Shown: piece by piece, positions 1 through 64,000 of the stretch
Numbering within the stretch: the first letter of the stretch is position 1
Layout: each line of letters begins with the position of its first letter
IMG/VR virus record: IMGVR_UViG_3300013094_000017
Location: 1 to 64,000 of that record
Direction: 5' to 3' (one strand)
Length of the DNA stretch: 64,000 nt
From: a virus
Notes under the pieces: generated by a model
What the model was told of the DNA's origin: nothing
Databases searched by the model: none
The model's input: the letters and a program-made list of their open reading frames with translations, nothing else
Position numbers and translations under genes: made by a program

Positions 1-216
1 TGTATTCCTTTAGAGGTTTTGGGTTCTCGACAAACTACGCAGGAGCAAGGATAAGATGTTTTATTAGTCATACAAGTATTTATACATCAAAACGAATTTC
101 TCCTACCAAATTGAAATACCATACAAAAACACATTCTTCAAAGAATACAGGGTTCAATTCCCGGCCGTTGATCACGGAACTGCCAAGGTGGTGAGTGTAT
201 TCCTATATGGTTCAAT

Positions 217-291
217 GTTGTCTATAGTGTAGTGGTAGCACCCAATCCTGTGAAGATTGTAGTATGAGATCGATACTCATTAGACAACCCA
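217..291 (+). tRNA. tRNA-His (GTG)
   Basis: Cloverleaf with anticodon stem CAATC/GATTG around loop CTGTGAA (anticodon GTG). The acceptor has 8 pairs, including the extra G-1 opposite C73 that marks tRNA-His. CCA is encoded at 289-291. First recognisable tRNA of the array. Confidence 0.93.
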
Positions 292-298
292 AAGTTTT

Positions 299-373
299 GC
301 CTCGTTCATATAGTGGTTATTATGTCCGCCTGTCTAGTGGAACATAGGGGTTCGATTCCCCTACGAGGCGCCA
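299..373 (+). tRNA. tRNA-Asp (GTC)
   Basis: Acceptor GCCTCGT pairs with ACGAGGC. Anticodon loop CTGTCTA, T-loop TTCGATT, encoded CCA. It starts 7 nt after tRNA-His, so the two are probably co-transcribed and processed together. Confidence 0.94.
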
Positions 374-382
374 AATTAAAGG

Positions 383-411
383 TTGACGTGAAAAATCGTT
401 GACTATATAAT
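383..411 (+). promoter_or_regulatory. Sigma70-like promoter inside the tRNA array
   Basis: TTGACG, 17-bp spacer, TATAAT. It lies between tRNA-Asp and tRNA-Met and can drive the following tRNAs and the small gene at 523. Confidence 0.7.
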
Positions 412-433
412 AGTAACAGTTAGAAAGATCAAT

Positions 434-506
434 TGCGGTAGAAGTGTAGTGGCGCATGATAGTCTCATAAGCTATCGGGGTGGTTCGATTCCAACGTCCG
501 CATCCA
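434..506 (+). tRNA. tRNA with CAT anticodon (Met or Ile2)
   Basis: Anticodon stem ATAGT/GCTAT around CTCATAA gives CAT. Only five acceptor pairs are clean (TGCGG/CCGCA), and the T-stem has one mismatch. Encoded CCA at 504-506. A CAT anticodon can be Met, or Ile2 after lysidine modification. The first acceptor pair T-A argues against an initiator. Confidence 0.8.
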
Positions 507-522
507 TAATTAGGAGAAGTAA

Positions 523-684
523 ATGGCAGTTAAGAAAGCAAATCCAATGCAGACACGCACTGGTAAGACACGGTTAGGTCCATTGAATTTAACACAGTTA
601 CAAACTATGTTAGAAAAGACTTCTAAGAAAAAGATCAAGGCGCAGATTCAAAAGCGCATTGCAGAATTAGAAGCACGTAAGTAA
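523..684 (+). CDS. Small basic protein between tRNA genes
   Basis: 53 residues, starting MAVKKANPMQTRTGKT, rich in Lys and Arg, with a predicted C-terminal helix (SKKKIKAQIQKRIAELEARK). A good Shine-Dalgarno (TAGGAGAAG) lies 5 nt before the ATG. It is flanked by tRNA-Met and tRNA-Thr and probably reads from the promoter at 383. From memory, similar tiny proteins occur in T4-like cyanophages, but their function is not known to me. The basic composition would suit nucleic acid binding, which is inference only. Confidence 0.8.
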   Translation: MAVKKANPMQTRTGKTRLGPLNLTQLQTMLEKTSKKKIKAQIQKRIAELEARK

Positions 685-692
685 AGTTTTAC

Positions 693-767
693 GCCCAGTT
701 AGCAGAGTGGTAATGCGCCTCACTTGTAATGAGGATATCGGGAGTTCGATTCTCTCACTGGGCACCA
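693..767 (+). tRNA. tRNA-Thr (TGT)
   Basis: Acceptor GCCCAGT/ACTGGGC, anticodon arm CCTCA-CTTGTAA-TGAGG, T-loop TTCGATT, encoded CCA. A second Thr tRNA (GGT) lies at 3339. Confidence 0.94.
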
Positions 768-774
768 GTATTAA

Positions 775-859
775 GCCCCTTTGGTGGAATTGGTAGACAC
801 CGCGGTCTTAGAAGCCGCCGACGAAAGTCATGAGAGTTCGAGTCTCTTGGGGGGCACCA
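775..859 (+). tRNA. tRNA-Leu (TAG)
   Basis: Class II tRNA of 85 nt with a long variable arm. Anticodon arm GCGGT-CTTAGAA-GCCGC, encoded CCA. Confidence 0.94.
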
Positions 860-869
860 AAAGTTTTAT

Positions 870-943
870 GCGGGATTAGTTTAATGGTAGAACTGCAGAT
901 TTCCAATCTCCTGGTGAGGGTTCGATTCCCTTATCCCGCTCCA
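870..943 (+). tRNA. tRNA-Gly (TCC)
   Basis: Acceptor GCGGGAT/ATCCCGC, anticodon loop TTTCCAA, T-loop TTCGATT, encoded CCA. One mismatch in the anticodon stem. Confidence 0.9.
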
Positions 944-975
944 GAACACAAGGTTTACACTTTTACCTTATAGAA

Positions 976-1044
976 AGTGGGTCATTGCTAATACCAGAAC
1001 GGCAGGGTGCGCACGATGGTCTAGACCATACCACAAGTCCCACT
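976..1044 (+). ncRNA. Candidate structured spacer RNA
   Basis: 69 nt closed by AGTGGG (976-981) and CCCACT (1039-1044). Inside is a perfect 14-nt palindrome ATGGTCTAGACCAT (1016-1029). There is no TTCGA T-loop, so it is not a tRNA. It could be a stable RNA of the tRNA array, like T4 species 1 and 2, or only a processing structure. Confidence 0.3.
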
Positions 1045-1161
1045 ATCCGGGAGCCTTGAAAGTATCGTGGGAGTTTTATTGTTTCTTACCATATGGAAAC
1101 AGTTGGACAGGGTAACTACTCAGTTTTGGGCTCGGTTGTGCGAGTAGCAAAACACTGATTC

Positions 1162-1236
1162 GGGCTGTTAGTATACTGGGTATTATTCCTGCCTTGCACG
1201 TAGGAGAAGACGGATCGTAACCGTCACGGTCCACCA
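1162..1236 (+). tRNA. tRNA-Ala (TGC)
   Basis: Acceptor GGGCTGT/ACGGTCC contains the G3:U70 pair that identifies tRNA-Ala. Anticodon arm CCTGC-CTTGCAC-GTAGG, T-arm GACGG-ATCGTAA-CCGTC, encoded CCA. Confidence 0.92.
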
Positions 1237-1242
1237 TATTAT

Positions 1243-1319
1243 AGAGGATTAGCTCAGTTGGTACGAGCAACTGCCTTACAAGCAGAAGGTCACTGGTTCG
1301 ACCCCAGTATCCTCTACCA
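1243..1319 (+). tRNA. tRNA-Val (TAC)
   Basis: Acceptor AGAGGAT/ATCCTCT, anticodon loop CTTACAA, T-loop TTCGACC, encoded CCA. Confidence 0.93.
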
Positions 1320-1326
1320 GTTCTAT

Positions 1327-1405
1327 TCCGCAGAATCCGAGCTAGGCGCACGGACTTGACTGTTAATCAATGATTAGCTGGGTTCGAATCCCAGATGCGG
1401 AGCCA
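1327..1405 (+). tRNA. tRNA-Asn (GTT)
   Basis: Acceptor TCCGCA/TGCGGA, anticodon loop CTGTTAA, T-arm CTGGG-TTCGAAT-CCCAG, encoded CCA. The D-arm region is slightly long and the seventh acceptor pair is mismatched. Confidence 0.88.
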
Positions 1406-1409
1406 TATT

Positions 1410-1510
1410 TGCAGAGCGTGGGCTAGTCTAGCGTCGACGTACACTCCGAGTTAGTTGCAACTAACAACAGATTGTGAAAACTAGACAACGAGGTTCGATT
1501 CCTTACTGCA
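1410..1510 (+). ncRNA. tRNA-like RNA with palindromic anticodon arm
   Basis: TGCAG at 1410 pairs with CTGCA at 1506-1510, and a T-loop TTCGATT is present. The anticodon-arm position holds the 16-nt palindrome GTTAGTTGCAACTAAC, which leaves a 6-nt loop instead of 7. A variable-arm hairpin TTGT/ACAA follows. There is no CCA and the T-stem is weak. It is either a decayed class II tRNA or a tRNA-like RNA. Compare the element at 11895. Confidence 0.35.
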
Positions 1511-1515
1511 TCTTA

Positions 1516-1986
1516 AATTTATCGTCGATAGCCGGAGCAAATCCTTTGAGCGGCTTGAGCATAAGCAAGGCACCGAGACGCAGGTGTATATTTCCGGTGA
1601 AAGTCCGGACGGTAATAGATTTTATCTCCCTCCGTAAAGGATGGAACAGTGAGCTCTCAGTTCCCTGCAAGGTAGTAGTAGACAAGAAGCAAACAGGCGT
1701 ACTAGTCATACGCAATGTGCTGATTAGGTCGCTATGCAACCTCTGACAATAGGTCATGACTGGCCAACGATAGGAGACACTTGTAAAGCTCTCACAGTTT
1801 AACCGGTGGTGAAAATCCACAGGGGAGGCCAGTTTTGGGATAGACGGCAAGATCTTAAACGAGTCCTAAGTAGCGTCAGTAGTACGAAACACATTTTGCG
1901 CGAAATATAGATGAGCTCTCTTGTTCGAGACAATCCAGCAAGGCCTTTGGAGAAAAGGATAGCTGGGCGCCCAAAAACCCTTTTAT
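1516..1986 (+). ncRNA. Long non-coding stretch, candidate structured RNA
   Basis: About 470 nt between tRNA-like RNAs and tRNA-Ile with no convincing gene. It is full of hairpins: TCCGG-TGAAAGT-CCGGA near 1596, GGAAC/GTTCC with inner TGAG/CTCA near 1644, CGTA/TACG near 1698, GTGG-TGAAAAT-CCAC near 1808, and a long-range ACTGGCC (1759-1765) with GGCCAGT (1827-1833). The string GAAAGTCCGG matches a conserved strand of bacterial RNase P RNA, but I could not find its partner. Identity unknown. Confidence 0.35.
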
Positions 1987-2061
1987 GCTTCGGTAGCTCA
2001 GTGGTAGAGCAATCGGTTGATAACCGATAGGCCGGTGGATCGTTCCCACCTCGAAGCACCA
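1987..2061 (+). tRNA. tRNA-Ile (GAT)
   Basis: Acceptor GCTTCGG/TCGAAGC, anticodon arm ATCGG-TTGATAA-CCGAT, encoded CCA. Confidence 0.93.
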
Positions 2062-2069
2062 TTTATATG

Positions 2070-2098
2070 TTGACAGACGGATAAACATCTGTTATACT
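2070..2098 (+). promoter_or_regulatory. Sigma70-like promoter
   Basis: TTGACA, 17-bp spacer, TATACT. Likely drives the tRNA-Ser pair and following genes. The 170 nt after it hold a GCCGGT/ACCGGC hairpin but no tRNA I can fold. Confidence 0.75.
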
Positions 2099-2265
2099 AT
2101 GTTTTAAGATTTGGAAGAAAGCCGGTACATTATGTATTCGAGGTTAGGAGAGACCGGCAAACCGTCCGATTAGAGTAGGTAATACTGCGGTTCGACTCCG
2201 CCGATTGAATTACTGTATGATTCTGCACATACCTAACAGGCCTGTATTGGCCGCAGATCGTTTAT

Positions 2266-2354
2266 GGAAGGTTATGCAATCTGGGATATTGCCGCGCACT
2301 TGAAATGCGCTGGAGCCTACGGGCCAGGAGTTCGATTCTGCCATCCTTCCGCCA
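2266..2354 (+). tRNA. tRNA-Ser (TGA)
   Basis: Class II tRNA, 89 nt. Anticodon arm GCGCA-CTTGAAA-TGCGC, acceptor GGAAGG/CCTTCC, long variable arm, T-loop TTCGATT, encoded CCA. Confidence 0.92.
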
Positions 2355-2366
2355 GTTTGAAAATAC

Positions 2367-2457
2367 GGAGAGTGGGCCGGACGGTAAGGCACCACCCTGC
2401 TAAGGTGTACACTTGTGATGAACAGGTGACAGGGTTCGACTCCCTGACTCTCCGCCA
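2367..2457 (+). tRNA. tRNA-Ser (GCT)
   Basis: Class II tRNA, 91 nt. Acceptor GGAGAGT/ACTCTCC, anticodon loop CTGCTAA, T-arm CAGGG-TTCGACT-CCCTG, encoded CCA. Confidence 0.92.
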
Positions 2458-2460
2458 AAT

Positions 2461-2498
2461 ACCCGGTGTTAGTTAAATGGATATAACAGGGGATTTCG
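2461..2498 (+). pseudogene. 5' fragment of a tRNA
   Basis: Looks like the first half of a tRNA: an acceptor-like strand followed by a D-arm GTTA...TAAC. It breaks off at GGGGATTTCG. No T-arm or CCA follows before the next complete tRNA. It may be a relic of an insertion. Confidence 0.35.
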
Positions 2499-2506
2499 TA
2501 TAAATA
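2499..2506 (+). promoter_or_regulatory. T4-type late promoter box TATAAATA
   Basis: Exact TATAAATA, the T4 late -10 element. It sits before tRNA-Arg (2513) and about 100 nt before the endonuclease gene at 2605. Confidence 0.5.
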
Positions 2507-2512
2507 AACAAT

Positions 2513-2589
2513 GCGGTTGTAGCTCAGTGGATTAGAGCAACGAGCTTCTACCTCGTTGGCCGGGGGTTCGAGTCCCTCCAGCCGCACCA
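2513..2589 (+). tRNA. tRNA-Arg (TCT)
   Basis: Acceptor GCGGTTG/CAGCCGC, anticodon arm ACGAG-CTTCTAC-CTCGT, encoded CCA. Confidence 0.93.
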
Positions 2590-2604
2590 TTTAATAGAAT
2601 ACTT

Positions 2605-3288
2605 ATGTATCAAAAATTAACTAACTGTAAATATTGCAATGTTTCATTACTTGAAATGACTACTTCTCGGCGAGCAAATCACTCTCGATGGTGCAAACTA
2701 AATCCTAAGCATACTGAATATATAAATGCATTAGAAATTTCTAGAGAGAATATAGTTAATCGACGTAATCAATTTATGAAGGCTAAAGAGGATGGAAGGC
2801 CGATTCCGCCAGGAACACAGACCGGAAAACCAGGTACAATGTTAGGTAAGAAGCATTCTTCTAAAACTAAACAGCGTCAAAAAGAAAAGGCACTAGCAAG
2901 TCCTCATAGAAGATTAGTTAGATCTATTCGGAAATATACAAAAAAGGACGGAACTATAGTTAGTTTAGATTCGTTCTGGGAAGAAGCATTAGCTATTCGG
3001 CTTGATACTATAGGTGTTAACTGGATAAGACCGTCGCCTATTAAATGGATAGACAATGATAACGTAACTCATAATTACTTTCCAGATTTCTATCTACCAG
3101 AGTTTGATTTATATTTAGATCCAAAAAACCCGTATGCTGTCAAAGCTCAACAAGTTAAGATACAGTGTTTAAAACAGCAAATACAAAACCTTATAATTAT
3201 AACAAGTTTAGAGGATTGCAACAATTATATTCCTCAACCAGTATTGCCCTATAGTTCAATGGAAGAACGGCTCCCTTATAAGGAGTGA
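2605..3288 (+). CDS. Homing endonuclease, PD-(D/E)XK/Vsr-like, with zinc finger
   Basis: 227 residues. The N-terminus has a C2HC-type finger (CKYC...H...C, residues 8-29). A NUMOD3-like helix follows (GTMLGKKHSSKTKQRQ). The C-terminal domain carries an EEA...RLD...H.YFPDFYLP...LD.K pattern typical of Vsr-type homing nucleases, which cut DNA and promote their own spread. The last 43 bases run into the class II tRNA at 3246, so the protein tail is encoded by tRNA sequence. It lies among tRNAs with a tRNA fragment upstream, as expected for a free-standing homing gene. The nuclease family is inferred from motifs only. Confidence 0.75.
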   Translation: MYQKLTNCKYCNVSLLEMTTSRRANHSRWCKLNPKHTEYINALEISRENIVNRRNQFMKAKEDGRPIPPGTQTGKPGTMLGKKHSSKTKQRQKEKALASPHRRLVRSIRKYTKKDGTIVSLDSFWEEALAIRLDTIGVNWIRPSPIKWIDNDNVTHNYFPDFYLPEFDLYLDPKNPYAVKAQQVKIQCLKQQIQNLIIITSLEDCNNYIPQPVLPYSSMEERLPYKE

Positions 3289-3336
3289 GTGCTAGATAAG
3301 CCGCTAATGTAGGTTCGAGTCCTACTAGGGGTACCA
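3246..3336 (+). tRNA. Class II tRNA with TAT anticodon (unusual)
   Basis: Anticodon arm GCTCC-CTTATAA-GGAGT gives TAT (Ile AUA). A 22-nt variable arm with stem AGTG/CGCT makes it class II, which is normal for Leu, Ser or Tyr but not Ile. T-arm GTAGG-TTCGAGT-CCTAC and CCA are good. The acceptor has two mismatches. If the loop register slipped by one, the triplet would be TAA (Leu). The 5' part overlaps the endonuclease gene. Confidence 0.75.
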
Positions 3337-3338
3337 AT

Positions 3339-3413
3339 GCTGATGTAGCGTAGAGGTAGCGCAACGCCTTGGTAAGGCGTAGGTCGTGGGTTCAACTCCC
3401 ATCATCAGCACCA
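3339..3413 (+). tRNA. tRNA-Thr (GGT)
   Basis: Acceptor GCTGATG/CATCAGC, anticodon arm ACGCC-TTGGTAA-GGCGT, encoded CCA. Confidence 0.93.
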
Positions 3414-3433
3414 GCAATACAGTAAGATCAATT

Positions 3434-3461
3434 GGCTCATGGTGTAGTGGTAGCACAACTC
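3434..3461 (+). pseudogene. 5' fragment of a tRNA before an HNH gene
   Basis: GGCTCAT followed by a typical D-arm (GGTGTAGTGGTAGCAC) is the start of a tRNA, but the sequence then turns into CAAAAAAATCC and the HNH gene leader. No matching 3' half is seen. Reads as a tRNA cut by the insertion. Confidence 0.45.
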
Positions 3462-3480
3462 AAAAAAATCCTTTATGTTG

Positions 3481-3487
3481 CTAAATA
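3481..3487 (+). promoter_or_regulatory. Late-type box CTAAATA
   Basis: Variant of the T4 late -10, ending 15 nt before the HNH endonuclease start at 3503, at the spacing seen for other late boxes in this window. Confidence 0.4.
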
Positions 3488-3502
3488 CAGTAAGGAGATA
3501 AT

Positions 3503-4063
3503 ATGTTAGTTACTATTATAGAATACATGAACCAGACGAGAGAAGAAAGACGCTCTCGATTAAAGTTAGATGAACCATGCGATGAGCGCGGATTAGTGTA
3601 CAGTTATCATTTAACTGGGCTATTAGCGTACTTAACAAACACAAGTATACCTAAAAAAGGTGATAACGCTATTGTGTGTCATGGATGTAACAACGCAAAA
3701 TGTTCAAACCCAAATCATTTATATTGGGGATCTTATAAGGATAATCATACGGATCAGGTTGAAAATGGAACATGGGATAGTCCGTATGCTAGGGCTAAGA
3801 AAAAATACAGTACTGTTGAGATGAATGAGATATACTCAAACAATGCCAAAGGTAATAAAGGTAATAAACAACCTAGATCCGAAGAGCATAAAAGAAAAAT
3901 ATCTGAGTCAATGAAAAAAGTTCAGCAAGAACTAAATCCTAATTTAGGAAAAGTAAGAAACAAAGTAGAATGCCCTCATTGTGGAAAGCAAGGTGCTATG
4001 AATACAATGAGCCGATGGCATTTTGATAATTGTCTTAATAGGCGTGTGGTGAAGATGGCTTAA
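3503..4063 (+). CDS. HNH homing endonuclease with NUMOD3 and zinc finger
   Basis: 186 residues. The His-Me finger core is CHGCNNAKCSNPNHLYWGS (about residues 53-71), followed by an N..D tail. Then come a NUMOD3 DNA-binding motif (RSEEHKRKISESMKK) and a C-terminal C2HC finger (ECPHCGKQ...H...C). A Shine-Dalgarno AAGGAG precedes the ATG. The stop codon lies 24 nt inside tRNA-Gln (4040), and a tRNA 5' fragment lies just upstream. This matches a mobile homing gene lodged in the tRNA array. The nuclease probably cuts a related tRNA locus lacking the insert (inference). Confidence 0.85.
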   Translation: MLVTIIEYMNQTREERRSRLKLDEPCDERGLVYSYHLTGLLAYLTNTSIPKKGDNAIVCHGCNNAKCSNPNHLYWGSYKDNHTDQVENGTWDSPYARAKKKYSTVEMNEIYSNNAKGNKGNKQPRSEEHKRKISESMKKVQQELNPNLGKVRNKVECPHCGKQGAMNTMSRWHFDNCLNRRVVKMA

Positions 4064-4117
4064 CACACTGGATTTTGATTCCAGCATTCCTAGGTTCGAA
4101 TCCTAGCACGCCTGCCA
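4040..4117 (+). tRNA. tRNA-Gln (TTG)
   Basis: Acceptor AGGCGTG/CACGCCT, anticodon arm CTGGA-TTTTGAT-TCCAG, T-arm CTAGG-TTCGAAT-CCTAG, encoded CCA. The HNH reading frame ends inside its 5' half. Confidence 0.93.
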
Positions 4118-4237
4118 GAACAGTCCGGGAACAGCTCTCCTTTCGTAAGAAAGTGTAACTGACTATAGCTGGGATTTACCAGTGAACTTACAGGACGCTG
4201 TAAGGTACGGGCATACAGGAGGATAACTCCAATCTAT
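4118..4237 (+). ncRNA. Candidate structured spacer RNA
   Basis: 120 nt between tRNA-Gln and tRNA-Trp with three clear hairpins: CTTTC-GTAA-GAAAG (GNRA tetraloop), CTGG-GATTTA-CCAG, and CTTACAG-GACG-CTGTAAG. No tRNA fold and no gene. It may be a stable small RNA or a processing spacer. Confidence 0.35.
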
Positions 4238-4311
4238 TCCGGTGTAGTATAATGGCAGTGCGACGGTCTCCAAAACCGTTAGTGGGGGTTCGATTCCCTC
4301 CACCGGAGCCA
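4238..4311 (+). tRNA. tRNA-Trp (CCA)
   Basis: Acceptor TCCGGTG/CACCGGA, anticodon arm ACGGT-CTCCAAA-ACCGT, encoded CCA. Confidence 0.94.
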
Positions 4312-4320
4312 AACAATGTG

Positions 4321-4349
4321 TTGACTTTTAGTTAAGTTGATAGTATAAT
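4321..4349 (+). promoter_or_regulatory. Sigma70-like promoter for the gene at 4377
   Basis: TTGACT, 17-bp spacer, TATAAT. Transcription should start near 4356, so the GTG at 4350 cannot be the start codon. Confidence 0.8.
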
Positions 4350-4376
4350 GTGCTTTTATTTGAAATGGAGCATGAA

Positions 4377-4841
4377 ATGTCAAAAGTTATTAAATCAGAG
4401 TATGTTGAAGCAGCCATGGAACAATTAGATAGTGCGGCTAAATTACTCAAAACAGCCTACACCAATCCAAACAAAAATCTTGTGTTAATATTAGACATGA
4501 TTGATGATATTTGGGGGCAATTAGAATTGCTAGCTGATACACAGTACGACAAAGAAAATCCAGGTAAAGAAATGACGCAGGCTCAATATGACACTGAGCA
4601 CAGTGAGCGGGTGGCTAGGATTAAAGCCCTACAAGAAGTTACCATTACCAAAGTAGACAAGGCCACATTCAAAGCCATTAGTGATGATTTATACACAGCA
4701 ATTGGCAATGTCAGTGGCAAATACAATCTGTCTATTGCCTTTCCGTTATCCAGTTTCTCATTCCGTGCCTATGATTCGGAGAATCCCGAGCAGTATTGGC
4801 CACTAGGTAGAGAGTTTGATACAGAAATAAATCCATTATAG
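4377..4841 (+). CDS. Protein of unknown function, acidic helical
   Basis: 154 residues, starting MSKVIKSEYVEAAMEQLD. This start is chosen because GGAG lies 6 nt upstream and the promoter at 4321 excludes earlier starts. Mostly helical and acidic with no transmembrane segment or catalytic motif that I recognise. The C-terminus has an aromatic stretch (SFSFRAYDSENPEQYWPLG). It has its own promoter and stands alone just after the tRNAs, which suggests early expression. Confidence 0.75.
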   Translation: MSKVIKSEYVEAAMEQLDSAAKLLKTAYTNPNKNLVLILDMIDDIWGQLELLADTQYDKENPGKEMTQAQYDTEHSERVARIKALQEVTITKVDKATFKAISDDLYTAIGNVSGKYNLSIAFPLSSFSFRAYDSENPEQYWPLGREFDTEINPL

Positions 4842-4842
4842 G

Positions 4843-4871
4843 TTGACAGGTACCATATGCTCCTGTATTAT
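4843..4871 (+). promoter_or_regulatory. Sigma70-like promoter for the gene at 4900
   Basis: TTGACA, 17-bp spacer, TATTAT. It begins 2 nt after the previous stop codon. Confidence 0.75.
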
Positions 4872-4899
4872 TAATGAATAGTCAAAAGGACAAAAGAAT

Positions 4900-5469
4900 A
4901 TGAACGTTACATTACGTAAAGCAAGTGCGTTACAGAACGCAATCAACGACACAATCAAAGGCATTCAGCTTAAAGTAGCTGTAAACCTAAGTGAGTTCCA
5001 AGATGCAGAAACAGTAATTTCTAAATCTCGCCAAGCATTGTTAAACAATGTTGATCGCAAGGTAGCACTAACCAAGGCATTGTATGCAATTCGCGCCTCA
5101 GTAGGTGCAGCAAACAACGCCTCAGTAGATGCACTGTTGGCACAGGTAGCACAGGTTGAAAAAACAATCCAAATCTACACAAACTTAGCTGAAACAGAAG
5201 TGCGTGAAGATGCCACAGTTATTGCAGGTAAGTTGGATAAGATTAAGAACCGCACAGCAGATGCTCGTCCAAGTTACTACGGACACAGTGACGAAGTAAA
5301 CACCAGTGTATTAACACAAGATGATATTGAATCTTTCCGAGGTTTCATTGCACTGGCAAAGAAAAACAAACAGACTTTGCAGGATCAAATCCTTGAAGCA
5401 AACGTTCGCACTGAAATCACTTTAGATGCAGACACAGTAGCAACACTAACAGCAGAAAAATTGCTGTAA
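4900..5469 (+). CDS. Protein of unknown function, helical
   Basis: 189 residues, starting MNVTLRKASALQNAI. Long amphipathic helices suggest a coiled coil, with a conserved-looking segment around GKLDKIKNRTADARPSYYGH (about residues 109-128). No known fold recognised. A Shine-Dalgarno-like AAAGGA lies 9 nt before the ATG and the gene has a dedicated promoter. I recall similar proteins in T4-like marine phages, but no function. Confidence 0.75.
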   Translation: MNVTLRKASALQNAINDTIKGIQLKVAVNLSEFQDAETVISKSRQALLNNVDRKVALTKALYAIRASVGAANNASVDALLAQVAQVEKTIQIYTNLAETEVREDATVIAGKLDKIKNRTADARPSYYGHSDEVNTSVLTQDDIESFRGFIALAKKNKQTLQDQILEANVRTEITLDADTVATLTAEKLL

Positions 5470-5751
5470 TAGTTTTTGGTGGTTTGGCTCTAGGGCTAAA
5501 ATCACCCAGATGTGAGAAAGAGACGAGGATTGGCAAGGACATCATACATCGTATGATTCCATACTTAATGAGCAATCGCCTTGAAAAGCGATCGTGTTTG
5601 CGTGTTCCGGTTATTATATAAATTTGTTTATTGCCACCGTTGAAATATGCAAGCCCCTGTGTTTTGAACATTGTCTTTTGTCAGCGGATATTATAATAAT
5701 ATCTTTTGTCATTTGCTGTGCCATTTACTTACTTTCTCAATCTGTTTCTTC
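5470..5751 (+). other. Non-coding spacer before tRNA-Cys
   Basis: 282 nt with no supportable gene. It holds a hairpin ATCATAC-ATC-GTATGAT near 5541 and, near 5575, an anticodon-like arm ATCGC-CTTGAAAA-GCGAT that could be the remains of a tRNA-Ser. Confidence 0.4.
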
Positions 5752-5829
5752 GCACACGTGGCTGAGTGGCCCAAAGCAGCGGCCTGCAAAGCCGTAAAAC
5801 CGCCGGTTCAAATCCGGCCGTGTGCTCCA
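5752..5829 (+). tRNA. tRNA-Cys (GCA)
   Basis: Acceptor GCACACG/CGTGTGC, anticodon arm around CTGCAAA with CGGC/GCCG, T-arm CCGG-TTCAAAT-CCGG, encoded CCA. Confidence 0.92.
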
Positions 5830-5830
5830 T

Positions 5831-5906
5831 AGTAATGTAGCATAGTGGCTAATGCGGCACCTTCATACGGTGTATATCGTGAGTTCGAGTCTCACCATTA
5901 CTACCA
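5831..5906 (+). tRNA. tRNA with CAT anticodon (elongator Met or Ile2)
   Basis: Acceptor AGTAATG/CATTACT is fully paired, so not an initiator. Anticodon arm CACC-TTCATAC-GGTG, encoded CCA. Second CAT tRNA in the array, so one of the two may be Ile2. Confidence 0.9.
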
Positions 5907-5913
5907 GCTTTAC

Positions 5914-6022
5914 ATTAACAACCTTAACGCAACTCGGTACACGGATACCTGATCAGTGGGAGTGTTTGACATAGTCGGACCGCTGCAACACTGTGGGTGG
6001 CAAAGCCGTGCTCGTTGTTAAT
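5914..6022 (+). ncRNA. Candidate small RNA closed by a 9-bp stem
   Basis: ATTAACAAC (5914-5922) is perfectly complementary to GTTGTTAAT (6014-6022), enclosing a 91-nt interior. It sits exactly between tRNA-Met and tRNA-Arg, 2 nt before the latter. It has no tRNA arms and no reading frame. The position recalls the stable RNAs of the T4 tRNA cluster. Confidence 0.45.
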
Positions 6023-6024
6023 TT

Positions 6025-6100
6025 GCCCTGTTAGTTCAACGGATTAGAATTAGAGTCTTCGAAACTCAGGATGGGGGTTCGATTCCCTCACGGGGCACCA
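6025..6100 (+). tRNA. tRNA-Arg (TCG)
   Basis: Acceptor GCCCTGT/ACGGGGC, anticodon loop CTTCGAA in GAGT/ACTC, encoded CCA. Confidence 0.92.
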
Positions 6101-6112
6101 AACAAGTAATCG

Positions 6113-6141
6113 CATAATGTAGCGGAATACACTACGTTATG
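6113..6141 (+). repeat. 10-bp hairpin between tRNAs
   Basis: CATAATGTAG (6113-6122) pairs with CTACGTTATG (6132-6141) around a 9-nt loop. Probably a processing or stability element; no T-run follows. Confidence 0.5.
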
Positions 6142-6150
6142 TAAATCAAT

Positions 6151-6226
6151 GCGGCTGTAGCTCAGTTGGTAGAGCGTCTGCTTGCCAAGCAGAAGGTCAC
6201 GAGTTCGAGACTCGTTAGCCGCTCCA
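6151..6226 (+). tRNA. tRNA-Gly (GCC)
   Basis: Acceptor GCGGCTG pairs with the TAGCCGC strand, with G-U at the inner pair. Anticodon loop TTGCCAA in CTGC/GCAG, encoded CCA. Confidence 0.93.
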
Positions 6227-6236
6227 TTTATTTTGA

Positions 6237-6265
6237 TTGACAGTTGGTAATACCTATGCTATAAT
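6237..6265 (+). promoter_or_regulatory. Sigma70-like promoter
   Basis: TTGACA, 17-bp spacer, TATAAT. Drives the genes at 6290 and 6600. Confidence 0.8.
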
Positions 6266-6289
6266 ATGCTTGTACAGTTAGGAAATGAT

Positions 6290-6595
6290 ATGAAACACTA
6301 CGTATATGAACCAGGTATAAAGAAAATTGAAAAAGTATTACCGTATTCTGTGGCTGTTCCGCAGGGTTATAAAACTCACGCACAGGCCCTATGCCAACGA
6401 ATATTAGGCAAAAGATATTGTCGTTGGGATCCAAGATGGCGCAGAGTTAATAATTGGACAGTGAAAACCACTACCAGGTGGACAGTATATGAAGATGCAG
6501 TTTGGCACTACAAAGATGGTATACTTTACTTCAAAGATGAAGCTAATACTAAAATGCTTACAATGGTATTATTAAGTAAAACCAAAAGGAGATAG
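6290..6595 (+). CDS. Small basic protein of unknown function
   Basis: 101 residues from MKHYVYEPGIKK. The start is set by the promoter at 6237 and an AGGA 6 nt upstream; an in-frame ATG at 6266 abuts the -10 box and is unlikely. Rich in Arg, Lys and Trp (CRWDPRWRRVNNW near residue 44). No domain recognised. It lies 4 nt before the phosphatase gene, so the two form a transcription unit. Confidence 0.7.
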   Translation: MKHYVYEPGIKKIEKVLPYSVAVPQGYKTHAQALCQRILGKRYCRWDPRWRRVNNWTVKTTTRWTVYEDAVWHYKDGILYFKDEANTKMLTMVLLSKTKRR

Positions 6596-6599
6596 TACT

Positions 6600-7082
6600 A
6601 TGAAACCATGGATTGAAAACATCAGCTTAGAAGATGTAAAGAAAGGCTATCACCACGATGCTGGCGATAATTCTATGCTAATTCAAATCGTAGATCCTGG
6701 TGTAGAGTTTCCAACTCCTAAGTACAAGTTTAAGCGAGTATCACAGTACTTCTTCCTTGATGTAGAGGATAGAGATATTCCCGGTGCTATATTTGATGCG
6801 GCAATCACTGACGCAGACGCTATCGGTATTGCCGAAGATTTGAAATACGCATTGGCCAATAACATGAACGTAATTGTTCACTGTCATATGGGTGTGTGCC
6901 GTAGTGGTGCTGTAGCAGAAGTAGGTGTTATGTTAGGTTTCCAAGATACTGAAAAGTATCGTATTCCTAACACAATGGTCAAGCGTAAACTTATGGAATA
7001 CTTTGGTATGACATACACAGAGTCCGAGCTCCCTAAAGGGGCTTGGGCACTTGACGAAAATGGAATTAGACATTATTATTAA
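6600..7082 (+). CDS. Protein-tyrosine-phosphatase-like protein
   Basis: 160 residues. The active-site loop is VHCHMGVCRSGAVAE (about residues 95-109), which fits the Cys-x5-Arg-Ser signature of cysteine-based phosphatases. An acidic segment earlier (LDVEDRDIPG) may supply the general acid. Such enzymes remove phosphate from Tyr, Ser/Thr or RNA 5' ends. The substrate is unknown. An AAAGGAG site is 8 nt upstream. It could modify host signalling early in infection, which is inference. Confidence 0.75.
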   Translation: MKPWIENISLEDVKKGYHHDAGDNSMLIQIVDPGVEFPTPKYKFKRVSQYFFLDVEDRDIPGAIFDAAITDADAIGIAEDLKYALANNMNVIVHCHMGVCRSGAVAEVGVMLGFQDTEKYRIPNTMVKRKLMEYFGMTYTESELPKGAWALDENGIRHYY

Positions 7083-7088
7083 GAATAT

Positions 7089-7164
7089 GCTACCTTAGCT
7101 CATCTGGTAGAGCACCGGCCTGAAGAGTCGGGTGTGCTTGGTTCAAGTCCAAGAGGTAGCACCA
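7089..7164 (+). tRNA. tRNA-Phe (GAA)
   Basis: Acceptor GCTACCT/AGGTAGC, anticodon arm CCGGC-CTGAAGA-GTCGG, encoded CCA. Last standard tRNA of the array. Confidence 0.93.
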
Positions 7165-7180
7165 AACAAAGGAAATAGAT

Positions 7181-7348
7181 ATGGCAGGCATTTACGGAGT
7201 TTATGAAAAATACGAAGGTCCAGAAGACTGTGATGTAGCCTATTCTAAAGTACAATCTGGCGAATGGGATCTAGCACGCTTTAAGGAATATGTGAGCTGT
7301 GTTGAGAAGATCACATGGCAAGATGCCACCGCAGATGAGAGTTTCTAA
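7181..7348 (+). CDS. Small acidic protein of unknown function
   Basis: 55 residues, starting MAGIYGVYEKYEGPEDC, with a GGAAA site 6 nt before the ATG. Acidic, two Cys, no motif recognised. It lies directly after tRNA-Phe and may be carried on the same transcript. Confidence 0.7.
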   Translation: MAGIYGVYEKYEGPEDCDVAYSKVQSGEWDLARFKEYVSCVEKITWQDATADESF

Positions 7349-7350
7349 TC

Positions 7351-7611
7351 TTGACAGAAGATGAACAACTAATGTGGGATGTGCTCAAGGCATCACCTGA
7401 TGCTGATTGGGTAGAGTTCCGTAAACAGCATAATCGACTTTGGCTAACTAAAGATCGCAGAATTGTCCTGATAAAGAACATGCAAAGCGACTACATTCTT
7501 AGTTGTGTTAATATGTTGGAAGCATTAAGTCAAACCAACACTGCGGCCTATAAGGGATTGATTAAAGAATTGCGCCAAAGAGGAAGTCAGATACCTGACA
7601 ACTCAATATAG
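7351..7611 (+). CDS. Protein of unknown function
   Basis: 86 residues. The frame opens with TTG at 7351, two bases after the previous stop, so translational coupling is likely. An ATG at 7372 is the alternative start. Helical C-terminus (NTAAYKGLIKELRQRG). No domain recognised. Confidence 0.65.
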   Translation: MTEDEQLMWDVLKASPDADWVEFRKQHNRLWLTKDRRIVLIKNMQSDYILSCVNMLEALSQTNTAAYKGLIKELRQRGSQIPDNSI

Positions 7612-7627
7612 AAAAGAGGATAACGAT

Positions 7628-8083
7628 ATGAACAGTACATTTAGCAGTTTGATTGGACACCGCATCAACGCAGTGTTTCTCGCCAACGCAAATGAGACCA
7701 TTGTTTTCCGCACGACTGAGGGAAAGTATCTACGATTTGATACCTGCAATGATTGTTGCAACACTGTTTGGTTTAATCACATTAACGGTAGTGGCTGTGT
7801 TGGGCAGGGTGACACCTTTGATCTTATCCGTGGTGCATTAGTTATAGGCTGCGAGGATAAAGATTGGACTGAGAATAGAGCCTGGACCCCAGAAGATGGC
7901 GGCGATTACGGTGATACTATTCAAGACGGATTCTACACCATCAAGACTGACCGCGGTTATATTGATCTAGAAGTGCGTAACGATCACAACGGCTACTACG
8001 GTGGCACTGTTATGGAAAATGAAGATCTTGATTGGGAGATTACCGATCTAGAAAATCTTGTAGAGATTAAGGAAGATTTCTAA
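7628..8083 (+). CDS. Protein of unknown function, acidic beta-rich
   Basis: 151 residues, from MNSTFSSLIGHRINAV, with an AGAGGATAACG leader. Acidic with a CNDCCNTVWF cluster near residue 40. The alternating pattern of the second half suggests beta strands. It resembles small phage proteins that start with a conserved GxxI..V..... block, but I cannot name a function. Confidence 0.75.
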   Translation: MNSTFSSLIGHRINAVFLANANETIVFRTTEGKYLRFDTCNDCCNTVWFNHINGSGCVGQGDTFDLIRGALVIGCEDKDWTENRAWTPEDGGDYGDTIQDGFYTIKTDRGYIDLEVRNDHNGYYGGTVMENEDLDWEITDLENLVEIKEDF

Positions 8084-8084
8084 A

Positions 8085-8360
8085 ATGAAAATTATCAAGT
8101 TAGACCGCAGACACAGAATGCGGCGAGATTTTGATATGCGATATGCTCTAGTTTGGGAAAGTTATGGATATGTTTGCAGACCATATGAAAAATGGTTAGA
8201 AAAGCAATTTGGAGTAAGTTGGTATACACATAATCCTCATTGGAAGTCAGGATACGGTAGCAATTCTAGCCGTGGCGATCGTCCAACTTTCTATGTCGCA
8301 GTCAAAGAAAAAAGTACATTAACAATGATGTTTTTGGCATTAGGAGATACAAATGAATAA
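8085..8360 (+). CDS. Small protein of unknown function
   Basis: 91 residues, rich in Arg, Tyr and Trp. It begins 1 nt after the preceding stop and ends 8 nt inside the next gene, so it belongs to a tightly packed operon. No motif recognised. Confidence 0.7.
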   Translation: MKIIKLDRRHRMRRDFDMRYALVWESYGYVCRPYEKWLEKQFGVSWYTHNPHWKSGYGSNSSRGDRPTFYVAVKEKSTLTMMFLALGDTNE

Positions 8361-8697
8361 ATTTGATTGGGGCGGTATATTCAGCAAAGTGCCAGACCAT
8401 ACTCAAGAGGCACTCGAACGCTATTTCCTGTACGGATTAGAGCCAGGCAGTTTCTTACAAGCGGTATTAAGCAATGACCTGTACAGTGCTGTGGCCCGTG
8501 CAGATACTTGGAACAAAACTGCTATAGCAGAAATTGTAACTTGGATTGCTCACAACGCACCGGAAGGCAGTTGGGGACATCCTGACTATTACCGTGAATG
8601 GGTTAACAAAGGTCCTGCATTTGTTCGATTTGAAAAGAGTCGTGTTTGGAATATTTTGTCTAATGAACACACAGAAATGAAGGAACCTGAGTGGTGA
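8353..8697 (+). CDS. Conserved phage protein of unknown function
   Basis: 114 residues. The block VPDHTQEALERYFLYG followed by PGSFLQAVLSNDL and ARAD is characteristic of a small protein family widespread in tailed phages, with no known activity. It starts at an ATG preceded by TAGGAGATACAA. Overlaps both neighbours. Confidence 0.8.
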   Translation: MNKFDWGGIFSKVPDHTQEALERYFLYGLEPGSFLQAVLSNDLYSAVARADTWNKTAIAEIVTWIAHNAPEGSWGHPDYYREWVNKGPAFVRFEKSRVWNILSNEHTEMKEPEW

Positions 8698-8882
8698 AAC
8701 AGAAACCAAAATGGGTTGAAACTCGAGAAGCTCTTAAAACAATGGGTCAAGAACCTTTAGAGTTTATTGGCAAAATGGGCGCCGATGGGGTCATTAATGG
8801 CTTACTACCTAACGGTGAAGAGTACGGTTGGTATAAACGTAGAGGCACTAAAGATACTAAATTTAAAGGAAGGAAAGTTTAA
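8691..8882 (+). CDS. Small basic protein of unknown function
   Basis: 63 residues, starting at GTG (8691, or GTG 8694) and overlapping the previous stop. Basic ends, a KMGADGVINGLLPNGEEYGW core that may form a small beta sheet. Stop overlaps the start of the phosphoesterase gene. Confidence 0.6.
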   Translation: MVKQKPKWVETREALKTMGQEPLEFIGKMGADGVINGLLPNGEEYGWYKRRGTKDTKFKGRKV

Positions 8883-9454
8883 TGGCTAAAATATTTATGA
8901 TTAGCGATACGCACTTTGGACACAAAGGCGTTTGTGAATTTAAGCGTGATGACGGTGTTACTGATTTACGCCCGTACGATACCGCAGACGAGATGGATGC
9001 AGATATGATTGAAAAGTGGAATGCCAAGGTTGGCCCAAACGATAAAGTTTATCACTTAGGTGATGTTGTAATTAATCGCAAGGCATTGTCTACATTGGGC
9101 AAGTTGAATGGTGAAAAGGTTCTAATCAAAGGCAACCACGATATCTTTAGGTTGGAGGAATATACTCCGTACTTTAAGGATGTTCGCAGTTATCACGTCC
9201 TTAATGGATTGATCCTAAGCCATATTCCGATTCATGAAGCTAGTTTGGGCCGTTTCGGCACTAACATTCACGGACACTTGCACGCCAGTAGAGTTATGAA
9301 GGATGGTGCTATTGATCCTCGGTACTTTAACATGTGTGTTGAGAATCATAATTATGCTCCAGTTGAATTTGAAGAAGTTATGGAGTTAATTAGAGCAGAG
9401 GGCGGCACAGTTGGGTTTCGAGAACACAAATGGCCAAACGAACTAGTAGGGTAA
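8882..9454 (+). CDS. Calcineurin-like metallophosphoesterase
   Basis: 190 residues with all family motifs in order: DTHFGH (residues 9-14), GDVV (about 60), GNHD (about 83) and HGHLH (about 130). These residues bind two metal ions and hydrolyse phosphoesters. Related phage and bacterial proteins act on nucleotides, nucleic acid ends or proteins; the substrate here is unknown. Last gene of the 7.2-9.5 kb operon, followed by a strong terminator. Confidence 0.88.
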   Translation: MAKIFMISDTHFGHKGVCEFKRDDGVTDLRPYDTADEMDADMIEKWNAKVGPNDKVYHLGDVVINRKALSTLGKLNGEKVLIKGNHDIFRLEEYTPYFKDVRSYHVLNGLILSHIPIHEASLGRFGTNIHGHLHASRVMKDGAIDPRYFNMCVENHNYAPVEFEEVMELIRAEGGTVGFREHKWPNELVG

Positions 9455-9461
9455 GCCTTTA

Positions 9462-9484
9462 AATAGGGCTTGCCCTATTTTTTT
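9462..9484 (+). terminator. Rho-independent terminator
   Basis: Stem AATAGGG/CCCTATT with loop CTTG, then a T-run. Ends the operon that closes with the phosphoesterase gene. Confidence 0.85.
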
Positions 9485-9490
9485 GACTTA

Positions 9491-9628
9491 TTAATCGCAG
9501 TCTGAATATGCTTGTACTAAGCGTGCAACACATTCTGTGTCACCTGGCTTACATACAATATTTGGTATACTTGGAGTTGTTTCTTCTTGCAGGGGTTGGA
9601 TTGGTAATGTATCTGTAGTATTTGACAT
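9491..9628 (-). CDS. Small acidic protein on the reverse strand
   Basis: 45 residues, starting MSNTTDTLPIQPLQEE and ending in an acidic Cys-containing tail. On the reverse strand an AAAGGTGAC site precedes the ATG, and a promoter at 9715-9687 (TTGACA-N17-TACAAT) reads toward it. No function recognised. One of few genes on this strand. Confidence 0.65.
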   Translation of the reverse strand: MSNTTDTLPIQPLQEETTPSIPNIVCKPGDTECVARLVQAYSDCD

Positions 9629-9686
9629 TTTGTGTCACCTTTCTAAAATGAGATTGTGTCTCTAATGATTTATTTATTAAACTACT

Positions 9687-9715
9687 ATTGTATATTAAAG
9701 TACCAATATTGTCAA
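9687..9715 (-). promoter_or_regulatory. Reverse-strand sigma70-like promoter
   Basis: Reverse complement reads TTGACA, 17-bp spacer, TACAAT. Divergent from the forward promoter at 9742, with the two -35 boxes 26 bp apart. Confidence 0.7.
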
Positions 9716-9741
9716 CACCTTGATAAATTTTGATAAATTAG

Positions 9742-9770
9742 TTGACATACTATAAAAAACACTATATACT
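9742..9770 (+). promoter_or_regulatory. Sigma70-like promoter, leaderless
   Basis: TTGACA, 17-bp spacer, TATACT. The ATG of the next gene begins exactly 7 nt after the -10, so the transcript should have little or no leader. Confidence 0.8.
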
Positions 9771-9776
9771 AAACAA

Positions 9777-10031
9777 ATGAGATACACTCCAGAACAAATT
9801 ATTGAATTAGCAAAAGAAGTAGAACTTACAGACAACGATATCGAGTGGGATAATTTACCTCTTGAAAAAGATCGTATCTATCAAATCCTCGGTAGTCAAA
9901 CTTTTGATATGTATAGCCGGTGGACTCAAATGGAAGATAGTGATAGCGGCGAAGCTATTATGTTAGCAACCATCACTAAACTACTAGTAGAAAATTTCGT
10001 ATTAAATCTTAAATTAAATCAAGGAAAATAA
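9777..10031 (+). CDS. Conserved small acidic protein, leaderless
   Basis: 84 residues, from MRYTPEQIIELAKEVELTDND, helical and acidic. There is no Shine-Dalgarno, and the ATG lies where transcription should begin, so a leaderless mRNA is likely. I recall similar small proteins in T4-like phages but know no function. First gene of the operon that includes ahcY. Confidence 0.75.
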   Translation: MRYTPEQIIELAKEVELTDNDIEWDNLPLEKDRIYQILGSQTFDMYSRWTQMEDSDSGEAIMLATITKLLVENFVLNLKLNQGK

Positions 10032-10032
10032 A

Positions 10033-10239
10033 ATGGCTAAAACAAACTCCAGTTTCAAGATTGGCAAGATGGTTAAACTATCAATGGGTGCAACGCTTAA
10101 TAAAGAGCAACGTTTAATCTACAAGAACTGTATGATTGATGCTAAACAGTCATATATTGCTAATCGTAATCGTAAACATAAAGATCCTATTGCACGTGAT
10201 AGCAGCAATGATCAAAACAAAGATGCTCCAAAGGCCTAA
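10033..10239 (+). CDS. Small Lys-rich protein
   Basis: 68 residues, basic, with Ser, Asn and Lys repeats in the tail. One base after the previous stop and 3 bases before ahcY. An AAGGAAA site precedes the ATG. No motif recognised. Confidence 0.7.
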   Translation: MAKTNSSFKIGKMVKLSMGATLNKEQRLIYKNCMIDAKQSYIANRNRKHKDPIARDSSNDQNKDAPKA

Positions 10240-10242
10240 TTA

Positions 10243-11535
10243 ATGGATTATAAAGTAGCGGACATTGGCCTAGCCGCTTGGGGCCACAAAGAAATTGCAA
10301 TCGCAGAAACGGAAATGCCGGGATTAATGGCAATTCGTAACGAATTAAAACCAAATCAACCACTTAAAGGTGCTCGCATTGTGGGGTCATTACACATGAC
10401 TATTCAAACTGCTGTGCTGGTACAGACTTTAGTTGCTCTAGGCGCAGAAGTGCGTTGGAGTAGCTGTAATATTTTTTCAACACAAGACCACGCCGCAGCA
10501 GCCTTGGCAGAACAAGGTATTCCTGTATATGCTTGGAAAGGTGAAACTGAAGCTGACTACTGGTGGTGCATTGAACAGACTATTAAAAATCCAAACGATC
10601 CAACCTGGAAACCCAATATGTTGTTAGATGATGGACATGATCTAACTTGGTATATCCACACTAACTATCCAGAACTATTAGATGGTATCTATGGTGTTAC
10701 TGAAGAAACAACTACAGGTATTCACAAGATTAACGAAGCTATTGCTAATGGTAGTTTCCGTCTACGTGCTATTAATGTTAACGATAGTGTAACTAAAAGT
10801 AAGTTTGATAACTTATATGGTTGCCGTGAAAGTCTAGTAGATTCGATCAAACGTGCTACCGATGTTATGATTGCTGGTAAGACCGCAGTAGTAGCAGGCT
10901 ACGGTGATGTGGGTAAAGGTTCGGCCGCTAGTCTTAAGGCACTTGGTGCGCAGGTTTGGGTAACTGAAATTGACCCAATCTGTGCCCTACAAGCCGCAAT
11001 GGAAGGCTACAAGGTAGTTACCATGGACTATGCCGCAGACAAAGCAGACATCTTTGTAACAGCCACAGGCAATGTAGACATCATCACACATGCGCACATG
11101 TTAAAGATGAAACACAATGCTATTGTATGTAACATTGGGCACTTCGACAGCGAAATTCAAATTGCTAGTTTGGCTGGCTACGAGTGGGACGAGATTAAAC
11201 CGCAAGTAGATCACGTGACTATGCCTAGTGGTAATAAGATAATTATCTTAGCCAAAGGTCGATTGGTAAATTTAGGTTGTGGTACAGGACATCCTAGCTT
11301 TGTTATGTCAAACAGCTTTACTAATCAAGTAATTGCACAGGTTGAAATGTTCCAAAACTATGCTAACTATGAGATTGGTAAGATGTATTTGTTACCTAAA
11401 CACCTAGATGAAAAGGTAGCTAGTCTACACCTAGCACAGATTGGCGCAGAGCTAACCGACCTAACACCTGCGCAAGCAGACTACATTGGCGTAAAGGTAC
11501 AAGGTCCATACAAACCAGAAACATATAGGTACTAA
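10243..11535 (+). CDS. ahcY: S-adenosylhomocysteine hydrolase
   Basis: 430 residues, full length for the family. It hydrolyses S-adenosylhomocysteine to adenosine and homocysteine with bound NAD, removing the inhibitor made by methyltransferases. Visible signatures: [12 protein letters not shown] near residue 48, [10 protein letters not shown] near 79, the NAD-binding [11 protein letters not shown] near 219, [12 protein letters not shown] near 344, and the C-terminal KPETYRY that closes the neighbouring active site. No frameshift or missing motif. A cellular origin is likely. In the phage it could support heavy methylation or S-adenosylmethionine turnover. Confidence 0.96.
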
Positions 11536-11536
11536 A

Positions 11537-11893
11537 ATGAAAAGACTAGAAGGGTTTGTTGAAAAAGGTTGGGGATCAGAGTTAATATGGGCTACTAACC
11601 ATAAGTATTGTGGTAAACTGTTAAAGTTTAATAAAGATGCCAAATTCAGTATGCACTTTCATGCTGAAAAAGATGAATCTTGGTATGTATTAGATGGTCA
11701 ATTTATTATTAAATGGATTGATACCAGCGATGCTTCATTACATGAGCAATATCTTAATCCAGGGGATACATACCGTAACTTTCCGTTATTTCCTCATCAA
11801 TTGATCTGCATCGAAGAAGGTACAATTATTGAGGTTTCTACTCCGGACAGTGTAGAGGATAACTATCGAGTAATGCCCGGAGATAGTCAGTAA
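11537..11893 (+). CDS. Cupin-domain protein
   Basis: 118 residues. The first cupin motif is clear (MHFHAEKDESWYVLDG, about residues 38-53, metal-binding His-His-Glu) and the second lies near FPLFPHQLICIEEGT. It resembles small mannose-6-phosphate-isomerase-type cupins that bind or isomerise sugars. One base after ahcY. Exact activity unknown; the epimerase and glycosyltransferase genes nearby make a sugar role plausible. Confidence 0.8.
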   Translation: MKRLEGFVEKGWGSELIWATNHKYCGKLLKFNKDAKFSMHFHAEKDESWYVLDGQFIIKWIDTSDASLHEQYLNPGDTYRNFPLFPHQLICIEEGTIIEVSTPDSVEDNYRVMPGDSQ

Positions 11894-11894
11894 T

Positions 11895-11989
11895 GCGGTC
11901 GTAAGCAAAAGGCAAAGCTCTAGGACCTAGGTCCTAGGATAGGGAGAACCTAGTTCCCCTTGTTGGTTCGACTCCAGCCGACCGTACCA
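11895..11989 (+). tRNA. tRNA-like RNA with palindromic anticodon arm
   Basis: Acceptor GCGGTCG pairs with CGACCGT, T-arm TTGG-TTCGACT-CCAG, encoded CCA at 11987-11989, and a long variable arm make a class II tRNA shape. The anticodon position is a perfect 18-nt palindrome CTAGGACCTAGGTCCTAG, giving an even-numbered loop with no U33. No normal anticodon can be read; TAG, CTA or AGG are possible triplets. It stands alone, far from the tRNA array. Confidence 0.6.
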
Positions 11990-12002
11990 TAAATACACTA
12001 CA

Positions 12003-12719
12003 ATGAACAAATTCAATTGTAGTCCAAAATTGGGTAGAGAATTCTCAATTCCATCGAGAAACGATTTATTGCCCATCATACACGAAATATCTCCCGAGAT
12101 AGTTAACACCGTTATTGGCACTTATGAGCTAATATTGAAACTAGGTACCCATCTTGGCAAGAGATTTCGTGTTCATATACTACATGTTGAAAACCCTCAC
12201 GTGCTACCAAACGAGCTAGATGCTAATGGAGTATATGATTCCGAAGATGATGAGCGAGGAAAGATATCAATTAGCCTATATCTTATCAATAATCCAGCAG
12301 ACCGCACGTTGTTATGGGATCAAGAAACATTTGATCGTGTGGCAAAACGCATAGCTGATTGTTTAATACACGAACTAACCCATCTACATCAATCAAGAGC
12401 TCGACATTTCTTAAATGTTTCAACACATCATACTGGAAGAGAAACAGAAGAAGAAGAAGCACAAACATATCTTAGTGAGTTTGACGAGATAGATGCATAC
12501 GCACGCAACATTGCAGGCGAGCTATCAGACCTAGATGACACTGTTGACCTACACAAATGTCTCGAACATCCGAGTGGTATAAGCCTTAATGTAAGTCCTA
12601 ATCTCTGGGGTTACATAACTGCCTTCAAAAAAGACCTAAATCATCCTGTAATTAAACGATTATTGAAAAAAATCTATAAAAATTATCAACTTTTGACAAA
12701 AAAAGACTTGCGTTCTTAA
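12003..12719 (+). CDS. Putative zinc metallopeptidase (HExxH)
   Basis: 238 residues. The motif CLIHELTHLHQSRARH (about residues 121-136) fits the HExxH zinc site, with a downstream Glu-rich stretch (RETEEEEAQTYLSEFDE) that could supply the third ligand. The rest is not recognised. A late-type CATAAATA lies at 11988, but only 7 nt before the ATG. Could act on host or virion proteins; function is inferred from the motif alone. Confidence 0.6.
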   Translation: MNKFNCSPKLGREFSIPSRNDLLPIIHEISPEIVNTVIGTYELILKLGTHLGKRFRVHILHVENPHVLPNELDANGVYDSEDDERGKISISLYLINNPADRTLLWDQETFDRVAKRIADCLIHELTHLHQSRARHFLNVSTHHTGRETEEEEAQTYLSEFDEIDAYARNIAGELSDLDDTVDLHKCLEHPSGISLNVSPNLWGYITAFKKDLNHPVIKRLLKKIYKNYQLLTKKDLRS

Positions 12720-12736
12720 TCCTTTGGTAGTATACT
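12708..12736 (+). promoter_or_regulatory. Sigma70-like promoter
   Basis: TTGCGT, 17-bp spacer, TATACT. Reads into the glycosyltransferase gene after an 80-nt leader. Confidence 0.55.
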
Positions 12737-12816
12737 AGTCTTATAAACATAATAACCAATACTAGTCGGCAGGCGTCTACAGTATAGATAATTACGTATA
12801 ACAATAAAGGATCATT

Positions 12817-13572
12817 ATGAAAAACAAAGGTAAATTAAGCATTCCAACCCGCCCAGCGGCAAAGCCTGCTCCACAAGCATCACGTCCTGCAGCACCTACA
12901 GCAAATGCTGCACCTACAGCACTACCAACTAATGCACAGGGACGACCACCGTCAATTATGATTGCTGTTCCGGCAATGGAAATGGTTAATGCAGAATTTG
13001 CACAACACTTGGCCATGGCAGCAGCTAATTTAGTAGCTAACGGTATTAGAATTAACTGCGCATTTAATATCGGTTCAGTTATTACAATTGCCCGCAGAAA
13101 CTTAACAGATATCTTCTTAAAGAGTGATTTTGATTACATTTGGTGGGTAGACAGTGATATGAAGTTTCCTATTGATGCACCTATACGTTTACTTAAACGC
13201 AACAAAGACATTGTTGGTGTAAATTATCGTCGACGTCGTTTCCCTAATCCAAACTTTACAGGCATGCAAGGTACTCCAGGTGCTTATTCAGAGTTCCAAA
13301 CTACTGACAATAGTCCAGCAATGGAATTAATCGATGTATTACCACATGGTTGTGTATTAGTTAAACGTTCTGTATATGAAACAATTCCACAACCGCATTA
13401 TCTGCAAGAATTCATTCCAGAGTTAAATTTGGAAATTGGAGAAGATATCTACTTCTGTCAGCAGGCACAGAAATCAGGATATCAAGTATGGTGTGATCAA
13501 GAGCTGAGCCGTGAAACTGCTCATATTGGGATCTTCCACTTTAATTACAACCTAAGTGTTCCACAACAATAA
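12817..13572 (+). CDS. Glycosyltransferase, GT-A fold
   Basis: 251 residues. An Ala/Pro-rich N-terminal tail of about 45 residues is followed by a GT-A-like domain: PSIMIAVPAMEM, NIGSVITIARRNL, then the DxD metal site in YIWWVDSDMKF (about residue 107), and GEDIYFCQQAQKSGYQVWCD toward the end. It should transfer a sugar from a nucleotide donor to an unknown acceptor (host surface, virion or modified DNA). AAAGGA precedes the ATG. The low-complexity tail may be a linker. Confidence 0.82.
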   Translation: MKNKGKLSIPTRPAAKPAPQASRPAAPTANAAPTALPTNAQGRPPSIMIAVPAMEMVNAEFAQHLAMAAANLVANGIRINCAFNIGSVITIARRNLTDIFLKSDFDYIWWVDSDMKFPIDAPIRLLKRNKDIVGVNYRRRRFPNPNFTGMQGTPGAYSEFQTTDNSPAMELIDVLPHGCVLVKRSVYETIPQPHYLQEFIPELNLEIGEDIYFCQQAQKSGYQVWCDQELSRETAHIGIFHFNYNLSVPQQ

Positions 13573-13586
13573 GCAAAGGAAAATCA

Positions 13587-13748
13587 ATGTTTGAAAGTAT
13601 CGAAATTCGTAAGGTAAAAAATGGTGTCGTAGTTACACTTCGTAGCGACGATGAAGATGCTGAATACGTTTACGATACTGATCGTAAGGCGTTGAAGTTC
13701 ATTAAAGAAATGCTTGAAACTAGAGCAAGAGATATACAGGCTAACTAA
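13587..13748 (+). CDS. Small protein of unknown function
   Basis: 53 residues, starting MFESIEIRKVKNGVVVTL, with an AAAGGAAAA site before the ATG. A beta strand pair followed by a helix is likely. It ends immediately before the next ATG. Confidence 0.7.
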   Translation: MFESIEIRKVKNGVVVTLRSDDEDAEYVYDTDRKALKFIKEMLETRARDIQAN

Positions 13749-14105
13749 ATGTTACTGTTAACTCTTGTTCTGTTTCAGTTAAAACATTGGTATATTGACT
13801 TTGTGAATCAAACTCAAACAGAAGTTGATCACAAAGGAATTTACCTAGATTGGCTTGGCATTACACATAGTTTAAAACATGGACTTGCTACTGCATTAAT
13901 TGTAGCATTTACATCGGGTTATATTAATTTTGCCATAGCCGTGGGGTTTATAGATTTCTTTATTCACTATCATACTGACTTTGTCAAGATGAAATTTGGA
14001 TGTAGAGATATTACTAACCCATTATTTTGGAATCAATTGGGATTTGACCAGTTCGTACATCAATTTACCTATATAGGTATTGCAGTAGCACTGGCACAAC
14101 TATGA
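13749..14105 (+). CDS. Integral membrane protein, DUF3307-like
   Basis: 118 residues with three hydrophobic segments. The spaced polar residues (Q...D near the start, H in ITHSLKHG, DFFIHYHTDF, and FDQFVHQFTYIG near the end) match the DUF3307 pattern found in phages and bacteria; function unknown. The proximity of other small genes gives no clue. Confidence 0.65.
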   Translation: MLLLTLVLFQLKHWYIDFVNQTQTEVDHKGIYLDWLGITHSLKHGLATALIVAFTSGYINFAIAVGFIDFFIHYHTDFVKMKFGCRDITNPLFWNQLGFDQFVHQFTYIGIAVALAQL

Positions 14106-14479
14106 AAAAAGAATACGCAATTAAAGATACTGTATGGATACATAACGGTGAACGAGCACTTGTACAAGGTCGGGTAGTCGAAGTTATAGACTTATCCCAC
14201 CTAGGTGAAGGACACTCTGCTGATCAGGAACTTTATATAATTGAGATTCCTACTGGAATTGATGACATTTACGAAGTTCGTCCATATGATCTAATCAGCC
14301 CAGATGCTAAAGGACCAATTGCGCTGTTTAGAGATACCGAAACTCGACGTGCTAATCGGTTATTTAGAAAAATGGGAATGGATGCTCCAATAGGTGAGGA
14401 AGTTACAGCATTGATTGCCGATACCCCAGCTACTGAATCTAAACCTCGACGTAAGTATTACAGAAAACCAAAGAAGTAA
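14102..14479 (+). CDS. Protein of unknown function
   Basis: 125 residues. ATG overlaps the previous stop (ATGA). The beta-rich first half (DTVWIHNGERALVQGRVVEV) looks like a small barrel; the C-terminal tail is basic (KPRRKYYRKPKK) and may bind nucleic acid. Confidence 0.7.
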   Translation: MKKEYAIKDTVWIHNGERALVQGRVVEVIDLSHLGEGHSADQELYIIEIPTGIDDIYEVRPYDLISPDAKGPIALFRDTETRRANRLFRKMGMDAPIGEEVTALIADTPATESKPRRKYYRKPKK

Positions 14480-14734
14480 ATGGCCATAGATGTTCGTATC
14501 CTTCCTAGAGGAAAGAAATGGGCAGTAATTATCGATGACTTTGTTGATGATGATCATTTATTATATCCCGATAATGTTGAAATTGGACTCTTACAAGAGA
14601 TCATCGATTGGACTATTCAAACGCTAGAGACCTGGCCGAATGTTAATAGAGGGAGCTACGATATGTGGATCTTCCAAAAGCGCAGAGATGCAGAAAAATT
14701 TACAGTGTTATATAATTTAAAATGGGCCAAGTGA
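14480..14734 (+). CDS. Small protein of unknown function
   Basis: 84 residues, directly abutting the previous gene. Acidic centre (DDFVDDDHLLYPDN) and aromatic C-terminal half. No motif recognised. Confidence 0.65.
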   Translation: MAIDVRILPRGKKWAVIIDDFVDDDHLLYPDNVEIGLLQEIIDWTIQTLETWPNVNRGSYDMWIFQKRRDAEKFTVLYNLKWAK

Positions 14735-15027
14735 GATGTAAAGTAATCAACGGTGTAGTGCATGAAATACATCGAGTAGTTGTTCATCGTTTTGAAATTA
14801 ATGAACAACATTCCAACCCTGATCTGTTTGCAAAAGGATATCTATACCATTGGCAACAATCTACTCCAGACGGACAGTTTATAACCGAACACGCTATAGA
14901 TGAAATAGATTATGAAAAATACCTTGATCCATTGACCTATGACTATAAAGCTGTTATAATAGCAGAAATCGAAAAGAAAAAACTAAGTGAATATTATTTA
15001 AGATTTCCAAATAAAGGAACAGTATGA
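14722..15027 (+). CDS. Small protein of unknown function
   Basis: 101 residues, overlapping both neighbours by a few codons. Mixed alpha/beta. A C-terminal helix (YKAVIIAEIEKKKLSEYYL). No motif recognised. Confidence 0.65.
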   Translation: MGQVRCKVINGVVHEIHRVVVHRFEINEQHSNPDLFAKGYLYHWQQSTPDGQFITEHAIDEIDYEKYLDPLTYDYKAVIIAEIEKKKLSEYYLRFPNKGTV

Positions 15028-15854
15028 GAAACTATTGGAGTTGCAGTAAGTTTGCAGATTGGCTACGAGGCACTGACAAACTAGACAGCGGTACAAGCAA
15101 AGAGTGGAATACATGGCGGCGTGCGAGCAAACAAGCACATCCTTTCCGCTTCTGGCTAGTTGAAGAAGGATTAGATAAAGTACAGGACGTATTCCGCTGG
15201 CTTCCAGAACGCATTAATGATGTACGCTACTACTTAAACAATCGCTATGAAGCAAAGACACACGCACTATCAAGTCGGTTAGCCAAAGGCAAATGGCACG
15301 AGTATGAAGAACGCTTACTGCACTGTACCTTTGATAGCTTTGTAGATTTCATTGAAATTGAAACTGCTTGGAGTCACTGTATGTGGAGTGATAAGGATTG
15401 GGACGACTTTAATGTACCATGGTGGAGACGTCAATGGTATACCCGTTGGTTCCTCACTTGGCGCTGTCCCGAAGCAGCCGTTGCCCACTTAGAGTGGGAA
15501 ATGACTCTTAAGTATGACGATGAGTGGATCAAGCAAGATGATCCAAACTATGGCAAACCTACACATCAAGCAGAAGCCGCAAAAGAAAAATGGGCATTAT
15601 ACTACTGGTGGAAATATGTTCGTCCGCATCGTGTAGATGCTATGGAATATTGTGGTTGGAGTGAATACTGCGAAGACCGTAGAAAGGCTGTTGGTGAAGA
15701 TGATTGGATATTCGATGAAACCGAACAACCTAAAGATAAAGAACGCAGTCGCAAAATTCTAGATGCCATGGATCGTCTTGAAAAGCAATATGATTCAGAA
15801 GATGAAGAAATGCTAATTCGTCTTATCAAACTTAGAAAAAGTCTCTGGACTTAG
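15024..15854 (+). CDS. Trp-rich protein of unknown function
   Basis: 276 residues with about two dozen Trp, many in short clusters (PWWRRQWYTRWFLTW, YYWWKYVRPHR), and a charged helical C-terminus. The ATG overlaps the previous stop. Not a membrane protein by charge. Tightly packed Trp and Arg may indicate a nucleic acid or nucleotide-binding role, but I cannot support one. Confidence 0.7.
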   Translation: MRNYWSCSKFADWLRGTDKLDSGTSKEWNTWRRASKQAHPFRFWLVEEGLDKVQDVFRWLPERINDVRYYLNNRYEAKTHALSSRLAKGKWHEYEERLLHCTFDSFVDFIEIETAWSHCMWSDKDWDDFNVPWWRRQWYTRWFLTWRCPEAAVAHLEWEMTLKYDDEWIKQDDPNYGKPTHQAEAAKEKWALYYWWKYVRPHRVDAMEYCGWSEYCEDRRKAVGEDDWIFDETEQPKDKERSRKILDAMDRLEKQYDSEDEEMLIRLIKLRKSLWT

Positions 15855-15857
15855 TAC

Positions 15858-15886
15858 TTGACCTTTCCCTCAGTTGGTGCTATAAT
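15858..15886 (+). promoter_or_regulatory. Sigma70-like promoter with inverted repeat
   Basis: TTGACC, 17-bp spacer, TATAAT. TTTCCCTCA in the spacer (15864-15872) is complementary to TGAGGGAAA in the leader (15907-15915), which includes the ribosome site of the next gene. Confidence 0.75.
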
Positions 15887-15919
15887 AAGTATAGTGAGTT
15901 AACAATTGAGGGAAATACA

Positions 15920-17086
15920 ATGGCTGAACAAAATAAACGTGTACCTGTAGCAAAAGATCAAAGTCCAAAGTGGGACAATGCTGATAAAATGACAGCATCT
16001 GAATTCTTAAAAACATTCCGTGACAGCATGGCTTGGTATCGTTTAGAAAGCACAGGCAAAGAACTCAAACCTAAAATTATCAATTGGATGGCTGCTAACG
16101 GCTACACCAAAGAACAAATCGCAGAATTCAAAGCAACTAAAGATTGGCGCAGTAATACTACCATTGGTGGTATTGCTAGTTGTCTATTAAAAGGTATGCC
16201 AGAGGTACATCCCGGCTTTAACGAAGGTCGTAATACTGCTACTTGGTTAAAATCTCGTATTGCAGATATTATGCGCGGTGGCAATGATGATGTTGACGAA
16301 GAATCAGTTGATCCAAAAACACCTAAGGTTATGGCACCTGTTGTGAATATTCAAATTCGTATTCGTGAACAAGCTGGTACTATCAGTGAAGATTTAGATC
16401 ATGCTATTGATTCATTTAATAAGAATCCAGAAGCTTTTGATCCAAAAGCATTTAAGATTGTGAGTTTATTACGTGGCAAAGGTGCTAAGGCAGCACAGGC
16501 ACGTTATATCAAAAGCTTCTTTGAACGTGGACATGCTGAACTATTAGAGTTAGCAGGTGGTAGCACTGATGAACAATTAGTAGAAGGCTACAGTCATTTA
16601 AGCAAAAAGAATCTTAAGAAACTACTAGACTTCTATGAAGGCATTAAGGCAGCCTGTGATCAGATTGCCGCAGAAGCTAAAGTTATGAAGGCACCGCGTG
16701 CTAAGAAAACTAAACCTGCAGAAGAGTTAGTTAAGAAACTTAAGTTTCATAAGAGCGATGACAAATTAAACATCACCAGTGTTCCACCAACTCAATTAAT
16801 TGGTGCAAGTGCCGCAGTAGTTTATAATATCCGTACTCGCAAGATTGGTTATTATATTGCTGTAAATACTAGCGGTCTAGCAGTTAAAGGAACAAGTTTA
16901 ACTAACTTTACAGACAAATCAACACAAAAGACTTTACGCAAACCACCAGAACAGATTAAAGAGTTCAAAACAATGAACACTCAAAAACGTTTTGAAACTT
17001 GGTATGCTAAGGATGTTAAGACAACTGAAACCGTACTCAATGGTCGCTTTAACGAAGATACGGTAATTTTGAAAGTATACAAATAA
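15920..17086 (+). CDS. Conserved T4-like phage protein of unknown function
   Basis: 388 residues, basic. An N-terminal region with TASEFLKTFRDSMAWYRLES, a helical middle with many Lys, a linker (KAPRAKKTKPAEELVKKLKF near 260), and a beta-rich C-terminal domain (PPTQLIGASAAVVYNIRTRK). It has its own promoter. I recall homologues in T4-like cyanophages without assigned function. The Lys-rich linker suggests nucleic acid contact (inference). Confidence 0.78.
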   Translation: MAEQNKRVPVAKDQSPKWDNADKMTASEFLKTFRDSMAWYRLESTGKELKPKIINWMAANGYTKEQIAEFKATKDWRSNTTIGGIASCLLKGMPEVHPGFNEGRNTATWLKSRIADIMRGGNDDVDEESVDPKTPKVMAPVVNIQIRIREQAGTISEDLDHAIDSFNKNPEAFDPKAFKIVSLLRGKGAKAAQARYIKSFFERGHAELLELAGGSTDEQLVEGYSHLSKKNLKKLLDFYEGIKAACDQIAAEAKVMKAPRAKKTKPAEELVKKLKFHKSDDKLNITSVPPTQLIGASAAVVYNIRTRKIGYYIAVNTSGLAVKGTSLTNFTDKSTQKTLRKPPEQIKEFKTMNTQKRFETWYAKDVKTTETVLNGRFNEDTVILKVYK

Positions 17087-17511
17087 TGCCAATAGGTTGG
17101 GATGAAGTACAACGTATAAAACGTGTAGAGGCCAAGGCTAACGAACTTGGGTTTATGTTTAGTACAGGCAGCTATTCTTATGGGAAAGATGTTATTAGTT
17201 ATATTTGTCTAAAGCCCAAGGATACATGCTTACCACATTATAGTCGCGGTGCCGAACTATTTACAGGCACACTCGATGATATTAATACCTGGTTGCGTGG
17301 TATTGAATGGGCTCGTAACTATGACGAGATGCTTAAACTATCTAACAGTAAGAAGCGTGAAGCTAAAGAGCAAGTTGAAAAGAATAAGCAACTAATGAAA
17401 ACTCTTAAAACTGGTAAGTTGGTACAAGGTATCAATCCGGGCAGATCGCTTGAAGAAGCATATGATGAAGATTACGATGATGAAGAGTATGATGATTCAT
17501 TGCCTTTCTAA
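17086..17511 (+). CDS. Protein of unknown function
   Basis: 141 residues. Start overlaps the previous stop (TAATG). The C-terminus is very acidic (EEAYDEDYDDEEYDDSLPF), a feature typical of phage proteins that mimic DNA or contact SSB-like partners; this is only a resemblance. Confidence 0.7.
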   Translation: MPIGWDEVQRIKRVEAKANELGFMFSTGSYSYGKDVISYICLKPKDTCLPHYSRGAELFTGTLDDINTWLRGIEWARNYDEMLKLSNSKKREAKEQVEKNKQLMKTLKTGKLVQGINPGRSLEEAYDEDYDDEEYDDSLPF

Positions 17512-17893
17512 TAGTCGCGACCTTGTGCAGGATCTAAAAGCATCCGAGCTAATTGTAGCTAAATGCCGTGAGGATCGATATGCTCAAAATCTATACGCAG
17601 CCTTGTGTAATATGCAGTGGCAGCGTACAACTCCATGGATCAAAACTGCAGGCGAACTTGCAGTGTTAGATGATTCTTCTTTGTGGTCATGTACTTGGCG
17701 CTCAGCAGGTGGTATTGTAGCAGAACTACAGGGTCGAGGTGATTACCTAAGTTGGTACTGTAGTGGCATGGGACGTGGATACTCGCCTGATGACGAAATA
17801 GAGGAAGGCTTTGTCAGTGAAAGCACTGTAACAGATGAAATACGTAGTGATCTAGCTAGTTTAGGATGGTACCCAGTGCCTTGGAAGGATTAA
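17492..17893 (+). CDS. Conserved phage protein of unknown function
   Basis: 133 residues from MIHCLSNSRDL; ATG 17489 is equally possible and upstream in-frame ATGs look like read-through of the acidic repeat. The core SLWSCTWRSAGGIVAELQG and GDYLSWYCSG belongs to a small family I have seen in phages and bacteria, with no known role. Overlaps the previous gene by 20 nt. Confidence 0.65.
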   Translation: MIHCLSNSRDLVQDLKASELIVAKCREDRYAQNLYAALCNMQWQRTTPWIKTAGELAVLDDSSLWSCTWRSAGGIVAELQGRGDYLSWYCSGMGRGYSPDDEIEEGFVSESTVTDEIRSDLASLGWYPVPWKD

Positions 17894-18085
17894 ATGTTTA
17901 AACCAAAACTAATTAGACGTAAGGTCGCAAGAGAAAAGTTAATGATGAATAATCCTAACTTCTATCGTCCGGTGATTAGAGCGCAGTACGGCACTGAGAT
18001 TTACTATCGTTGGAACTGGTGGGGATTGTTTGATCGTAAAATCAAAACAGTTTGGCAGCATCAAAAAGATTGGGGTATTCAATGA
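17894..18085 (+). CDS. Small basic protein of unknown function
   Basis: 63 residues, Arg and Trp rich (YYRWNWWGLFDRKIK). Abuts the previous stop. No motif recognised. Confidence 0.6.
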   Translation: MFKPKLIRRKVAREKLMMNNPNFYRPVIRAQYGTEIYYRWNWWGLFDRKIKTVWQHQKDWGIQ

Positions 18086-18270
18086 AGAAGTTCGTAGGTT
18101 ATATAGCAAGTTGGACACTATATTGGTTAGGTGATTTAGTCAGTAAACCTATGCATTGGACTTATGGATATCGTTTATATCCAGTGTATAATCGCTTGAT
18201 GATTTGGAGTACTGACGTACAAGATTGGGCCAATGTTAACGGCCCGTGGAGTGAAGAGGGGAAAAAATAA
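18082..18270 (+). CDS. Small protein with one hydrophobic helix
   Basis: 62 residues from MKKFVGYIASWTLYWLGDLV. The ATG overlaps the preceding stop (ATGA). The N-terminal 20 residues could span a membrane or act as a signal anchor. Function unknown. Confidence 0.6.
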   Translation: MKKFVGYIASWTLYWLGDLVSKPMHWTYGYRLYPVYNRLMIWSTDVQDWANVNGPWSEEGKK

Positions 18271-18530
18271 TGGCAACATATCAAAGTTTTTCATTTAGTG
18301 TAGAAGAATACGCAGAAGAAATGACAGCACAGACTCACCGTACTATAGATTGGATGGTGAATAACGGCTATATTGACAAAGAAACTTGGGATATACTAAC
18401 AGGTACATTAGTAGTTACTCCTATATCAAATAAGAAAGGGTGGGGTAAGAAAATCCTGCAGAGATTCTTTGGTAAGAAAGACCCAGATGGGCAAACATTT
18501 GTCTTTCCGATTGTGCAGTTAGAAGAATAG
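18270..18530 (+). CDS. Small protein of unknown function
   Basis: 86 residues; start overlaps the previous stop (TAATG). A helical acidic N-terminus and a basic patch (NKKGWGKKILQRFFGKKD). No motif recognised. Confidence 0.65.
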   Translation: MATYQSFSFSVEEYAEEMTAQTHRTIDWMVNNGYIDKETWDILTGTLVVTPISNKKGWGKKILQRFFGKKDPDGQTFVFPIVQLEE

Positions 18531-18533
18531 TAT

Positions 18534-18620
18534 ATGGGCCCAACAGATAACCCGGAACCAAAAGGTAAACCAAATTTATCAGTAGTAAAAAATATTAATC
18601 AACCTAAGGAAGAAAAATGA
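18534..18620 (+). CDS. Tiny reading frame coupled to clpP
   Basis: 28 codons from ATG 18534 ([14 protein letters not shown]...), whose stop overlaps the clpP start codon (ATGA). The clpP ribosome site (AAGGAAG) lies inside it. It may be a real micro-protein or serve only to couple translation. Confidence 0.35.
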
Positions 18621-19243
18621 ACCAAGCATCACTAGTACCAATGGTAGTTGAAAAAACAGGTCAAGGCGAGCGTGCTTTTGATATCTTTTCAAGACTGTTA
18701 AATGAACGTATTGTATTCTTAAATGGTCCTGTAGATGATCACTCAGCTAATCTTGTGGTAGCACAGTTACTACATCTTGAAAGTAGCGACAGCGACAAGG
18801 ATATTCACTTGTATATTAACAGTCCAGGCGGTAGTGTTACTGCTGGATTAAGTATCTATGATGTTATGCAGTTTGTTAAACCAGATGTGGCAACTTACGT
18901 AATGGGACAGGCCTGTTCAATGGGCAGTTTCCTTGCACAAGCGGGCGCCAAAGGCAAGCGTTTTGTTCTGCCAGAAAGCCGTACAATGATTCACCGTGTT
19001 AGTTCAGGTACTCCCGGCACACGTGGTTCAGTACACGTACAAGAACTACAGTTTGAAGATGCTGTACGTAGCATGGAAGAAAGCCGTCGATTAAACGAAC
19101 GCCTAACAGAATTGTATGTACGTCATAATACTGCGGGCAAACAATACGATGAGCTATTTGAAACAATGAAGTTTGATACATTCTTATCAGCAGAAGAAGC
19201 AGTAGCCTATGGTCTTGCTGATAAGGTGGTTGCTTCTCGTTAA
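18617..19243 (+). CDS. clpP: ClpP-type serine protease
   Basis: 208 residues, normal length for ClpP. The nucleophile lies in GQACSMGSF (Ser near residue 102) and the His in TMIHRVSSG (near 127). The family start [20 protein letters not shown] and the central [17 protein letters not shown] are present. ClpP forms a barrel that degrades proteins delivered by a Clp ATPase. A ClpA/ClpC-like ATPase with a VGF loop is encoded at 47318, so the phage may carry a complete protease. It could also act as a prohead protease analogue, but genuine ClpP motifs favour Clp. Confidence 0.93.
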
Positions 19244-19244
19244 T

Positions 19245-20066
19245 ATGAAAGCGGTATTAGGTATTACATTAGTTGGACTGTTATTAGTCAGCAGTCCAGC
19301 TGATGCTAAACACCGTAAGGTCTGCGCCTTGCCTCAGAATAAGATTCTTGCCACTAGTTATTTGGTACAGGATTTAGATTCGGGCGAAGTGCTGGTAGAA
19401 AAGAATAGCTCAGAAGTGCGCAGTATTGCCTCTATAACCAAACTAATGACTGCTATTGTGGTATTAGATGCCCAACAAGATCTTAATGAACCAATTGAAG
19501 TACGACCGCTAACGGGGGTACACTCTAGAATTGTACATCAAACCCTTACCCGAGGTGATTTACTATTGTTGGCTCTAATGAGTTCAGATAATCTTGCTGT
19601 TAAAACTCTGGCTGTAAATTATCCAGGTGGTGAAGAAGCAGCAATCGAAGCAATGAATCGCAAAGCCTACGACCTGGGCATGAATCACACACACTATACC
19701 GATCCTACTGGATTAGATGAAACTAACGTGAGCAATAGTAAGGATCTTTCGAGGTTATTAAACGTAGCAGAAACCTATCCTTATATATCTTATGCCAGTA
19801 CCAATCCTAGTAAAGAGTTTGAAGTTCCGGGAAAAAGGCATCCTATTACGCTGTTTTTTCATACAACCAACCGACTGGTAACATCTATCCCCGATATTGT
19901 GGTAAGTAAAACAGGTTGGATCAACCGCAGCGGTGGATGCTTGATTATGAACATACACGACCAAGGTCGGCGCCTAGCTGTAGTCCTGCTAAATAGTAGA
20001 AACACTCATACTCGTCTGCGAGATGGTGAACTACTATACGGACTACAACATGGTAAAAATATTTGA
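19245..20066 (+). CDS. D-alanyl-D-alanine carboxypeptidase (S11, PBP5/6-like)
   Basis: 273 residues from MKAVLGITLVGLLLV, a clear signal peptide ending near PADA, so the product is exported. The penicillin-binding triad is complete: SITK (SxxK), SDN in MSSDNLAVK and KTG in VSKTGWINRSGG. These enzymes trim the terminal D-Ala of peptidoglycan stem peptides in the periplasm. There is no C-terminal PBP5 beta domain or amphipathic anchor, so it is a minimal catalytic form. It starts 2 nt after clpP. May remodel the wall during infection or lysis. Confidence 0.92.
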   Translation: MKAVLGITLVGLLLVSSPADAKHRKVCALPQNKILATSYLVQDLDSGEVLVEKNSSEVRSIASITKLMTAIVVLDAQQDLNEPIEVRPLTGVHSRIVHQTLTRGDLLLLALMSSDNLAVKTLAVNYPGGEEAAIEAMNRKAYDLGMNHTHYTDPTGLDETNVSNSKDLSRLLNVAETYPYISYASTNPSKEFEVPGKRHPITLFFHTTNRLVTSIPDIVVSKTGWINRSGGCLIMNIHDQGRRLAVVLLNSRNTHTRLRDGELLYGLQHGKNI

Positions 20067-21069
20067 ATTTAGCGGCAATGACATCAACGGTGGAACAATT
20101 ACTAATTTTGCCAGCACGGGCATAACTGATAATAGTACTAAGCAATCTTTAGTTGTCGAAGACGACAAGATCACAGTTAAAACAGCAACTATTGACACAC
20201 TTAATCAAGGCATTACCATCAAAGGCGATGTTAAGATCTATGGTATATTAGATGCTGGATTTGTTCGTACTACAGAATTCATTACCAATCAACGCTACGA
20301 AAAACAATACCTAGAATTTTCTAATCCCAGCGGTGAATCAGCAGGTACTGGACTACTTTGGTTAGGTGCTCAAAATCGTCAATTCGTATTCATGCAGAAT
20401 CCAGACCGCTTTTGGTCAACTGAAAATTTCGATCTATTAGGTGGTAAATCATACCTTATTGATAGTACTCCTGTATTGTCAGCAGATACGTTAGGACCAG
20501 GAGTAGTTAAGAGCAGTATTCAATCAGTCGGCACACTTAACAGTCTTGCTGTTGCAGGTGAAGTTACCATTGATGATCATATTTTCTACAATCCAGTATC
20601 ACAAAGATTAAGCATTGGACAAGAAAGTGGCAATGGTCTATTAAGCGTCTACGATTACATCAACAACGTTGAGGTAGTACTTGATAGCAACGAATTAGGA
20701 CACGGTGTAATTGGTACCTACAGCACCAAGGCACTTGACATTATCACAGATGATCAAACACGTTTAAGTATCAGCGAAACTGGCAATCTAACAATTGGTA
20801 ACGAATATAAAGATAGTACAGTAACTCGCGTCTACGGCAAAATGGGCGTAGGTGTAAAGAATCCTACAGAACAATTAGAAGTAGCAGGTAACATCAAATT
20901 TGGCAATCGATTGTTTGCCAACGGTAATTCAGCTCCTATAGACGGCAGCTATCAAATTGGTGACATCGTTTGGAACTCTAATCCGCGTATTGATTCATAC
21001 GTTGGATGGGTATGCATCACAGGTGGTGCTCCAGGGCAATGGAAACCATTCGGTAAGATCGAATCATAA
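20050..21069 (+). CDS. Putative virion fibre protein
   Basis: 339 residues from MVKIFEFSGNDINGG, starting inside the previous gene. Rich in Asn, Gly, Ser and Thr with beta-helix-like repeats, and the LEVAGNIKFG and GWVCITGGAPGQW segments typical of phage fibre tails near the C-terminus. Probably a tail or head fibre. No chaperone domain seen. Confidence 0.65.
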   Translation: MVKIFEFSGNDINGGTITNFASTGITDNSTKQSLVVEDDKITVKTATIDTLNQGITIKGDVKIYGILDAGFVRTTEFITNQRYEKQYLEFSNPSGESAGTGLLWLGAQNRQFVFMQNPDRFWSTENFDLLGGKSYLIDSTPVLSADTLGPGVVKSSIQSVGTLNSLAVAGEVTIDDHIFYNPVSQRLSIGQESGNGLLSVYDYINNVEVVLDSNELGHGVIGTYSTKALDIITDDQTRLSISETGNLTIGNEYKDSTVTRVYGKMGVGVKNPTEQLEVAGNIKFGNRLFANGNSAPIDGSYQIGDIVWNSNPRIDSYVGWVCITGGAPGQWKPFGKIES

Positions 21070-21085
21070 TCTGCCACTAAAATTC

Positions 21086-21118
21086 CCTGTGAAGCAATAT
21101 TAAATATTGTTTTACAGG
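21086..21118 (+). terminator. Imperfect hairpin, possible terminator
   Basis: CCTGT...CAATATT-AA-ATATTG...ACAGG between the fibre gene and the membrane protein gene. There is no long T-run after it. Confidence 0.35.
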
Positions 21119-21128
21119 AATACTCATT

Positions 21129-21467
21129 ATGGCACATATCACTCAAAAACTATCATCTTTCAGAGACCATCTCATTAAATTAAATTACGACCGTAAGGTC
21201 TGGCTGTTTCTTAGCGGAGGTGCATTCTTCGCTATTGTAGGAATCATACTTGGTTGGAATAAACTAACCGTCATAAATTCAAATGTCATTTGGACAATTA
21301 TCGCACTTGGCGCTATTATATTAGCAGTTGCTTGGTGGTATTGGACTATGATGCTAATACGCAAACTACTCGAGATTCAAATTGATGTAGTTGACATTCT
21401 TAAAGAACTAACTACTGATATTAAAGTTATCAGAGTAGAAGTAAAAGATATCTTTACTAAAAATTAG
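21129..21467 (+). CDS. Membrane protein with two transmembrane helices
   Basis: 112 residues. Two hydrophobic segments (about 33-51 and 57-77) are followed by a charged helix (LLEIQIDVVDILKELTTDIKV). Resembles a small holin-like or anchoring protein but has no diagnostic motif. Confidence 0.6.
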   Translation: MAHITQKLSSFRDHLIKLNYDRKVWLFLSGGAFFAIVGIILGWNKLTVINSNVIWTIIALGAIILAVAWWYWTMMLIRKLLEIQIDVVDILKELTTDIKVIRVEVKDIFTKN

Positions 21468-21487
21468 CGGTCTTGGTGTCAACCCGC

Positions 21488-21516
21488 TTGACAAATTCTG
21501 CCACCTATGTTACAAT
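21488..21516 (+). promoter_or_regulatory. Sigma70-like promoter, originally of queD
   Basis: TTGACA, 17-bp spacer, TACAAT, followed by an AGGAG site and the orphan queD start codon at 21541. Confidence 0.75.
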
Positions 21517-21540
21517 TATAAATCATCATAGGAGATAGAT

Positions 21541-21642
21541 ATGGCTTGGGTAATTGATAAAACGTTTGAATTTGACATAAATATATCAAACAGGAGTCTG
21601 CTATGTCAAAATATTATGTGTACGAATATCGCCATCCACTAA
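21541..21642 (+). pseudogene. Orphan 5' end of queD cut by a homing gene
   Basis: After a good promoter and AGGAG site, ATG 21541 opens MAWVIDKTFEFD, which parallels the queD N-terminus KFTIDKEFSFEMGH (22363). The likeness stops after about 12 codons at the late box CATAAATA and the GIY-YIG gene. The frame then runs to a stop at 21642 in unrelated sequence. It looks like the original queD start, separated from the body by the insertion. Confidence 0.55.
21576..21583 (+). promoter_or_regulatory. Late-type box CATAAATA
   Basis: 19 nt before the GIY-YIG start at 21603, at the junction with the orphan queD 5' end. Confidence 0.5.
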
Positions 21643-22373
21643 CAAATATTCCGTTCTATGTAGGTAAAGGAACAGGAACTCGTATGTACAAACACTTAAA
21701 CGAAACTAAAGACAATACAGAAAATTACAAGAAGTGGGCATATATACAAGGGTTGCGAAACAAAGGATTAGAGCCTATAATAGTAAAAGTATTTGAAACT
21801 GATTCGTCTACCGATGCGTATAATGAAGAAACAAAATTGATAAAACTTTATGGTAGAAGAGATATAGACGAAAACGGAATTCTAACTAATATATGCGAAG
21901 ATAATAGGCCACCTAAGACTACTGGACCCAGAAGTGAAGAAACAAAATTAAAGATGTCTCTTGCTAAAAAAGGAAAACCCAACCATCAATTAGGGTTAAA
22001 GAGGTCTAAAGAAACTAAACAGAAAATAAGTTTAGCCAATAAGGGCAAGCCCGGCACAATGACAGGCAAAACACACACTGAAGAAACTAAACAGAAAATT
22101 GCTAACTCAAATAAAGAAGCGTGGACAGAAGAAAAGAGAGAAGAAGCAAGTAACCGAATGTTAGGTAAACAGTTTACAGAAGAACACAAACAGAAATTGT
22201 CAGAGTCGCATAAAGGGAACATTGCGTCTGATGAGACAAAACAAAAGATGAGCAATGCTCAAAAATTAGCAAGTGTATCAAGAAGTAAAATAGTATCAGA
22301 AAAACTTAAAGGCAAACCGTGGTCAGAAGCACGCAGAGCTGCACAACTTAAAAGGAAAACAAATGGGTTATAA
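21603..22373 (+). CDS. GIY-YIG homing endonuclease with NUMOD3 repeats
   Basis: 256 residues. Catalytic GIY-YIG domain at the N-terminus (YYVYEYRHPL...PFYVGKG, then R and E residues). It is followed by a row of NUMOD3 motifs (RSEETKLKMSLAKKGK, RSKETKQKISLANKGK and further copies) that bind DNA. AGGAG precedes the ATG. It sits inside queD: its last 11 bases overlap the queD start codon region. Homing endonucleases of this type spread by cutting uninterrupted copies of the target gene; the queD 5' region is the probable target. Confidence 0.9.
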   Translation: MSKYYVYEYRHPLTNIPFYVGKGTGTRMYKHLNETKDNTENYKKWAYIQGLRNKGLEPIIVKVFETDSSTDAYNEETKLIKLYGRRDIDENGILTNICEDNRPPKTTGPRSEETKLKMSLAKKGKPNHQLGLKRSKETKQKISLANKGKPGTMTGKTHTEETKQKIANSNKEAWTEEKREEASNRMLGKQFTEEHKQKLSESHKGNIASDETKQKMSNAQKLASVSRSKIVSEKLKGKPWSEARRAAQLKRKTNGL

Positions 22374-22908
22374 ATTTACAATAGACAAAGAATTTTCGTT
22401 CGAGATGGGACATCGGGTATGGGCACAAAAATTAGATCGCCCGGATTTAAGTATCGAAACTGAATGTGCGTGTAAACATCTTCACGGACATTCTTATTCC
22501 ATCAAAGTATTCTTAGGAGCAGATACCTTAGATCAAAGTTCTATGGTAACAGATTTTAAGAACTTAAACTTTATGAAAGAGTTCGTAGATAGTGTGTTAG
22601 ATCATAAGTTTATGATCGATATCAATGATCCTAATTTCCAAATTATCACAGCTACACAAATTGCTCCGCCACTGCCAGAACATATTCCAAACTTCACTAA
22701 TTTATCTTCTATAATTGACGGAGATCATTTCCATCATTCCATTAGATCACATTGGGGTGGTTTCGTATTAGTGGACTTTGTTCCCACAAGTGAAAACATC
22801 TGTAAGTATCTCAAACTATATGCCCAAGAACGCATCGGTGATTTTGCTAAAGTAACAGCCGTTGAACTTTGGGAAACTAAGAAATCGCATTGTCGTTACG
22901 AAGATTAA
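22363..22908 (+). CDS. queD: 6-carboxytetrahydropterin synthase (QueD/PTPS family)
   Basis: 181 residues. Zinc-binding His residues appear in FEMGHRVW (near 20) and HLHGHSYSIKVF (near 38), with the second-half DHKFMIDINDPN and an EN...E pattern (PTSENICKYLK, AVELWET). QueD makes 6-carboxytetrahydropterin, the second step toward preQ0 and 7-deazaguanine. With the DpdA-like transglycosylase at 60712 it suggests 7-deazaguanine in phage DNA. The present start ATG 22363 has an AAAGGA site inside the upstream endonuclease gene; the original start may be at 21541. Longer than typical bacterial QueD (about 120) because of a mid insert near 95-125. Confidence 0.9.
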   Translation: MGYKFTIDKEFSFEMGHRVWAQKLDRPDLSIETECACKHLHGHSYSIKVFLGADTLDQSSMVTDFKNLNFMKEFVDSVLDHKFMIDINDPNFQIITATQIAPPLPEHIPNFTNLSSIIDGDHFHHSIRSHWGGFVLVDFVPTSENICKYLKLYAQERIGDFAKVTAVELWETKKSHCRYED

Positions 22909-22909
22909 T

Positions 22910-23116
22910 ATGTTATTAGGATGGGGCAGTGACGCATTCACTGAAGCAGAAGAAAGAGCAAAAGAAAGGAATAGTATAAACGACAAGGAATGGTTAGAGA
23001 AAGTAGATACTGCTTTCAAAGTATATGAAGAAAAGTTTGGCCCTCAAAACAATGCTGCGGCATTTATAGATTGGCTATTTAAGCAGTACGGTATCGTACA
23101 CAAGGATAAGAATTGA
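22910..23116 (+). CDS. Small acidic helical protein
   Basis: 68 residues from [19 protein letters not shown] lies 1 nt after the queD stop. Ends in a TTGA overlap with the epimerase gene. No motif recognised. Confidence 0.65.
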
Positions 23117-24045
23117 AAAAGATTTTAGTTACAGGCGGTGCTGGATTTCTAGGAAGCCACCTTTGTGAACGTTTAGTCAAAGAAGGGCATCATGTGTTAT
23201 GTGTTGATAATTACTTTACTGGATCTAAGAGTAATATTGAACACCTGTTAGATTACAAGAACTTTGAAGTAATGCGACATGATGTGTGTCTTCCGTTATA
23301 TGTTGAAGTAGATGAGATCTATAATTTAGCCTGTCCAGCAAGCCCGATACACTATCAACACGATCCAATCCAAACTACCAAAACTAGTTTCCTTGGTGCT
23401 TTCAATATGTTAGGACTGGCAAAGAGAACTGGTGCCAAGATTCTACAGGCCAGTACTAGTGAGATTTACGGTGATCCATTAGAGCATCCACAAACTGAAG
23501 AGTATTGGGGCAATGTAAACACCATCGGTACACGTAGTTGTTACGATGAAGGTAAGCGTGCCGCAGAAACATTATGTTTTGACTATTATCGTCAACATGG
23601 TGTTCGTATCAAAGTTATTCGTATTTTCAACACATACGGTCCTCGAATGGCCAAGGCAGACGGTCGTGTAGTCAGCAACTTTATTGTACAGGCCTTAGAA
23701 GGTAAAGACCTTACTATCTACGGTAACGGTGACCAAACCCGTAGTTTCTGTTATGTAGATGATCTAGTTGAAGGAATTATTCGTATGATGGCCACTGATG
23801 ATACTGTGTTAGGTCCTGTTAATTTAGGTAATCCAAACGAATTTACCATTAGAGAGCTTGCTGAAAATGTACTGGCACTTACTGGCGGTAACAACAAACT
23901 TGTACAAGAACCACTGCCTAGCGATGATCCTCAACAACGACAACCAAATATAGACCGTGCTAAACAGTTATTAAATTGGGCGCCTACTATTCAATTGAAA
24001 GACGGATTGATCAAAACGATTGAGTACTTTCGTACAGTTACTTGA
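23113..24045 (+). CDS. NAD-dependent sugar epimerase/decarboxylase, UDP-xylose-synthase-like
   Basis: 310 residues, extended SDR fold. NAD-binding [11 protein letters not shown] (residues 7-17), the [13 protein letters not shown] stretch typical of UDP-glucuronate decarboxylases, STSEIYGDP, the catalytic YDEGKR (YxxxK) and [10 protein letters not shown]. Expected substrate is UDP-glucuronate giving UDP-xylose, or a related dehydratase reaction. The start is TTG 23113 inside TTGA with the previous stop. Likely supplies a nucleotide sugar for a phage glycosyltransferase such as the one at 12817 (inference). Confidence 0.9.
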
Positions 24046-24070
24046 CAAAACCAATAGAGCATGTTATAAT
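24042..24070 (+). promoter_or_regulatory. Strong sigma70-like promoter
   Basis: Perfect TTGACA, 17-bp spacer, TATAAT with an extended TG upstream of the -10. Reads into the small gene at 24100 and uvsE. Confidence 0.85.
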
Positions 24071-24099
24071 GTTTTATACTGTTAATTACAAGGCGTTAA

Positions 24100-24273
24100 A
24101 TGGATCCTATTAAATTTCGATATATACCTCCAAGTGGCAAATGGAATAGACTATTTGAAGCACAGAGAATATTAAACCTATCGGCTCAGCTAATAGAGCT
24201 TGATAGATTAGAACCAATTACTAACTTTACAGATGCATTGGCAGTCATTGCTGATATTAAGGATACACTTTGA
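24100..24273 (+). CDS. Small protein upstream of uvsE
   Basis: 57 residues from MDPIKFRYIPPSGKWNRL. AAGGCG precedes the ATG at 24100. Its TGA stop overlaps the TTG start of uvsE, so the two are translationally coupled. No motif recognised. Confidence 0.7.
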   Translation: MDPIKFRYIPPSGKWNRLFEAQRILNLSAQLIELDRLEPITNFTDALAVIADIKDTL

Positions 24274-25295
24274 AAAAAATTGGCTTTGCTTGTAAGTGGA
24301 TTGACAGTACAGATCAGGTTAATGGTATTAAACCTACAGATGATGCTAAACAGTACAATACTGGTAGCACTACTGTGGCTTGGCTTAATCGACAAACACG
24401 TGATGTAGCTGAACAAAAGCTATGGGACCTAATGGTCCAAAATATCGAAAGTACACATAAATTAATCAACAAGGTTGGAGCATTAGATGAATCGCTTAGG
24501 ATGGTTCGTATCAGCAGTGATATATTACCAGTATATACAGAGTCTACTTGGAGTTATTTTTGGCGCCGCCCTGACGTCCGCAATTATTGTGAACAAGCGT
24601 TCGCTCAAGTGGGTAGCAGTGCTCGTAGCCTTGGGGTGCGCTTATCTTTTCATCCGGGTCAATTCACTGTTTTGGCAAGCGACAATCCAGACATTGTCCA
24701 GCGCAGCATAGAAGAGTTTGAATACCATGCAGACATGATTCGCATGATGGGCTATGGTCAAAAGTTCCAAGACTTTAAATGTAACGTGCATATTGCAGGT
24801 CGTCTAGGCTATCAAGGTATACTAGATGTGTACCCTAAACTAAGTGTTGAAGCACGTAACACTATTACTATTGAAAACGAGGAGATGAAACATGGTCTTG
24901 ATGATTGCCTCAATCTTGTCGATACTTTACCTATTGTTCTTGATATCCACCACCATTGGGTCCGCGAAGGGCATTACATTGATCTTAAGGATGCCAGAAT
25001 TGCACGCATTCTTGACAGTTGGCGCGGCCTGCGTCCTACGCTACACTATTCTGTATCCAGAGAAGACGTTCTCACCGCTCATTCATCTAGTACAGCTCCT
25101 AACCACAGCCTACTACTAGAGCAAGGCTACAAGAAAAGTAAGATGCGTGCGCACAGTGACTTCTATTGGAATACTGCGGTCAATGATTGGGCTCTTAGTT
25201 TCTTAGACAAGTTTGATATCATGTGCGAGGCAAAAGGAAAAAATTTAGCATCGTTTGCTCTTCACACTCGTGCTAAGGAACTTGGGCTCGTTTAG
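24270..25295 (+). CDS. uvsE: UV-damage endonuclease
   Basis: 341 residues, TIM-barrel UvdE family. Signatures include GFACKW at the start, HPGQFTVLASDNP near 128 (metal ligand His and the DNA-probing loop), NVHIAGRLG, ENEEM near 198 and DIHHHWVREG near 224. It nicks DNA 5' to UV photoproducts. The start is TTG 24270 overlapping the previous stop. Last gene of a short operon. Confidence 0.93.
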   Translation: MKKIGFACKWIDSTDQVNGIKPTDDAKQYNTGSTTVAWLNRQTRDVAEQKLWDLMVQNIESTHKLINKVGALDESLRMVRISSDILPVYTESTWSYFWRRPDVRNYCEQAFAQVGSSARSLGVRLSFHPGQFTVLASDNPDIVQRSIEEFEYHADMIRMMGYGQKFQDFKCNVHIAGRLGYQGILDVYPKLSVEARNTITIENEEMKHGLDDCLNLVDTLPIVLDIHHHWVREGHYIDLKDARIARILDSWRGLRPTLHYSVSREDVLTAHSSSTAPNHSLLLEQGYKKSKMRAHSDFYWNTAVNDWALSFLDKFDIMCEAKGKNLASFALHTRAKELGLV

Positions 25296-25851
25296 CTTCC
25301 CAATATTTGAGCATAGATTGTCGTTTCTTTTCTAATGCTTCAGGTGTATGTTTTCTACCTTTGTTTGATTTTCCTAACTCAGAAACTTGCTTCTTTCTAT
25401 CAAGATTATCTACCCAATTTTTCTTAGAAGATTCTGTCCAGACTTTTTGATGTTCTTCACTTCTCGGTTTTGGAATACCTTTACAAGATTCTGATAAATT
25501 CTTTTTGTGCTCGTTGCTGCGTGGGGGTTTTTTGGTGCCTGTTAGTTTCTTGCTAATAACATCTCTTACCTCTTGACTTGGTGATTGACCATCTCCACCA
25601 TATGTTAAGTTTACAAGAGATCCACCATCTTGTTTTAGCCCATATTGCTGTATGAGTTTTTTCTCTAGATCAAATGCTTCTTTTTCAGATAAGTGCTCGT
25701 AAAGAATTTGTATCTTACTATCATCTTTAGGTTTAATGTCAGCACCATTAGATCTTTTATGCGATACCCACGCACGATCTAATTTACCTTTTCCGATGTA
25801 GTAAGGTGTGTTATCTTCTCTTATATATTGATAAACGTAGTAAATATTCAT
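25273..25851 (-). CDS. GIY-YIG homing endonuclease with NUMOD3 repeats
   Basis: 192 residues from MNIYYVYQYIRE. GIY-YIG core (YYVYQYIRE...PYYIGKGK), then NUMOD3-type repeats (RSNEHKKNLSESCKG, RSEEHQKVWTESSKK, TPEALEKKRQSM). It runs against uvsE with a 23-bp tail overlap. A GATAAATA box is only 5 nt before the ATG, so no proper leader is visible. Probably homes into the uvsE region. Confidence 0.85.
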   Translation of the reverse strand: MNIYYVYQYIREDNTPYYIGKGKLDRAWVSHKRSNGADIKPKDDSKIQILYEHLSEKEAFDLEKKLIQQYGLKQDGGSLVNLTYGGDGQSPSQEVRDVISKKLTGTKKPPRSNEHKKNLSESCKGIPKPRSEEHQKVWTESSKKNWVDNLDRKKQVSELGKSNKGRKHTPEALEKKRQSMLKYWEAKRAQVP

Positions 25852-25888
25852 ATAGTTATTTATCACATTATGTGTGAAACTAAACTTA

Positions 25889-25917
25889 TTGACAATCTAA
25901 TAATTAGATGTTATAAT
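25889..25917 (+). promoter_or_regulatory. Promoter with palindromic spacer (operator candidate)
   Basis: TTGACA, 17-bp spacer, TATAAT. The spacer holds a perfect 15-nt inverted repeat ATCTAATAATTAGAT (25895-25909), placed where a repressor would block RNA polymerase. Confidence 0.75.
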
Positions 25918-25950
25918 ACTAACATACGCTAAAGAAAAAGGAATAATTTA

Positions 25951-26178
25951 ATGGCCTCTGGGTGGTGGGGTAGTCCAAACTGGGCCGCAGACTGGCATCC
26001 GTGGTCCTGGTATTCGAAGTTTGCTTGGTTTCCTCGAAAAATGGACAGCGGTCATTGGCTTTGGCTTAAAGAATACTATCACGGTCTTAGATTAATCACC
26101 GGCCCCGGCGAGCCTGTGGTCTTACATCAATATATGACACCTCAACAATATACCTGGCACTGTCTAACACAGAGATAA
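25951..26178 (+). CDS. Small Trp-rich protein of unknown function
   Basis: 75 residues with a very high Trp content, clustered at the start (WWGSPNWAADWHPWSWYSKF). AAAGGA site before the ATG. Monocistronic, controlled by the palindromic promoter at 25889 and closed by the terminator at 26195. Function unknown. Confidence 0.7.
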   Translation: MASGWWGSPNWAADWHPWSWYSKFAWFPRKMDSGHWLWLKEYYHGLRLITGPGEPVVLHQYMTPQQYTWHCLTQR

Positions 26179-26194
26179 ATATTGCTGAGCGGTC

Positions 26195-26245
26195 AATAGG
26201 GCATCCGAGGATCCGCAAGCTATGAATTTTCCCTATTTCTTTTTT
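26195..26245 (+). terminator. Terminator with long loop
   Basis: Same stem AATAGGG/CCCTATT as the terminator at 9462, but around a 29-nt loop, followed by TTTCTTTTTT. Confidence 0.6.
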
Positions 26246-26293
26246 CAGCACAGCCAATGTGGCTAAACGGTAAATCGGCGCTCACTAAACATT

Positions 26294-26839
26294 ATGTATA
26301 ACTTTATCAGACAAATAACAGAAGGCAGACTAGGAAAAACACTTGAACGTGTTAAGTTAGCCTATCCACTCGACGGCCTGGGCAAAAGCCTTAGCAAACA
26401 AGCATTAGAATATCATTACGGTAAGTTATACAAGGCCTACTGCGATCGTTATAACGCAGGAGAAGGTGATGCAGACTTTAACGAAGCTGGTGCATACCTA
26501 CATTCGATCTACTTTAGTCAGTTCCGTGCGCCAAAAGGCAGCAACAAGCCAGACGGTAGTGTGTTAACTCTTATTGAAGAACATTTCAAATCTTGGGAGA
26601 AGTTCCAAGAGGCCTTTGAAAAAGCCGCAATGGCTATCCAAGGCAGTGGTTGGGTTTATCTTGCCAAAGATGGCGAAATTAAGACCATAAAAAACCACCA
26701 GATCAAAAAGGACATTGTAATCCTTGTTGACTGGTGGGAACATTCGTTTTGCATCGACTACCAGGCTGATAAAAAGGCCTATCTCAACAATCAATGGAAG
26801 ATCATTGATTGGTCTATAATCAACGCTAGACTTACTTAG
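26294..26839 (+). CDS. sod: Superoxide dismutase, Fe/Mn family
   Basis: 181 residues. It converts superoxide to peroxide and oxygen. All four metal ligands can be placed: His in LEYHYGKLYKAY (near 41), His in AYLHSIYFSQF (near 75), Asp and His in VDWWEHSFCIDY (near 148-152). GSGWVYLA and the closing NNQWKIIDW also match. Slightly short and divergent in the N-terminal helix. No Shine-Dalgarno is obvious. Would protect the infected cell from oxidative stress, and may protect Fe-S assembly by the SufC/D-like pair downstream (inference). Confidence 0.88.
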   Translation: MYNFIRQITEGRLGKTLERVKLAYPLDGLGKSLSKQALEYHYGKLYKAYCDRYNAGEGDADFNEAGAYLHSIYFSQFRAPKGSNKPDGSVLTLIEEHFKSWEKFQEAFEKAAMAIQGSGWVYLAKDGEIKTIKNHQIKKDIVILVDWWEHSFCIDYQADKKAYLNNQWKIIDWSIINARLT

Positions 26840-27137
26840 TTTTCTTAGCCTTTGGTGCTTTTGGTGCTGCTGGTTTATTAGCACTAGTAGGTGTCTTAAC
26901 TGCGCCATTTCCGCCTTTAGCCTTGCCTTCTGCCACTGCTGGTTTAGCAGTTTTCAAAGTCTTAACAGCAACCGGAGCCTTTGGTGTACGTGGTTTACGT
27001 GCAGGTTTAGCTGTTGGAATATATGTTGCTACTGGCGTTGCTTCAACTACAGGTGCTACAGGTGCTTCAACTTTATAAGGCGCTGCCGTTGCAACAACAG
27101 GTTTACCAAATAAAAGTTCTTTAAGTTTCTTTAACAT
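26832..27137 (-). CDS. Ala/Pro/Lys-rich histone H1-like protein
   Basis: 101 residues from MLKKLKELLFGKPVVA. The tail is low complexity with Ala, Pro and Lys repeats (TAKPARKPRTPKAPVAV), like bacterial and phage histone H1-type proteins that bind DNA loosely. GAGGAAA lies 6 nt before the start. Reverse strand; tail overlaps the SOD gene end by 8 nt. Confidence 0.7.
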   Translation of the reverse strand: MLKKLKELLFGKPVVATAAPYKVEAPVAPVVEATPVATYIPTAKPARKPRTPKAPVAVKTLKTAKPAVAEGKAKGGNGAVKTPTSANKPAAPKAPKAKKTK

Positions 27138-27202
27138 CGTGTATTTCCTCATGAAAAAATTTACTGTGTATTTAATATCAATAAATATCAGAAACAATAT
27201 TC

Positions 27203-27231
27203 TTGATTATAAGGTCGCAATACTATATAAT
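27203..27231 (+). promoter_or_regulatory. Sigma70-like promoter, leaderless
   Basis: TTGATT, 17-bp spacer, TATAAT. The sufC-like ATG at 27238 is exactly 7 nt after the -10 and has no ribosome site. Confidence 0.75.
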
Positions 27232-27237
27232 ATAACA

Positions 27238-27966
27238 ATGCTTAAAATAAAACATCTAACAACAGCAGTAGACGAACAAGAATTAATCAACGATATTTCA
27301 TTAGAAGTGAAAGCTGGCCAAATACACGCTATTATGGGGCCGGCACATTCTGGGAAATCTTATCTAGTACATTCAATACTTGGCGTACAATCAGTCGCAA
27401 CCAAAGAAGGTACTATTACGTTCAATAAGAAATCAATTGCCGATAAGAACGTATATGAACGAAGTTTATTAGGTATATTTGCTAGTTGGCAAGATCCTCC
27501 AGTTATAGACTTTGTTACTAATTTCGAGCTGGCCAAGATAATCCTTAGCGCACATAATGATCCAAGAACCCCAAATGACATTGAAAAGGATTATAAGGCA
27601 TTATGTGCTAAATTAGGTCTTAGTTCAAATCACGGCCATAAGATGGTCAATCACGATTCGTTGACCGTCACAGAACGCAAGAAGAATGAGATACTACACA
27701 TGTGGTTATTAGATCCAGAACTGATTGTATTGGATGAGATCGATGCCGGAGTCGAATCAGACGAATTAGAAACTATTGCAAAAAGTATTAAAACATTTCT
27801 TATAGACAAGACCAAAGCCGCAATTATTGTCACGCATAGCCAAAAGTTATTAGACATCTTAGAACCTACACATGTTCATGTTATGGTAGATGGCGAGATC
27901 CGTGAAACAGGATCAACTGAATTATATAAAAGGATCGTAGAAGATGGCTATACACAGTTTTCTTAA
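27238..27966 (+). CDS. SufC-like ABC ATPase
   Basis: 242 residues, the size of SufC, the ATPase of the SUF iron-sulfur cluster scaffold. Walker A is GPAHSGKS (near 33), Walker B is ELIVLDEIDAGVESDEL (near 161), the H-loop is IIVTHSQKLLDIL, and the end HVMVDGEIRETG matches SufC. The ABC signature, normally LSGGE, reads LTVTERKKNEILHM, so the Gly residues that contact ATP across the dimer are lost. The start at 27238 is leaderless. Overlaps the SufD-like gene by 23 nt. A SufC relation is clear; full ATPase function is doubtful. Confidence 0.85.
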   Translation: MLKIKHLTTAVDEQELINDISLEVKAGQIHAIMGPAHSGKSYLVHSILGVQSVATKEGTITFNKKSIADKNVYERSLLGIFASWQDPPVIDFVTNFELAKIILSAHNDPRTPNDIEKDYKALCAKLGLSSNHGHKMVNHDSLTVTERKKNEILHMWLLDPELIVLDEIDAGVESDELETIAKSIKTFLIDKTKAAIIVTHSQKLLDILEPTHVHVMVDGEIRETGSTELYKRIVEDGYTQFS

Positions 27967-28768
27967 AGCAGAGCGTGGAGACCCGGATTGGCAGTTTAGT
28001 CCGGAAGAGTATTTTGATAGAGAATTTAAGATCCTCGATGCCGCCATGGTCGAACTCGATGAAGATCAATCGGATCAAGTAGTATTACGTCAAACGCCAA
28101 CTGAAAAAGAATTATTAGCAAAACATTTAAAGATCTTTGTTCGTTCAGGTGCAACACTTGATATTAATATCTTAAATGAAATGGATGCTGAATTACAGCA
28201 GGTATTCTTGTATGACGTGCATTTAAAGCCCGGTGCTATGCTTAATCTTGGTATATATGCCAAGAATGGCAAACTTAACAAACACATTGTACAGGTTTAT
28301 CAAGAAGAAGGGTCAATCTTTAGTTCATATGGTCTTATCTATAATGATTGTGCAGGTGACACCGAGATAGTGACCAAGATCATGCATCAGGGTGCAAACT
28401 CAGTTAGCAGTCAATCATTTATGGGAATAGCAGGAGGCGAGAGCCAAACTGTGTATCAAAGCATTGCAGTGGTAGATCCTGAGGGCGTTAATGCTAATAT
28501 TGGCATTGAAAGTTCTAATCTAGTAATTGATCCAACAGGCCGTTGCTATTCTAAACCCGAAACATTTATCAACTCTGACTATGTTAATTCGGGATATGCT
28601 TCAGAAACAGGTAATCTCAGCTTTGAAAAGATCAGTTACTTAGAAAGCAGAGGTATCGAATACCACGCTGCACGCAAATTAATCATATCCGCATTTAGAG
28701 ATCAAGCAATTGATCTTATCCCACACGAAAATATCAGAGAAGAACTACGCGACATGTACACTGACTAG
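27944..28768 (+). CDS. SufD/SufB-like scaffold protein, short form
   Basis: 274 residues versus about 420 for SufD. The C-terminal pattern SYLESRGIEYHAARKLIISAF with IPHENIREEL matches SufB/SufD. The middle (VRSGATLDINIL, GAMLNLGIYAKNGK) fits their beta-helix. The segment that normally reads CSHGAT reads NSGYAS here, so the conserved Cys and His are missing. It should pair with the SufC-like protein encoded just upstream, forming a reduced SufCD complex that delivers iron or clusters, or one that competes with the host complex. No SufB or SufS is present in the window. Confidence 0.8.
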   Translation: MAIHSFLKAERGDPDWQFSPEEYFDREFKILDAAMVELDEDQSDQVVLRQTPTEKELLAKHLKIFVRSGATLDINILNEMDAELQQVFLYDVHLKPGAMLNLGIYAKNGKLNKHIVQVYQEEGSIFSSYGLIYNDCAGDTEIVTKIMHQGANSVSSQSFMGIAGGESQTVYQSIAVVDPEGVNANIGIESSNLVIDPTGRCYSKPETFINSDYVNSGYASETGNLSFEKISYLESRGIEYHAARKLIISAFRDQAIDLIPHENIREELRDMYTD

Positions 28769-28788
28769 TGTATCCTACAGTCTGTCCA

Positions 28789-28827
28789 ATCACTAAGGTT
28801 TTAGTTTTAGGTAAATACCTTAGTGAT
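28789..28827 (+). terminator. 11-bp hairpin after the SufD-like gene
   Basis: ATCACTAAGGT pairs with ACCTTAGTGAT around a 17-nt loop. No T-run follows, so it may be a weak terminator or an mRNA-stability element. Confidence 0.45.
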
Positions 28828-28845
28828 GTTATAAGCCAAATCTAC

Positions 28846-28853
28846 GGTAAATA
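28846..28853 (+). promoter_or_regulatory. Late-type box GGTAAATA
   Basis: Weak match to the T4 late box, 18 nt before the long fibre gene at 28872. Confidence 0.3.
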
Positions 28854-28871
28854 TAGCAATAGAGGACAGAC

Positions 28872-31800
28872 ATGAGTAAGCAAATAATCAAGATTGGAAC
28901 CCAAAGTAATGACGGTACAGGTGATAGTATCCGTGATGCGTTTAATAAAGCCAATCAAAACTTTAGCGAATTATATAGTTTATCGGGTGCAGAGAATGGT
29001 CTGTACTTTACTAAGAATCTAGTAGATACTCCTAAGACCTTAACAGCAGATACGTTAACCAATGCTGCTTCAATTATTGGGGTCAATATACTAGGCAATA
29101 GTTTAACTAACAAGATATTAGTAGCAGGTACAGGAATATCAATTGTATCAACTGGCTCTAACATCTATATCAGCAACACTGCTTCAAACTTATTTTCCGA
29201 TCCTGCTCCAACTTTAAGTGCTACACTTAATGGTAATAATCAATATGCTATTAACTTTAATGATCCTGTAAATCCTAAAGATCTTGCCAACAAAGAATAT
29301 GTTGACAAAACTTCATTTGCCAGTTCAATTAATCTATTTGTCAGTCTTTCAGGATCTGACACTAATGATATAACCTTTGGTGATCCTACTTCAGGCGGCA
29401 AAGGTGGTAGAGCATTGGCCTATGCTTTCAAATCAATCAATAAAGCATGTCAAGTAGCAGAAAAATTAGTTGCACAATCTAATTTAGAATTAGGTCCTGA
29501 TCAAAAATATATCACATACGGTCAGGCTAATAACGAATCTCTCATCCAAACTATTACTACCAGCACACGTATTCCGGGTAATCTTGTACTAAATGTAAAC
29601 TACACTGGCAACGGCACAAATGCATGGATTGAAAATGATATCCACCCAGGTCAATATGTTAAAGGTATGACCAGCGGTGCTATTGGATTTATTGATTATC
29701 TTTCTAATCAAGGTACCAACGGAGCATACGAATCTTACGATGTTAAAGTAATTGCACAGACTCCTCCAAAGACATTCCAAGCTAACGAACCTTTAATGTA
29801 TGGTAATCCGGTTGTTCTTTCGAATATTACAATTATAGTCGAGTCAGGCATCTATGAAGAGCATCTTCCAATTAAAGTTCCAGCAAATACCTCTATTCGC
29901 GGTGACGAATTCCGCCGTGTAATTATTAGACCAAAAGCAGGATTGGCCAGTACTAGTCCTTGGGTAGGAACATATTTCTACAGAGATAAGACATTTGACG
30001 GTTTGTCTGTTGCAACAACCGGAACATTAAGCGTAAATGGTAACGGATACTTTGGATATCATTATCTAGTAGATCCTACTAAACCATACGACCCTATTAC
30101 CAATCCGGGAAAAAATAACGAATTACTAGATGTATTGTTAATGAACGATCAAACGATCTTGCGTGCTGTCAGCGGCCAAGGTCACGGTGGATTCATGGTG
30201 GTCTTAGATCCAGAAGGTCAAATCTTAACCAAATCACCATACATCCAAAATTGTTCAAGTATCGCTAGATCACTTAATACACAAACATTTGCCGGTGGTA
30301 TGTATATCGACGGTATGGTCGGAAACTTGCAGGCATATCCAACTAATACTTCTACATTCTTTACTGGTACAACTACAATTAGCGTAACAGGATTAACTAT
30401 TAGACAACCACAGGTTCCTTGTAGATTCGTTGTTAACGGTGTAGGATACGAAGTTGATTATGTAGAAGGTTGGTCAACAGACGGCAATGCTATACTACAT
30501 CTTAACCCAAATAATCCAGGTGGTGTTAGTTATTATAATGGAATTATTCCTGTTAATTCAGGAACAGGATACACATCTGCTCCAACGGTACAATTTTCAT
30601 CACCACAGAGTGCAGGAGGAGTTGTTGCTCAAGGAACTGCTACTGTCGTTGGCGGTGTATTAACTCAAATTAATATTTCAAATCCAGGATCTGGATATAC
30701 TGCTACTCCAACTGTAACCCTTACAGGTGGTGGATATGCTACTCCTGCTACAGTAACATTATCTAGTTCAACTATACAAAAAGGATTTATTGGCAACCTA
30801 CCGTCAGTTATTGAAATCGGCACTGCTGGGTATCGTTCAGCACTTGCAGCAGACTTTACACAACTTAACGATCTAGGATACGGTGTTGTTGTAACTAACC
30901 TTGCGTTCTCAGAATTAGTATCTGTATTCACATACTTCTGTCATGCTGGTTATTATGCTAACAACGGTGCGCAAATTGGTTCATCAAACGGTGCTATCAA
31001 GTATGGTGATTATGCTTTAATATCAAACGGATCTGATACGCTGGAAGTACCAATTCCTATACGATTATCTAACAGCATGATCACTACTGCTACAGTAGTA
31101 AGTCAATCAAATACTTGGGGACTATACACAATAAACACAGCAAGTGATACTACTTTATATGTCAGCAACTGGGCATACGTTCCAAATAGTCAATCTATTA
31201 TGACTGTAGATCACGGCACTGCTACCTACGCCAATGGACAAGTAATTGGTAGACAAGACTATACAATCAGTAGTGCTAACACAGTTACAAATACCAGCAC
31301 CATTGTACAACTTAATTTAAGTACTGCGGCTGGCTCATTAGGTGGTCTTCTTGCACCAATCGCTGATGGCACCAGCGTAATTATTAGAGCTAACAAGACC
31401 TTTACATTCTCAGGTGTAGATACTACCACAATTACAAGACCAGGTACTGCTTTAGATTTCACTGAATCACAATCGATAGCCTATCAAGTGTTAACATATG
31501 ATACCGCTGGACAAGCAGCCGGTGTAGCTAATGTGGCCCTGAAAGAGCCATTTAACTACATAAGTTTAATTCCATATACTACCGCTACTACAGGAACCAC
31601 TGTATTACACATTGTTGCTCCTTCAACTAGCACCGGAATAACTACAGCTATCTCAGATAGTCAACGTTTAAACAATGCAGTATTATCTGCAGATACTACA
31701 GACAACTATATATTTGGTTGGAATAACCAAATACATACTATCACAGGATTTAATTGGTTAGGTAACAACACTGCTACTATTACAATTACTCCTGCGTTAA

Positions 31801-33752
31801 CCGCAGTAGTTCCAGCAAATGTATCAAACAATACACTATATGCCGGCTTACAATCTAATCGCCCTGCTGAAATTTCAACAAGAATTTCATTATTAAGAGC
31901 AACAGGACACGATTTTGTGGACGTAGGTACAGGTGGGCGCGAATCATCTAATATACCAAACGACATCTACGGACCTCCAAGAATTCCTCGCAATTCATCT
32001 AACGAAGTTATTCAATCTGGCAGAGGTCGTGTATTTGTTACAGCCACTGACCAAAACGGTAATTTCCGTGTTGGTGATCTGTTTGAGATCAATCAAGGCA
32101 CAGGCGAAGCAACATTAAGTGCGTCAATATCATTAACTGGCATTACTGGATTAGGTTTTGAGTCTGGCGTGATTGTTCATAGATTTGACGACAGTAATAG
32201 CACTATGAATCCAGCAGGACACGATGTTGTTCCTACACAATTTGCAGTAACTGAATATGTAGATCGTCGTCTAGGATTAACAGTAGCAGGTGGTGTTAGA
32301 GGTGACAAACTAGATTCTGGTTATTTAGATTTAACTGGTATTCAAGCAATGACCGGTGCTCTTAATATGGGCAGCACTGCTACAGGATACATTTATAATC
32401 TACAAACTCCACCATATGGCATTAATACCACTGCAACATATTATGCTACTAACAAAGTTTATGTAGATACTAACGATGCATTAAGAGTAGCAAAAGCCGG
32501 CGATACAATGTCAGGCACGTTAATTCTGTCACGTGATCCAGTTTATACTGATCCGATGACACAGGCAACCACTCGTCATTACGTTGATCAATATAGACAG
32601 GTAAGTGTATTAAGTGACGTTGCTTTAAACAATGTAGCTGATACTGATCTATTAATGTTTGCTGGATCTTTAAGTGTAAACACAGCAACTAGCCAACCAA
32701 TATGGAATGCTACTCGTCAGATCATAAACGTTACTAATAGTTCAACATCTAATATTGCTATTACACGCTCAGGAAATACAGCGGCGCTATCAATTAAAGC
32801 AGGTAACATTATTGATTCTATGATTAGTTCTAGTGCTGCTATTGCACAGACTAAACTAGCATTGAATACTGCTAACGTATTTGGCAATCAAGCAGGTAGT
32901 GTTGGCAATCTTGGAGTTTCTGCGTTTGATTCTGCGTTCTTTAAAGCCAATAGCGGATTTATATCCCTAGCAGCCGGTACTGGAAATACTCCTAATGCTG
33001 TTATAGTGTCTGATGGGTCAGGAATAGTTTCTTGGCAATCAATTGCAACAGTAGTCAGCGGAGCAACAGTTAGCACATCTACCTATGCTGTACAATTACA
33101 AACAGCAAGAACTATTAACGGTGTATCATTTAACGGTACAGCGAACCTTACTAATGTTCCAGTAGCCAACGGATTAACAGCAGGATCTTACCTGTTATCA
33201 AACAACCTTAACGCATTTACTGGTAGCACTGCTACTACATTCTCAGTTAATGCTTCTACAGATACTACTGCTAATACCATTGTTGCTAGAGATTCATCAG
33301 GTAACATTACTGCCAACGGTTGGACAGGCAATTTACATGTAACTGGTCAGATCACAGCTACCAACAGTATTACATCGTTTGGCGCTGACGTTGCTGAAAA
33401 ATATATTGCTGATGCCGACTACGAACCAGGTACTGTGGTAGTGTTTGGTGGTGCAAACGAAATTACTATTTCAACTGAACACATGGATCGTAGAGTTGCT
33501 GGTGTTATTTCAACTGATCCAGGTTATTTAATGAACGTTGGAAGTTCTGGCTTGCCAGTAGCATTACAAGGACGGGTACCTTGTAAGGTTGTAGGTTTGA
33601 TCTACAAGGGCGATATGATGATTAGCTCAGGTACTCCGGGAGTTGCAATGGCTGAAAATAATCCTAAGATGGGTACAGTAATAGGTAAAGCATTAGAAGA
33701 TTACCATAGCACAGAGGTTGGTACAATCGAAGTTGTTGTAGGAAGATTATAA
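28872..33752 (+). CDS. Very large tail fibre or virion protein
   Basis: 1626 residues. It starts with IIKIGTQSNDGTGDSIRDAF, the N-terminal module shared by many T4-like marine phage structural proteins. Long Ser/Thr/Gly/Asn-rich beta regions follow, with a repeat of GTGYTSAPTV and GSGYTATPTV types near 560-610. The C-terminal domain begins GADVAEKYIADADYEPGTVV and is common at the ends of phage fibres, sometimes self-cleaving. Probably a host-binding fibre or baseplate-attached protein. AGAGGA precedes the start. Confidence 0.85.
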   Translation: MSKQIIKIGTQSNDGTGDSIRDAFNKANQNFSELYSLSGAENGLYFTKNLVDTPKTLTADTLTNAASIIGVNILGNSLTNKILVAGTGISIVSTGSNIYISNTASNLFSDPAPTLSATLNGNNQYAINFNDPVNPKDLANKEYVDKTSFASSINLFVSLSGSDTNDITFGDPTSGGKGGRALAYAFKSINKACQVAEKLVAQSNLELGPDQKYITYGQANNESLIQTITTSTRIPGNLVLNVNYTGNGTNAWIENDIHPGQYVKGMTSGAIGFIDYLSNQGTNGAYESYDVKVIAQTPPKTFQANEPLMYGNPVVLSNITIIVESGIYEEHLPIKVPANTSIRGDEFRRVIIRPKAGLASTSPWVGTYFYRDKTFDGLSVATTGTLSVNGNGYFGYHYLVDPTKPYDPITNPGKNNELLDVLLMNDQTILRAVSGQGHGGFMVVLDPEGQILTKSPYIQNCSSIARSLNTQTFAGGMYIDGMVGNLQAYPTNTSTFFTGTTTISVTGLTIRQPQVPCRFVVNGVGYEVDYVEGWSTDGNAILHLNPNNPGGVSYYNGIIPVNSGTGYTSAPTVQFSSPQSAGGVVAQGTATVVGGVLTQINISNPGSGYTATPTVTLTGGGYATPATVTLSSSTIQKGFIGNLPSVIEIGTAGYRSALAADFTQLNDLGYGVVVTNLAFSELVSVFTYFCHAGYYANNGAQIGSSNGAIKYGDYALISNGSDTLEVPIPIRLSNSMITTATVVSQSNTWGLYTINTASDTTLYVSNWAYVPNSQSIMTVDHGTATYANGQVIGRQDYTISSANTVTNTSTIVQLNLSTAAGSLGGLLAPIADGTSVIIRANKTFTFSGVDTTTITRPGTALDFTESQSIAYQVLTYDTAGQAAGVANVALKEPFNYISLIPYTTATTGTTVLHIVAPSTSTGITTAISDSQRLNNAVLSADTTDNYIFGWNNQIHTITGFNWLGNNTATITITPALTAVVPANVSNNTLYAGLQSNRPAEISTRISLLRATGHDFVDVGTGGRESSNIPNDIYGPPRIPRNSSNEVIQSGRGRVFVTATDQNGNFRVGDLFEINQGTGEATLSASISLTGITGLGFESGVIVHRFDDSNSTMNPAGHDVVPTQFAVTEYVDRRLGLTVAGGVRGDKLDSGYLDLTGIQAMTGALNMGSTATGYIYNLQTPPYGINTTATYYATNKVYVDTNDALRVAKAGDTMSGTLILSRDPVYTDPMTQATTRHYVDQYRQVSVLSDVALNNVADTDLLMFAGSLSVNTATSQPIWNATRQIINVTNSSTSNIAITRSGNTAALSIKAGNIIDSMISSSAAIAQTKLALNTANVFGNQAGSVGNLGVSAFDSAFFKANSGFISLAAGTGNTPNAVIVSDGSGIVSWQSIATVVSGATVSTSTYAVQLQTARTINGVSFNGTANLTNVPVANGLTAGSYLLSNNLNAFTGSTATTFSVNASTDTTANTIVARDSSGNITANGWTGNLHVTGQITATNSITSFGADVAEKYIADADYEPGTVVVFGGANEITISTEHMDRRVAGVISTDPGYLMNVGSSGLPVALQGRVPCKVVGLIYKGDMMISSGTPGVAMAENNPKMGTVIGKALEDYHSTEVGTIEVVVGRL

Positions 33753-33755
33753 AAT

Positions 33756-35855
33756 ATGGCATTGCCTCAATGGATTACTCCGGCAGGATTCCTAGGAACT
33801 GCCACTGAAAGAGTACACACATCTTTTCCGTTAGCAACACAGACCACCTCTACATTTTCTGTAATAAGCGGCACATTGCCAGGCGGGTTATACCTAGCCA
33901 ATACAGGAACAATCTACGGAACTCCATTTAGCGTTGGGCAAACAATTACCTCACAATTCGTAATCCGTGCAGCAAACAGCAACGGCATTACTGATCGTAC
34001 ATTTATTATAGATACCCAAGGAGCAACTGATCCAGTCTGGCTTACTCCTGCAGGTTATCTATCAGTAGGCCTAGGTGGTCAATCTTATGTGGTCAATAAA
34101 GAATACGTTGATTATCAATTTAGTGCGATATATGATGTATTACCTCCAGGACAAAAATTAAGATACTACATTGGCGATATGGAAGGAGACCTTCCTCCAG
34201 GATTAACATTAAGTGAAGATGGTAGACTATCTGGATATGTTACTGATACATTAGGTATCGATGTATTAGTTTCACCAGTCGGCGGATATGATAACGAAAC
34301 ATACGATAACTATCCTTACGATCATGCGACAGTATTCGCCGGTGGGGTGGTCAATCAACGTCCTACATTCTTAGCAAAAGTTTATCAATTTTATATTACT
34401 GTCACAGACGGGATCGCTAGCGCACGCAGATTATTCCAAATTAAGATAGAAGATCCAAGCTCGTTTAGAGTAGATACTACATTAATCGACGGTGACTCTA
34501 CAATTTACACAGCAGACAGTTCTTATCTAATCACACCATCTTGGATAAGTCCTATCAATTTAGGCTACGTTAGAGCCAGCAATTATCAAGTTATACAATT
34601 ATCCACATATGATCCAGACCCTAATACAGGACCTACTACCTACGATTGGACCACTCCAACTACTAACATAGACGGATCACCTAGTGTACATCCTCCGTAT
34701 TTTGATCTCGACCCAGTAACTGGAGTGTTATTTGCTAGATTACCTTACGAACCTATATACAATACTCCTTATAACTTTACTGTAAGATTAATCAAAACTG
34801 ATGTCAATTCAGGCGAATCATCATATCGCGATCGTACGTTTACTCTTACGATCAAAGGCAATGTTGATAACACATTAGAATTTGTGACTGCTAACGATCT
34901 TGGATCTATATCTCCAGGGTATGTCAGCGAGTTAGCAATAGTAGCACAACACACATCTACCCCTACTGCTATTCAATATCAATTGACTGGAGGACGATTG
35001 CCTTCCGGGCTATCATTAGCCAGCGATGGTACTATTATAGGTCGTGTAAATTACAATTCACAAACTTATTTTGATCTTGAAAATTACGGATTTAATGCAT
35101 TTACGTTAGATCACGGAGCAACAACTGTGGATAAAGACTATGTCTTTACAGTACAGGCTACAGATGTGTATCAAAAAAACATAATAGATCAACAGTTTAC
35201 AATCACAGTAGATGAATATAATATCAACGAATACGTACGAATGTACATAGCACCTTATATGTCGTCTACTGATAGAAAACTATTTGAAGATTTTATAACG
35301 GATCCTTATGTGTTTGACACATCAATGCTATATAGACCGTTAGATCCAGAGTTTGGTGTGCAAACTAATATGAAATTTGTCTTAGAATACGGTATACAGA
35401 AAGAAACTTTAAGAACGTATGCAGCCACAATGAACAATCTATTCAAAGAACAACGTCTTTTATTCAACGGATTAAAGACCGCAGTTTCTAAAGATAGTAA
35501 TAGCAATGTGATGTACGAAGTAGTTTATGTAGAATTAATCGACGAAGCAAATATTGTCATCGATTCTATAAAGAATCATTTGGATGCTAATTTCTTAACT
35601 GACGAATATACCATGCCTAACTGGATGAGATCTATACAATCTTCATACGGATCTCCTCCTGGATATGTTAAAGCATTACCATTATGCTATGCATTGCCTG
35701 GCATGAGTAATATTATATTAGAACGTATTGCTTTATACGGATTTGATTTTAATCAATTAAATTTCGTAGCTGACAGAGTTTTACTATCATCAACTACTGA
35801 TCACCCGGACACTAAGTATTTGTTATTCCCTAATAGGATGGCAATTCCAGGATAA
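33756..35855 (+). CDS. Structural protein with Ig-like domains
   Basis: 699 residues. Repeats of the form SGTLPGGLYLANTGTIYGTP, DLPPGLTLSEDGRLSG and GRLPSGLSLASDGTIIG are hallmarks of putative Ig (cadherin-like) domains, used in virion decoration and host adhesion. The last 200 residues are a distinct helical domain (YVRMYIAPYMSSTDRKLFED). It follows the large fibre by 3 nt and probably belongs to the same fibre or neck assembly. Confidence 0.82.
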   Translation: MALPQWITPAGFLGTATERVHTSFPLATQTTSTFSVISGTLPGGLYLANTGTIYGTPFSVGQTITSQFVIRAANSNGITDRTFIIDTQGATDPVWLTPAGYLSVGLGGQSYVVNKEYVDYQFSAIYDVLPPGQKLRYYIGDMEGDLPPGLTLSEDGRLSGYVTDTLGIDVLVSPVGGYDNETYDNYPYDHATVFAGGVVNQRPTFLAKVYQFYITVTDGIASARRLFQIKIEDPSSFRVDTTLIDGDSTIYTADSSYLITPSWISPINLGYVRASNYQVIQLSTYDPDPNTGPTTYDWTTPTTNIDGSPSVHPPYFDLDPVTGVLFARLPYEPIYNTPYNFTVRLIKTDVNSGESSYRDRTFTLTIKGNVDNTLEFVTANDLGSISPGYVSELAIVAQHTSTPTAIQYQLTGGRLPSGLSLASDGTIIGRVNYNSQTYFDLENYGFNAFTLDHGATTVDKDYVFTVQATDVYQKNIIDQQFTITVDEYNINEYVRMYIAPYMSSTDRKLFEDFITDPYVFDTSMLYRPLDPEFGVQTNMKFVLEYGIQKETLRTYAATMNNLFKEQRLLFNGLKTAVSKDSNSNVMYEVVYVELIDEANIVIDSIKNHLDANFLTDEYTMPNWMRSIQSSYGSPPGYVKALPLCYALPGMSNIILERIALYGFDFNQLNFVADRVLLSSTTDHPDTKYLLFPNRMAIPG

Positions 35856-35875
35856 TCGCCTGACAATACGATTTG

Positions 35876-35883
35876 AATAAATA
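35876..35883 (+). promoter_or_regulatory. Late-type box AATAAATA
   Basis: 21 nt before the start at 35905. Confidence 0.45.
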
Positions 35884-35904
35884 TTTCTAAACAGAGGATT
35901 TACA

Positions 35905-36468
35905 ATGAGCAGCAATATAAACACAGTCGCAGCAAATATAGACGCTACATTTCCAGTAGCAGGACAGGATAATTCTAGCCAAGGATTCCGTGATAATTTC
36001 AGTGCTATTAAACTAGCGTTTAGTACAGCAACTACTGAGATATCAAACTTACAACTTAATTCTGCTCAAGTAAATCGATCAAACGATTTCCAATTTAATG
36101 GAAGTTTATTACGTGCCAAGATACAGAATAGTGGGTTTGTGGCAAATAATAATGCTACAACCAGTGGTGAACTTGATTATAGTCAGGCTAATTATAATAA
36201 AGTAACTACAACAACTGCTACTTCTACAACAACATTCTATGTTACCAACTGGCCAACTACTGGCATATATGCGCAGGTAAGATTAGAAGTTGTTGCACCA
36301 TCAACAGGTCCACAAGATATTAATTTTTCTGCACCAAATAGCGGTGTTATTCGCACTACTGCTTCATTCCCATATACTATCAACACTTCTACTACTACTG
36401 TTTGGGATCTATGGTCAACTGATGCAGGTGCTAATGTATTTGTTAATTTAGTGGGCGGTCCTTACTAA
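35905..36468 (+). CDS. Virion protein, short fibre-like
   Basis: 187 residues. The N-terminus NINTVAANIDATFPVAG and SQGFRDNFSAIK matches a module found at the start of fibre-related proteins in T4-like marine phages, followed by a coiled segment and a Thr-rich beta domain. AGAGGA lies before the ATG and a late box before that. Confidence 0.7.
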   Translation: MSSNINTVAANIDATFPVAGQDNSSQGFRDNFSAIKLAFSTATTEISNLQLNSAQVNRSNDFQFNGSLLRAKIQNSGFVANNNATTSGELDYSQANYNKVTTTTATSTTTFYVTNWPTTGIYAQVRLEVVAPSTGPQDINFSAPNSGVIRTTASFPYTINTSTTTVWDLWSTDAGANVFVNLVGGPY

Positions 36469-36469
36469 T

Positions 36470-36712
36470 ATGTTTCATCCGTTACTAGGTAACCTAACAG
36501 AAATCAAAGAACAAGACCTTGAAGTTAAGATTGCGGAATTAAGTAGAAAATACTCAATTGCTGCTAGAATGGGCGACGGTGGATTATGTAGTCAAATATT
36601 AATGGCCCTCGAACAATATAAAGCTGAACAACAGATGCGTCTTCAAGCAAAATCAAAAATCAATATGAAGAACCAAGACAAAGATTTAGATGATTTAATA
36701 AATGTTGACTGA
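36470..36712 (+). CDS. Conserved small T4-like phage protein
   Basis: 80 residues, helical. Features LTEIKEQDLEVKIAELSRKY and the closing DKDLDDLINVD are ones I recall from T4-like cyanophage proteins of unknown function, likely linked to virion assembly. One base after the previous stop. Confidence 0.7.
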   Translation: MFHPLLGNLTEIKEQDLEVKIAELSRKYSIAARMGDGGLCSQILMALEQYKAEQQMRLQAKSKINMKNQDKDLDDLINVD

Positions 36713-37271
36713 TTCTTCTGAGTTCTTTACCTGGCCAACTAACTTTTCTTGCATCTTAGTAGTCGATGATGTAATCTTACCTATTAATTACGACCTTACC
36801 GTAAGTATGATGCCCAGCAATGGTCACAGTATATCCGGTATAGGATTGACAAAAATCAAAGAGTTTACTAACAGATTTGTTCAAAATTCGGTCATAATAG
36901 ATCAAAATAATGAGTTTTTGGAGCAGTTATCTACCCTAGATACTACTACCATACAACTACCACAAGAACCCAGCGATTACTTTTTTGCCAATACATTGTT
37001 CTATAAACTATCAGCTATTGCACGAGATTATTTCTCTATTCGCCAAATAACCATTGACAGCACGGTAGGTAATCGTGTAAAATATCAAGTAAATGAAACT
37101 TCCACAGCATACAAAGACATACTTGATGAAGAAGGTTGGTGGTCACGAGATGACGTTAGCACAAACAACACACAATATTTCCCACGTTGGGAAGACCTCA
37201 ACATCTATGTTGCTCCAAAGTTTTCTGCGCGAGTAGTCAGGGGTGGCCGGGGTGAAACTAAATCAATATAA
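36702..37271 (+). CDS. Protein of unknown function
   Basis: 189 residues, ATG overlapping the previous stop. Mixed alpha/beta, with LPQEPSDYFFANTLFYKLSA in the middle and a YFPRWEDLNIYVAPKF region near the end. No domain recognised. The last 20 bases overlap the DnaE-like gene. Confidence 0.65.
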   Translation: MLTDSSEFFTWPTNFSCILVVDDVILPINYDLTVSMMPSNGHSISGIGLTKIKEFTNRFVQNSVIIDQNNEFLEQLSTLDTTTIQLPQEPSDYFFANTLFYKLSAIARDYFSIRQITIDSTVGNRVKYQVNETSTAYKDILDEEGWWSRDDVSTNNTQYFPRWEDLNIYVAPKFSARVVRGGRGETKSI

Positions 37272-37779
37272 CGAAGTAATAGTAGACGAACAGGATATCC
37301 TCAAGGGATTATATTCTGGGCAGATTAGTTCGTTCTCAAGATTAAACATCAAAGATCCTAATTTAATCCAACAGTTCAATAGCAATGTAGAAATAAACGC
37401 TGACAGTATCGATCGTATGATCGAGTATGTAGAACCCACTTGCTCGGTTGAGGAGTTCGATTTACGCAATCAACAACAATGGTTTATTCCAAAAGAATAT
37501 AAGGATCTGCGCATTGAAGAATTCTTATTAGATCAATGTACTACAGAAGAACAAACAGAACGAGTATTACAAGAGTTAGAACTGTTTTTCCAGCATGACA
37601 TGATAGACGTTCTAGTATGCGTTAAATACTTGGTAGATTATATGCGCAAGCATAATATAGTATGGGGATTAGGTAGAGGAAGTAGTGTAGCAAGTTACTG
37701 TTTATACTTAATAGGCATACATAAGGTTGATAGTATAAAATATCAATTAGACATAAAAGAGTTCCTAAAGGGAGAATAA
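37252..37779 (+). CDS. DnaE-like fragment (bacterial replicase palm entry)
   Basis: 175 residues from GTG 37252 (GTG 37243 is also possible). The C-terminus WGLGRGSSVASYCLYLIGIHKVD followed by LDIKEFL resembles the GRGSAAGSLVAYLLGI...LLFERFL stretch of DNA polymerase III alpha (DnaE). The protein ends just before the position of the catalytic DFDID Asp residues, and the PHP domain is not seen. It cannot be a polymerase itself. It may be a domesticated partner or decoy, or a nucleotide-binding remnant. Confidence 0.6.
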   Translation: MKLNQYNEVIVDEQDILKGLYSGQISSFSRLNIKDPNLIQQFNSNVEINADSIDRMIEYVEPTCSVEEFDLRNQQQWFIPKEYKDLRIEEFLLDQCTTEEQTERVLQELELFFQHDMIDVLVCVKYLVDYMRKHNIVWGLGRGSSVASYCLYLIGIHKVDSIKYQLDIKEFLKGE

Positions 37780-37780
37780 A

Positions 37781-38080
37781 ATGGCAAAACAAATTTATAG
37801 ATCAATGCAGGGTAAAGAAGTAGACATGGACGCACTATTAGCGAAAAATGAAACTATGCCTGCTGTAGGTAATATTCGTGTTAACGCACGTGGTGACGAA
37901 TTAGGCCCAGGCGGCAAGATTATCAAAAAACGCGAAGATGTTGTAGCGGAATATTATGAAGATAATCCAAATGCAACTCCAGAACGCAATGCAGCACCAG
38001 TGGCTCCTGCTCCTGCGGCAAAACCTGCTCCGGCAGCAAAAACTGCTCCAGCGAAAGATCTAAAGGCAACAAATGAATAG
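37781..38080 (+). CDS. Conserved T4-like phage protein with Ala/Pro tail
   Basis: 99 residues. The N-terminal half (YRSMQGKEVDMDALLAKNET, VNARGDELGPGGKIIKKRE) is a block I recall in T4-like phages. The tail is Ala/Pro/Lys repeats. Unknown function. Overlaps the co-chaperonin start by 8 nt. Confidence 0.7.
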   Translation: MAKQIYRSMQGKEVDMDALLAKNETMPAVGNIRVNARGDELGPGGKIIKKREDVVAEYYEDNPNATPERNAAPVAPAPAAKPAPAAKTAPAKDLKATNE

Positions 38081-38459
38081 AGTACTAGGCACGCTTATTC
38101 CATTAAGAGACAAGATCTTTGTCAGCGAAATGCATTTTGGCGAAGAGAAAACTGAATCAGGTCTTTATCTGCCATCAGACGATGGTAAAGGTTCAGGCAT
38201 TCATCCTCGTTGGTGTAAGGTGTATGCTGTAGGTCCAGAACAAGAAGATGTTCAGGTAGGAGAATGGATCTTGCTCGAACATGCTCGATGGAGCCGCGGC
38301 ATTACCTACGTCCAAGAGGATGGTACAGAAGTTGAATTATTTCTAGCGGACAATAAGGCAATCTTATTAGTCAGCGATGAAAAACCAAGCAATACAACCG
38401 TACGGGCCGAAGCAGCAGGTGCTGGCTCAAACTTTAACTTTAATATTCCAGGTGCTTAA
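38073..38459 (+). CDS. GroES/gp31-like co-chaperonin
   Basis: 128 residues. The GroES-like barrel is visible: PLRDKIFVSEMHFGEEKTES near 10-29, then LPSDDGK in place of the mobile-loop region, KVYAVGPEQEDVQVGEWILLEH and the closing NKAILLVSDE. T4 gp31 replaces host GroES to fold the major capsid protein with GroEL. This protein may do the same. Translationally coupled to its neighbours. Confidence 0.8.
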   Translation: MNRVLGTLIPLRDKIFVSEMHFGEEKTESGLYLPSDDGKGSGIHPRWCKVYAVGPEQEDVQVGEWILLEHARWSRGITYVQEDGTEVELFLADNKAILLVSDEKPSNTTVRAEAAGAGSNFNFNIPGA

Positions 38460-38460
38460 T

Positions 38461-38826
38461 ATGAATGTCTTTAGAGATCAAGAAAAATTCATGCGAGCCT
38501 GCGACCAATCCGTCGAAGGCTTTAATGAAGATCAGTTTAATCTTTACACAAGTTTAATCCAAGAAGAAGTAGACGAGCTTTGGGCCGCTAACGCTGCGGC
38601 TGACAAGGTAGAAACCTTAGATGCTCTTATTGACATCTTAGTAGTAACCATCGGTGCAATACATAGTATGGGTGCCGACGGCGAAGGTGCATGGAAAGAA
38701 GTCATGCAGACTAATTTTGCCAAAATTGACCGAGAGACAGGCAAGGTACGCAAGCGTGAAGATGGTAAAGTATTAAAACCCGTAGGTTGGGTTCCTCCAA
38801 ACTTAGAAACGTTTGTTTCTAAATAA
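38461..38826 (+). CDS. MazG-like nucleotide pyrophosphohydrolase
   Basis: 121 residues from MNVFRDQEKFMRAC. The motif LIQEEVDELWAA (EExxE) and the later DALIDILVVTIGAI (ExxD-type) match the all-alpha NTP-pyrophosphatase fold. These enzymes hydrolyse dNTPs or ppGpp-like nucleotides. Terminator and promoter follow directly. The reading frame is open upstream, but ATG 38461 abuts the previous stop. Confidence 0.75.
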   Translation: MNVFRDQEKFMRACDQSVEGFNEDQFNLYTSLIQEEVDELWAANAAADKVETLDALIDILVVTIGAIHSMGADGEGAWKEVMQTNFAKIDRETGKVRKREDGKVLKPVGWVPPNLETFVSK

Positions 38827-38830
38827 TCAC

Positions 38831-38858
38831 AATAGGGCTTGACAGGCCCTATTTTTTT
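38831..38858 (+). terminator. Terminator whose loop holds a promoter -35
   Basis: Stem AATAGGGC/GCCCTATT, loop TTGACAG, then a T-run. The loop contains the -35 box of the next promoter. Confidence 0.85.
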
Positions 38859-38867
38859 CTGTATAAT
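38839..38867 (+). promoter_or_regulatory. Promoter nested in a terminator
   Basis: TTGACA (38839-38844) in the terminator loop, 17-bp spacer, TATAAT. The next ATG is 7 nt after the -10. Confidence 0.85.
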
Positions 38868-38873
38868 AACTGT

Positions 38874-39095
38874 ATGAAAAACCATTGTCAGGATATTCAA
38901 ATAATGTCATCACCTAACACAGGTAGTATTACATTCGCTCCTTCCGGGGATGGCGAAGTGCCAATGTTAAGGATTGGACCAGACGGCTTCTATGTGCGTG
39001 GTGTTAAGGTGCCGGTAGATGAGAACGAAAGTATGGCTGTATTCAAAGCATTCAAGCAGTGGATGGTAGAGGTAGAATTAAGGAGACCCTATTGA
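38874..39095 (+). CDS. Conserved small phage protein, leaderless
   Basis: 73 residues from ATG 38874, exactly 7 nt after the -10 and with no ribosome site; an internal ATG at 38904 is an alternative. The block IGPDGFYVRGVKVPVDENE...VFKAFKQWM is one I recall in T4-like phages, function unknown. Ends in a TTGA overlap with the next gene. Confidence 0.7.
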   Translation: MKNHCQDIQIMSSPNTGSITFAPSGDGEVPMLRIGPDGFYVRGVKVPVDENESMAVFKAFKQWMVEVELRRPY

Positions 39096-39571
39096 TATTC
39101 AATAAAGTAAAAGATCTTAAAGACCAAGGCAAAAAAATTGGTATTGTGTTCAGCACCTTTGATATGTTACACGCTGGGCATATTGCTATGTTAGCAGAAG
39201 CAAAGAATCACTGTGATTATCTAATTGCTGGATTACAAACTGATCCAACATTAGATCGCCCAGACACAAAGAATCCTCCAGTGCAGAGCATTGTAGAAAG
39301 ACAAATTCAATTAAGTGCTACACGATTTGTTGACGAGATTGTAGTCTATCAAACTGAACAGGATCTTGTTGACCTATTGCTTATTCTGCCAGTTGATGTT
39401 AGAATATTAGGTGAAGAATATAGAAATGTAGACTTTACAGGCAAGGGCGAATGTGTTGTACGTGGTATTGAAATCATCTACAATGAACGCTCACATTCAT
39501 TTAGTTCAAGCAGTTTACGCAAGCGTGTAGCACATGCAGAAACAACTAAACTTTTAAGGAGTGCAAAATGA
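39092..39571 (+). CDS. Cytidylyltransferase-like nucleotidylyltransferase
   Basis: 159 residues from TTG 39092, with AAGGAG 7 nt upstream. The HxGH motif lies in STFDMLHAGHIAML and the second motif in YNERSHSFSSSSLRKR. It resembles glycerol-3-phosphate and heptose cytidylyl/adenylyltransferases, which activate a phosphorylated compound with a nucleotide. Substrate unknown. May act with the epimerase and glycosyltransferase in a sugar pathway. Confidence 0.82.
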   Translation: MIFNKVKDLKDQGKKIGIVFSTFDMLHAGHIAMLAEAKNHCDYLIAGLQTDPTLDRPDTKNPPVQSIVERQIQLSATRFVDEIVVYQTEQDLVDLLLILPVDVRILGEEYRNVDFTGKGECVVRGIEIIYNERSHSFSSSSLRKRVAHAETTKLLRSAK

Positions 39572-39711
39572 TTATAGGTTTTATTATCTGGTTAGTATTG
39601 ATAGTTCTAGGATTAATGTTTCTTGCAGGCGCTAATAAAGGCGGTGGGTGTTGCGGAGGTAGTTGTAATCAAGGACGATCAAAATGCGAGGACAATTGTG
39701 AAGATAAGTGA
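39568..39711 (+). CDS. Small membrane protein with Cys-rich tail
   Basis: 47 residues. One transmembrane helix (IIGFIIWLVLIVLGLMFLAG) then a cysteine-rich tail (GGGCCGGSCNQG...CEDNC). ATGA overlap with the previous gene and a GGAG-type ribosome site. Cysteines could bind metal. Function unknown. Confidence 0.65.
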   Translation: MIIGFIIWLVLIVLGLMFLAGANKGGGCCGGSCNQGRSKCEDNCEDK

Positions 39712-39883
39712 TAACGCAAAACTGCTTATAGCAGGAATAGCCTTGGCCCTAGTAATAATAGCACCATGGATTTGGCCCGAACATCATATAACTGTTATAT
39801 ACGATTGCAACATTTCAGAGATCTCGCCAGACATACCGGTAGCAGTTAAAGAACAATGTAGAAAATTAATGGAGAAGAAGTAA
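39698..39883 (+). CDS. Small membrane protein
   Basis: 61 residues from GTG 39698 with GAGG 6 nt upstream, overlapping the previous gene. One hydrophobic segment (AKLLIAGIALALVIIAPWIW) then a short polar domain with two Cys. Its stop overlaps the clamp-loader start. Function unknown. Confidence 0.6.
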   Translation: MKISDNAKLLIAGIALALVIIAPWIWPEHHITVIYDCNISEISPDIPVAVKEQCRKLMEKK

Positions 39884-40806
39884 TGGCAAAAGCATTATGG
39901 GTCGAACAATATCGTCCAAACACAGTAGCAGACTATGTGTTTCGCGATGACCATCAAAAGAAACAGGTCGCAACATGGATTAAAGAAGGTAGTTTCCCGC
40001 ATTTGCTTTTGAGTGGTAGCGCAGGTATTGGCAAGACTACTTTGGCAAAAGTGTTAATCCACGAGATTGGCATCGAAGATTATGATGTATTACAGATCAA
40101 TGCATCACGCACAAACTCAGTAGAAGATGTCCGTGACAAGATCACAAACTTTGTTCAATCAATGCCGTTTGGTGCTTTCAAAGTGGTATTGTTAGACGAA
40201 GCTGATTACCTAACTCCAAATGCGCAGGCTGCCCTACGTGGTGTTATGGAAGAATATTCAAACACTGCCCGCTTTATCCTAACCTGCAATTATCCAAATC
40301 GTATCATTCCAGCGATTCATAGTCGTTGTCAAGGATTCCACGTTGAGAAAATTGACCAAACTGAATTTACTGCGCGAGTAGCAACTATTCTAGTAACTGA
40401 AAATATCGACTTTGATTTGGACACGTTAGACACCTACATTAAAGTAACCTATCCCGATTTGCGTAAATGTATTAATATGGTACAACAAAATACGCAGGAT
40501 GGCAAATTATTATCCGCTAGTCAAGGAGATGCTGGACAAGTTGATTATAAAGTAGAAATGGTCGAATTATTCAAAGCAGGCAAAATCCAACAGGCCCGTA
40601 AACTTGTTTGTGCTTCAGCTCGTCCAGAAGAAATGGAAGATATCTATCGATGGTTGTATGACAACTTAGATTTGTTTGGCAAGGATGACGAAACTAAAGA
40701 TCAAGCACTATTAATTATTAAACAAGGGTTAATAGATCATACTATTTGTGCCGACAGCGAAATAAATCTTGCGGCCTGTTTGGTTAAACTAGCGCGACTT
40801 CAATAA
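39883..40806 (+). CDS. 44: Clamp-loader ATPase, T4 gp44-like
   Basis: 307 residues. AAA+ clamp-loader large subunit that opens the sliding clamp on primed DNA. Start EQYRPNTVADYVF, Walker A SGSAGIGKTTLAK (near 48), Walker B VVLLDEADYL (near 104), sensor FILTCNYPNRIIPAIHSRC containing the SRC box. T4 gp44 is 319 residues. Its partner gp62 is not recognised in the window. The clamp it would load is encoded at 59632. Confidence 0.95.
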   Translation: MAKALWVEQYRPNTVADYVFRDDHQKKQVATWIKEGSFPHLLLSGSAGIGKTTLAKVLIHEIGIEDYDVLQINASRTNSVEDVRDKITNFVQSMPFGAFKVVLLDEADYLTPNAQAALRGVMEEYSNTARFILTCNYPNRIIPAIHSRCQGFHVEKIDQTEFTARVATILVTENIDFDLDTLDTYIKVTYPDLRKCINMVQQNTQDGKLLSASQGDAGQVDYKVEMVELFKAGKIQQARKLVCASARPEEMEDIYRWLYDNLDLFGKDDETKDQALLIIKQGLIDHTICADSEINLAACLVKLARLQ

Positions 40807-40809
40807 AAA

Positions 40810-40847
40810 AGCGATGTAGTTCCATTGCAGGTGTATACTACATCGCT
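40810..40847 (-). terminator. Terminator of phoH between convergent genes
   Basis: 11-bp stem AGCGATGTAGT/ACTACATCGCT with A-run on the forward strand, which becomes a T-run for reverse transcripts. Ends the phoH message. Confidence 0.85.
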
Positions 40848-40864
40848 CACGTACTATATTATTA

Positions 40865-41617
40865 CTAATCTGTTTCTTTATAGATCGATAATATCTCCTT
40901 AACGACCGGGTGTCGCTCGATGTCTTTTGCTTCAAACCACGCCATATCAATTAGATTATGACGGTCTACTTGTTCGTATAATCCTACGAATTCTAGTAGG
41001 CCGTTTTCTCTAGGTCTATCAGCTTGGTTTAAGTCACCTGTTACAACCATACGAGAATTATCGCCTAGTCGAGTTAACAGCATTTTCATCTGGCTCGGTG
41101 TGGCATTCTGCATTTCGTCGGCGATGATAAATGAATTTTTGAAAGTGCGACCACGCATATAAGCAAGTGGGCTAATTTCAATAACACCATCGTCTAACAT
41201 ATCTGCTATTTCTCTTGGATGGTAGTACTCTTCGAATACATCCATAATAGGACGAGTCCAAGGTTCCATCTTTTGGTTTAAAGTACCAGGCAAAAATCCG
41301 TGGTCTTCGTCTACACTTACCGCAGGCCGTGTGATAACTATCTTGGTAATCACCCCCTCTTTTAATTGTTTAATGGCCATCTGAACACCAATCATTGTTT
41401 TGCCTGTACCAGCTGGGCCGATAGCAAACACTATACATTTCTTAGGGTTCTTTAATAGTTCTAGGTAAGTTTCTTGACTTAGATTACGCGGGATAATCTG
41501 TACTTGAGGCTTTCTTCGTAGACTTTGATTGAAGTTAATCAAGTTTCTACTGTCTTGTTGTGGGCGAGAGTCCTGCGCAAGCTGGACAACACGCTCTTTT
41601 CTTCTTGTTCTAGGCAA
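40865..41617 (-). CDS. phoH: PhoH-like ATPase
   Basis: 250 residues. Walker A FAIGPAGTGKTMIGV (near 65), the family block ITRPAVSVDEDHGFLPGTL, Walker B FIIADEMQNATPSQ and VTGDLNQAD. PhoH proteins are common in T4-like phages and may be RNA helicase/nuclease-related; the exact role is unknown. Reverse strand, single gene with AAGGAG-type site and its own terminator. Confidence 0.93.
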   Translation of the reverse strand: MPRTRRKERVVQLAQDSRPQQDSRNLINFNQSLRRKPQVQIIPRNLSQETYLELLKNPKKCIVFAIGPAGTGKTMIGVQMAIKQLKEGVITKIVITRPAVSVDEDHGFLPGTLNQKMEPWTRPIMDVFEEYYHPREIADMLDDGVIEISPLAYMRGRTFKNSFIIADEMQNATPSQMKMLLTRLGDNSRMVVTGDLNQADRPRENGLLEFVGLYEQVDRHNLIDMAWFEAKDIERHPVVKEILSIYKETD

Positions 41618-41705
41618 AGTTTAACTCCTTCTGTGAACAAAACACCTGCATAGATATTTAAGTTAACTTTCAAAAACAGTAATCAAACGCCATTAAATCG
41701 GATCG

Positions 41706-41713
41706 TATAAATA
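41706..41713 (+). promoter_or_regulatory. T4-type late box TATAAATA
   Basis: Exact TATAAATA, 19 nt before the ATG at 41733. Starts the 41.7-46.4 kb late block. Confidence 0.7.
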
Positions 41714-41732
41714 TAAACAAGAGAGAACCATT

Positions 41733-42260
41733 ATGCATGATATCGTAGATGTTATAAAAAACTTACAAACACTAACCGTAAACGACTCCGCATTTAAGAT
41801 CCTAAAGGATTTTGAACGTGTGTTAGACGAGTTAGACATTTATGTTTACAAGAACTGGGAAGATGGCGAGCTATTAGCTGGCCCAGACGTCGGTCGTTAC
41901 CTAGTCACTTGTAAATTCCTATGGCCATATGCAAGTATGCCAGATCCAGAAGGTGCAGAGCGTTTACTAGATTACGGGTGTGAAATCAAATATGAACGTA
42001 CAAAAATAATGATTCCACGCAAAGTACACAAACCAAGCGACTTCCGCCCTGGCACTAAGAAAGGCAAGATTGATCCACATCCAATTTGGGTAGTGACTAT
42101 CAGCATGCCTAAGAAATTAATGCAGGATATCTATCAAGGTTATAAAGAAAAAGACAGCGCAAGACTAGCCGACCTAATGAAATACGATCAACCAGAAATG
42201 ACTACTGGACAAGTAGCACCGGAGACTGAGCCAAATGCAGAACCGCCACAAACAGCCTAG
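41733..42260 (+). CDS. Conserved late protein of unknown function
   Basis: 175 residues from MHDIVDVIKNLQTLTVNDSA. A helical start and a beta-rich middle (GRYLVTCKFLWPYASMPDPEG, PIWVVTISMPKKLM) with a Pro/Glu-rich tail. Exact late box upstream. I recall relatives in T4-like phages; likely virion related. Confidence 0.75.
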   Translation: MHDIVDVIKNLQTLTVNDSAFKILKDFERVLDELDIYVYKNWEDGELLAGPDVGRYLVTCKFLWPYASMPDPEGAERLLDYGCEIKYERTKIMIPRKVHKPSDFRPGTKKGKIDPHPIWVVTISMPKKLMQDIYQGYKEKDSARLADLMKYDQPEMTTGQVAPETEPNAEPPQTA

Positions 42261-42996
42261 ATTATTTGAAGGACTACGTTCTGGCGACTTAAAGAACATG
42301 GTTGATAATAGATTTACGGTAGACCAATACAAGAGCAAAATGGGACTAGACGATGATATCATTGTAATCTCATTCCGTGTTAAGGATAAATTTCCTGCTA
42401 CTGATCTAGTAGATTTCATTGAAAAAGGCTATCCATCAGTGTTAGATGCTGATATGAGCACAGGTGAAGAGAAAGATGGTGATTACGCAGTGTTTATCGA
42501 ATTAAAGCGTGATAAGAAGGTTGCTAAAGAATTAGATAGTATCCTTAGAGGTATGTCACAGTTATGCGATTGCAAGGATTGGCGCTTTAGATATTTCAAA
42601 GATGTTGAGTCACACGATTTCACAGTGGATGCGTTTGAACAATTTGTTCCACTAACTAAAGATGATTACCTAGCTCGCGTTAAACAGCAAAAAGTAACAG
42701 ATGTTAGCGATGTGCTTGATCAAGGCCCTGCATCAGTGGCAGATATCGACGAAAGCAATAATCTTACATTTAACAAAGTATATTCGGGCGACCTAACTGT
42801 ACAGTTAGAAGCTATCGGTACTTACGAAGATCTAAAAGAATCACTACAAGGTGGTATTCAATTAGATGAAGCAAGTCGTGGACAAACATTATACTTAGAA
42901 AAATACCTAGGCAATTATGATATTAACAAGATTAATAACAAATTCCTAATTAGAAATAAAGACAAAGCCGTAATCATCAGTAAAGGAGATTGGTAA
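42235..42996 (+). CDS. Conserved late protein of unknown function
   Basis: 253 residues. Overlaps the previous gene by 26 nt. The region DDDIIVISFRVKDKFPATDL and VFIELKRDKKVAKELDSILRG suggests an alpha/beta domain. Found next to lysis genes and under the same late promoter. Function unknown. Confidence 0.75.
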   Translation: MQNRHKQPRLFEGLRSGDLKNMVDNRFTVDQYKSKMGLDDDIIVISFRVKDKFPATDLVDFIEKGYPSVLDADMSTGEEKDGDYAVFIELKRDKKVAKELDSILRGMSQLCDCKDWRFRYFKDVESHDFTVDAFEQFVPLTKDDYLARVKQQKVTDVSDVLDQGPASVADIDESNNLTFNKVYSGDLTVQLEAIGTYEDLKESLQGGIQLDEASRGQTLYLEKYLGNYDINKINNKFLIRNKDKAVIISKGDW

Positions 42997-43475
42997 TGGT
43001 TCAACTTACTTGGATTTTCAATTTAATTCCATTGAGCTTCTGGCATTGGTTAATAGATCTAATGCTGTTAGCTGGAATTGCTGGCATTATTGTTAGCATA
43101 TTCATTAAGGTCATTCCGTTTGTGAATAAATGGCGTTATATTATCAAACCAGTTAGTTTGGTGTTATTAGTAGTAGGTGCATATTTCAAAGGTGGATTTG
43201 TTGTAGAAGCGCAATGGCAGGCCAGAGTTGACGAAATGAAAGCCAAAGTTGCAGTTGCTGAAGAAAAAAGTAAAGAAACCAATGTCGAAATTCAAACTAA
43301 AATTGTAACTAGAACAAAACTGATCCATGATACTAAAATAATTACTAAACAAATTCTTAAAGAAAAAACAGTAGCAATTGATAACTGTAGCGTTCCAGAT
43401 GTTATTGTAGTATTAAACAAGGCAGCTACTCGCCCACAATTAGATTTATCATTACCTAAGGATGATGCAAAATGA
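42996..43475 (+). CDS. Inner-membrane spanin-like protein
   Basis: 159 residues from MVQLTWIFNLIPL (TAATG overlap, AAAGGAG site). Two hydrophobic helices (about 15-37 and 51-68) are followed by a long coiled coil (WQARVDEMKAKVAVAEEKSKE). This is the layout of an i-spanin, though spanins usually have one membrane helix. It lies directly before two lipoprotein genes, as Rz/Rz1 pairs do. Confidence 0.6.
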   Translation: MVQLTWIFNLIPLSFWHWLIDLMLLAGIAGIIVSIFIKVIPFVNKWRYIIKPVSLVLLVVGAYFKGGFVVEAQWQARVDEMKAKVAVAEEKSKETNVEIQTKIVTRTKLIHDTKIITKQILKEKTVAIDNCSVPDVIVVLNKAATRPQLDLSLPKDDAK

Positions 43476-43741
43476 AAAGATTATTAGTGCTAATTCCTTT
43501 CGTATTATTATTAGGCTGTGATCAAGATGTCCCTGTTAAACCAGTATGGCCGGATATTCCTGCTGATCTTAAAGCCGCTTGCCCAGATTTAAAGCAAATT
43601 GATCCTAGTACAGCAAAATTAAGTCAAGTAATAGATACAGTAGTAGACAATTATAGTCAATATCACGAATGCCAAGACAAAGTAGACTTTTGGATGGAAT
43701 GGTATAAGAAACAACAAAAAATCTACGAGGATGTTAAATGA
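43472..43741 (+). CDS. Outer-membrane spanin-like lipoprotein
   Basis: 89 residues. Lipobox FVLLLGC at residues 10-16 predicts lipidation at Cys16. The mature part (CPDLKQIDPSTAKLSQVID...NYSQYHECQDKVDFWMEWY) matches a lipoprotein type common beside phage endolysins. Likely the o-spanin partner of the protein at 42996. Overlaps it by 4 nt. Confidence 0.75.
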   Translation: MKRLLVLIPFVLLLGCDQDVPVKPVWPDIPADLKAACPDLKQIDPSTAKLSQVIDTVVDNYSQYHECQDKVDFWMEWYKKQQKIYEDVK

Positions 43742-44133
43742 AAAAACTATTATTAGTAGCATTGTTATCCTTAAACGGATGTGCGTTAGTTGATGCGTAT
43801 CTAATGAAATACGATGTTATGGAATATAATCACATAACAGAGATTAGAACACTAGCCAGCATTGCTAAAGATAAATGTGATGATCCGCTGGCAGTGGTAG
43901 GGTATGCTGATAATATTGCTAATAAAACATTAAACTTCAAAAACTACACACAACATTTACCACACGACGAGCCTGCTGCCAATGCTGCAATTAAATTAAA
44001 TGAAATTGCGCAAGGCCTAAATGAAAAATACAAGAATGATTCAGTAAGCCCGATGTTCTGTAAAATTAAACTTGAATCGATTGAAAAGTCAGCAGAAACA
44101 ATGCAAACAACTATAGGAGCTAAACCAAGATGA
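43738..44133 (+). CDS. Second lipoprotein of the lysis region
   Basis: 131 residues with a short signal and lipobox (LLSLNGC). The rest is helical without a motif I know. ATGA overlap with the previous gene. Its place between spanin and endolysin genes suggests envelope function. Confidence 0.7.
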   Translation: MKKLLLVALLSLNGCALVDAYLMKYDVMEYNHITEIRTLASIAKDKCDDPLAVVGYADNIANKTLNFKNYTQHLPHDEPAANAAIKLNEIAQGLNEKYKNDSVSPMFCKIKLESIEKSAETMQTTIGAKPR

Positions 44134-44384
44134 GCATAGAAGAAAATCAAGCAATATTAAGTAGCATCAGCAGTCCAGATCCAGAAGTAAATGTAGCAGC
44201 AGTAAAGGCTAATCAATACACTGCAATGTGTAAAGCTGGTCAAATCAGCGGTGCTGAACTAATTGAACTATTACAAGACATTCAACGTACAGCAGCAATT
44301 GACCAAACAATGAACGACCTACATTCATTAGAAATGCTAAATGTAGCAATTAACGCACTAGTAACAATCGCACAAGCTGTATAA
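44130..44384 (+). CDS. Small acidic helical protein
   Basis: 84 residues, ATGA overlap with the previous lipoprotein gene. No signal or membrane segment, apart from a hydrophobic C-terminus (NVAINALVTIAQAV). Function unknown. Confidence 0.65.
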   Translation: MSIEENQAILSSISSPDPEVNVAAVKANQYTAMCKAGQISGAELIELLQDIQRTAAIDQTMNDLHSLEMLNVAINALVTIAQAV

Positions 44385-44445
44385 ACTGCTAATATAATCC
44401 CAAAACCCCATCCGTTAAATACTGCTATAACATAAGGAGTATTAA

Positions 44446-45063
44446 ATGGATGGTTTAACCAAGGCCCAACTAGGTCAATTAATTCCAGGTAATCCGTACC
44501 TAGATCACTGGTATGATGCATTATCGCAAGCATTACCAGATTACGATATTACAACCCCAAAACGCATCGCTGCTTTCTTAGCACAGTGCGCACACGAATC
44601 AGGTGGCTTTAGAGCTATCAAAGAAAACTTAAACTACAAAGCAGAATCGTTAGTTAGAGTATTTCCAAAGTATTTCCACTCTATTGACGAAGCTCAGCAA
44701 TATGCAAATAATCAATCAGCTATTGCTAATCGTGTTTATGCTTACCGCATGGGCAACGGTGACGAAGCAAGTGGCGATGGTTTCAGATACTGCGGCCGTG
44801 GTTTGATTCAAATCACAGGTAAGAGTAACTATCAAGCATTTGCTGATAGTCTACAAATGAATGTAAGTGATGCTCCAGATTATCTAGCCACATTTGAAGG
44901 CGCTGTACAATCAGCTTGCTGGTTTTGGGAAGCAAATAATCTTAACGCATTAGCAGACCAAGGTGATATTCTAGCACTTACTAAAAAGATCAACGGTGGT
45001 ACTATTGGGTTAGATGACCGTACTGCACGTTATAACAAAGCATTACAAGTATTAGGAGCATAA
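44446..45063 (+). CDS. Endolysin, GH19 chitinase/lysozyme family
   Basis: 205 residues. Family 19 glycoside hydrolase: catalytic Glu in LAQCAHESGGFRAI (near 50), then YRMGNGDEASGDGFRYCGRGLIQITGK split across two blocks, and ACWFWEANNLNALAD. Cleaves the peptidoglycan glycan chain. No signal peptide, so it needs the holin-like proteins nearby. AAGGAG lies 8 nt before the ATG and TTAAATA 24 nt before it. Confidence 0.93.
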   Translation: MDGLTKAQLGQLIPGNPYLDHWYDALSQALPDYDITTPKRIAAFLAQCAHESGGFRAIKENLNYKAESLVRVFPKYFHSIDEAQQYANNQSAIANRVYAYRMGNGDEASGDGFRYCGRGLIQITGKSNYQAFADSLQMNVSDAPDYLATFEGAVQSACWFWEANNLNALADQGDILALTKKINGGTIGLDDRTARYNKALQVLGA

Positions 45064-45064
45064 G

Positions 45065-45637
45065 ATGGCATTATTAGATTCAGTATTAAACATGATAACC
45101 AAACAACCTAAAGATAGTAAACCGGCACCTGCAGGTTCACGTTCTGAACGCGAAGCTGCTATTAAAGGCAAAGCAGGGCTAGTGATCAATATATTTGCAG
45201 CCTTATTAGCATTTAATGTATGGTATGGCGGCGGATTAAGTTCCACAGTAATGAACAATACCATCAAAGCCAATGATATTTGGAACTTCTATCAAGCAAA
45301 GAGTATCAAACAAACCGATTACGAATTAGCAGCTCAAACTACTAGCGATCCAGTGAAGGCTAAGAAATTTAGTGAAAAAGCTGCCAGCTACGACCAGGGT
45401 GAAGAAGGCAAAGCAGCATTGTTTGAAAAGGCTAAGAAATTAGAAGCAGAGCGCGATCATGCTAAGAAGAAAAGTCCATGGATTGGTTATGCAGGTACAG
45501 CATATCAGTTGAGCATTGTATTACTATCAGCAAGTATCTTAGCAGTTAGTATGATGTTGTTTTGGAGCAGTTTCGTAGTAGCAGGATTGGGAGTTTTATT
45601 AATGAGCCAAGGTATTTGGCTTTGGTTACCAGTTTAA
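45065..45637 (+). CDS. DUF4337-like membrane protein
   Basis: 190 residues. One hydrophobic segment near 40, a charged helical middle, and two or three near the C-terminus. The phrase WNFYQAKSIKQTDYE is typical of the DUF4337 family, of unknown role. Here it lies between endolysin and holin-like genes, so a role in lysis or membrane change is possible. Confidence 0.75.
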   Translation: MALLDSVLNMITKQPKDSKPAPAGSRSEREAAIKGKAGLVINIFAALLAFNVWYGGGLSSTVMNNTIKANDIWNFYQAKSIKQTDYELAAQTTSDPVKAKKFSEKAASYDQGEEGKAALFEKAKKLEAERDHAKKKSPWIGYAGTAYQLSIVLLSASILAVSMMLFWSSFVVAGLGVLLMSQGIWLWLPV

Positions 45638-45661
45638 CCACACACTATTAGGAGTAAGAAA

Positions 45662-46198
45662 ATGGCAGATGATCAAACAAGCGTAAGCGAACAAAAGAAA
45701 GAAGATTGGATGAACAGTAAATGGCGTCCGATGATGGGTTGGATGTATATGCTAGTCTGTATGATGGATTTCGTAGGATTTCCAATCTTATGGAGTTTAT
45801 TACAAGCATTACACGGCGGTACAGTAACTAGTCAATGGCAACCACTGACCTTGCAAGGTGCTGGATTATTCCACATTGCAATGGGTGCAGTTATTGGTAT
45901 TAGTGCGTATGGTCGTACACAAGAAAAGTTAAATGGTGCTAATAATGGCGGGGCAACTCCGGCAGCATTAGATCCTAGTAACTTAGCAGGATTCGCAGCA
46001 GGTTCAGGTACAACATATCAACCTCCGGTACCGGCTCCAGTAGTAGTAACCCCTCCGCCTGCACCTGCTCCAGTAGCCCCGGCTCCTGCGGCACCAGTAA
46101 CGGTAACTGTAGATGTTACACCAGCACCTGCTCCAGTAGCAACAACAGGATTTGGCGGCAAACCAGCACCAGCTCCTGAACCACAACCTGAACAATAA
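45662..46198 (+). CDS. Holin-like membrane protein with Pro/Ala tail
   Basis: 178 residues. Start region KWRPMMGWMYMLVCMMDFVGF and a second hydrophobic segment near 70 resemble small phage holins of the three-transmembrane type. The last 90 residues are a Pro/Ala/Val repeat tail. AGGAG-type site before the ATG. Best candidate for the holin, but the tail is unusual. Confidence 0.65.
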   Translation: MADDQTSVSEQKKEDWMNSKWRPMMGWMYMLVCMMDFVGFPILWSLLQALHGGTVTSQWQPLTLQGAGLFHIAMGAVIGISAYGRTQEKLNGANNGGATPAALDPSNLAGFAAGSGTTYQPPVPAPVVVTPPPAPAPVAPAPAAPVTVTVDVTPAPAPVATTGFGGKPAPAPEPQPEQ

Positions 46199-46209
46199 GG
46201 AAAAGAGAA

Positions 46210-46413
46210 ATGAAAATGATATCAACATTATTAGTAGGACTAGCATTAGTAGTAGCGGTACCGTCATACGCAGAAGGTGTAGCAACCAAAGTGTGTCATG
46301 ACAAGTTAGATAAGGCAGGCAAGCCTGTAGTAAAGAAAGGTAAGGTTGTACAAGATTGCAAGATGATCAAAGTACATAAGAAGTTAGAAGGCACAGTGGT
46401 TCCAAGTAAGTAA
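46210..46413 (+). CDS. Small secreted basic protein
   Basis: 67 residues with a clear signal peptide (MISTLLVGLALVVAVPSYA) and a short Lys-rich mature part with two Cys. Exported to the periplasm. Last gene of the lysis block, just before a terminator. Function unknown. Confidence 0.75.
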   Translation: MKMISTLLVGLALVVAVPSYAEGVATKVCHDKLDKAGKPVVKKGKVVQDCKMIKVHKKLEGTVVPSK

Positions 46414-46419
46414 TCACTT

Positions 46420-46449
46420 AAAGGGGGTAGGTTGACACTTACCCCTTTT
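46420..46449 (+). terminator. Terminator whose loop holds a promoter -35
   Basis: 10-bp stem (46420-46429 with 46440-46449, one G-U) and 10-nt loop GGTTGACACT, T-rich end. The loop contains the -35 of the dnaJ promoter. Confidence 0.75.
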
Positions 46450-46460
46450 TCATCTATAAT
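46432..46460 (+). promoter_or_regulatory. Promoter nested in a terminator, leaderless
   Basis: TTGACA in the terminator loop, 17-bp spacer, TATAAT. The DnaJ-like ATG (46467) is 7 nt after the -10, with no ribosome site. Confidence 0.8.
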
Positions 46461-46466
46461 GTAACT

Positions 46467-47288
46467 ATGGATGCATATACTACATTAGGCGTTGCTCGAG
46501 ACGCTTCAGACGATGAAATCAAAAAAGCCTATCGCAAATTGGCCAGCCAACATCACCCCGACAAGGGCGGTGATACTGCTAAATTCCAAGAAATACAAAG
46601 TGCTTACGATACATTAAGCGATCCTCAAAAACGAGCAGAACACGATAATCCACGCCAAGCAAATAATTTTCATTTCCATACAGGTAATATGCCTCCAGGG
46701 TTTGAAGACATGTTCGGCGCTTTTGGGTTTGGTGATATTTTTGGGCACCGAGCACAAGCTCGTCCTCAGCGCAATAGTACACTAAATTTACACACATCGG
46801 TTAGTTTAGAAGAAGCATTTACAGGTAAAGAATTAGTAGCTACCGTACAATTGCCCAGCGGTAAAGAGCAGATTATTAACGTAAAAATACCAGCAGGTGT
46901 AACAGATGGTACTGTGTTGCGACTAAGAGAAATTGGTGATGATCGCATATCAGGTGTGCCAAAAGGCGATATTCACCTAACAGTTATGGTACGTAGTTCT
47001 GCTTTGTTTGAGAGACAAGGTGATGACCTAGTTAAATCAGTTGACATTTCTGCATTAGATGCTATACTAGGTATAGATAAGATAATATCTACGATAGATC
47101 ATAAGTCGTTAAATGTAACAATCCCAGCAGGTACGCAGCCAAATACCACATTAGCATTACACGGGCAAGGTATGCCTAATATGCACGATAGTAGATTTAG
47201 AGGTAGATTATTACTACGAATAAATGTTACAATCCCAACTAACTTAACTGATGAACAAAAAGAGTTCATTAGACAAGCAAGAGCTTAA
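46467..47288 (+). CDS. DnaJ/CbpA-like co-chaperone
   Basis: 273 residues. J-domain with [15 protein letters not shown] (HPD motif, residues 31-33), a Gly/Phe region ([18 protein letters not shown]) and two C-terminal substrate domains ([20 protein letters not shown] onward). There is no Cys-rich zinc region, so it is the CbpA type. It would stimulate host DnaK. It precedes the Clp ATPase gene, which suggests a protein quality-control or takeover module. Confidence 0.92.
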
Positions 47289-47317
47289 ATATTATTATTC
47301 ACTAAAAGGAAACATTA

Positions 47318-49588
47318 ATGTTAGAACCAAATAAAGATTTAGCACGCATCTTTGAAAACGCAATTACTGAAGCTAGCGTTAGAAATCACGAATATCTTAC
47401 CCTTGAACACTTCCTATATGGTCTAGTAATGGATAAGAAATTTGCTGCCTTATTAGATGAATACGGTGCCGACGTAGGTGAACTACGCAGCGACCTAACT
47501 ACTTTCATCGATGAAAACCTAAGAGACATTGCAAACTTACCAGAAGGTGCTCGTCCTAAGAAAACCAACACTATCGAACGTATGTTAAATCGTGCATTTA
47601 CACAGGTGTTATTCAGCGGTCGTCAACTTATTGAACCAGTCGATTGTATGATCAGTTTGTTCTCAGAAAAACAAAGTCACGCAAATTACTTTATGCGCAA
47701 GGCCAATATTGAAAAAGATACGTTCTTAGAATTCGTAACTAAAGAAACAGATATCGTTGAAGAAAAAGAAGGCGCAAGTGAAGTATCAGATCGTCAACTT
47801 GAAAAATTCTTAATTCAATATTGTGCTAATCTTACAGCCAAAGCTAAATCAAAACAAATTGATCCAGTCATTGGCCGTGAAAAAGAAATTGAAGAACTTA
47901 CATTAATCCTAGCTCGTCGACATAAATCAAACGTTATGTTAATTGGTGATCCAGGTGTAGGTAAGACTGCTATTGCAGAAGGAGTAGCACGTAAGATTAT
48001 CGAAGGTAATGTTCCTAACTTTATCAAAGACCATTCTGTATATTCATTAGATATTGGTGCAATGTTAGCTGGTAGTAAATATCGCGGTGATTTTGAAGAA
48101 CGTCTAAAGAATGTTATCTCAGCACTTGAAAAGAAAAAGAATTGTATCTTATTCATCGACGAAGCACACATGATGTCAGGTGCCGGCGCAGTTAGTGGCG
48201 GAGCAAATGATATGAGTAACATGCTTAAACCTGCACTAGGTAAAGGTACTATTAAAGTTATTGCTAGTACCACTTGGGAAGAGTTCCGTAAACACTTTGA
48301 AAAAGATCGCGCTCTAATGCGCCGCTTCCAAAAGGTTATGGTTAATGAGCCAGATGAAGCAACCTGCATTAAGATTGTCAAGGGCCTACGCAAGTATTAC
48401 GAAAAACATCATAATGTTAAGATTACTAATCAAGCTATTATTGATTCAGTTAAGTACAGTACAAAATATATGAGCGATAAGAAGCTTCCAGATAAAGCAT
48501 TTGACTTGATTGACTGTGCAGGCGCTCGATTTAAAATGCGTGATGAAGAAGGTGGCATTGTTGATCACGATGAAATCTTGTTTGAAGTTAGCCGTATTAC
48601 AGGTCTTCCGTTAGATCAAATTGCTGCTAAAGAAAACAAAAACCTACGCGATCTTGAAAAGAATATGAAAAACAAAGTGTTTGGCCAAGAAAAAGCAATT
48701 GAAGTATTGTTAGATAAGATCTTTATTGCACAAGCAGGATTGAAATCATTGAACAAGCCAATTGGTAGTTTCTTATTTACAGGGCCAACAGGTGTTGGTA
48801 AGACAGAGGCAGCTAAACAACTAGCGGCTAATATGAATGTTGAACTTGTACGTTTTGACATGAGTGAATACCAAGAACAACACTCAGTGGCTAAGTTTAT
48901 TGGTAGCCCTCCAGGTTATGTAGGATTTGAAGATAATGCCGGTCAGTTAGTTACTAAACTACAAGAACATCCAAATGCTATCTTGTTGTTTGATGAAGTA
49001 GAAAAAGCACACCCAAGTGTGTTAACTATCTTGTTAGGCCTAATGGACAATGGGTTTGTTACCGGTAGTAATGGTAAGAAAGCAGACGGTCGTAACTCGA
49101 TTATTATTATGACCAGTAACTTAGGTGCCAGCGATGCTGAGAAGAACAGTGTCGGTTTTGGTAGTTTAGAGCGTGATGGTGACCCTAAGGATGCTATTAA
49201 CAAGTTCTTTGCTCCGGAATTCCGCAATCGTTTAGATGGTATGATCCGCTTTGGCAAACTTGATCACGAAACAATGGTTAAAGTTGTTAAGAAATTCATG
49301 GACGATCTTAATGTATTGGTTAAAGAACGTAATGTACATGTTAAACCTACAGTTGAAGCAGTTGAATTCTTAATTAAGAAAGGATTTGACAGCAAGATGG
49401 GTGCTCGTCCATTGCAACGTACTATTGATGAGTTTATTAAGAAACCGTTGAGTAAAGAGATCTTATTTGGTCGACTAGTAAACGGCGGCATTGTTGAGAT
49501 TGGTGCTACTGATACTGAACTTACTTTAAACTATGTTGATGTGCTGCCATTGTTGGATAAGCCAAAAGCAGTTGAAGAAAGTCAATAA
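47318..49588 (+). CDS. ClpA/ClpC-like AAA+ unfoldase
   Basis: 756 residues, the size of ClpA. N-terminal Clp repeat region (MLEPNKDLARIFENAI, EHFLYGLVMD), first AAA domain with GDPGVGKTAIAEGVA and LFIDEAHMMSGAGAVSGG, second with FTGPTGVGKTEAAKQ, FDEVEKAHPSVL and GARPLQRTID. No ClpB middle coiled coil. NSVGFGS near residue 611 fits the [ILV]G[FL] loop that docks on ClpP. The phage ClpP (18617) is the likely partner. It may degrade host regulators or process virion proteins. Confidence 0.92.
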   Translation: MLEPNKDLARIFENAITEASVRNHEYLTLEHFLYGLVMDKKFAALLDEYGADVGELRSDLTTFIDENLRDIANLPEGARPKKTNTIERMLNRAFTQVLFSGRQLIEPVDCMISLFSEKQSHANYFMRKANIEKDTFLEFVTKETDIVEEKEGASEVSDRQLEKFLIQYCANLTAKAKSKQIDPVIGREKEIEELTLILARRHKSNVMLIGDPGVGKTAIAEGVARKIIEGNVPNFIKDHSVYSLDIGAMLAGSKYRGDFEERLKNVISALEKKKNCILFIDEAHMMSGAGAVSGGANDMSNMLKPALGKGTIKVIASTTWEEFRKHFEKDRALMRRFQKVMVNEPDEATCIKIVKGLRKYYEKHHNVKITNQAIIDSVKYSTKYMSDKKLPDKAFDLIDCAGARFKMRDEEGGIVDHDEILFEVSRITGLPLDQIAAKENKNLRDLEKNMKNKVFGQEKAIEVLLDKIFIAQAGLKSLNKPIGSFLFTGPTGVGKTEAAKQLAANMNVELVRFDMSEYQEQHSVAKFIGSPPGYVGFEDNAGQLVTKLQEHPNAILLFDEVEKAHPSVLTILLGLMDNGFVTGSNGKKADGRNSIIIMTSNLGASDAEKNSVGFGSLERDGDPKDAINKFFAPEFRNRLDGMIRFGKLDHETMVKVVKKFMDDLNVLVKERNVHVKPTVEAVEFLIKKGFDSKMGARPLQRTIDEFIKKPLSKEILFGRLVNGGIVEIGATDTELTLNYVDVLPLLDKPKAVEESQ

Positions 49589-49594
49589 AGGTAG

Positions 49595-49602
49595 CATAAA
49601 TA
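49595..49602 (+). promoter_or_regulatory. Late-type box CATAAATA
   Basis: 20 nt before the ATG at 49623. Confidence 0.55.
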
Positions 49603-49622
49603 CTGCATCAGGATAATATACT

Positions 49623-50042
49623 ATGCCAGCATTAAGCTCACCATTTACTTTCATTATTAACTCAGGTACTTTCACTGCTACCTCAGTCGTTATACCATCA
49701 GCGGCTTATGCACCAGATGGAAGTACACTGTTTAACTCAATACCAGAAAAAGGCGATGGCTATTTCGGAGCCGCAGACGGTTTACACACAGTAACCTACA
49801 CAGTGACTCCGAATTTTGCTGGTACACTGACTATGCAGGCAACATTAGCAGTTACTCCAGTCGAATCAGATTGGTTTAATGTGGCTAACACTTCAGTAGA
49901 ATATGTTTGGCCTATTGTGCCGGCAACAACTACAACCAACTACTGTAACTTTACAGGTAACTTTGTTTGGGTGCGTGCGCAGGTATTCCGCACAGTTGAC
50001 CAACCAAACGGCACCTTAGAGTTTATCAACTATAACCACTAA
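49623..50042 (+). CDS. Late protein, probable virion component
   Basis: 139 residues, beta-rich and Thr-rich (SPFTFIINSGTFTATSVV, VRAQVFRTVDQPNGTLEFI). It has its own late box. Resembles small virion or decoration proteins but I cannot assign it. Confidence 0.65.
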   Translation: MPALSSPFTFIINSGTFTATSVVIPSAAYAPDGSTLFNSIPEKGDGYFGAADGLHTVTYTVTPNFAGTLTMQATLAVTPVESDWFNVANTSVEYVWPIVPATTTTNYCNFTGNFVWVRAQVFRTVDQPNGTLEFINYNH

Positions 50043-50063
50043 TTGTTTCTTCGAATAAAACAG

Positions 50064-50071
50064 TATAAATA
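50064..50071 (+). promoter_or_regulatory. T4-type late box TATAAATA
   Basis: Exact TATAAATA, 18 nt before the ATG at 50090. Likely promoter for the 50.1-55.5 kb block. Confidence 0.7.
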
Positions 50072-50089
50072 CTCCATCGGAGTATTAAT

Positions 50090-50485
50090 ATGAAATTATA
50101 CGAATTTTTTGGTGTACCAACTTACGAATCAGATCCAGACAAAGATAGTCGGGATGACGTAAATGGACAAACACAAGCAGATAAAGATAAACTTGCCGAC
50201 GAAGTATATTGGTATATCTTAGATCACGATCAATTACACAAAGACTATTTCGTTCCATTAGCGAAAGAAATATCAGACAAACAAAAAGCAAAAGAGTTTG
50301 ATCACGGTGGTTACATTAAGAAGTGGATGCCGATGATTAATAAAGGTTGCATGGAGTTCTATAAAGAAGCTAAAATGGATCGTGATCCAAGAGACATTTT
50401 TCCTTTAGATATGCGTAAAGCATTATGTCATAGAATAGCAGAACAACATCATACTGATATAGAACAAGGTGCATACAAGACATAA
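50090..50485 (+). CDS. Late protein with capsid-targeting-like N-terminus
   Basis: 131 residues. MKLYEFFGVPTYES resembles the short N-terminal signal of T4 internal head proteins. The body is charged and helical with His, Asp and Tyr. First gene under an exact late box. The next gene starts at its stop (TAATG). Confidence 0.7.
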   Translation: MKLYEFFGVPTYESDPDKDSRDDVNGQTQADKDKLADEVYWYILDHDQLHKDYFVPLAKEISDKQKAKEFDHGGYIKKWMPMINKGCMEFYKEAKMDRDPRDIFPLDMRKALCHRIAEQHHTDIEQGAYKT

Positions 50486-51468
50486 TGCTATTATCCGAAT
50501 TATTCCACCATAAAAAGAAACTAATAGAAGGCGGCAACGTATTTGCAGGCAAGACCACCTCTATTAAGCTCGAACACATTAAACCAACTTTAGATGCGTA
50601 CTTTGCAGAATTAAAACATCTGTTCCCAAAGAAAGCAGGCATATTTAACGAACAACATTTTGTTCCGCTCGGTTCAGTTGGTAAGAAAGCAGTATCAGGT
50701 GACATTGATCTTGGTGTTAGTGCCAGTGAACTTGTTGATAAAGAAATGAGCGATGCCAGTATAGCCGAATGGGGTATTGATCCCAAAGATGTTGCAGCAG
50801 AAGCAGAAGCCTTGCAAAAACGTGCTAGAAGTTCTACTCCAGAACAATCACGCATGAAAGCATTTAATAAATGCCTAGTACGTTATATTAATGCACATGC
50901 CCCGACATTACACTGCGATGAAACAAAAGTAACCAACGGTAATCTATTTGGATTATTTCCGCAGATAGACGAACAAGGCAATCACGTGGGCAGTGGTGTG
51001 CAAATTGATTGGATGATTGGAGATCTAAATTGGCTACGTTTCAGCTATCATTCAGCAGCATATCCAGAAGGGTCTAATGTTAAAGGTCTACACCGTACGC
51101 AATTAATGTTATCAGCGTTCCAAGTGGCAGGACTATCATTTAATCACGTTGATGGTGTTAAAGATAAAGCAACTGGAGAGATTATTGCTCGGGATCCAGA
51201 TCAAGCATTGACCATACTAGGACAACGTCTAGGATTTAAGATAACACAAGCAGATGCAGAAGATTATTATAAACTACATAATCTATTCAAAGCAAAAATG
51301 CGCCCAGAAGAATATAGTGCATTGCTAAACATCTACTTTAAGATATTAGACAGTACTCGCGCAGATATTCCTGACGATTTACAAGACGAATGGCGCAAAC
51401 GTCAATCGGCATTGGGCCTAACAGGTAAGTTCCTACCTGATAATTCAGCATTAAAGGTGAGACAATGA
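50485..51468 (+). CDS. Nucleotidyltransferase-fold protein
   Basis: 327 residues. The first part holds PLGSVGKKAVSGDIDLGV (about residues 61-78), the G-S...DxD signature of polymerase-beta-type nucleotidyltransferases. A third acidic residue could lie in VQIDWMIGDLNW. These enzymes add nucleotides to RNA, proteins or small molecules. The start MLLSELFHHKKKLIEGG is a possible capsid-targeting signal with an LIE cleavage site. It directly precedes a second such enzyme. Substrate unknown. Confidence 0.78.
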   Translation: MLLSELFHHKKKLIEGGNVFAGKTTSIKLEHIKPTLDAYFAELKHLFPKKAGIFNEQHFVPLGSVGKKAVSGDIDLGVSASELVDKEMSDASIAEWGIDPKDVAAEAEALQKRARSSTPEQSRMKAFNKCLVRYINAHAPTLHCDETKVTNGNLFGLFPQIDEQGNHVGSGVQIDWMIGDLNWLRFSYHSAAYPEGSNVKGLHRTQLMLSAFQVAGLSFNHVDGVKDKATGEIIARDPDQALTILGQRLGFKITQADAEDYYKLHNLFKAKMRPEEYSALLNIYFKILDSTRADIPDDLQDEWRKRQSALGLTGKFLPDNSALKVRQ

Positions 51469-54416
51469 GCGGAGTGGCCGGGGCAGATCGCATAAAGAGT
51501 CGTAACGATTTCAAGCAATTTCTTGCTTCCTATCAAAAACTGATTGCAAAGTTTCCTGGCTTTGTGTCAATGAACACCAGCGGAAGTTATAACAGCGATC
51601 CAAGTAAAAATGATTTTGGTGATATTGATCTTATTGTACACATTAAGTCAGATAAAGATAAACCTACTGTAAAGAAAGAACTACAAGCGTTCTTACAAGC
51701 ACAACCAGATACAGTTATTGTTCCGTTTACATCAGAGAAGCATGCCGGCAAACGTTCATACAATGCAGGTGAGCTAGTATCAGTTCGATATCATGATGAT
51801 CAATTAGGGTATTCGGCACAGATTGATAATATTGTTGCCCTAGACGAATCTGAAGCATCATTCAAGCAACAGTTCTTAGATTTGCCTGCTGAAAAGCAAG
51901 GACTAATTCTAGGCCTAGTTAAGATTGCTACAATTGAAACAGATCCTCAGAGGTTATTCAAAAGCCTGGGCATTACTGCACCGGTGCTTACACAACCAAA
52001 TGAAGAATACGAGTTTAATCTAAGCTCAGTTGAACTACAATTACGCAAGGTTACTTACAAACCAGGTACCTACGAACAAATTGGTCGCGAAGTTATTTGG
52101 ACTAGTCGCAATTTTGACGATCTAAAGAAAGTATTATATCAATACAACCTAGATGCAGACTTTGATACACTGTTAGCACGTAGCAAACAGGTAATCAAAA
52201 ATCCACGTAGCAATGCTCGTATGCAGGGTGTGTTTAGTAGTATGATTACAGTTAAATCAGGCGAGGTTGGCACTGCCAAAGGTGCCGGCAAAGAGGCTGC
52301 ATTGGGCAAAATACAACAAACATTCCGCGAAGATGTATTCAAATGGACTGATTATGAAAATATAGACAACATGGATGATAGACTACATCTTGCCGAAACG
52401 TATTTTACAACTAATGATAATTTATTTGAATCCAATGAGTCCCATGCTACTAATTATTTCTTAAGTTTACGATCAGATGCTAATAATCCAGAAAAAAATA
52501 AAAAATATATTACAGTACTATTAGGATTAGTAGGTAATAGAATTATAAAAATGCAACCAATAGAATTTGGCACTTTTATAAAAAAACAAAACGATATATT
52601 CTATATTCAATATGATAACGGTCAGATAGCAAAATTTCCGTCCGAATCAACTCAAACTAAATTAATAGCAAAAACATTTCTATTCGATACTGTTCCTTCA
52701 TATGATAAATTTAGGTCAGAAATTATGATGAAATTCAATACATCACTTCCTCCGGTTAATGAAAATCACAAGGACTACAGCTCAAAAATAAAAGAAAGCC
52801 GCTTGCTGAGAGAGATGATCAAACCACAGGCAAACACAGTGGTTTTTGCATTTGGTCGTTTTCAACCGCCTACAATTGGTCACGAGTTGCTCATTAATAC
52901 AGTAAAGAACACCGCGGCAGGAAAGAGCGCAGATTACGTCATTTATGCTTCAAAAACACAAGATTCTAAGACAAATCCATTGTCAATTAATCAAAAAATG
53001 CACTATTTAAACCTGGCATTTCCAGGTACTAACTTTGCTGCCGCTAATGCCGAAGTACGTACATTTATAGAGGCAGCAAAGATCCTTAATAACCGATATA
53101 AGAATCTTATTATGGTAGCTGGTTCAGATCGTGTACAAGCATTTGAAGAAACACTAAACAAATACAATGGCACCGAATACAATTACGATACAATCAAAGT
53201 AGTGTCAGCAGGTGAGCGTGATCCAGATTCAGATAGTGCAGCAGGTATGAGTGCAACTAAAATGCGCGAAGCCGCAGTAGCAGGTGATCTAAAACTGTTT
53301 ATGAGTGGCCTCCCAAAAACTATCGGTACTAAGGATGCCGAACAGTTGATGAAAGATATACAACAAGGATTGGTTAAACAACCAAAGACTAATATGAAAG
53401 CAAAAGAAATTACTCCAGTGGCAGAAGGCAATGAAATGTCAGATGCAGCACAGGCTAGAGAATTGATCGGTCGTGCTATGTCCAATCGCAATGAACGTCA
53501 AAAGTATTTTGACTTTATTAAATTCTTAATTAAAAAGAACGGCAAGGATTATGGTATTCAAGTACATCAACTTGCAACTAAGTTAGCCAAAGAAGGCCAA
53601 GATGGTATGGCAGGTGTAGGTATGGGCAACTATATTGTAGACAAAAGCACAACTAACGAACACATCGTTAAACACGGTAGTGGTTATAGATTGGTTAGTA
53701 AAAAGACAGGTAAGAACTTAGGTGACTTTCCGACTCGTGCTGCCGCAGAAAAACACGAACGAGAAGTACAATACTTTAAACATGCCGGTGAAAGTGTAGA
53801 AACAGACGAAGCAGCAGCGTGGCAAAAATCGTCAGGTAAGAATAAGAACGGTGGCCTTAATAAAAAAGGAGTTGCCAGTTATCGCAGAGAACATCCTGGT
53901 AGCAAACTAAAGACAGCAGTGACCAAAAAGCCTAGTGAATTAAAAGCAGGTAGTAAAGATGCTAAACGTCGCAAGAGTTTTTGCGCTCGTATGAAAGGTA
54001 TGAAGAAACATAACACTAGCTCTAAAACAGCACACGATCCAGATTCACGTATCAATAAATCACTGCGTAAATGGCACTGCGAAAGCATTGAAGAAATGGC
54101 ACAGATGATTGAGAACGCAGAACGTTTCTTAGCCGAAGCCAAGGTCGAAGAAAAGTGGACTAAGAAATACAAAGACAGTATCAACTGTTCTAATCCTAAA
54201 GGCTTTAGTCAAAAGGCACATTGCGCAGGTAAAAAGAAAAACGAAGAAACAGAGATGGAAGAAGCTAAACAACGTTTAGATCCAAAGTGCTGGAAAGGTT
54301 ATAAGAAACAAGGCACTAAGATGAAAGGCAACACTCGTGTAAACAACTGTGTGCCGGTAGACGAAAGCGTAGAAACTACTATAGCTAAACTTATTAAACT
54401 ATTAGAATCAAAATGA
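51465..54416 (+). CDS. Large fusion: nucleotidyltransferase plus HxGH nucleotidylyltransferase
   Basis: 983 residues. (1) About 1-330: nucleotidyltransferase fold with NTSGSYNSDPSKNDFGDIDL near 38-57. (2) About 310-440: an A+T-rich stretch resembling an insert. (3) About 455-640: FAFGRFQPPTIGHE, a GRFQPxTxGH motif of NMN-adenylyl or cytidylyltransferases, with AGMSATKMREA as its second motif. (4) About 640-983: basic tail with repeated Lys/Cys blocks (KRRKSFCARMKGMKKH, SNPKGFSQKAHCAGKKK). T4-like prohead-protease-type sites are scattered (LLREM, FLAEAKV). Overlaps the previous gene. It may be a packaged polyprotein. No single known protein has this order to my knowledge. Confidence 0.8.
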   Translation: MSGVAGADRIKSRNDFKQFLASYQKLIAKFPGFVSMNTSGSYNSDPSKNDFGDIDLIVHIKSDKDKPTVKKELQAFLQAQPDTVIVPFTSEKHAGKRSYNAGELVSVRYHDDQLGYSAQIDNIVALDESEASFKQQFLDLPAEKQGLILGLVKIATIETDPQRLFKSLGITAPVLTQPNEEYEFNLSSVELQLRKVTYKPGTYEQIGREVIWTSRNFDDLKKVLYQYNLDADFDTLLARSKQVIKNPRSNARMQGVFSSMITVKSGEVGTAKGAGKEAALGKIQQTFREDVFKWTDYENIDNMDDRLHLAETYFTTNDNLFESNESHATNYFLSLRSDANNPEKNKKYITVLLGLVGNRIIKMQPIEFGTFIKKQNDIFYIQYDNGQIAKFPSESTQTKLIAKTFLFDTVPSYDKFRSEIMMKFNTSLPPVNENHKDYSSKIKESRLLREMIKPQANTVVFAFGRFQPPTIGHELLINTVKNTAAGKSADYVIYASKTQDSKTNPLSINQKMHYLNLAFPGTNFAAANAEVRTFIEAAKILNNRYKNLIMVAGSDRVQAFEETLNKYNGTEYNYDTIKVVSAGERDPDSDSAAGMSATKMREAAVAGDLKLFMSGLPKTIGTKDAEQLMKDIQQGLVKQPKTNMKAKEITPVAEGNEMSDAAQARELIGRAMSNRNERQKYFDFIKFLIKKNGKDYGIQVHQLATKLAKEGQDGMAGVGMGNYIVDKSTTNEHIVKHGSGYRLVSKKTGKNLGDFPTRAAAEKHEREVQYFKHAGESVETDEAAAWQKSSGKNKNGGLNKKGVASYRREHPGSKLKTAVTKKPSELKAGSKDAKRRKSFCARMKGMKKHNTSSKTAHDPDSRINKSLRKWHCESIEEMAQMIENAERFLAEAKVEEKWTKKYKDSINCSNPKGFSQKAHCAGKKKNEETEMEEAKQRLDPKCWKGYKKQGTKMKGNTRVNNCVPVDESVETTIAKLIKLLESK

Positions 54417-54688
54417 AACAGTTCTACATTACCAAAGAAAATATAACACAAAATCATCCAGATGATTGCTATCTTGCTCCTGAGGATCCTATCCAAGAAT
54501 TAAAGATTGCTGCTATGATGGGTGGTCTTGGTGCACAGGCAAGGCTCGACGAATATAAAGCAAAGGTAGCCGAGACAAATAAGGTAAATACTGGCAGTAT
54601 CGACAAAGCCAAATATATGAAAGATAACAACATCAAGCCCGGCACGCCTGCCTGGTTTGAGCTATGGTTTGGCAGACAAGGAAAATAG
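54413..54688 (+). CDS. Small conserved late protein
   Basis: 91 residues, MKQFYITKENITQNHP start, helical. Overlaps the previous stop by 4 nt. Ends in PGTPAWFELWFGRQGK, possibly a binding motif. Function unknown; part of the 50-55.5 kb late block. Confidence 0.65.
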   Translation: MKQFYITKENITQNHPDDCYLAPEDPIQELKIAAMMGGLGAQARLDEYKAKVAETNKVNTGSIDKAKYMKDNNIKPGTPAWFELWFGRQGK

Positions 54689-54689
54689 A

Positions 54690-55055
54690 ATGAGAGCATA
54701 CGAATTTATGAGAGAAGCCCGCGACTTTAAGGGCGGAAAAGGAATGAAATCAGATCAATCTGGCGCTATTCCAAACTCGCATGTTTATCCAGAATTAGAC
54801 AATAGTTCAGGATATATGGCCTATAGATTTGGAATAGCCTTAGCTGGTATGCCTGATCAAAAGATGGATGTCGCTGGCCCAACTGGATTGAAACTAGTAT
54901 CTATCGGATACACACCAGCAGATGAAGAAATCCTGCAAGCAGCAGCAGATTTAATCGGAACTCCGCGTGTTCGCTTAACTCCAAATGGTAGTACTGAATC
55001 ACCAGGCACTAACTCTGCTAGCCCAGTTCCAGATAGGAAGAAATTAAAGAAATGA
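54690..55055 (+). CDS. Late protein with capsid-targeting-like N-terminus
   Basis: 121 residues from ATG 54690. MRAYEFMREARDFKGGKG resembles the T4 internal-protein signal (MKTYQEFIAEA). The body has ADEEILQAAADLIGTPRVRL and a Ser/Pro tail. Probably packaged with the head (inference). Confidence 0.65.
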   Translation: MRAYEFMREARDFKGGKGMKSDQSGAIPNSHVYPELDNSSGYMAYRFGIALAGMPDQKMDVAGPTGLKLVSIGYTPADEEILQAAADLIGTPRVRLTPNGSTESPGTNSASPVPDRKKLKK

Positions 55056-55510
55056 AAATAAACGAAATCTTAGAAGCACAAGAACGTCCATTGCCTAAAA
55101 CTGATCTACGTGTAGGCGATCATGTTACAGCAGACACAAGCAAAGAACAATATCCAGGTGGTCATAAATCACGCACGGGCAAAGTAACCCGTGTTGGACA
55201 AACTGGTGTACACATTCAACCAGATGACGGTGGTGAGCGTGAATATCATCCTTACAAGATCGTAAAGAAAACTTCAGGGGTAGAAGAATCAGCAACAGCA
55301 GGTGCTACATCAAGCGGCTCTATTGCAACTGTGGTAAATCCGCAACTTAGTCCAGGTAAAGCACGCGGTAAGAAATCTTACACAGGCAGTCCAGGTCAAA
55401 GTGGTACTAAAGCACCACCGCAACCTAAACCGAAAGCACAAAAACCAACAGATAATGCATTGAATATGAAAGGTACTAGCATATTCGGTGGTCCAGCAAT
55501 TAAACGATAA
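55052..55510 (+). CDS. Late protein with SH3-like region and basic tail
   Basis: 152 residues. MKINEILEAQERP may be a short targeting signal with an ILE cleavage site. A small beta barrel (LRVGDHVTADTSK, GKVTRVGQTGVHIQPDDGG) is followed by a Gly/Lys/Pro tail. Overlaps the previous gene. The barrel could bind nucleic acid or protein. Confidence 0.65.
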   Translation: MKINEILEAQERPLPKTDLRVGDHVTADTSKEQYPGGHKSRTGKVTRVGQTGVHIQPDDGGEREYHPYKIVKKTSGVEESATAGATSSGSIATVVNPQLSPGKARGKKSYTGSPGQSGTKAPPQPKPKAQKPTDNALNMKGTSIFGGPAIKR

Positions 55511-55517
55511 CCCCCAA

Positions 55518-55552
55518 AAAGGTCAGATAACCTAAAAAATTATTTGACCTTT
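55518..55552 (+). terminator. Terminator sharing sequence with the dsbA promoter
   Basis: AAAGGTCA (55518-55525) pairs with TGACCTTT (55545-55552) around a 19-nt A/T-rich loop, then TTCC TTTT. The 3' arm overlaps the -35 box TTGACC. Confidence 0.6.
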
Positions 55553-55572
55553 CCTTTTCAACCCTATATACT
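55544..55572 (+). promoter_or_regulatory. Sigma70-like promoter overlapping a terminator
   Basis: TTGACC, 17-bp spacer, TATACT. Drives the DsbA-like gene and possibly the polymerase. Confidence 0.75.
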
Positions 55573-55595
55573 AGTATGACTAACAAGGAGATATT

Positions 55596-55871
55596 ATGAG
55601 TAAAGCGTTTGGCGATCCAGAAAAAATTAAGATTAAACAAATTGTCTCAGAAGGTATGACTGTAATGCAAGAGATTGCTGACCTAACAGAAGGACTAAAT
55701 GAAACCATTAAAGCAATTGCAGAAGAATTAGATGTAAAACCGAGTGTTATTAAGAAAGCAATTAAAATTGCACAAAAAGATCAATGGGATCAAGTATTCC
55801 GTGAGTTTGATGATTTAGAAACAATCGTAGATATCAGTGGACACGCAAATCGTCTAACCGATTCCGAATAA
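55596..55871 (+). CDS. DsbA-like DNA-binding protein
   Basis: 91 residues, close to the 89 of T4 DsbA. The helix-rich core DLTEGLNETIKAIAEELDVK followed by PSVIKKAIKIAQK matches the T4-like double-stranded-DNA-binding protein family linked to late transcription. AAGGAG precedes the ATG. It lies just before the polymerase gene. Confidence 0.8.
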   Translation: MSKAFGDPEKIKIKQIVSEGMTVMQEIADLTEGLNETIKAIAEELDVKPSVIKKAIKIAQKDQWDQVFREFDDLETIVDISGHANRLTDSE

Positions 55872-55897
55872 CAATAAATAAAAACGAGAAAGGTTCC

Positions 55898-55913
55898 GCG
55901 AGCCATAAGTCGC
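55898..55913 (+). promoter_or_regulatory. Hairpin 1 of polymerase leader (operator candidate)
   Basis: Stem GCGA/TCGC with the 8-nt loop GCCATAAG. First of two hairpins with the same loop in front of gene 43. T4 gp43 represses its own mRNA by binding a hairpin with an 8-nt loop at this place. Confidence 0.6.
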
Positions 55914-55926
55914 ATTTTGAAGGTCA

Positions 55927-55942
55927 GCCAGCCATAAGTGGT
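55927..55942 (+). promoter_or_regulatory. Hairpin 2 of polymerase leader (operator candidate)
   Basis: Stem GCCA/TGGT (one G-U) with an identical 8-nt loop GCCATAAG. It ends 3 nt before the AGGAG ribosome site of the polymerase gene, well placed to block translation. Confidence 0.6.
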
Positions 55943-55956
55943 ATTAGGAGAAGTAA

Positions 55957-58629
55957 ATGTCGTATGTAGATTCCATCTGGGATCGTGACAATGATATTGT
56001 CAAGGTCGTCGAACGAGATCCAATCAAGGGTCGTATATTCCAACAATTTCCAGCACGCTATGTGTTCTATTATCCAGACGGTCGAGGAAAATACACATCA
56101 ATCTTTGGGGAACCATTGACCAAGGTTGTTAGTAAGAGTTGGAAAGAAAATGTTAAAGAACAAAAGATTCATTCAAGTCACAAACTGTACGAGAGCGATA
56201 TCAATCCTGTATTCCGTTGTTTAGAAGAAAATTATCTAGGTAAAGATGCTCCAAAACTAAATGTAGCATTTTGGGATATTGAGGTGGACTTTGATCCAGA
56301 ACGTGGCTATGCTAGTCCAGACGATGCGTTTATGCCAATTACTGCTATTGCAGTACACCTACAATGGTTAGACACTCTAGTGTGTTTAGCTGTACCTCCT
56401 AAAACATTAACTATGGCAGAAGCTCAGGAACAGGTTAAAGATTTTCCAAATACTATCCTATTCGAAACAGAATACGAAATGTTGGATACCTTCTTAAATT
56501 TAATTGAAGATGCAGATGTGTTAAGTGGATGGAACAGTGAAGGCTTTGATATGCCCTACACAGTTAATCGCATTATTAAAACTCTGAGCAAAGAAGATAC
56601 TCGTAGATTATGTCTATTCGATCAACTGCCAAAAAAACGTGAATACGAAAAATATGGGAAACAGGCCGTTACTTATGATCTAGTTGGCCGTGTTCATTTA
56701 GATAGTTTAGAATTATATCGCAAGTACACTTACGAAGAACGTCACAGTTATTCGTTGGATGCTATTGCTGAATATGAACTAGGCGAACGCAAAACACAAT
56801 ACGAAGGCACACTTGATCAACTATACAACAATGACTTTAAAAAGTTTATTGAATATAACCGTCAAGATACTGCCTTGTTAGATCGCTTAGATAAGAAATT
56901 AAAATTCTTAGACCTTGCTAACACACTAGCACATGATTGTACAGTATTGCTACAAACAACTATGGGTGCTGTGGCTGTTACAGAACAGGCTATTATTAAC
57001 GAGGCACATCATTTAGGAATGATTGTTCCAAGTCGTCCTCGAAGAGATGATTCAGTTGACACGCAGGCCGCAGGTGCTTATGTAGCATATCCAAAAAAAG
57101 GTATTCACGATTGGATTGGTTCAATGGATATTAACAGCTTATATCCAAGTGCAATTCGTGCCCTAAACATGGGTCCAGAAACTATTATTGGTCAATTACG
57201 TCAAGACTATACCAAAGCAGAAATCGAAGCCAAGATGGCTAAAAATGGCGGCAAGTTCGCTATGGCGTGGGAAGGTAAGTTTGGCGCAAATGAATATGAG
57301 TTTGTTATGGCCAAAGATAAAACTAACGAAATCATTATTGATTGGGAAGATGGGCACACTGATGTAATGAGTGGTGCTCAGATCTATGAGCTAGTATTTG
57401 AAAGTAATCAACCTTGGATGCTATCAGCAAACGGAACTATCTTTACCTACGAGAAAGAAGGTATTATTCCGGGATTATTAAAACGCTGGTATGCTGAACG
57501 TAAAGACATGCAGAAAAAACTAAAGGAAGCTATCGATGTTGGTAACAAAATTGAAGAAGAGTATTGGGATAAACGACAACTTGTTAAGAAAATTAATCTT
57601 AATAGTCTGTATGGGGCTATTCTTAACGCTGGTTGCCGCTTCTTTGATAACCGTATTGGACAATCCACCACCCTTACTGGGCGACGAATCGCTAGGCATA
57701 TGGCCGCTAAGATAAATGAGATTATCACAGGCGATTACGACCATGTAGGTAAAAGCATTATCTACGGTGATACTGATAGTGCGTACTTTAGCGCATACTT
57801 AACTTTAAAGAATGAAATCAATAAAGGTCAACTTACTTGGAATAAAGATACTGTTATTGATCTATATAATACAGTAGCAGACGAAGTAAATGGTACATTT
57901 CCTCAATTGATGCTAGATGATTTCCATTGTCCTAAATCCAGAGGCGAAGTAATTAAAGCAGGGCGTGAAATTGTTGCCATCAAAGGATTGTTTATTACCA
58001 AGAAGCGTTATGCTGTATTGTATTACGACAAAGACGGTAATCGTTATGACGTAGACGGCAAGGTTGGCAAGATCAAAGCTATGGGTTTAGATTTGAAGCG
58101 CAGTGATACTCCGGAGTTTATGCAGAACTTTTTGAGCGATGTATTAACCAAGGTGTTAAATGGTGCTGAAGAATCAGAAATTCTTGAGATGATATCAGAG
58201 TTCCGTACCAAGTTTAAAGTGCGTCCAGGCTGGGAAAAAGGTAGCCCAAAACGTGCTAACAACATTGCTGCCTATCAAGCCAAAGAAGAAAAGGCAGGTA
58301 AGAGTAATATGCCCGGACACGTTCGAGCTAGTATCAATTGGAATACTTTGAAGCGCATGAATGGTGACAAATATTCTATGAACATTGTAGATGGTATGAA
58401 GGTTATCGTTTGCAAGATGAAAGACAATCCACTCGGATATACCTCAATCGCATATCCAGTAGATGAACTGCGTTTACCTAAATGGTTCCAAGAATTACCA
58501 TTTGATCACGCAGAGATGGAAGCTACTATTATTAACAACAAACTAGATAATCTTATTGGAGTATTGGAGATTGACCTTGTGTCAACCCAAAACAACAATA
58601 CATTTTCTTCGTTATTTGATTTTGAATAA
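55957..58629 (+). CDS. 43: DNA polymerase, family B, T4 gp43-like
   Basis: 890 residues (T4 gp43 is 898). The replicative polymerase with 3'-5' exonuclease. Exonuclease motif FWDIEVDFD near 104, NSEGFDMPY near 190, then polymerase motifs DINSLYPSAI near 391, KKINLNSLYGAIL near 546, IYGDTDSAYFS near 602. The C-terminus SLFDFE fits a clamp-binding peptide. AGGAG precedes the ATG. No intron or frameshift. Leader hairpins suggest autoregulation. Confidence 0.97.
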   Translation: MSYVDSIWDRDNDIVKVVERDPIKGRIFQQFPARYVFYYPDGRGKYTSIFGEPLTKVVSKSWKENVKEQKIHSSHKLYESDINPVFRCLEENYLGKDAPKLNVAFWDIEVDFDPERGYASPDDAFMPITAIAVHLQWLDTLVCLAVPPKTLTMAEAQEQVKDFPNTILFETEYEMLDTFLNLIEDADVLSGWNSEGFDMPYTVNRIIKTLSKEDTRRLCLFDQLPKKREYEKYGKQAVTYDLVGRVHLDSLELYRKYTYEERHSYSLDAIAEYELGERKTQYEGTLDQLYNNDFKKFIEYNRQDTALLDRLDKKLKFLDLANTLAHDCTVLLQTTMGAVAVTEQAIINEAHHLGMIVPSRPRRDDSVDTQAAGAYVAYPKKGIHDWIGSMDINSLYPSAIRALNMGPETIIGQLRQDYTKAEIEAKMAKNGGKFAMAWEGKFGANEYEFVMAKDKTNEIIIDWEDGHTDVMSGAQIYELVFESNQPWMLSANGTIFTYEKEGIIPGLLKRWYAERKDMQKKLKEAIDVGNKIEEEYWDKRQLVKKINLNSLYGAILNAGCRFFDNRIGQSTTLTGRRIARHMAAKINEIITGDYDHVGKSIIYGDTDSAYFSAYLTLKNEINKGQLTWNKDTVIDLYNTVADEVNGTFPQLMLDDFHCPKSRGEVIKAGREIVAIKGLFITKKRYAVLYYDKDGNRYDVDGKVGKIKAMGLDLKRSDTPEFMQNFLSDVLTKVLNGAEESEILEMISEFRTKFKVRPGWEKGSPKRANNIAAYQAKEEKAGKSNMPGHVRASINWNTLKRMNGDKYSMNIVDGMKVIVCKMKDNPLGYTSIAYPVDELRLPKWFQELPFDHAEMEATIINNKLDNLIGVLEIDLVSTQNNNTFSSLFDFE

Positions 58630-58652
58630 TTATATTTCTATCAACAAAAAGA

Positions 58653-58659
58653 CTAAATA
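58653..58659 (+). promoter_or_regulatory. Late-type box CTAAATA
   Basis: 17 nt before the HNH gene at 58677. Confidence 0.4.
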
Positions 58660-58676
58660 GTTGATAGGAGTATTAT

Positions 58677-59567
58677 ATGAACTACAAACTACATTATGAA
58701 TTATTGATTAAAAAAGCAAAGAATCGTATACTCGATCCGCTGATTAAAGTGGAATCTCATCATATTTTACCAAGATCAATGGGTGGCACCGATATGAACG
58801 AAAATCTAATAGCGTTGTTTCCGAGAGAACATTTAATTGCGCATTTATTGTTATGGAAAATTCATCAATCTAATGCAATGACTAATGCGGCGTGGCAAAT
58901 GTCACATAGGAAAATTGGAGATGAATATATTAAAATTAACTCTCGTATATATGAAAAATTAAGAATAGCCTTTAGTGAAACACAAACCAAAAGAATGGCA
59001 GACCCTAAAGTAAGAGAACACTTAAAAAATATTAATTTAGGGCATCCCGTAAGTATCGAAAGCAGACAAAAAATATCTGCCGCACTTACAGGAAAGAAAC
59101 AACCAAACGAGTTAGTAGAAAAAAGATCTATAGGTATTAGAAAATATATGTCAGAATCACGTAAAGGAAAAACCTGGGAAGAAATATACGGTAAAAAAGT
59201 TTCTAAAAAAATGAGAGAAGATATCAGTAATGCTAATAAAGGAAAAATACTCACCGATTCCCACAAAGAAAATATTAGCAAAGGAAATACTGGTAAGCTG
59301 TTATCCGAAGAAACGAAAGAAAAAATATCAACATCTAACAAAGGAAAGGTTAGAACCGAGGAGGCAAAAAAACGAATATCAGAATCCCATATAGGAAAAC
59401 TATTATCAGAGGAACATAAAACAAAAATAAGTGAATCAAATAAAGGAAAACCTAAATCAGAAGAGACTAAACAAAAAATGTCAGAATCTAAAAAAGGAAA
59501 AACGTTCACTGAAGACCATAAGAAAAAACTTAGTGAAGCAGCAAAACAAAGAAAAAAGAGATTTTGA
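58677..59567 (+). CDS. HNH homing endonuclease with many NUMOD3 repeats
   Basis: 296 residues. HNH core [19 protein letters not shown] near 26-44 and [12 protein letters not shown]. At least six NUMOD3-type repeats follow (for example [31 protein letters not shown]). A+T-richer than its neighbours. It sits between polymerase and clamp genes, a typical homing site in T4-like phages. GGAG before the ATG. Confidence 0.9.
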
Positions 59568-59578
59568 GTAAAAAATAC

Positions 59579-59607
59579 TTGACATTGACACATTTTCTAA
59601 ATATACT
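59579..59607 (+). promoter_or_regulatory. Sigma70-like promoter for the sliding clamp
   Basis: TTGACA, 17-bp spacer, TATACT. AAAGGAATC follows before the clamp ATG at 59632. Confidence 0.75.
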
Positions 59608-59631
59608 TAATATAACAAAGGAATCATTATA

Positions 59632-60369
59632 ATGAAAGAAATCTTACAAGACATCGTATCACATACACACAACCTAGGCTTTTTGAGTACTGTAAAGATT
59701 ACAGGCGAAGCTGATTCGACTAAAATTGACTCGATGGCAGATGACCGTACAGTTATTATGTACGCAGAAACTGCCACACCCTACGCAGATATGGTAGGTG
59801 TATTTGGTATGCCACAATTAGGCAAATTGAAATACCTATTAGATGGTGCTGAATACAAAGAAAATGCAAAAATTGAAGTGGTTACAGCAGATCGTAATGG
59901 CGAAACTGTTCCAACAGGACTACATTTTGAAAACACAGATGGTAGCTTTAAGAATGATTATCGCTTTATGAACACAGAAATTATTAACGAAAAACTCAAG
60001 ACTGTTAAATTCCGTGGTGCTAATTGGGATGTCGAAGTTAATCCTAGCCTACAGGCTATACAACGGTTTAGTTTCCAAGCAGGTGCTAATAACGAGCATA
60101 CAACATTCCTTGCTAAAACAGATGATCAAGGTAATTTAAAGTTTATCTTCGGTGACCAATCAACTCACGGTGGTGAATTTGTTTTTGCAACAGGTGTAAA
60201 AGGCAAATTAACCAAAGGCTTTACTTGGCCAGTTAATGCTATCTTAAGTATTTTGAAAATTGCAGACGTAAACAACTGTACATTAAGTATCAGTGACGCC
60301 GGAGCATTACAGATCACAATGGATAGTGGTATTGCTACTTACAAATACATTATTCCAGCACAAGCATAA
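59632..60369 (+). CDS. 45: Sliding clamp, T4 gp45-like
   Basis: 245 residues. Trimeric ring that holds the polymerase on DNA and, in T4, activates late promoters. It has the expected length and order: an N-terminal helix-strand region (MKEILQDIVSHTHNLGF), YKENAKIEVVTADRN, and the closing INSDAG-like CTLSISDAGALQITMDSGIATYKYI split over the last strands. Own promoter; stop overlaps the next start. Confidence 0.93.
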   Translation: MKEILQDIVSHTHNLGFLSTVKITGEADSTKIDSMADDRTVIMYAETATPYADMVGVFGMPQLGKLKYLLDGAEYKENAKIEVVTADRNGETVPTGLHFENTDGSFKNDYRFMNTEIINEKLKTVKFRGANWDVEVNPSLQAIQRFSFQAGANNEHTTFLAKTDDQGNLKFIFGDQSTHGGEFVFATGVKGKLTKGFTWPVNAILSILKIADVNNCTLSISDAGALQITMDSGIATYKYIIPAQA

Positions 60370-60728
60370 TGATTAAGAATATCGTACAAGCAAGCTCATT
60401 CGTAACTGTCAGTAGTTATATGCCTCAGGTATATGGATCAGGCAATATGAGTGGGCAGATGCGATATAATACCAATTCACAATCTGTTGAAGTATATGAC
60501 GGAAATAATTGGATTAGTATTAGTCAACAAGCATCAGTTGGATTGAGCTACGAAGCAGAAGAAGCAATGCGCTGGGCCATTAACAAAAAACGCGAAGAAG
60601 CAGAGATTAAAGAACTAGCAGAGAAACATAAAGCTGTGGCTGCTGCATTAGAAAACCTAAATAAAGCACAAGAACAATTAAAGATAGTAGCACACTTATC
60701 GAAGGATACAGATGAAACAACAAGTTAA
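60369..60728 (+). CDS. Conserved T4-like protein of unknown function
   Basis: 119 residues. A beta start with SGQMRYNTNSQSVEVYDG, as in phage structural caps, then a long charged helix (EAEEAMRWAINKKREEAEIK). TAATG overlap with the clamp gene and 17-nt overlap with the next. I recall relatives in T4-like phages; function unknown. Confidence 0.7.
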   Translation: MIKNIVQASSFVTVSSYMPQVYGSGNMSGQMRYNTNSQSVEVYDGNNWISISQQASVGLSYEAEEAMRWAINKKREEAEIKELAEKHKAVAAALENLNKAQEQLKIVAHLSKDTDETTS

Positions 60729-62343
60729 CCTAACCCCATTACAGAAAGACTACGCAGTATATCTACCAGCGATTAGTTCATTCTATAGTACCTATATCGC
60801 CAAACAACGATTAGAGAAATTTATTTCAGATGACCGTATTCCAGCAGGGTTTGATCGCGGTATTGAAGGTATGAATTTCTTAAATCCAGAAGAAGGATAC
60901 TTTACCTACAAGTACGGTCTATATTCAGCAGGTCACGCACAGTTAGATTTGCAAAAATCAATTACACAAGAGTCAATGATTCAACAACGTGATCGTGCCA
61001 ACACAATGATCTTAGGTGACTCAGGTGGTTACCAAATTGGTAAGGGCGTTCTTAAGTTTGATTGGTTAAATTTTGATGGTCCGGCTGCTAACAAAACACG
61101 ACAAAGCATCTTAGAGTGGTTAGAAATGACTGCTGATTGGTCAATGATGTTAGACGTTCCGACATGGGCATGTGATCGTATCCATAGTCCAAAGACAGGA
61201 TTGAAATCTTTTGAAGACTGTTTAGAAAAAACTAGATTTAATAATGACTATTTCTTAAAAAATCGTTTAGGTCATACCAAATGGTTGAATGTATTACAAG
61301 GTGGTGATTGGGATACTGCGGAGAAATGGTACAACGGTGTTAAAGAATATAGTGATCCAAATGGTCCTTATGCGGGCAGTGAAGCAGAAGGTTGGGCATT
61401 TGGTGGTGCTAATATGTGTAAGATGGACATCACACTTAAACGTCTAATGACTATGCGTGAAGATGGTCTACTAAAAGGTAAGAATTGGATTCACTTCTTG
61501 GGTACAGCACAATTAGATTGGGCCTGTTACTTAACCAGCATCCAAAGACAAATAAGGAAACATATCAATGAAGAACTTACAATATCGTTTGATTGCGCAT
61601 CACCATTCATTGCAACTGCGCACGGGCTTGTCTACACTAATGCACAACATACCCCAAAACGTTGGAGTGTCATTATGGACAAGGCGCCTGATAATAAAGC
61701 ACTTTCAGGTAGCGATATCCCTTTTCCGTTCGAAAGCGAGTTTGGAAGACGGTTAACCATGAAAGATATTGCCTACTATGACCTAGGTGTGCCAAAAACA
61801 CAGGAAGAATTAGGCAAGGATGTTAAATTTAATCACTTAAATCCTGAACATTATACAGTAGTTCCAAAACTTAATAAGTTAGGTAAGATTCCTAACAAAA
61901 CAAGTTGGGATAGTTTTGCCTATGCATTAATGATGGGACATAATGTTTACTGTCATATTGTTGCTGTACAACGTGCTAATCAATTAGCTGACATCGAATC
62001 AACGAGATTTAAACCAGATTGGCGTCATTGGAAGAAATTAAACGCAAAAGATTCAGGTGGTGATCAGTTTAGTGATTGGGTTCCTCGTAATATATTGTAC
62101 TTCAATCAATTCATTAAAGAATTGTTTAACACCCAGACTAAAGAAGAAGCGTTTGAGATGATTCAACAGGCTCGTCCATTCTTAACAAGTTTAGAAGGTG
62201 CAAGGCTACAAGGTGGACCTGCTCAAAATACATTTACTAATTTATTTGATGTTGAAGAAATAACTACAGCAGAAGAAGTAGACTTAGAAAATCCAGACGA
62301 TGACGAACTACGTGCATTAGAACAAGGACTAAATGATGAATAG
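60712..62343 (+). CDS. DpdA-like 7-deazaguanine DNA transglycosylase (TGT fold)
   Basis: 543 residues. TIM-barrel tRNA-guanine-transglycosylase type: MILGDSGGYQIGKG near 101 holds the catalytic-type Asp, and EGWAFGGANM near 223 is the GLAIGG-type loop. The length and sequence fit the phage DpdA branch, which replaces guanine in DNA with a 7-deazaguanine and so resists restriction. QueD (22363) supplies an early precursor enzyme. The other steps (QueE, QueC, FolE) are not in this window. It could act on RNA instead, but phage context favours DNA. Confidence 0.85.
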   Translation: MKQQVNLTPLQKDYAVYLPAISSFYSTYIAKQRLEKFISDDRIPAGFDRGIEGMNFLNPEEGYFTYKYGLYSAGHAQLDLQKSITQESMIQQRDRANTMILGDSGGYQIGKGVLKFDWLNFDGPAANKTRQSILEWLEMTADWSMMLDVPTWACDRIHSPKTGLKSFEDCLEKTRFNNDYFLKNRLGHTKWLNVLQGGDWDTAEKWYNGVKEYSDPNGPYAGSEAEGWAFGGANMCKMDITLKRLMTMREDGLLKGKNWIHFLGTAQLDWACYLTSIQRQIRKHINEELTISFDCASPFIATAHGLVYTNAQHTPKRWSVIMDKAPDNKALSGSDIPFPFESEFGRRLTMKDIAYYDLGVPKTQEELGKDVKFNHLNPEHYTVVPKLNKLGKIPNKTSWDSFAYALMMGHNVYCHIVAVQRANQLADIESTRFKPDWRHWKKLNAKDSGGDQFSDWVPRNILYFNQFIKELFNTQTKEEAFEMIQQARPFLTSLEGARLQGGPAQNTFTNLFDVEEITTAEEVDLENPDDDELRALEQGLNDE

Positions 62344-62494
62344 ATTAAATGAATTAATTCAAAGACAAACTGAGTTAGAAGAACAAATTCGTACAGGTAA
62401 GAGTAAGTACTTAGATGATGCTAACTGCGGCAAAGCTGAACAAGAATTAATGATTGTTACTCGTTTAATAGAAGATATCAAAAATGCAGCGTGA
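62336..62494 (+). CDS. Small helical protein
   Basis: 52 residues from ATG 62336 (MNRLNELIQRQTELEEQ), overlapping the DpdA stop. Coiled-coil-like. It overlaps the next gene by 11 nt. Function unknown. Confidence 0.65.
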   Translation: MNRLNELIQRQTELEEQIRTGKSKYLDDANCGKAEQELMIVTRLIEDIKNAA

Positions 62495-63029
62495 TTATAA
62501 TACAGGTGTAGCAGATTCAGTAATATTCTTTATCGGTGACGAGATTGAACAAACTCCTGCATACGGATTACGAACATTATTTGTTGTAGGTGTTCACGAG
62601 TCCAATGACATTCTAAAATTATTAAACACAAAACTTGCCCACAGCAACATTCAACATATCTATTTTGGGGCTAATCAGAGCTTTCCTAATCCGGACATAA
62701 ACAATGCGATTGTTTGGAAAGAATGGGAAGATATGATTATCGCCTGTCTAGAAGCAGGTTATTGGTGTACTCTAGATTTAGATGTACGCTGTGCTGAAGG
62801 ATTAGTAGAAGGTCCATTGGTAGAAAATCGTAGATTTATTCCACAGTTAAGTGTAAAGATTCCATACTTGACACAGTTGGGATATAATGCTACAATTAAA
62901 TTAGACGACAAAGGATTTGAGGCAAGTAATCCCGGCGTCTGGTGTCATACATTACATTCATTAACTACTAGAGATTCATTCACAAGTTGGGATGAATACG
63001 GTAAAGACGAGATAATTAAACGTGATTAA
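62484..63029 (+). CDS. Conserved protein of unknown function next to dpdA
   Basis: 181 residues. Contains SVIFFIGDEIEQTPAYGLRT, the acidic CTLDLDVRCAEGL and a C-terminal WCHTLHSLTTRDSFTSWDEY. Cys and His residues might bind metal. It is packed between dpdA-linked genes, so a role in the same modification is possible. No fold recognised. Confidence 0.65.
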   Translation: MQRDYNTGVADSVIFFIGDEIEQTPAYGLRTLFVVGVHESNDILKLLNTKLAHSNIQHIYFGANQSFPNPDINNAIVWKEWEDMIIACLEAGYWCTLDLDVRCAEGLVEGPLVENRRFIPQLSVKIPYLTQLGYNATIKLDDKGFEASNPGVWCHTLHSLTTRDSFTSWDEYGKDEIIKRD

Positions 63030-63411
63030 TAAACGAATTTGGGTAACCTTTCAAAAAGAAGGCATTCATTGCTATCCTGCGGCAGCAACTGACCCTAACC
63101 TTAATACTGGAGATGCATATGATGTATCGTTTCTTGCTAGTCCTCACCGCCACATTTTTCATTTCAGGGTGTCAATCAGTGTGTTCCATAACGACAGGGA
63201 CATCGAATTCATCCAGTTCAAACGGTGGCTTGAAACCATGTATGTGGGTAGCGGTGCCACTTTAGAACTAAATTATAAGAGCTGTGAGATGATCGCAGAT
63301 GATCTTTACAAAGAGATCGCTCAAAAGTATCCTAATCGTGATGTTTGGATAGAAGTATCCGAAGATGGCGAGAATGGGTGTTATCATGAGTACATTAGTA
63401 CTCGTTCGTAA
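63022..63411 (+). CDS. Possible T-fold protein (QueD/PTPS superfamily, distant)
   Basis: 129 residues from GTG 63022. SPHRHIFHFRVSISV has an HxH arrangement like QueD, and SCEMIADDLYKEI with IEVSEDGENG recalls the TaEN...vE.sE part. FQKEGIHCYPAA near the start is distinctive. If right it would be a second T-fold enzyme beside dpdA. The likeness is weak and the call could be wrong. Confidence 0.5.
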   Translation: MINKRIWVTFQKEGIHCYPAAATDPNLNTGDAYDVSFLASPHRHIFHFRVSISVFHNDRDIEFIQFKRWLETMYVGSGATLELNYKSCEMIADDLYKEIAQKYPNRDVWIEVSEDGENGCYHEYISTRS

Positions 63412-63437
63412 ACTGTCACAATCTAAGGAGATTTACC

Positions 63438-63677
63438 GTGGCTAATCCAAAATGGCTAAACAAATATCTAACAATAAAGCCAGAAGTACATAAGATCTAT
63501 GATGATCTTGATGCGTGGTTAAACTATTGCAGGTTTAACTTAACCAAGTTTGATCCAGCGGATCTATACAAGTCACCAGCTTGTAAAGAATGGCTAGAAA
63601 AACGCCGTCGTCGTCAGCAATGGCAACAACGTAATGGTCAGACCAGCAATGGTTATCAAGGTAAGAATCCACGCTAG
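63438..63677 (+). CDS. Conserved small basic protein
   Basis: 79 residues from GTG 63438 with AAGGAG 7 nt upstream. WLNKYLTIKPEVHKIYDDLDAW and a basic tail (EKRRRRQQWQQRNGQ). I recall similar proteins in T4-like phages; function unknown. Its stop overlaps the stop of the reverse gene by 2-3 nt. Confidence 0.7.
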   Translation: MANPKWLNKYLTIKPEVHKIYDDLDAWLNYCRFNLTKFDPADLYKSPACKEWLEKRRRRQQWQQRNGQTSNGYQGKNPR

Positions 63678-64000
63678 GAACTGTGAGTATATTGTTCCAT
63701 TAGTTGAGATAGGGTAATATGGCATTTAGTATTTTTGATAGAATTATCTAAATGCCACAACATACGCAGATTTGTCCAATGCCCTATAACCTCAGGAGAG
63801 ATTCCTTGTTTGAATCCTTCCTCTACAGAAAATATATGATCTAAATGGTATTTGTATCTTGCTCGTGGTAAGTTACTAGGGTTGATTTTATAATAATGGG
63901 TATGGTAAGATTTAGCAGTAATCTTCTTTACAGCAAGTCTATAAAGTTCTAATTCGCTACGATGCTCGTCACTTACCCAATCACCTGTAGAAATACGAGA
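63674..64000 (-). CDS. HNH-type endonuclease, partial
   Basis: The last 108 codons of a reverse-strand gene that continues past the window. YHLDHIFSVEEGFKQGISPE followed by HWTNLRMLWHLDN and NTKC matches an HNH-like phage endonuclease family that resembles homing proteins. The N-terminal part is not visible. Confidence 0.65.
   Translation of the reverse strand, partial: SRISTGDWVSDEHRSELELYRLAVKKITAKSYHTHYYKINPSNLPRARYKYHLDHIFSVEEGFKQGISPEVIGHWTNLRMLWHLDNSIKNTKCHITLSQLMEQYTHSS

Follow-up and report, generated by a model that had tools for sequence, protein, structure and literature searches.

Tandem pseudoknots before the DNA polymerase gene of large uncultured phages, a candidate doubled translational operator

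In the DNA analyzed here (a whole stretch of 64,000 nucleotides, referred to as the window) and in the leaders of related phages, the gene of a T4-like family-B DNA polymerase (polB) is preceded by two short, similar RNA elements, and we are highly confident that each of them is an H-type pseudoknot, that the element is doubled and that it is specific to polB. This reading comes from sequence comparison, which supports both helices of each unit, the tandem arrangement, the spacing, the specificity for polB and the position. On the basis of its position and specificity, the tandem element very likely regulates polymerase synthesis. By analogy with T4, we further infer, with moderate confidence, that it acts as a doubled translational operator whose ligand is the polymerase itself.

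Organization of the polymerase leader

The features of the leader and of the adjacent genes are listed in Table 1. Unit 1 contains the hairpin GCGA-GCCATAAG-TCGC and unit 2 the hairpin GCCA-GCCATAAG-TGGT, whose last pair is G-U. The two hairpins end 43 and 14 nt 5' of the polymerase ATG, and the sequence confirms the preliminary description, which had reported two hairpins with identical 8-nt loops at these distances. In the window leader, each hairpin is preceded by AAGGU, in which GGU pairs with the GCC of the loop, and both units aligned in register form a 22-nt direct repeat with 82% identity and a spacing of 29 nt. The window holds one case of two 4-bp hairpins that share an 8-nt loop and are at most 40 nt apart, and 30 Markov-1 resamples of the same length (64 kb) hold none.

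The nested minimum free energy of the leader is ordinary (z = -0.63), and nested folding favours an upstream GGUUC/GAGCC pairing over hairpin 1; the case for the element is therefore comparative and not thermodynamic. Nested minimum free energy folding of the leader was dropped as uninformative, because a pseudoknot is not representable in it.

Table 1. Features of the polymerase leader and adjacent genes in the window.
Feature	Positions	Strand	Basis
Upstream 91-aa gene, phage transcription-regulator-like	55596..55871	+	phrog_12534, 1e-17; phrog_639 transcriptional regulator, 4e-6
Putative T4-like late-promoter -10 element, AATAAATA	55873..55880	+	ATAAATA box statistics in the window and relatives
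S1 5' strand of unit 1, GGU	55892..55894	+	Pairs with loop GCC 55902-55904; S1 covariation
Unit 1 hairpin: S2 GCGA/UCGC; loop = GCC (S1 3' strand) + AUAAG (L3)	55898..55913	+	Sequence; S2 covariation at all 5 modelled pairs
AU-rich spacer between units, ATTTTGAA	55914..55921	+	Length compensates for unit 2 length
S1 5' strand of unit 2, GGU	55922..55924	+	Pairs with loop GCC 55931-55933
Unit 2 hairpin: S2 GCCA/UGGU; loop = GCC (S1 3' strand) + AUAAG (L3)	55927..55942	+	Sequence; unit 2 covariation; ends 3 nt before the Shine-Dalgarno sequence
Shine-Dalgarno AGGAG of polymerase gene	55946..55950	+	Read from sequence
Family-B DNA polymerase, 890 aa, T4/RB69 gp43-like	55957..58629	+	PHROG 262, E 1e-193; Pfam DNA_pol_B; best PDB matches RB69 gp43, 1clq E 1e-60

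The product of the upstream 91-aa gene is possibly gp33-like. Directly 3' of the polymerase gene lies an HNH homing endonuclease gene with NUMOD3 motifs (58677-59567), and in PA5oct the polymerase gene is split by a homing endonuclease gene. The window also encodes a 543-aa protein (60712-62343) with no Pfam or PHROG match, which by eye is like a tRNA-guanine transglycosylase-like DpdA (DSGGYQ motif), and a 983-aa protein (51465-54416) with a cytidylyltransferase-like segment and DUF6321.

Putative late promoter

The T4-type late promoter box ATAAATA occurs in ten copies on the + strand of the window, nine of which are located within 150 nt before an ORF start, and one copy lies at position 55874. 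Where relatives' leaders have a TAAATA-like box, it ends 11-12 nt 5' of unit 1 in 82 of 104 cases. The polymerase mRNA is probably started by a T4-like late promoter just 5' of unit 1, with a predicted RNA start at about 55886, 6 nt downstream of the -10 element as in T4. With a start near this position, the two pseudoknots would make up nearly the whole 5' UTR. Further ATAAATA copies at positions 11989, 21577, 35877, 41706, 49596 and 50064, located 7-21 nt before ORF starts, likely belong to a set of T4-type late promoters.

Conservation of the tandem units

A scan of IMG/VR with the polymerase as query yielded 80 loci with 81-100% identity, and two hairpins with GCC-type loops were found in all 80 leaders. 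Some of these are imperfect, the variants including a G-G mismatch in unit 2 of two loci (L055 and L067) and one extra loop base in some units. Two more scans provided relatives at 73-83% identity and, via a Phosso query, at about 50-69%. Among the 225 distinct leaders with a polB at least 70% identical, 210 contain two complete units (208 with two strict units and two with three according to the detector). The remaining 15 contain one strict unit, and an imperfect second unit is readable by eye in 14 of them; in L492 the start is displaced. The background of the detector is two units in 16 of 3000 random 90-nt pieces of the window. The 3' end of unit 2 is 10-16 nt from the start in most leaders, directly at the Shine-Dalgarno sequence, and these positions, together with the 210 doubled leaders, uphold the earlier proposal of a doubled cis-element at the place of the T4 gp43 operator.

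At least one unit was detected in 16 of the 21 leaders with a polB identity of 64-70%, and in 8 of the 47 below 64%. The units are absent in the closest named relatives, namely PA5oct, Paride, CBB, GAP32, RaK2, Phosso, Atu_ph07, SCTP-2 and Vibrio 2.275.O, and no close relative of the window phage is in culture. Since these named relatives and 39 of the 47 polymerases below 64% identity are without units, autoregulation in the tandem-unit form is not general. In the related jumbo phages PA5oct, CBB, Paride, GAP32 and RaK2 (L081, L085, L088, L089 and L090), a terminator-like hairpin with a T-run, located between the upstream gene and polB, replaces the pseudoknots. Unit 2 (GGC/GCC) is retained in a sister clade with about 65% identity (L134, L145, L146, L157 and L170), and the first element of these leaders is diverged, its hairpin having another loop (ACGTTAC type) and variable stems. 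In L496, unit 1 is degenerate.

Two crossing helices in each unit

A GGY lies 5' of each hairpin stem, mostly at a distance of 1-3 nt. It can be matched with RCY, the three bases that open the loop, and the three resulting pairs (S1) cross the hairpin stem (S2), which is the topology of an H-type pseudoknot. Gap-free alignments comprised 72 distinct sequences for unit 1 and 53 for unit 2. S2 is paired in 94% of the cells in unit 1 and in 99.6% in unit 2, with many two-sided changes, and compensatory changes were found at five of the five modelled pairs in unit 1 and at three of five in unit 2. The percentage paired, the number of two-sided changes and the covariation score of S2 all exceed those of 500 shuffles, and every slid control fails.

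The S1 cells are all paired in both alignments (columns 3-5/13-15 of unit 1 in 100% of the 72 sequences). Because S1 is nearly invariant, its rare changes from GGU/GCC to AGU/GCU are decisive. At the diagnostic position, 433 cases of GG-/--C, 22 of AG-/--U and no mixed combination were counted in 296 distinct leaders (Fisher p of 6e-38, a value that ignores relatedness). AGU/GCU is found in four separate tips of the polymerase tree, the neighbours of each being GGU/GCC. Recombination among leaders could mean that fewer of these changes are independent; three or more origins are likely, because L057 and L568 differ in the stem or L1 and because the sister clade L098/L118 has AGT/GCT in unit 2, as judged by eye. 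The pairing was also tested as a prediction on DNA fetched by the loop only: AGT was present in 17 of 17 polB leaders that have a GCT loop (16 in the usual register and L568 shifted by one), and at 3 of 75 unrelated GCT hairpins used as a control. The third S1 pair is looser, U-G, C-G and U-A being common, with exceptions in L708 (GGC/ACC, C-A) and L231 (GGT/TCC, U-U).

Cross-unit pairing, in which GGY would pair with the loop of the other unit, was rejected: unit 2 remains GGT/GCC among the AGT/GCT leaders listed, and S1 pairing is therefore within a unit. A role of GGU as a decoy Shine-Dalgarno sequence was ruled out by the covariation. The preliminary description had taken the constancy of the loop as a sign of a protein that reads it; the S1 covariation (433/0/0/22) speaks against this, as the GCC instead primarily pairs with the upstream GGU. 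The natural reading is that S1 and S2 form simultaneously, and a switch between two exclusive hairpins may be compatible with the covariation alone.

It is important to mention that the stems of the window are only 4 bp long and that the stability of the nested fold is ordinary, as would be expected for chance hairpins or for a DNA-level repeat without RNA function. We nevertheless regard the probability of this explanation as next to negligible, since two crossing helices covary, which contradicts it, and the units are conserved across relatives with a constant strand and distance to the polB start.

Loop identity and spacing

With position C2 of the loop serving as an anchor of detection, the constant loop positions are A6 and A7 in both units and A4 in unit 1 only, whereas positions 4 (in unit 2), 5 and 8 are variable. 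Among 107 leaders of relatives, the loops of the two units are identical in just 9. The identical loops of the window phage are incidental; the underlying constraint is real and mostly structural. The expectation that stems would covary around constant loops in relatives was thus borne out for the stems, as S2 covaries, and only in part for the loops, which are constrained but vary at the positions named and usually differ within a leader.

The loop-to-loop distance is 28-30 nt in 105 of the 107 leaders. Spacer length (5-10) and the GGY-to-loop distance of unit 2 (8-12) compensate each other (r = -0.89), and the variance of their sum is 0.40; when the parts were shuffled 5000 times, it averaged 3.27 and never fell below 2.18. 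Such constant spacing is suggestive of two sites used at a fixed pitch and would suit two bound molecules; cassette swapping could carry the spacer and the unit together.

Specificity for polB

A covariance model of unit 1 (hairpin and flanks) gave convincing matches only at the polB leader in the 259-kb record of the window and ten other large records. Weak matches elsewhere in these 11 records (E 0.07 and above) were rejected, the best two, in L265 and L270, lying in or against the frame of unrelated ORFs. When IMG/VR was scanned with two unit sequences, 138 distinct sites were obtained, of which 131 are located before polB; of the other seven, one is the leader of the window itself, truncated by the end of a fragment, and six are chance matches in other contigs. 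All 8 matches in a GTDB scan are chance matches and offer no host clue. The units are always on the polB strand and at the same distance from the polB start. In L166 and L168 (416-1501), an ORF of about 340 aa is located between the tandem element and polB; as the polymerase start overlaps the end of this ORF, the leader still heads a (two-gene) transcription unit.

A 5'-terminal structure without a dedicated ligand, which would protect the mRNA 5' end from decay or serve as a ribosome standby or enhancer element, would agree with unit 1 beginning some 6 nt into the mRNA, provided that the late promoter is correctly assigned, and structured 5' leaders can be standby elements, as excerpts of PMC7708055 describe for the tisB pseudoknot. 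However, many late mRNAs would profit from such a structure, which nonetheless occurs only at polB, and it would require neither the fixed loop-to-loop spacing nor the doubling. We consider this explanation quite unlikely.

A tandem riboswitch for a metabolite, e.g. a nucleotide or a 7-deazaguanine precursor, is highly improbable. The preQ1-I and SAM/SAH riboswitches are like the units in size, topology class and A-rich third loop, and it is generally known that small riboswitches include H-type pseudoknots with A-rich third loops and that tandem arrays exist. The SAM/SAH riboswitch is presented as H-type in excerpts of PMC7367207. In contrast, the units have a shorter first loop, their constant unpaired bases are only AA (plus A4 in unit 1), which leaves little for a ligand pocket, they precede no metabolic gene, and a search of 4227 Rfam families, including preQ1 and SAM riboswitches, gave no match at E up to 10.

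Comparison with the T4 operators

The gp43 polymerases of T4 and RB69 are autogenous repressors with a single operator hairpin containing an 8-nt loop (PMC3014915, PMC535899), for which there is no evidence of a pseudoknot according to the review by Uzan and Miller (PMC3014915). The T4 and RB69 leaders were fetched and scanned, and one operator hairpin with the loop AATAACTC was found, ending 18 (T4) and 12 (RB69) nt before the ATG. No S1-like triple matching the loop was found upstream in these two operators, and the unit model gave no significant match to the two leaders (best E 0.36). The tandem element is like the gp43 operator in being located in the leader of a homologous T4/RB69-type family-B polymerase, beside the ribosome site, and in combining a 4-5 bp stem and an 8-nt loop at such a distance from the start. 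It is unlike it in that the gp43 operator is a single plain hairpin with the loop AATAACUC, whereas two pseudoknot units with the loop RCYNNAAR are found here. The loop sequence also differs from that of T4, as had been noted earlier: the gp43 operator loop has UAAC (UAAA in RB49) (PMC3014915), whereas the loop here is GCCAUAAG, with UAAA or UAAG in many, not all, relatives. The tandem element may thus work like the gp43 operator, but it departs from it in two defining structural features (single hairpin, no pseudoknot), and for this reason we do not file it as a member.

The gene 32 element of T4, T2 and RB69, which a 2010 review considered to be maybe the sole viral pseudoknot in translational autoregulation (PMC3014915), is likewise an H-type pseudoknot in the leader of a phage replication gene, 5' of the ribosome site. 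However, it is a single pseudoknot of ~28 nt that regulates the SSB gene; in T4 it lies some 67 nt upstream, with unstructured UUAAA repeats after it (PMC3014915, PMC535899), whereas here two pseudoknots lie near the start, before polB. The same tandem-pseudoknot operator could have another phage or host ligand, such as a gp32-like SSB nucleating at the pseudoknot or the adjacent transcription-factor-like protein. Indeed, gp32 is the protein that binds the phage autoregulatory pseudoknot described so far (PMC3014915, PMC535899), the AUAAA strands are like the UAAA elements of the gene 32 operator, and the gene upstream encodes a regulator-like product. Further targets would, however, be expected of an SSB that regulates itself or of a regulator with general RNA-binding activity, and the unit is found only before polB in the 11 large records and in the IMG/VR scan; another ligand is therefore unlikely.

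Proposed autoregulation of the polymerase

In the reading that we favour, with the polymerase as the ligand, the 5' leader of the polymerase mRNA would form two tandem H-type pseudoknots, each composed of a 3-bp S1 (GGY/RCY), about 1-3 nt crossing to an S2 stem of 4-7 bp, and an A-rich strand (NNAAR) along S1. Free polymerase would bind both units and stabilise their otherwise weak folds, and the bound units, the second of which abuts the Shine-Dalgarno sequence, would block 30S binding. Polymerase in excess of replication forks would in this way shut off its own synthesis, and the doubled site may lead to tighter or cooperative repression. In T4 and RB69, gp43 uses its DNA-binding region for the operator RNA as well, and the binding of RNA and of DNA is mutually exclusive (PMC535899), in keeping with a polymerase that would regulate its own synthesis while not engaged in replication. 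We tentatively raise the possibility of a novel class of autogenous operator, in which two pseudoknots at a fixed 29-nt pitch would be bound cooperatively by two molecules of a replicative family-B polymerase, or by two faces of a single molecule, and whose evolutionary origin would be separate from that of the T4 hairpin operator.

The only replicative polymerases whose translational autoregulation has so far been detailed are those of T4 and RB69, where a single hairpin is used, and in a large clade of uncultured phages the homologous polymerase is preceded by two pseudoknots of constant pitch. Naturally occurring compensatory changes (AGU/GCU versus GGU/GCC) and differences in spacing can be taken directly from the alignment to study polymerase-RNA recognition and two-site cooperativity.
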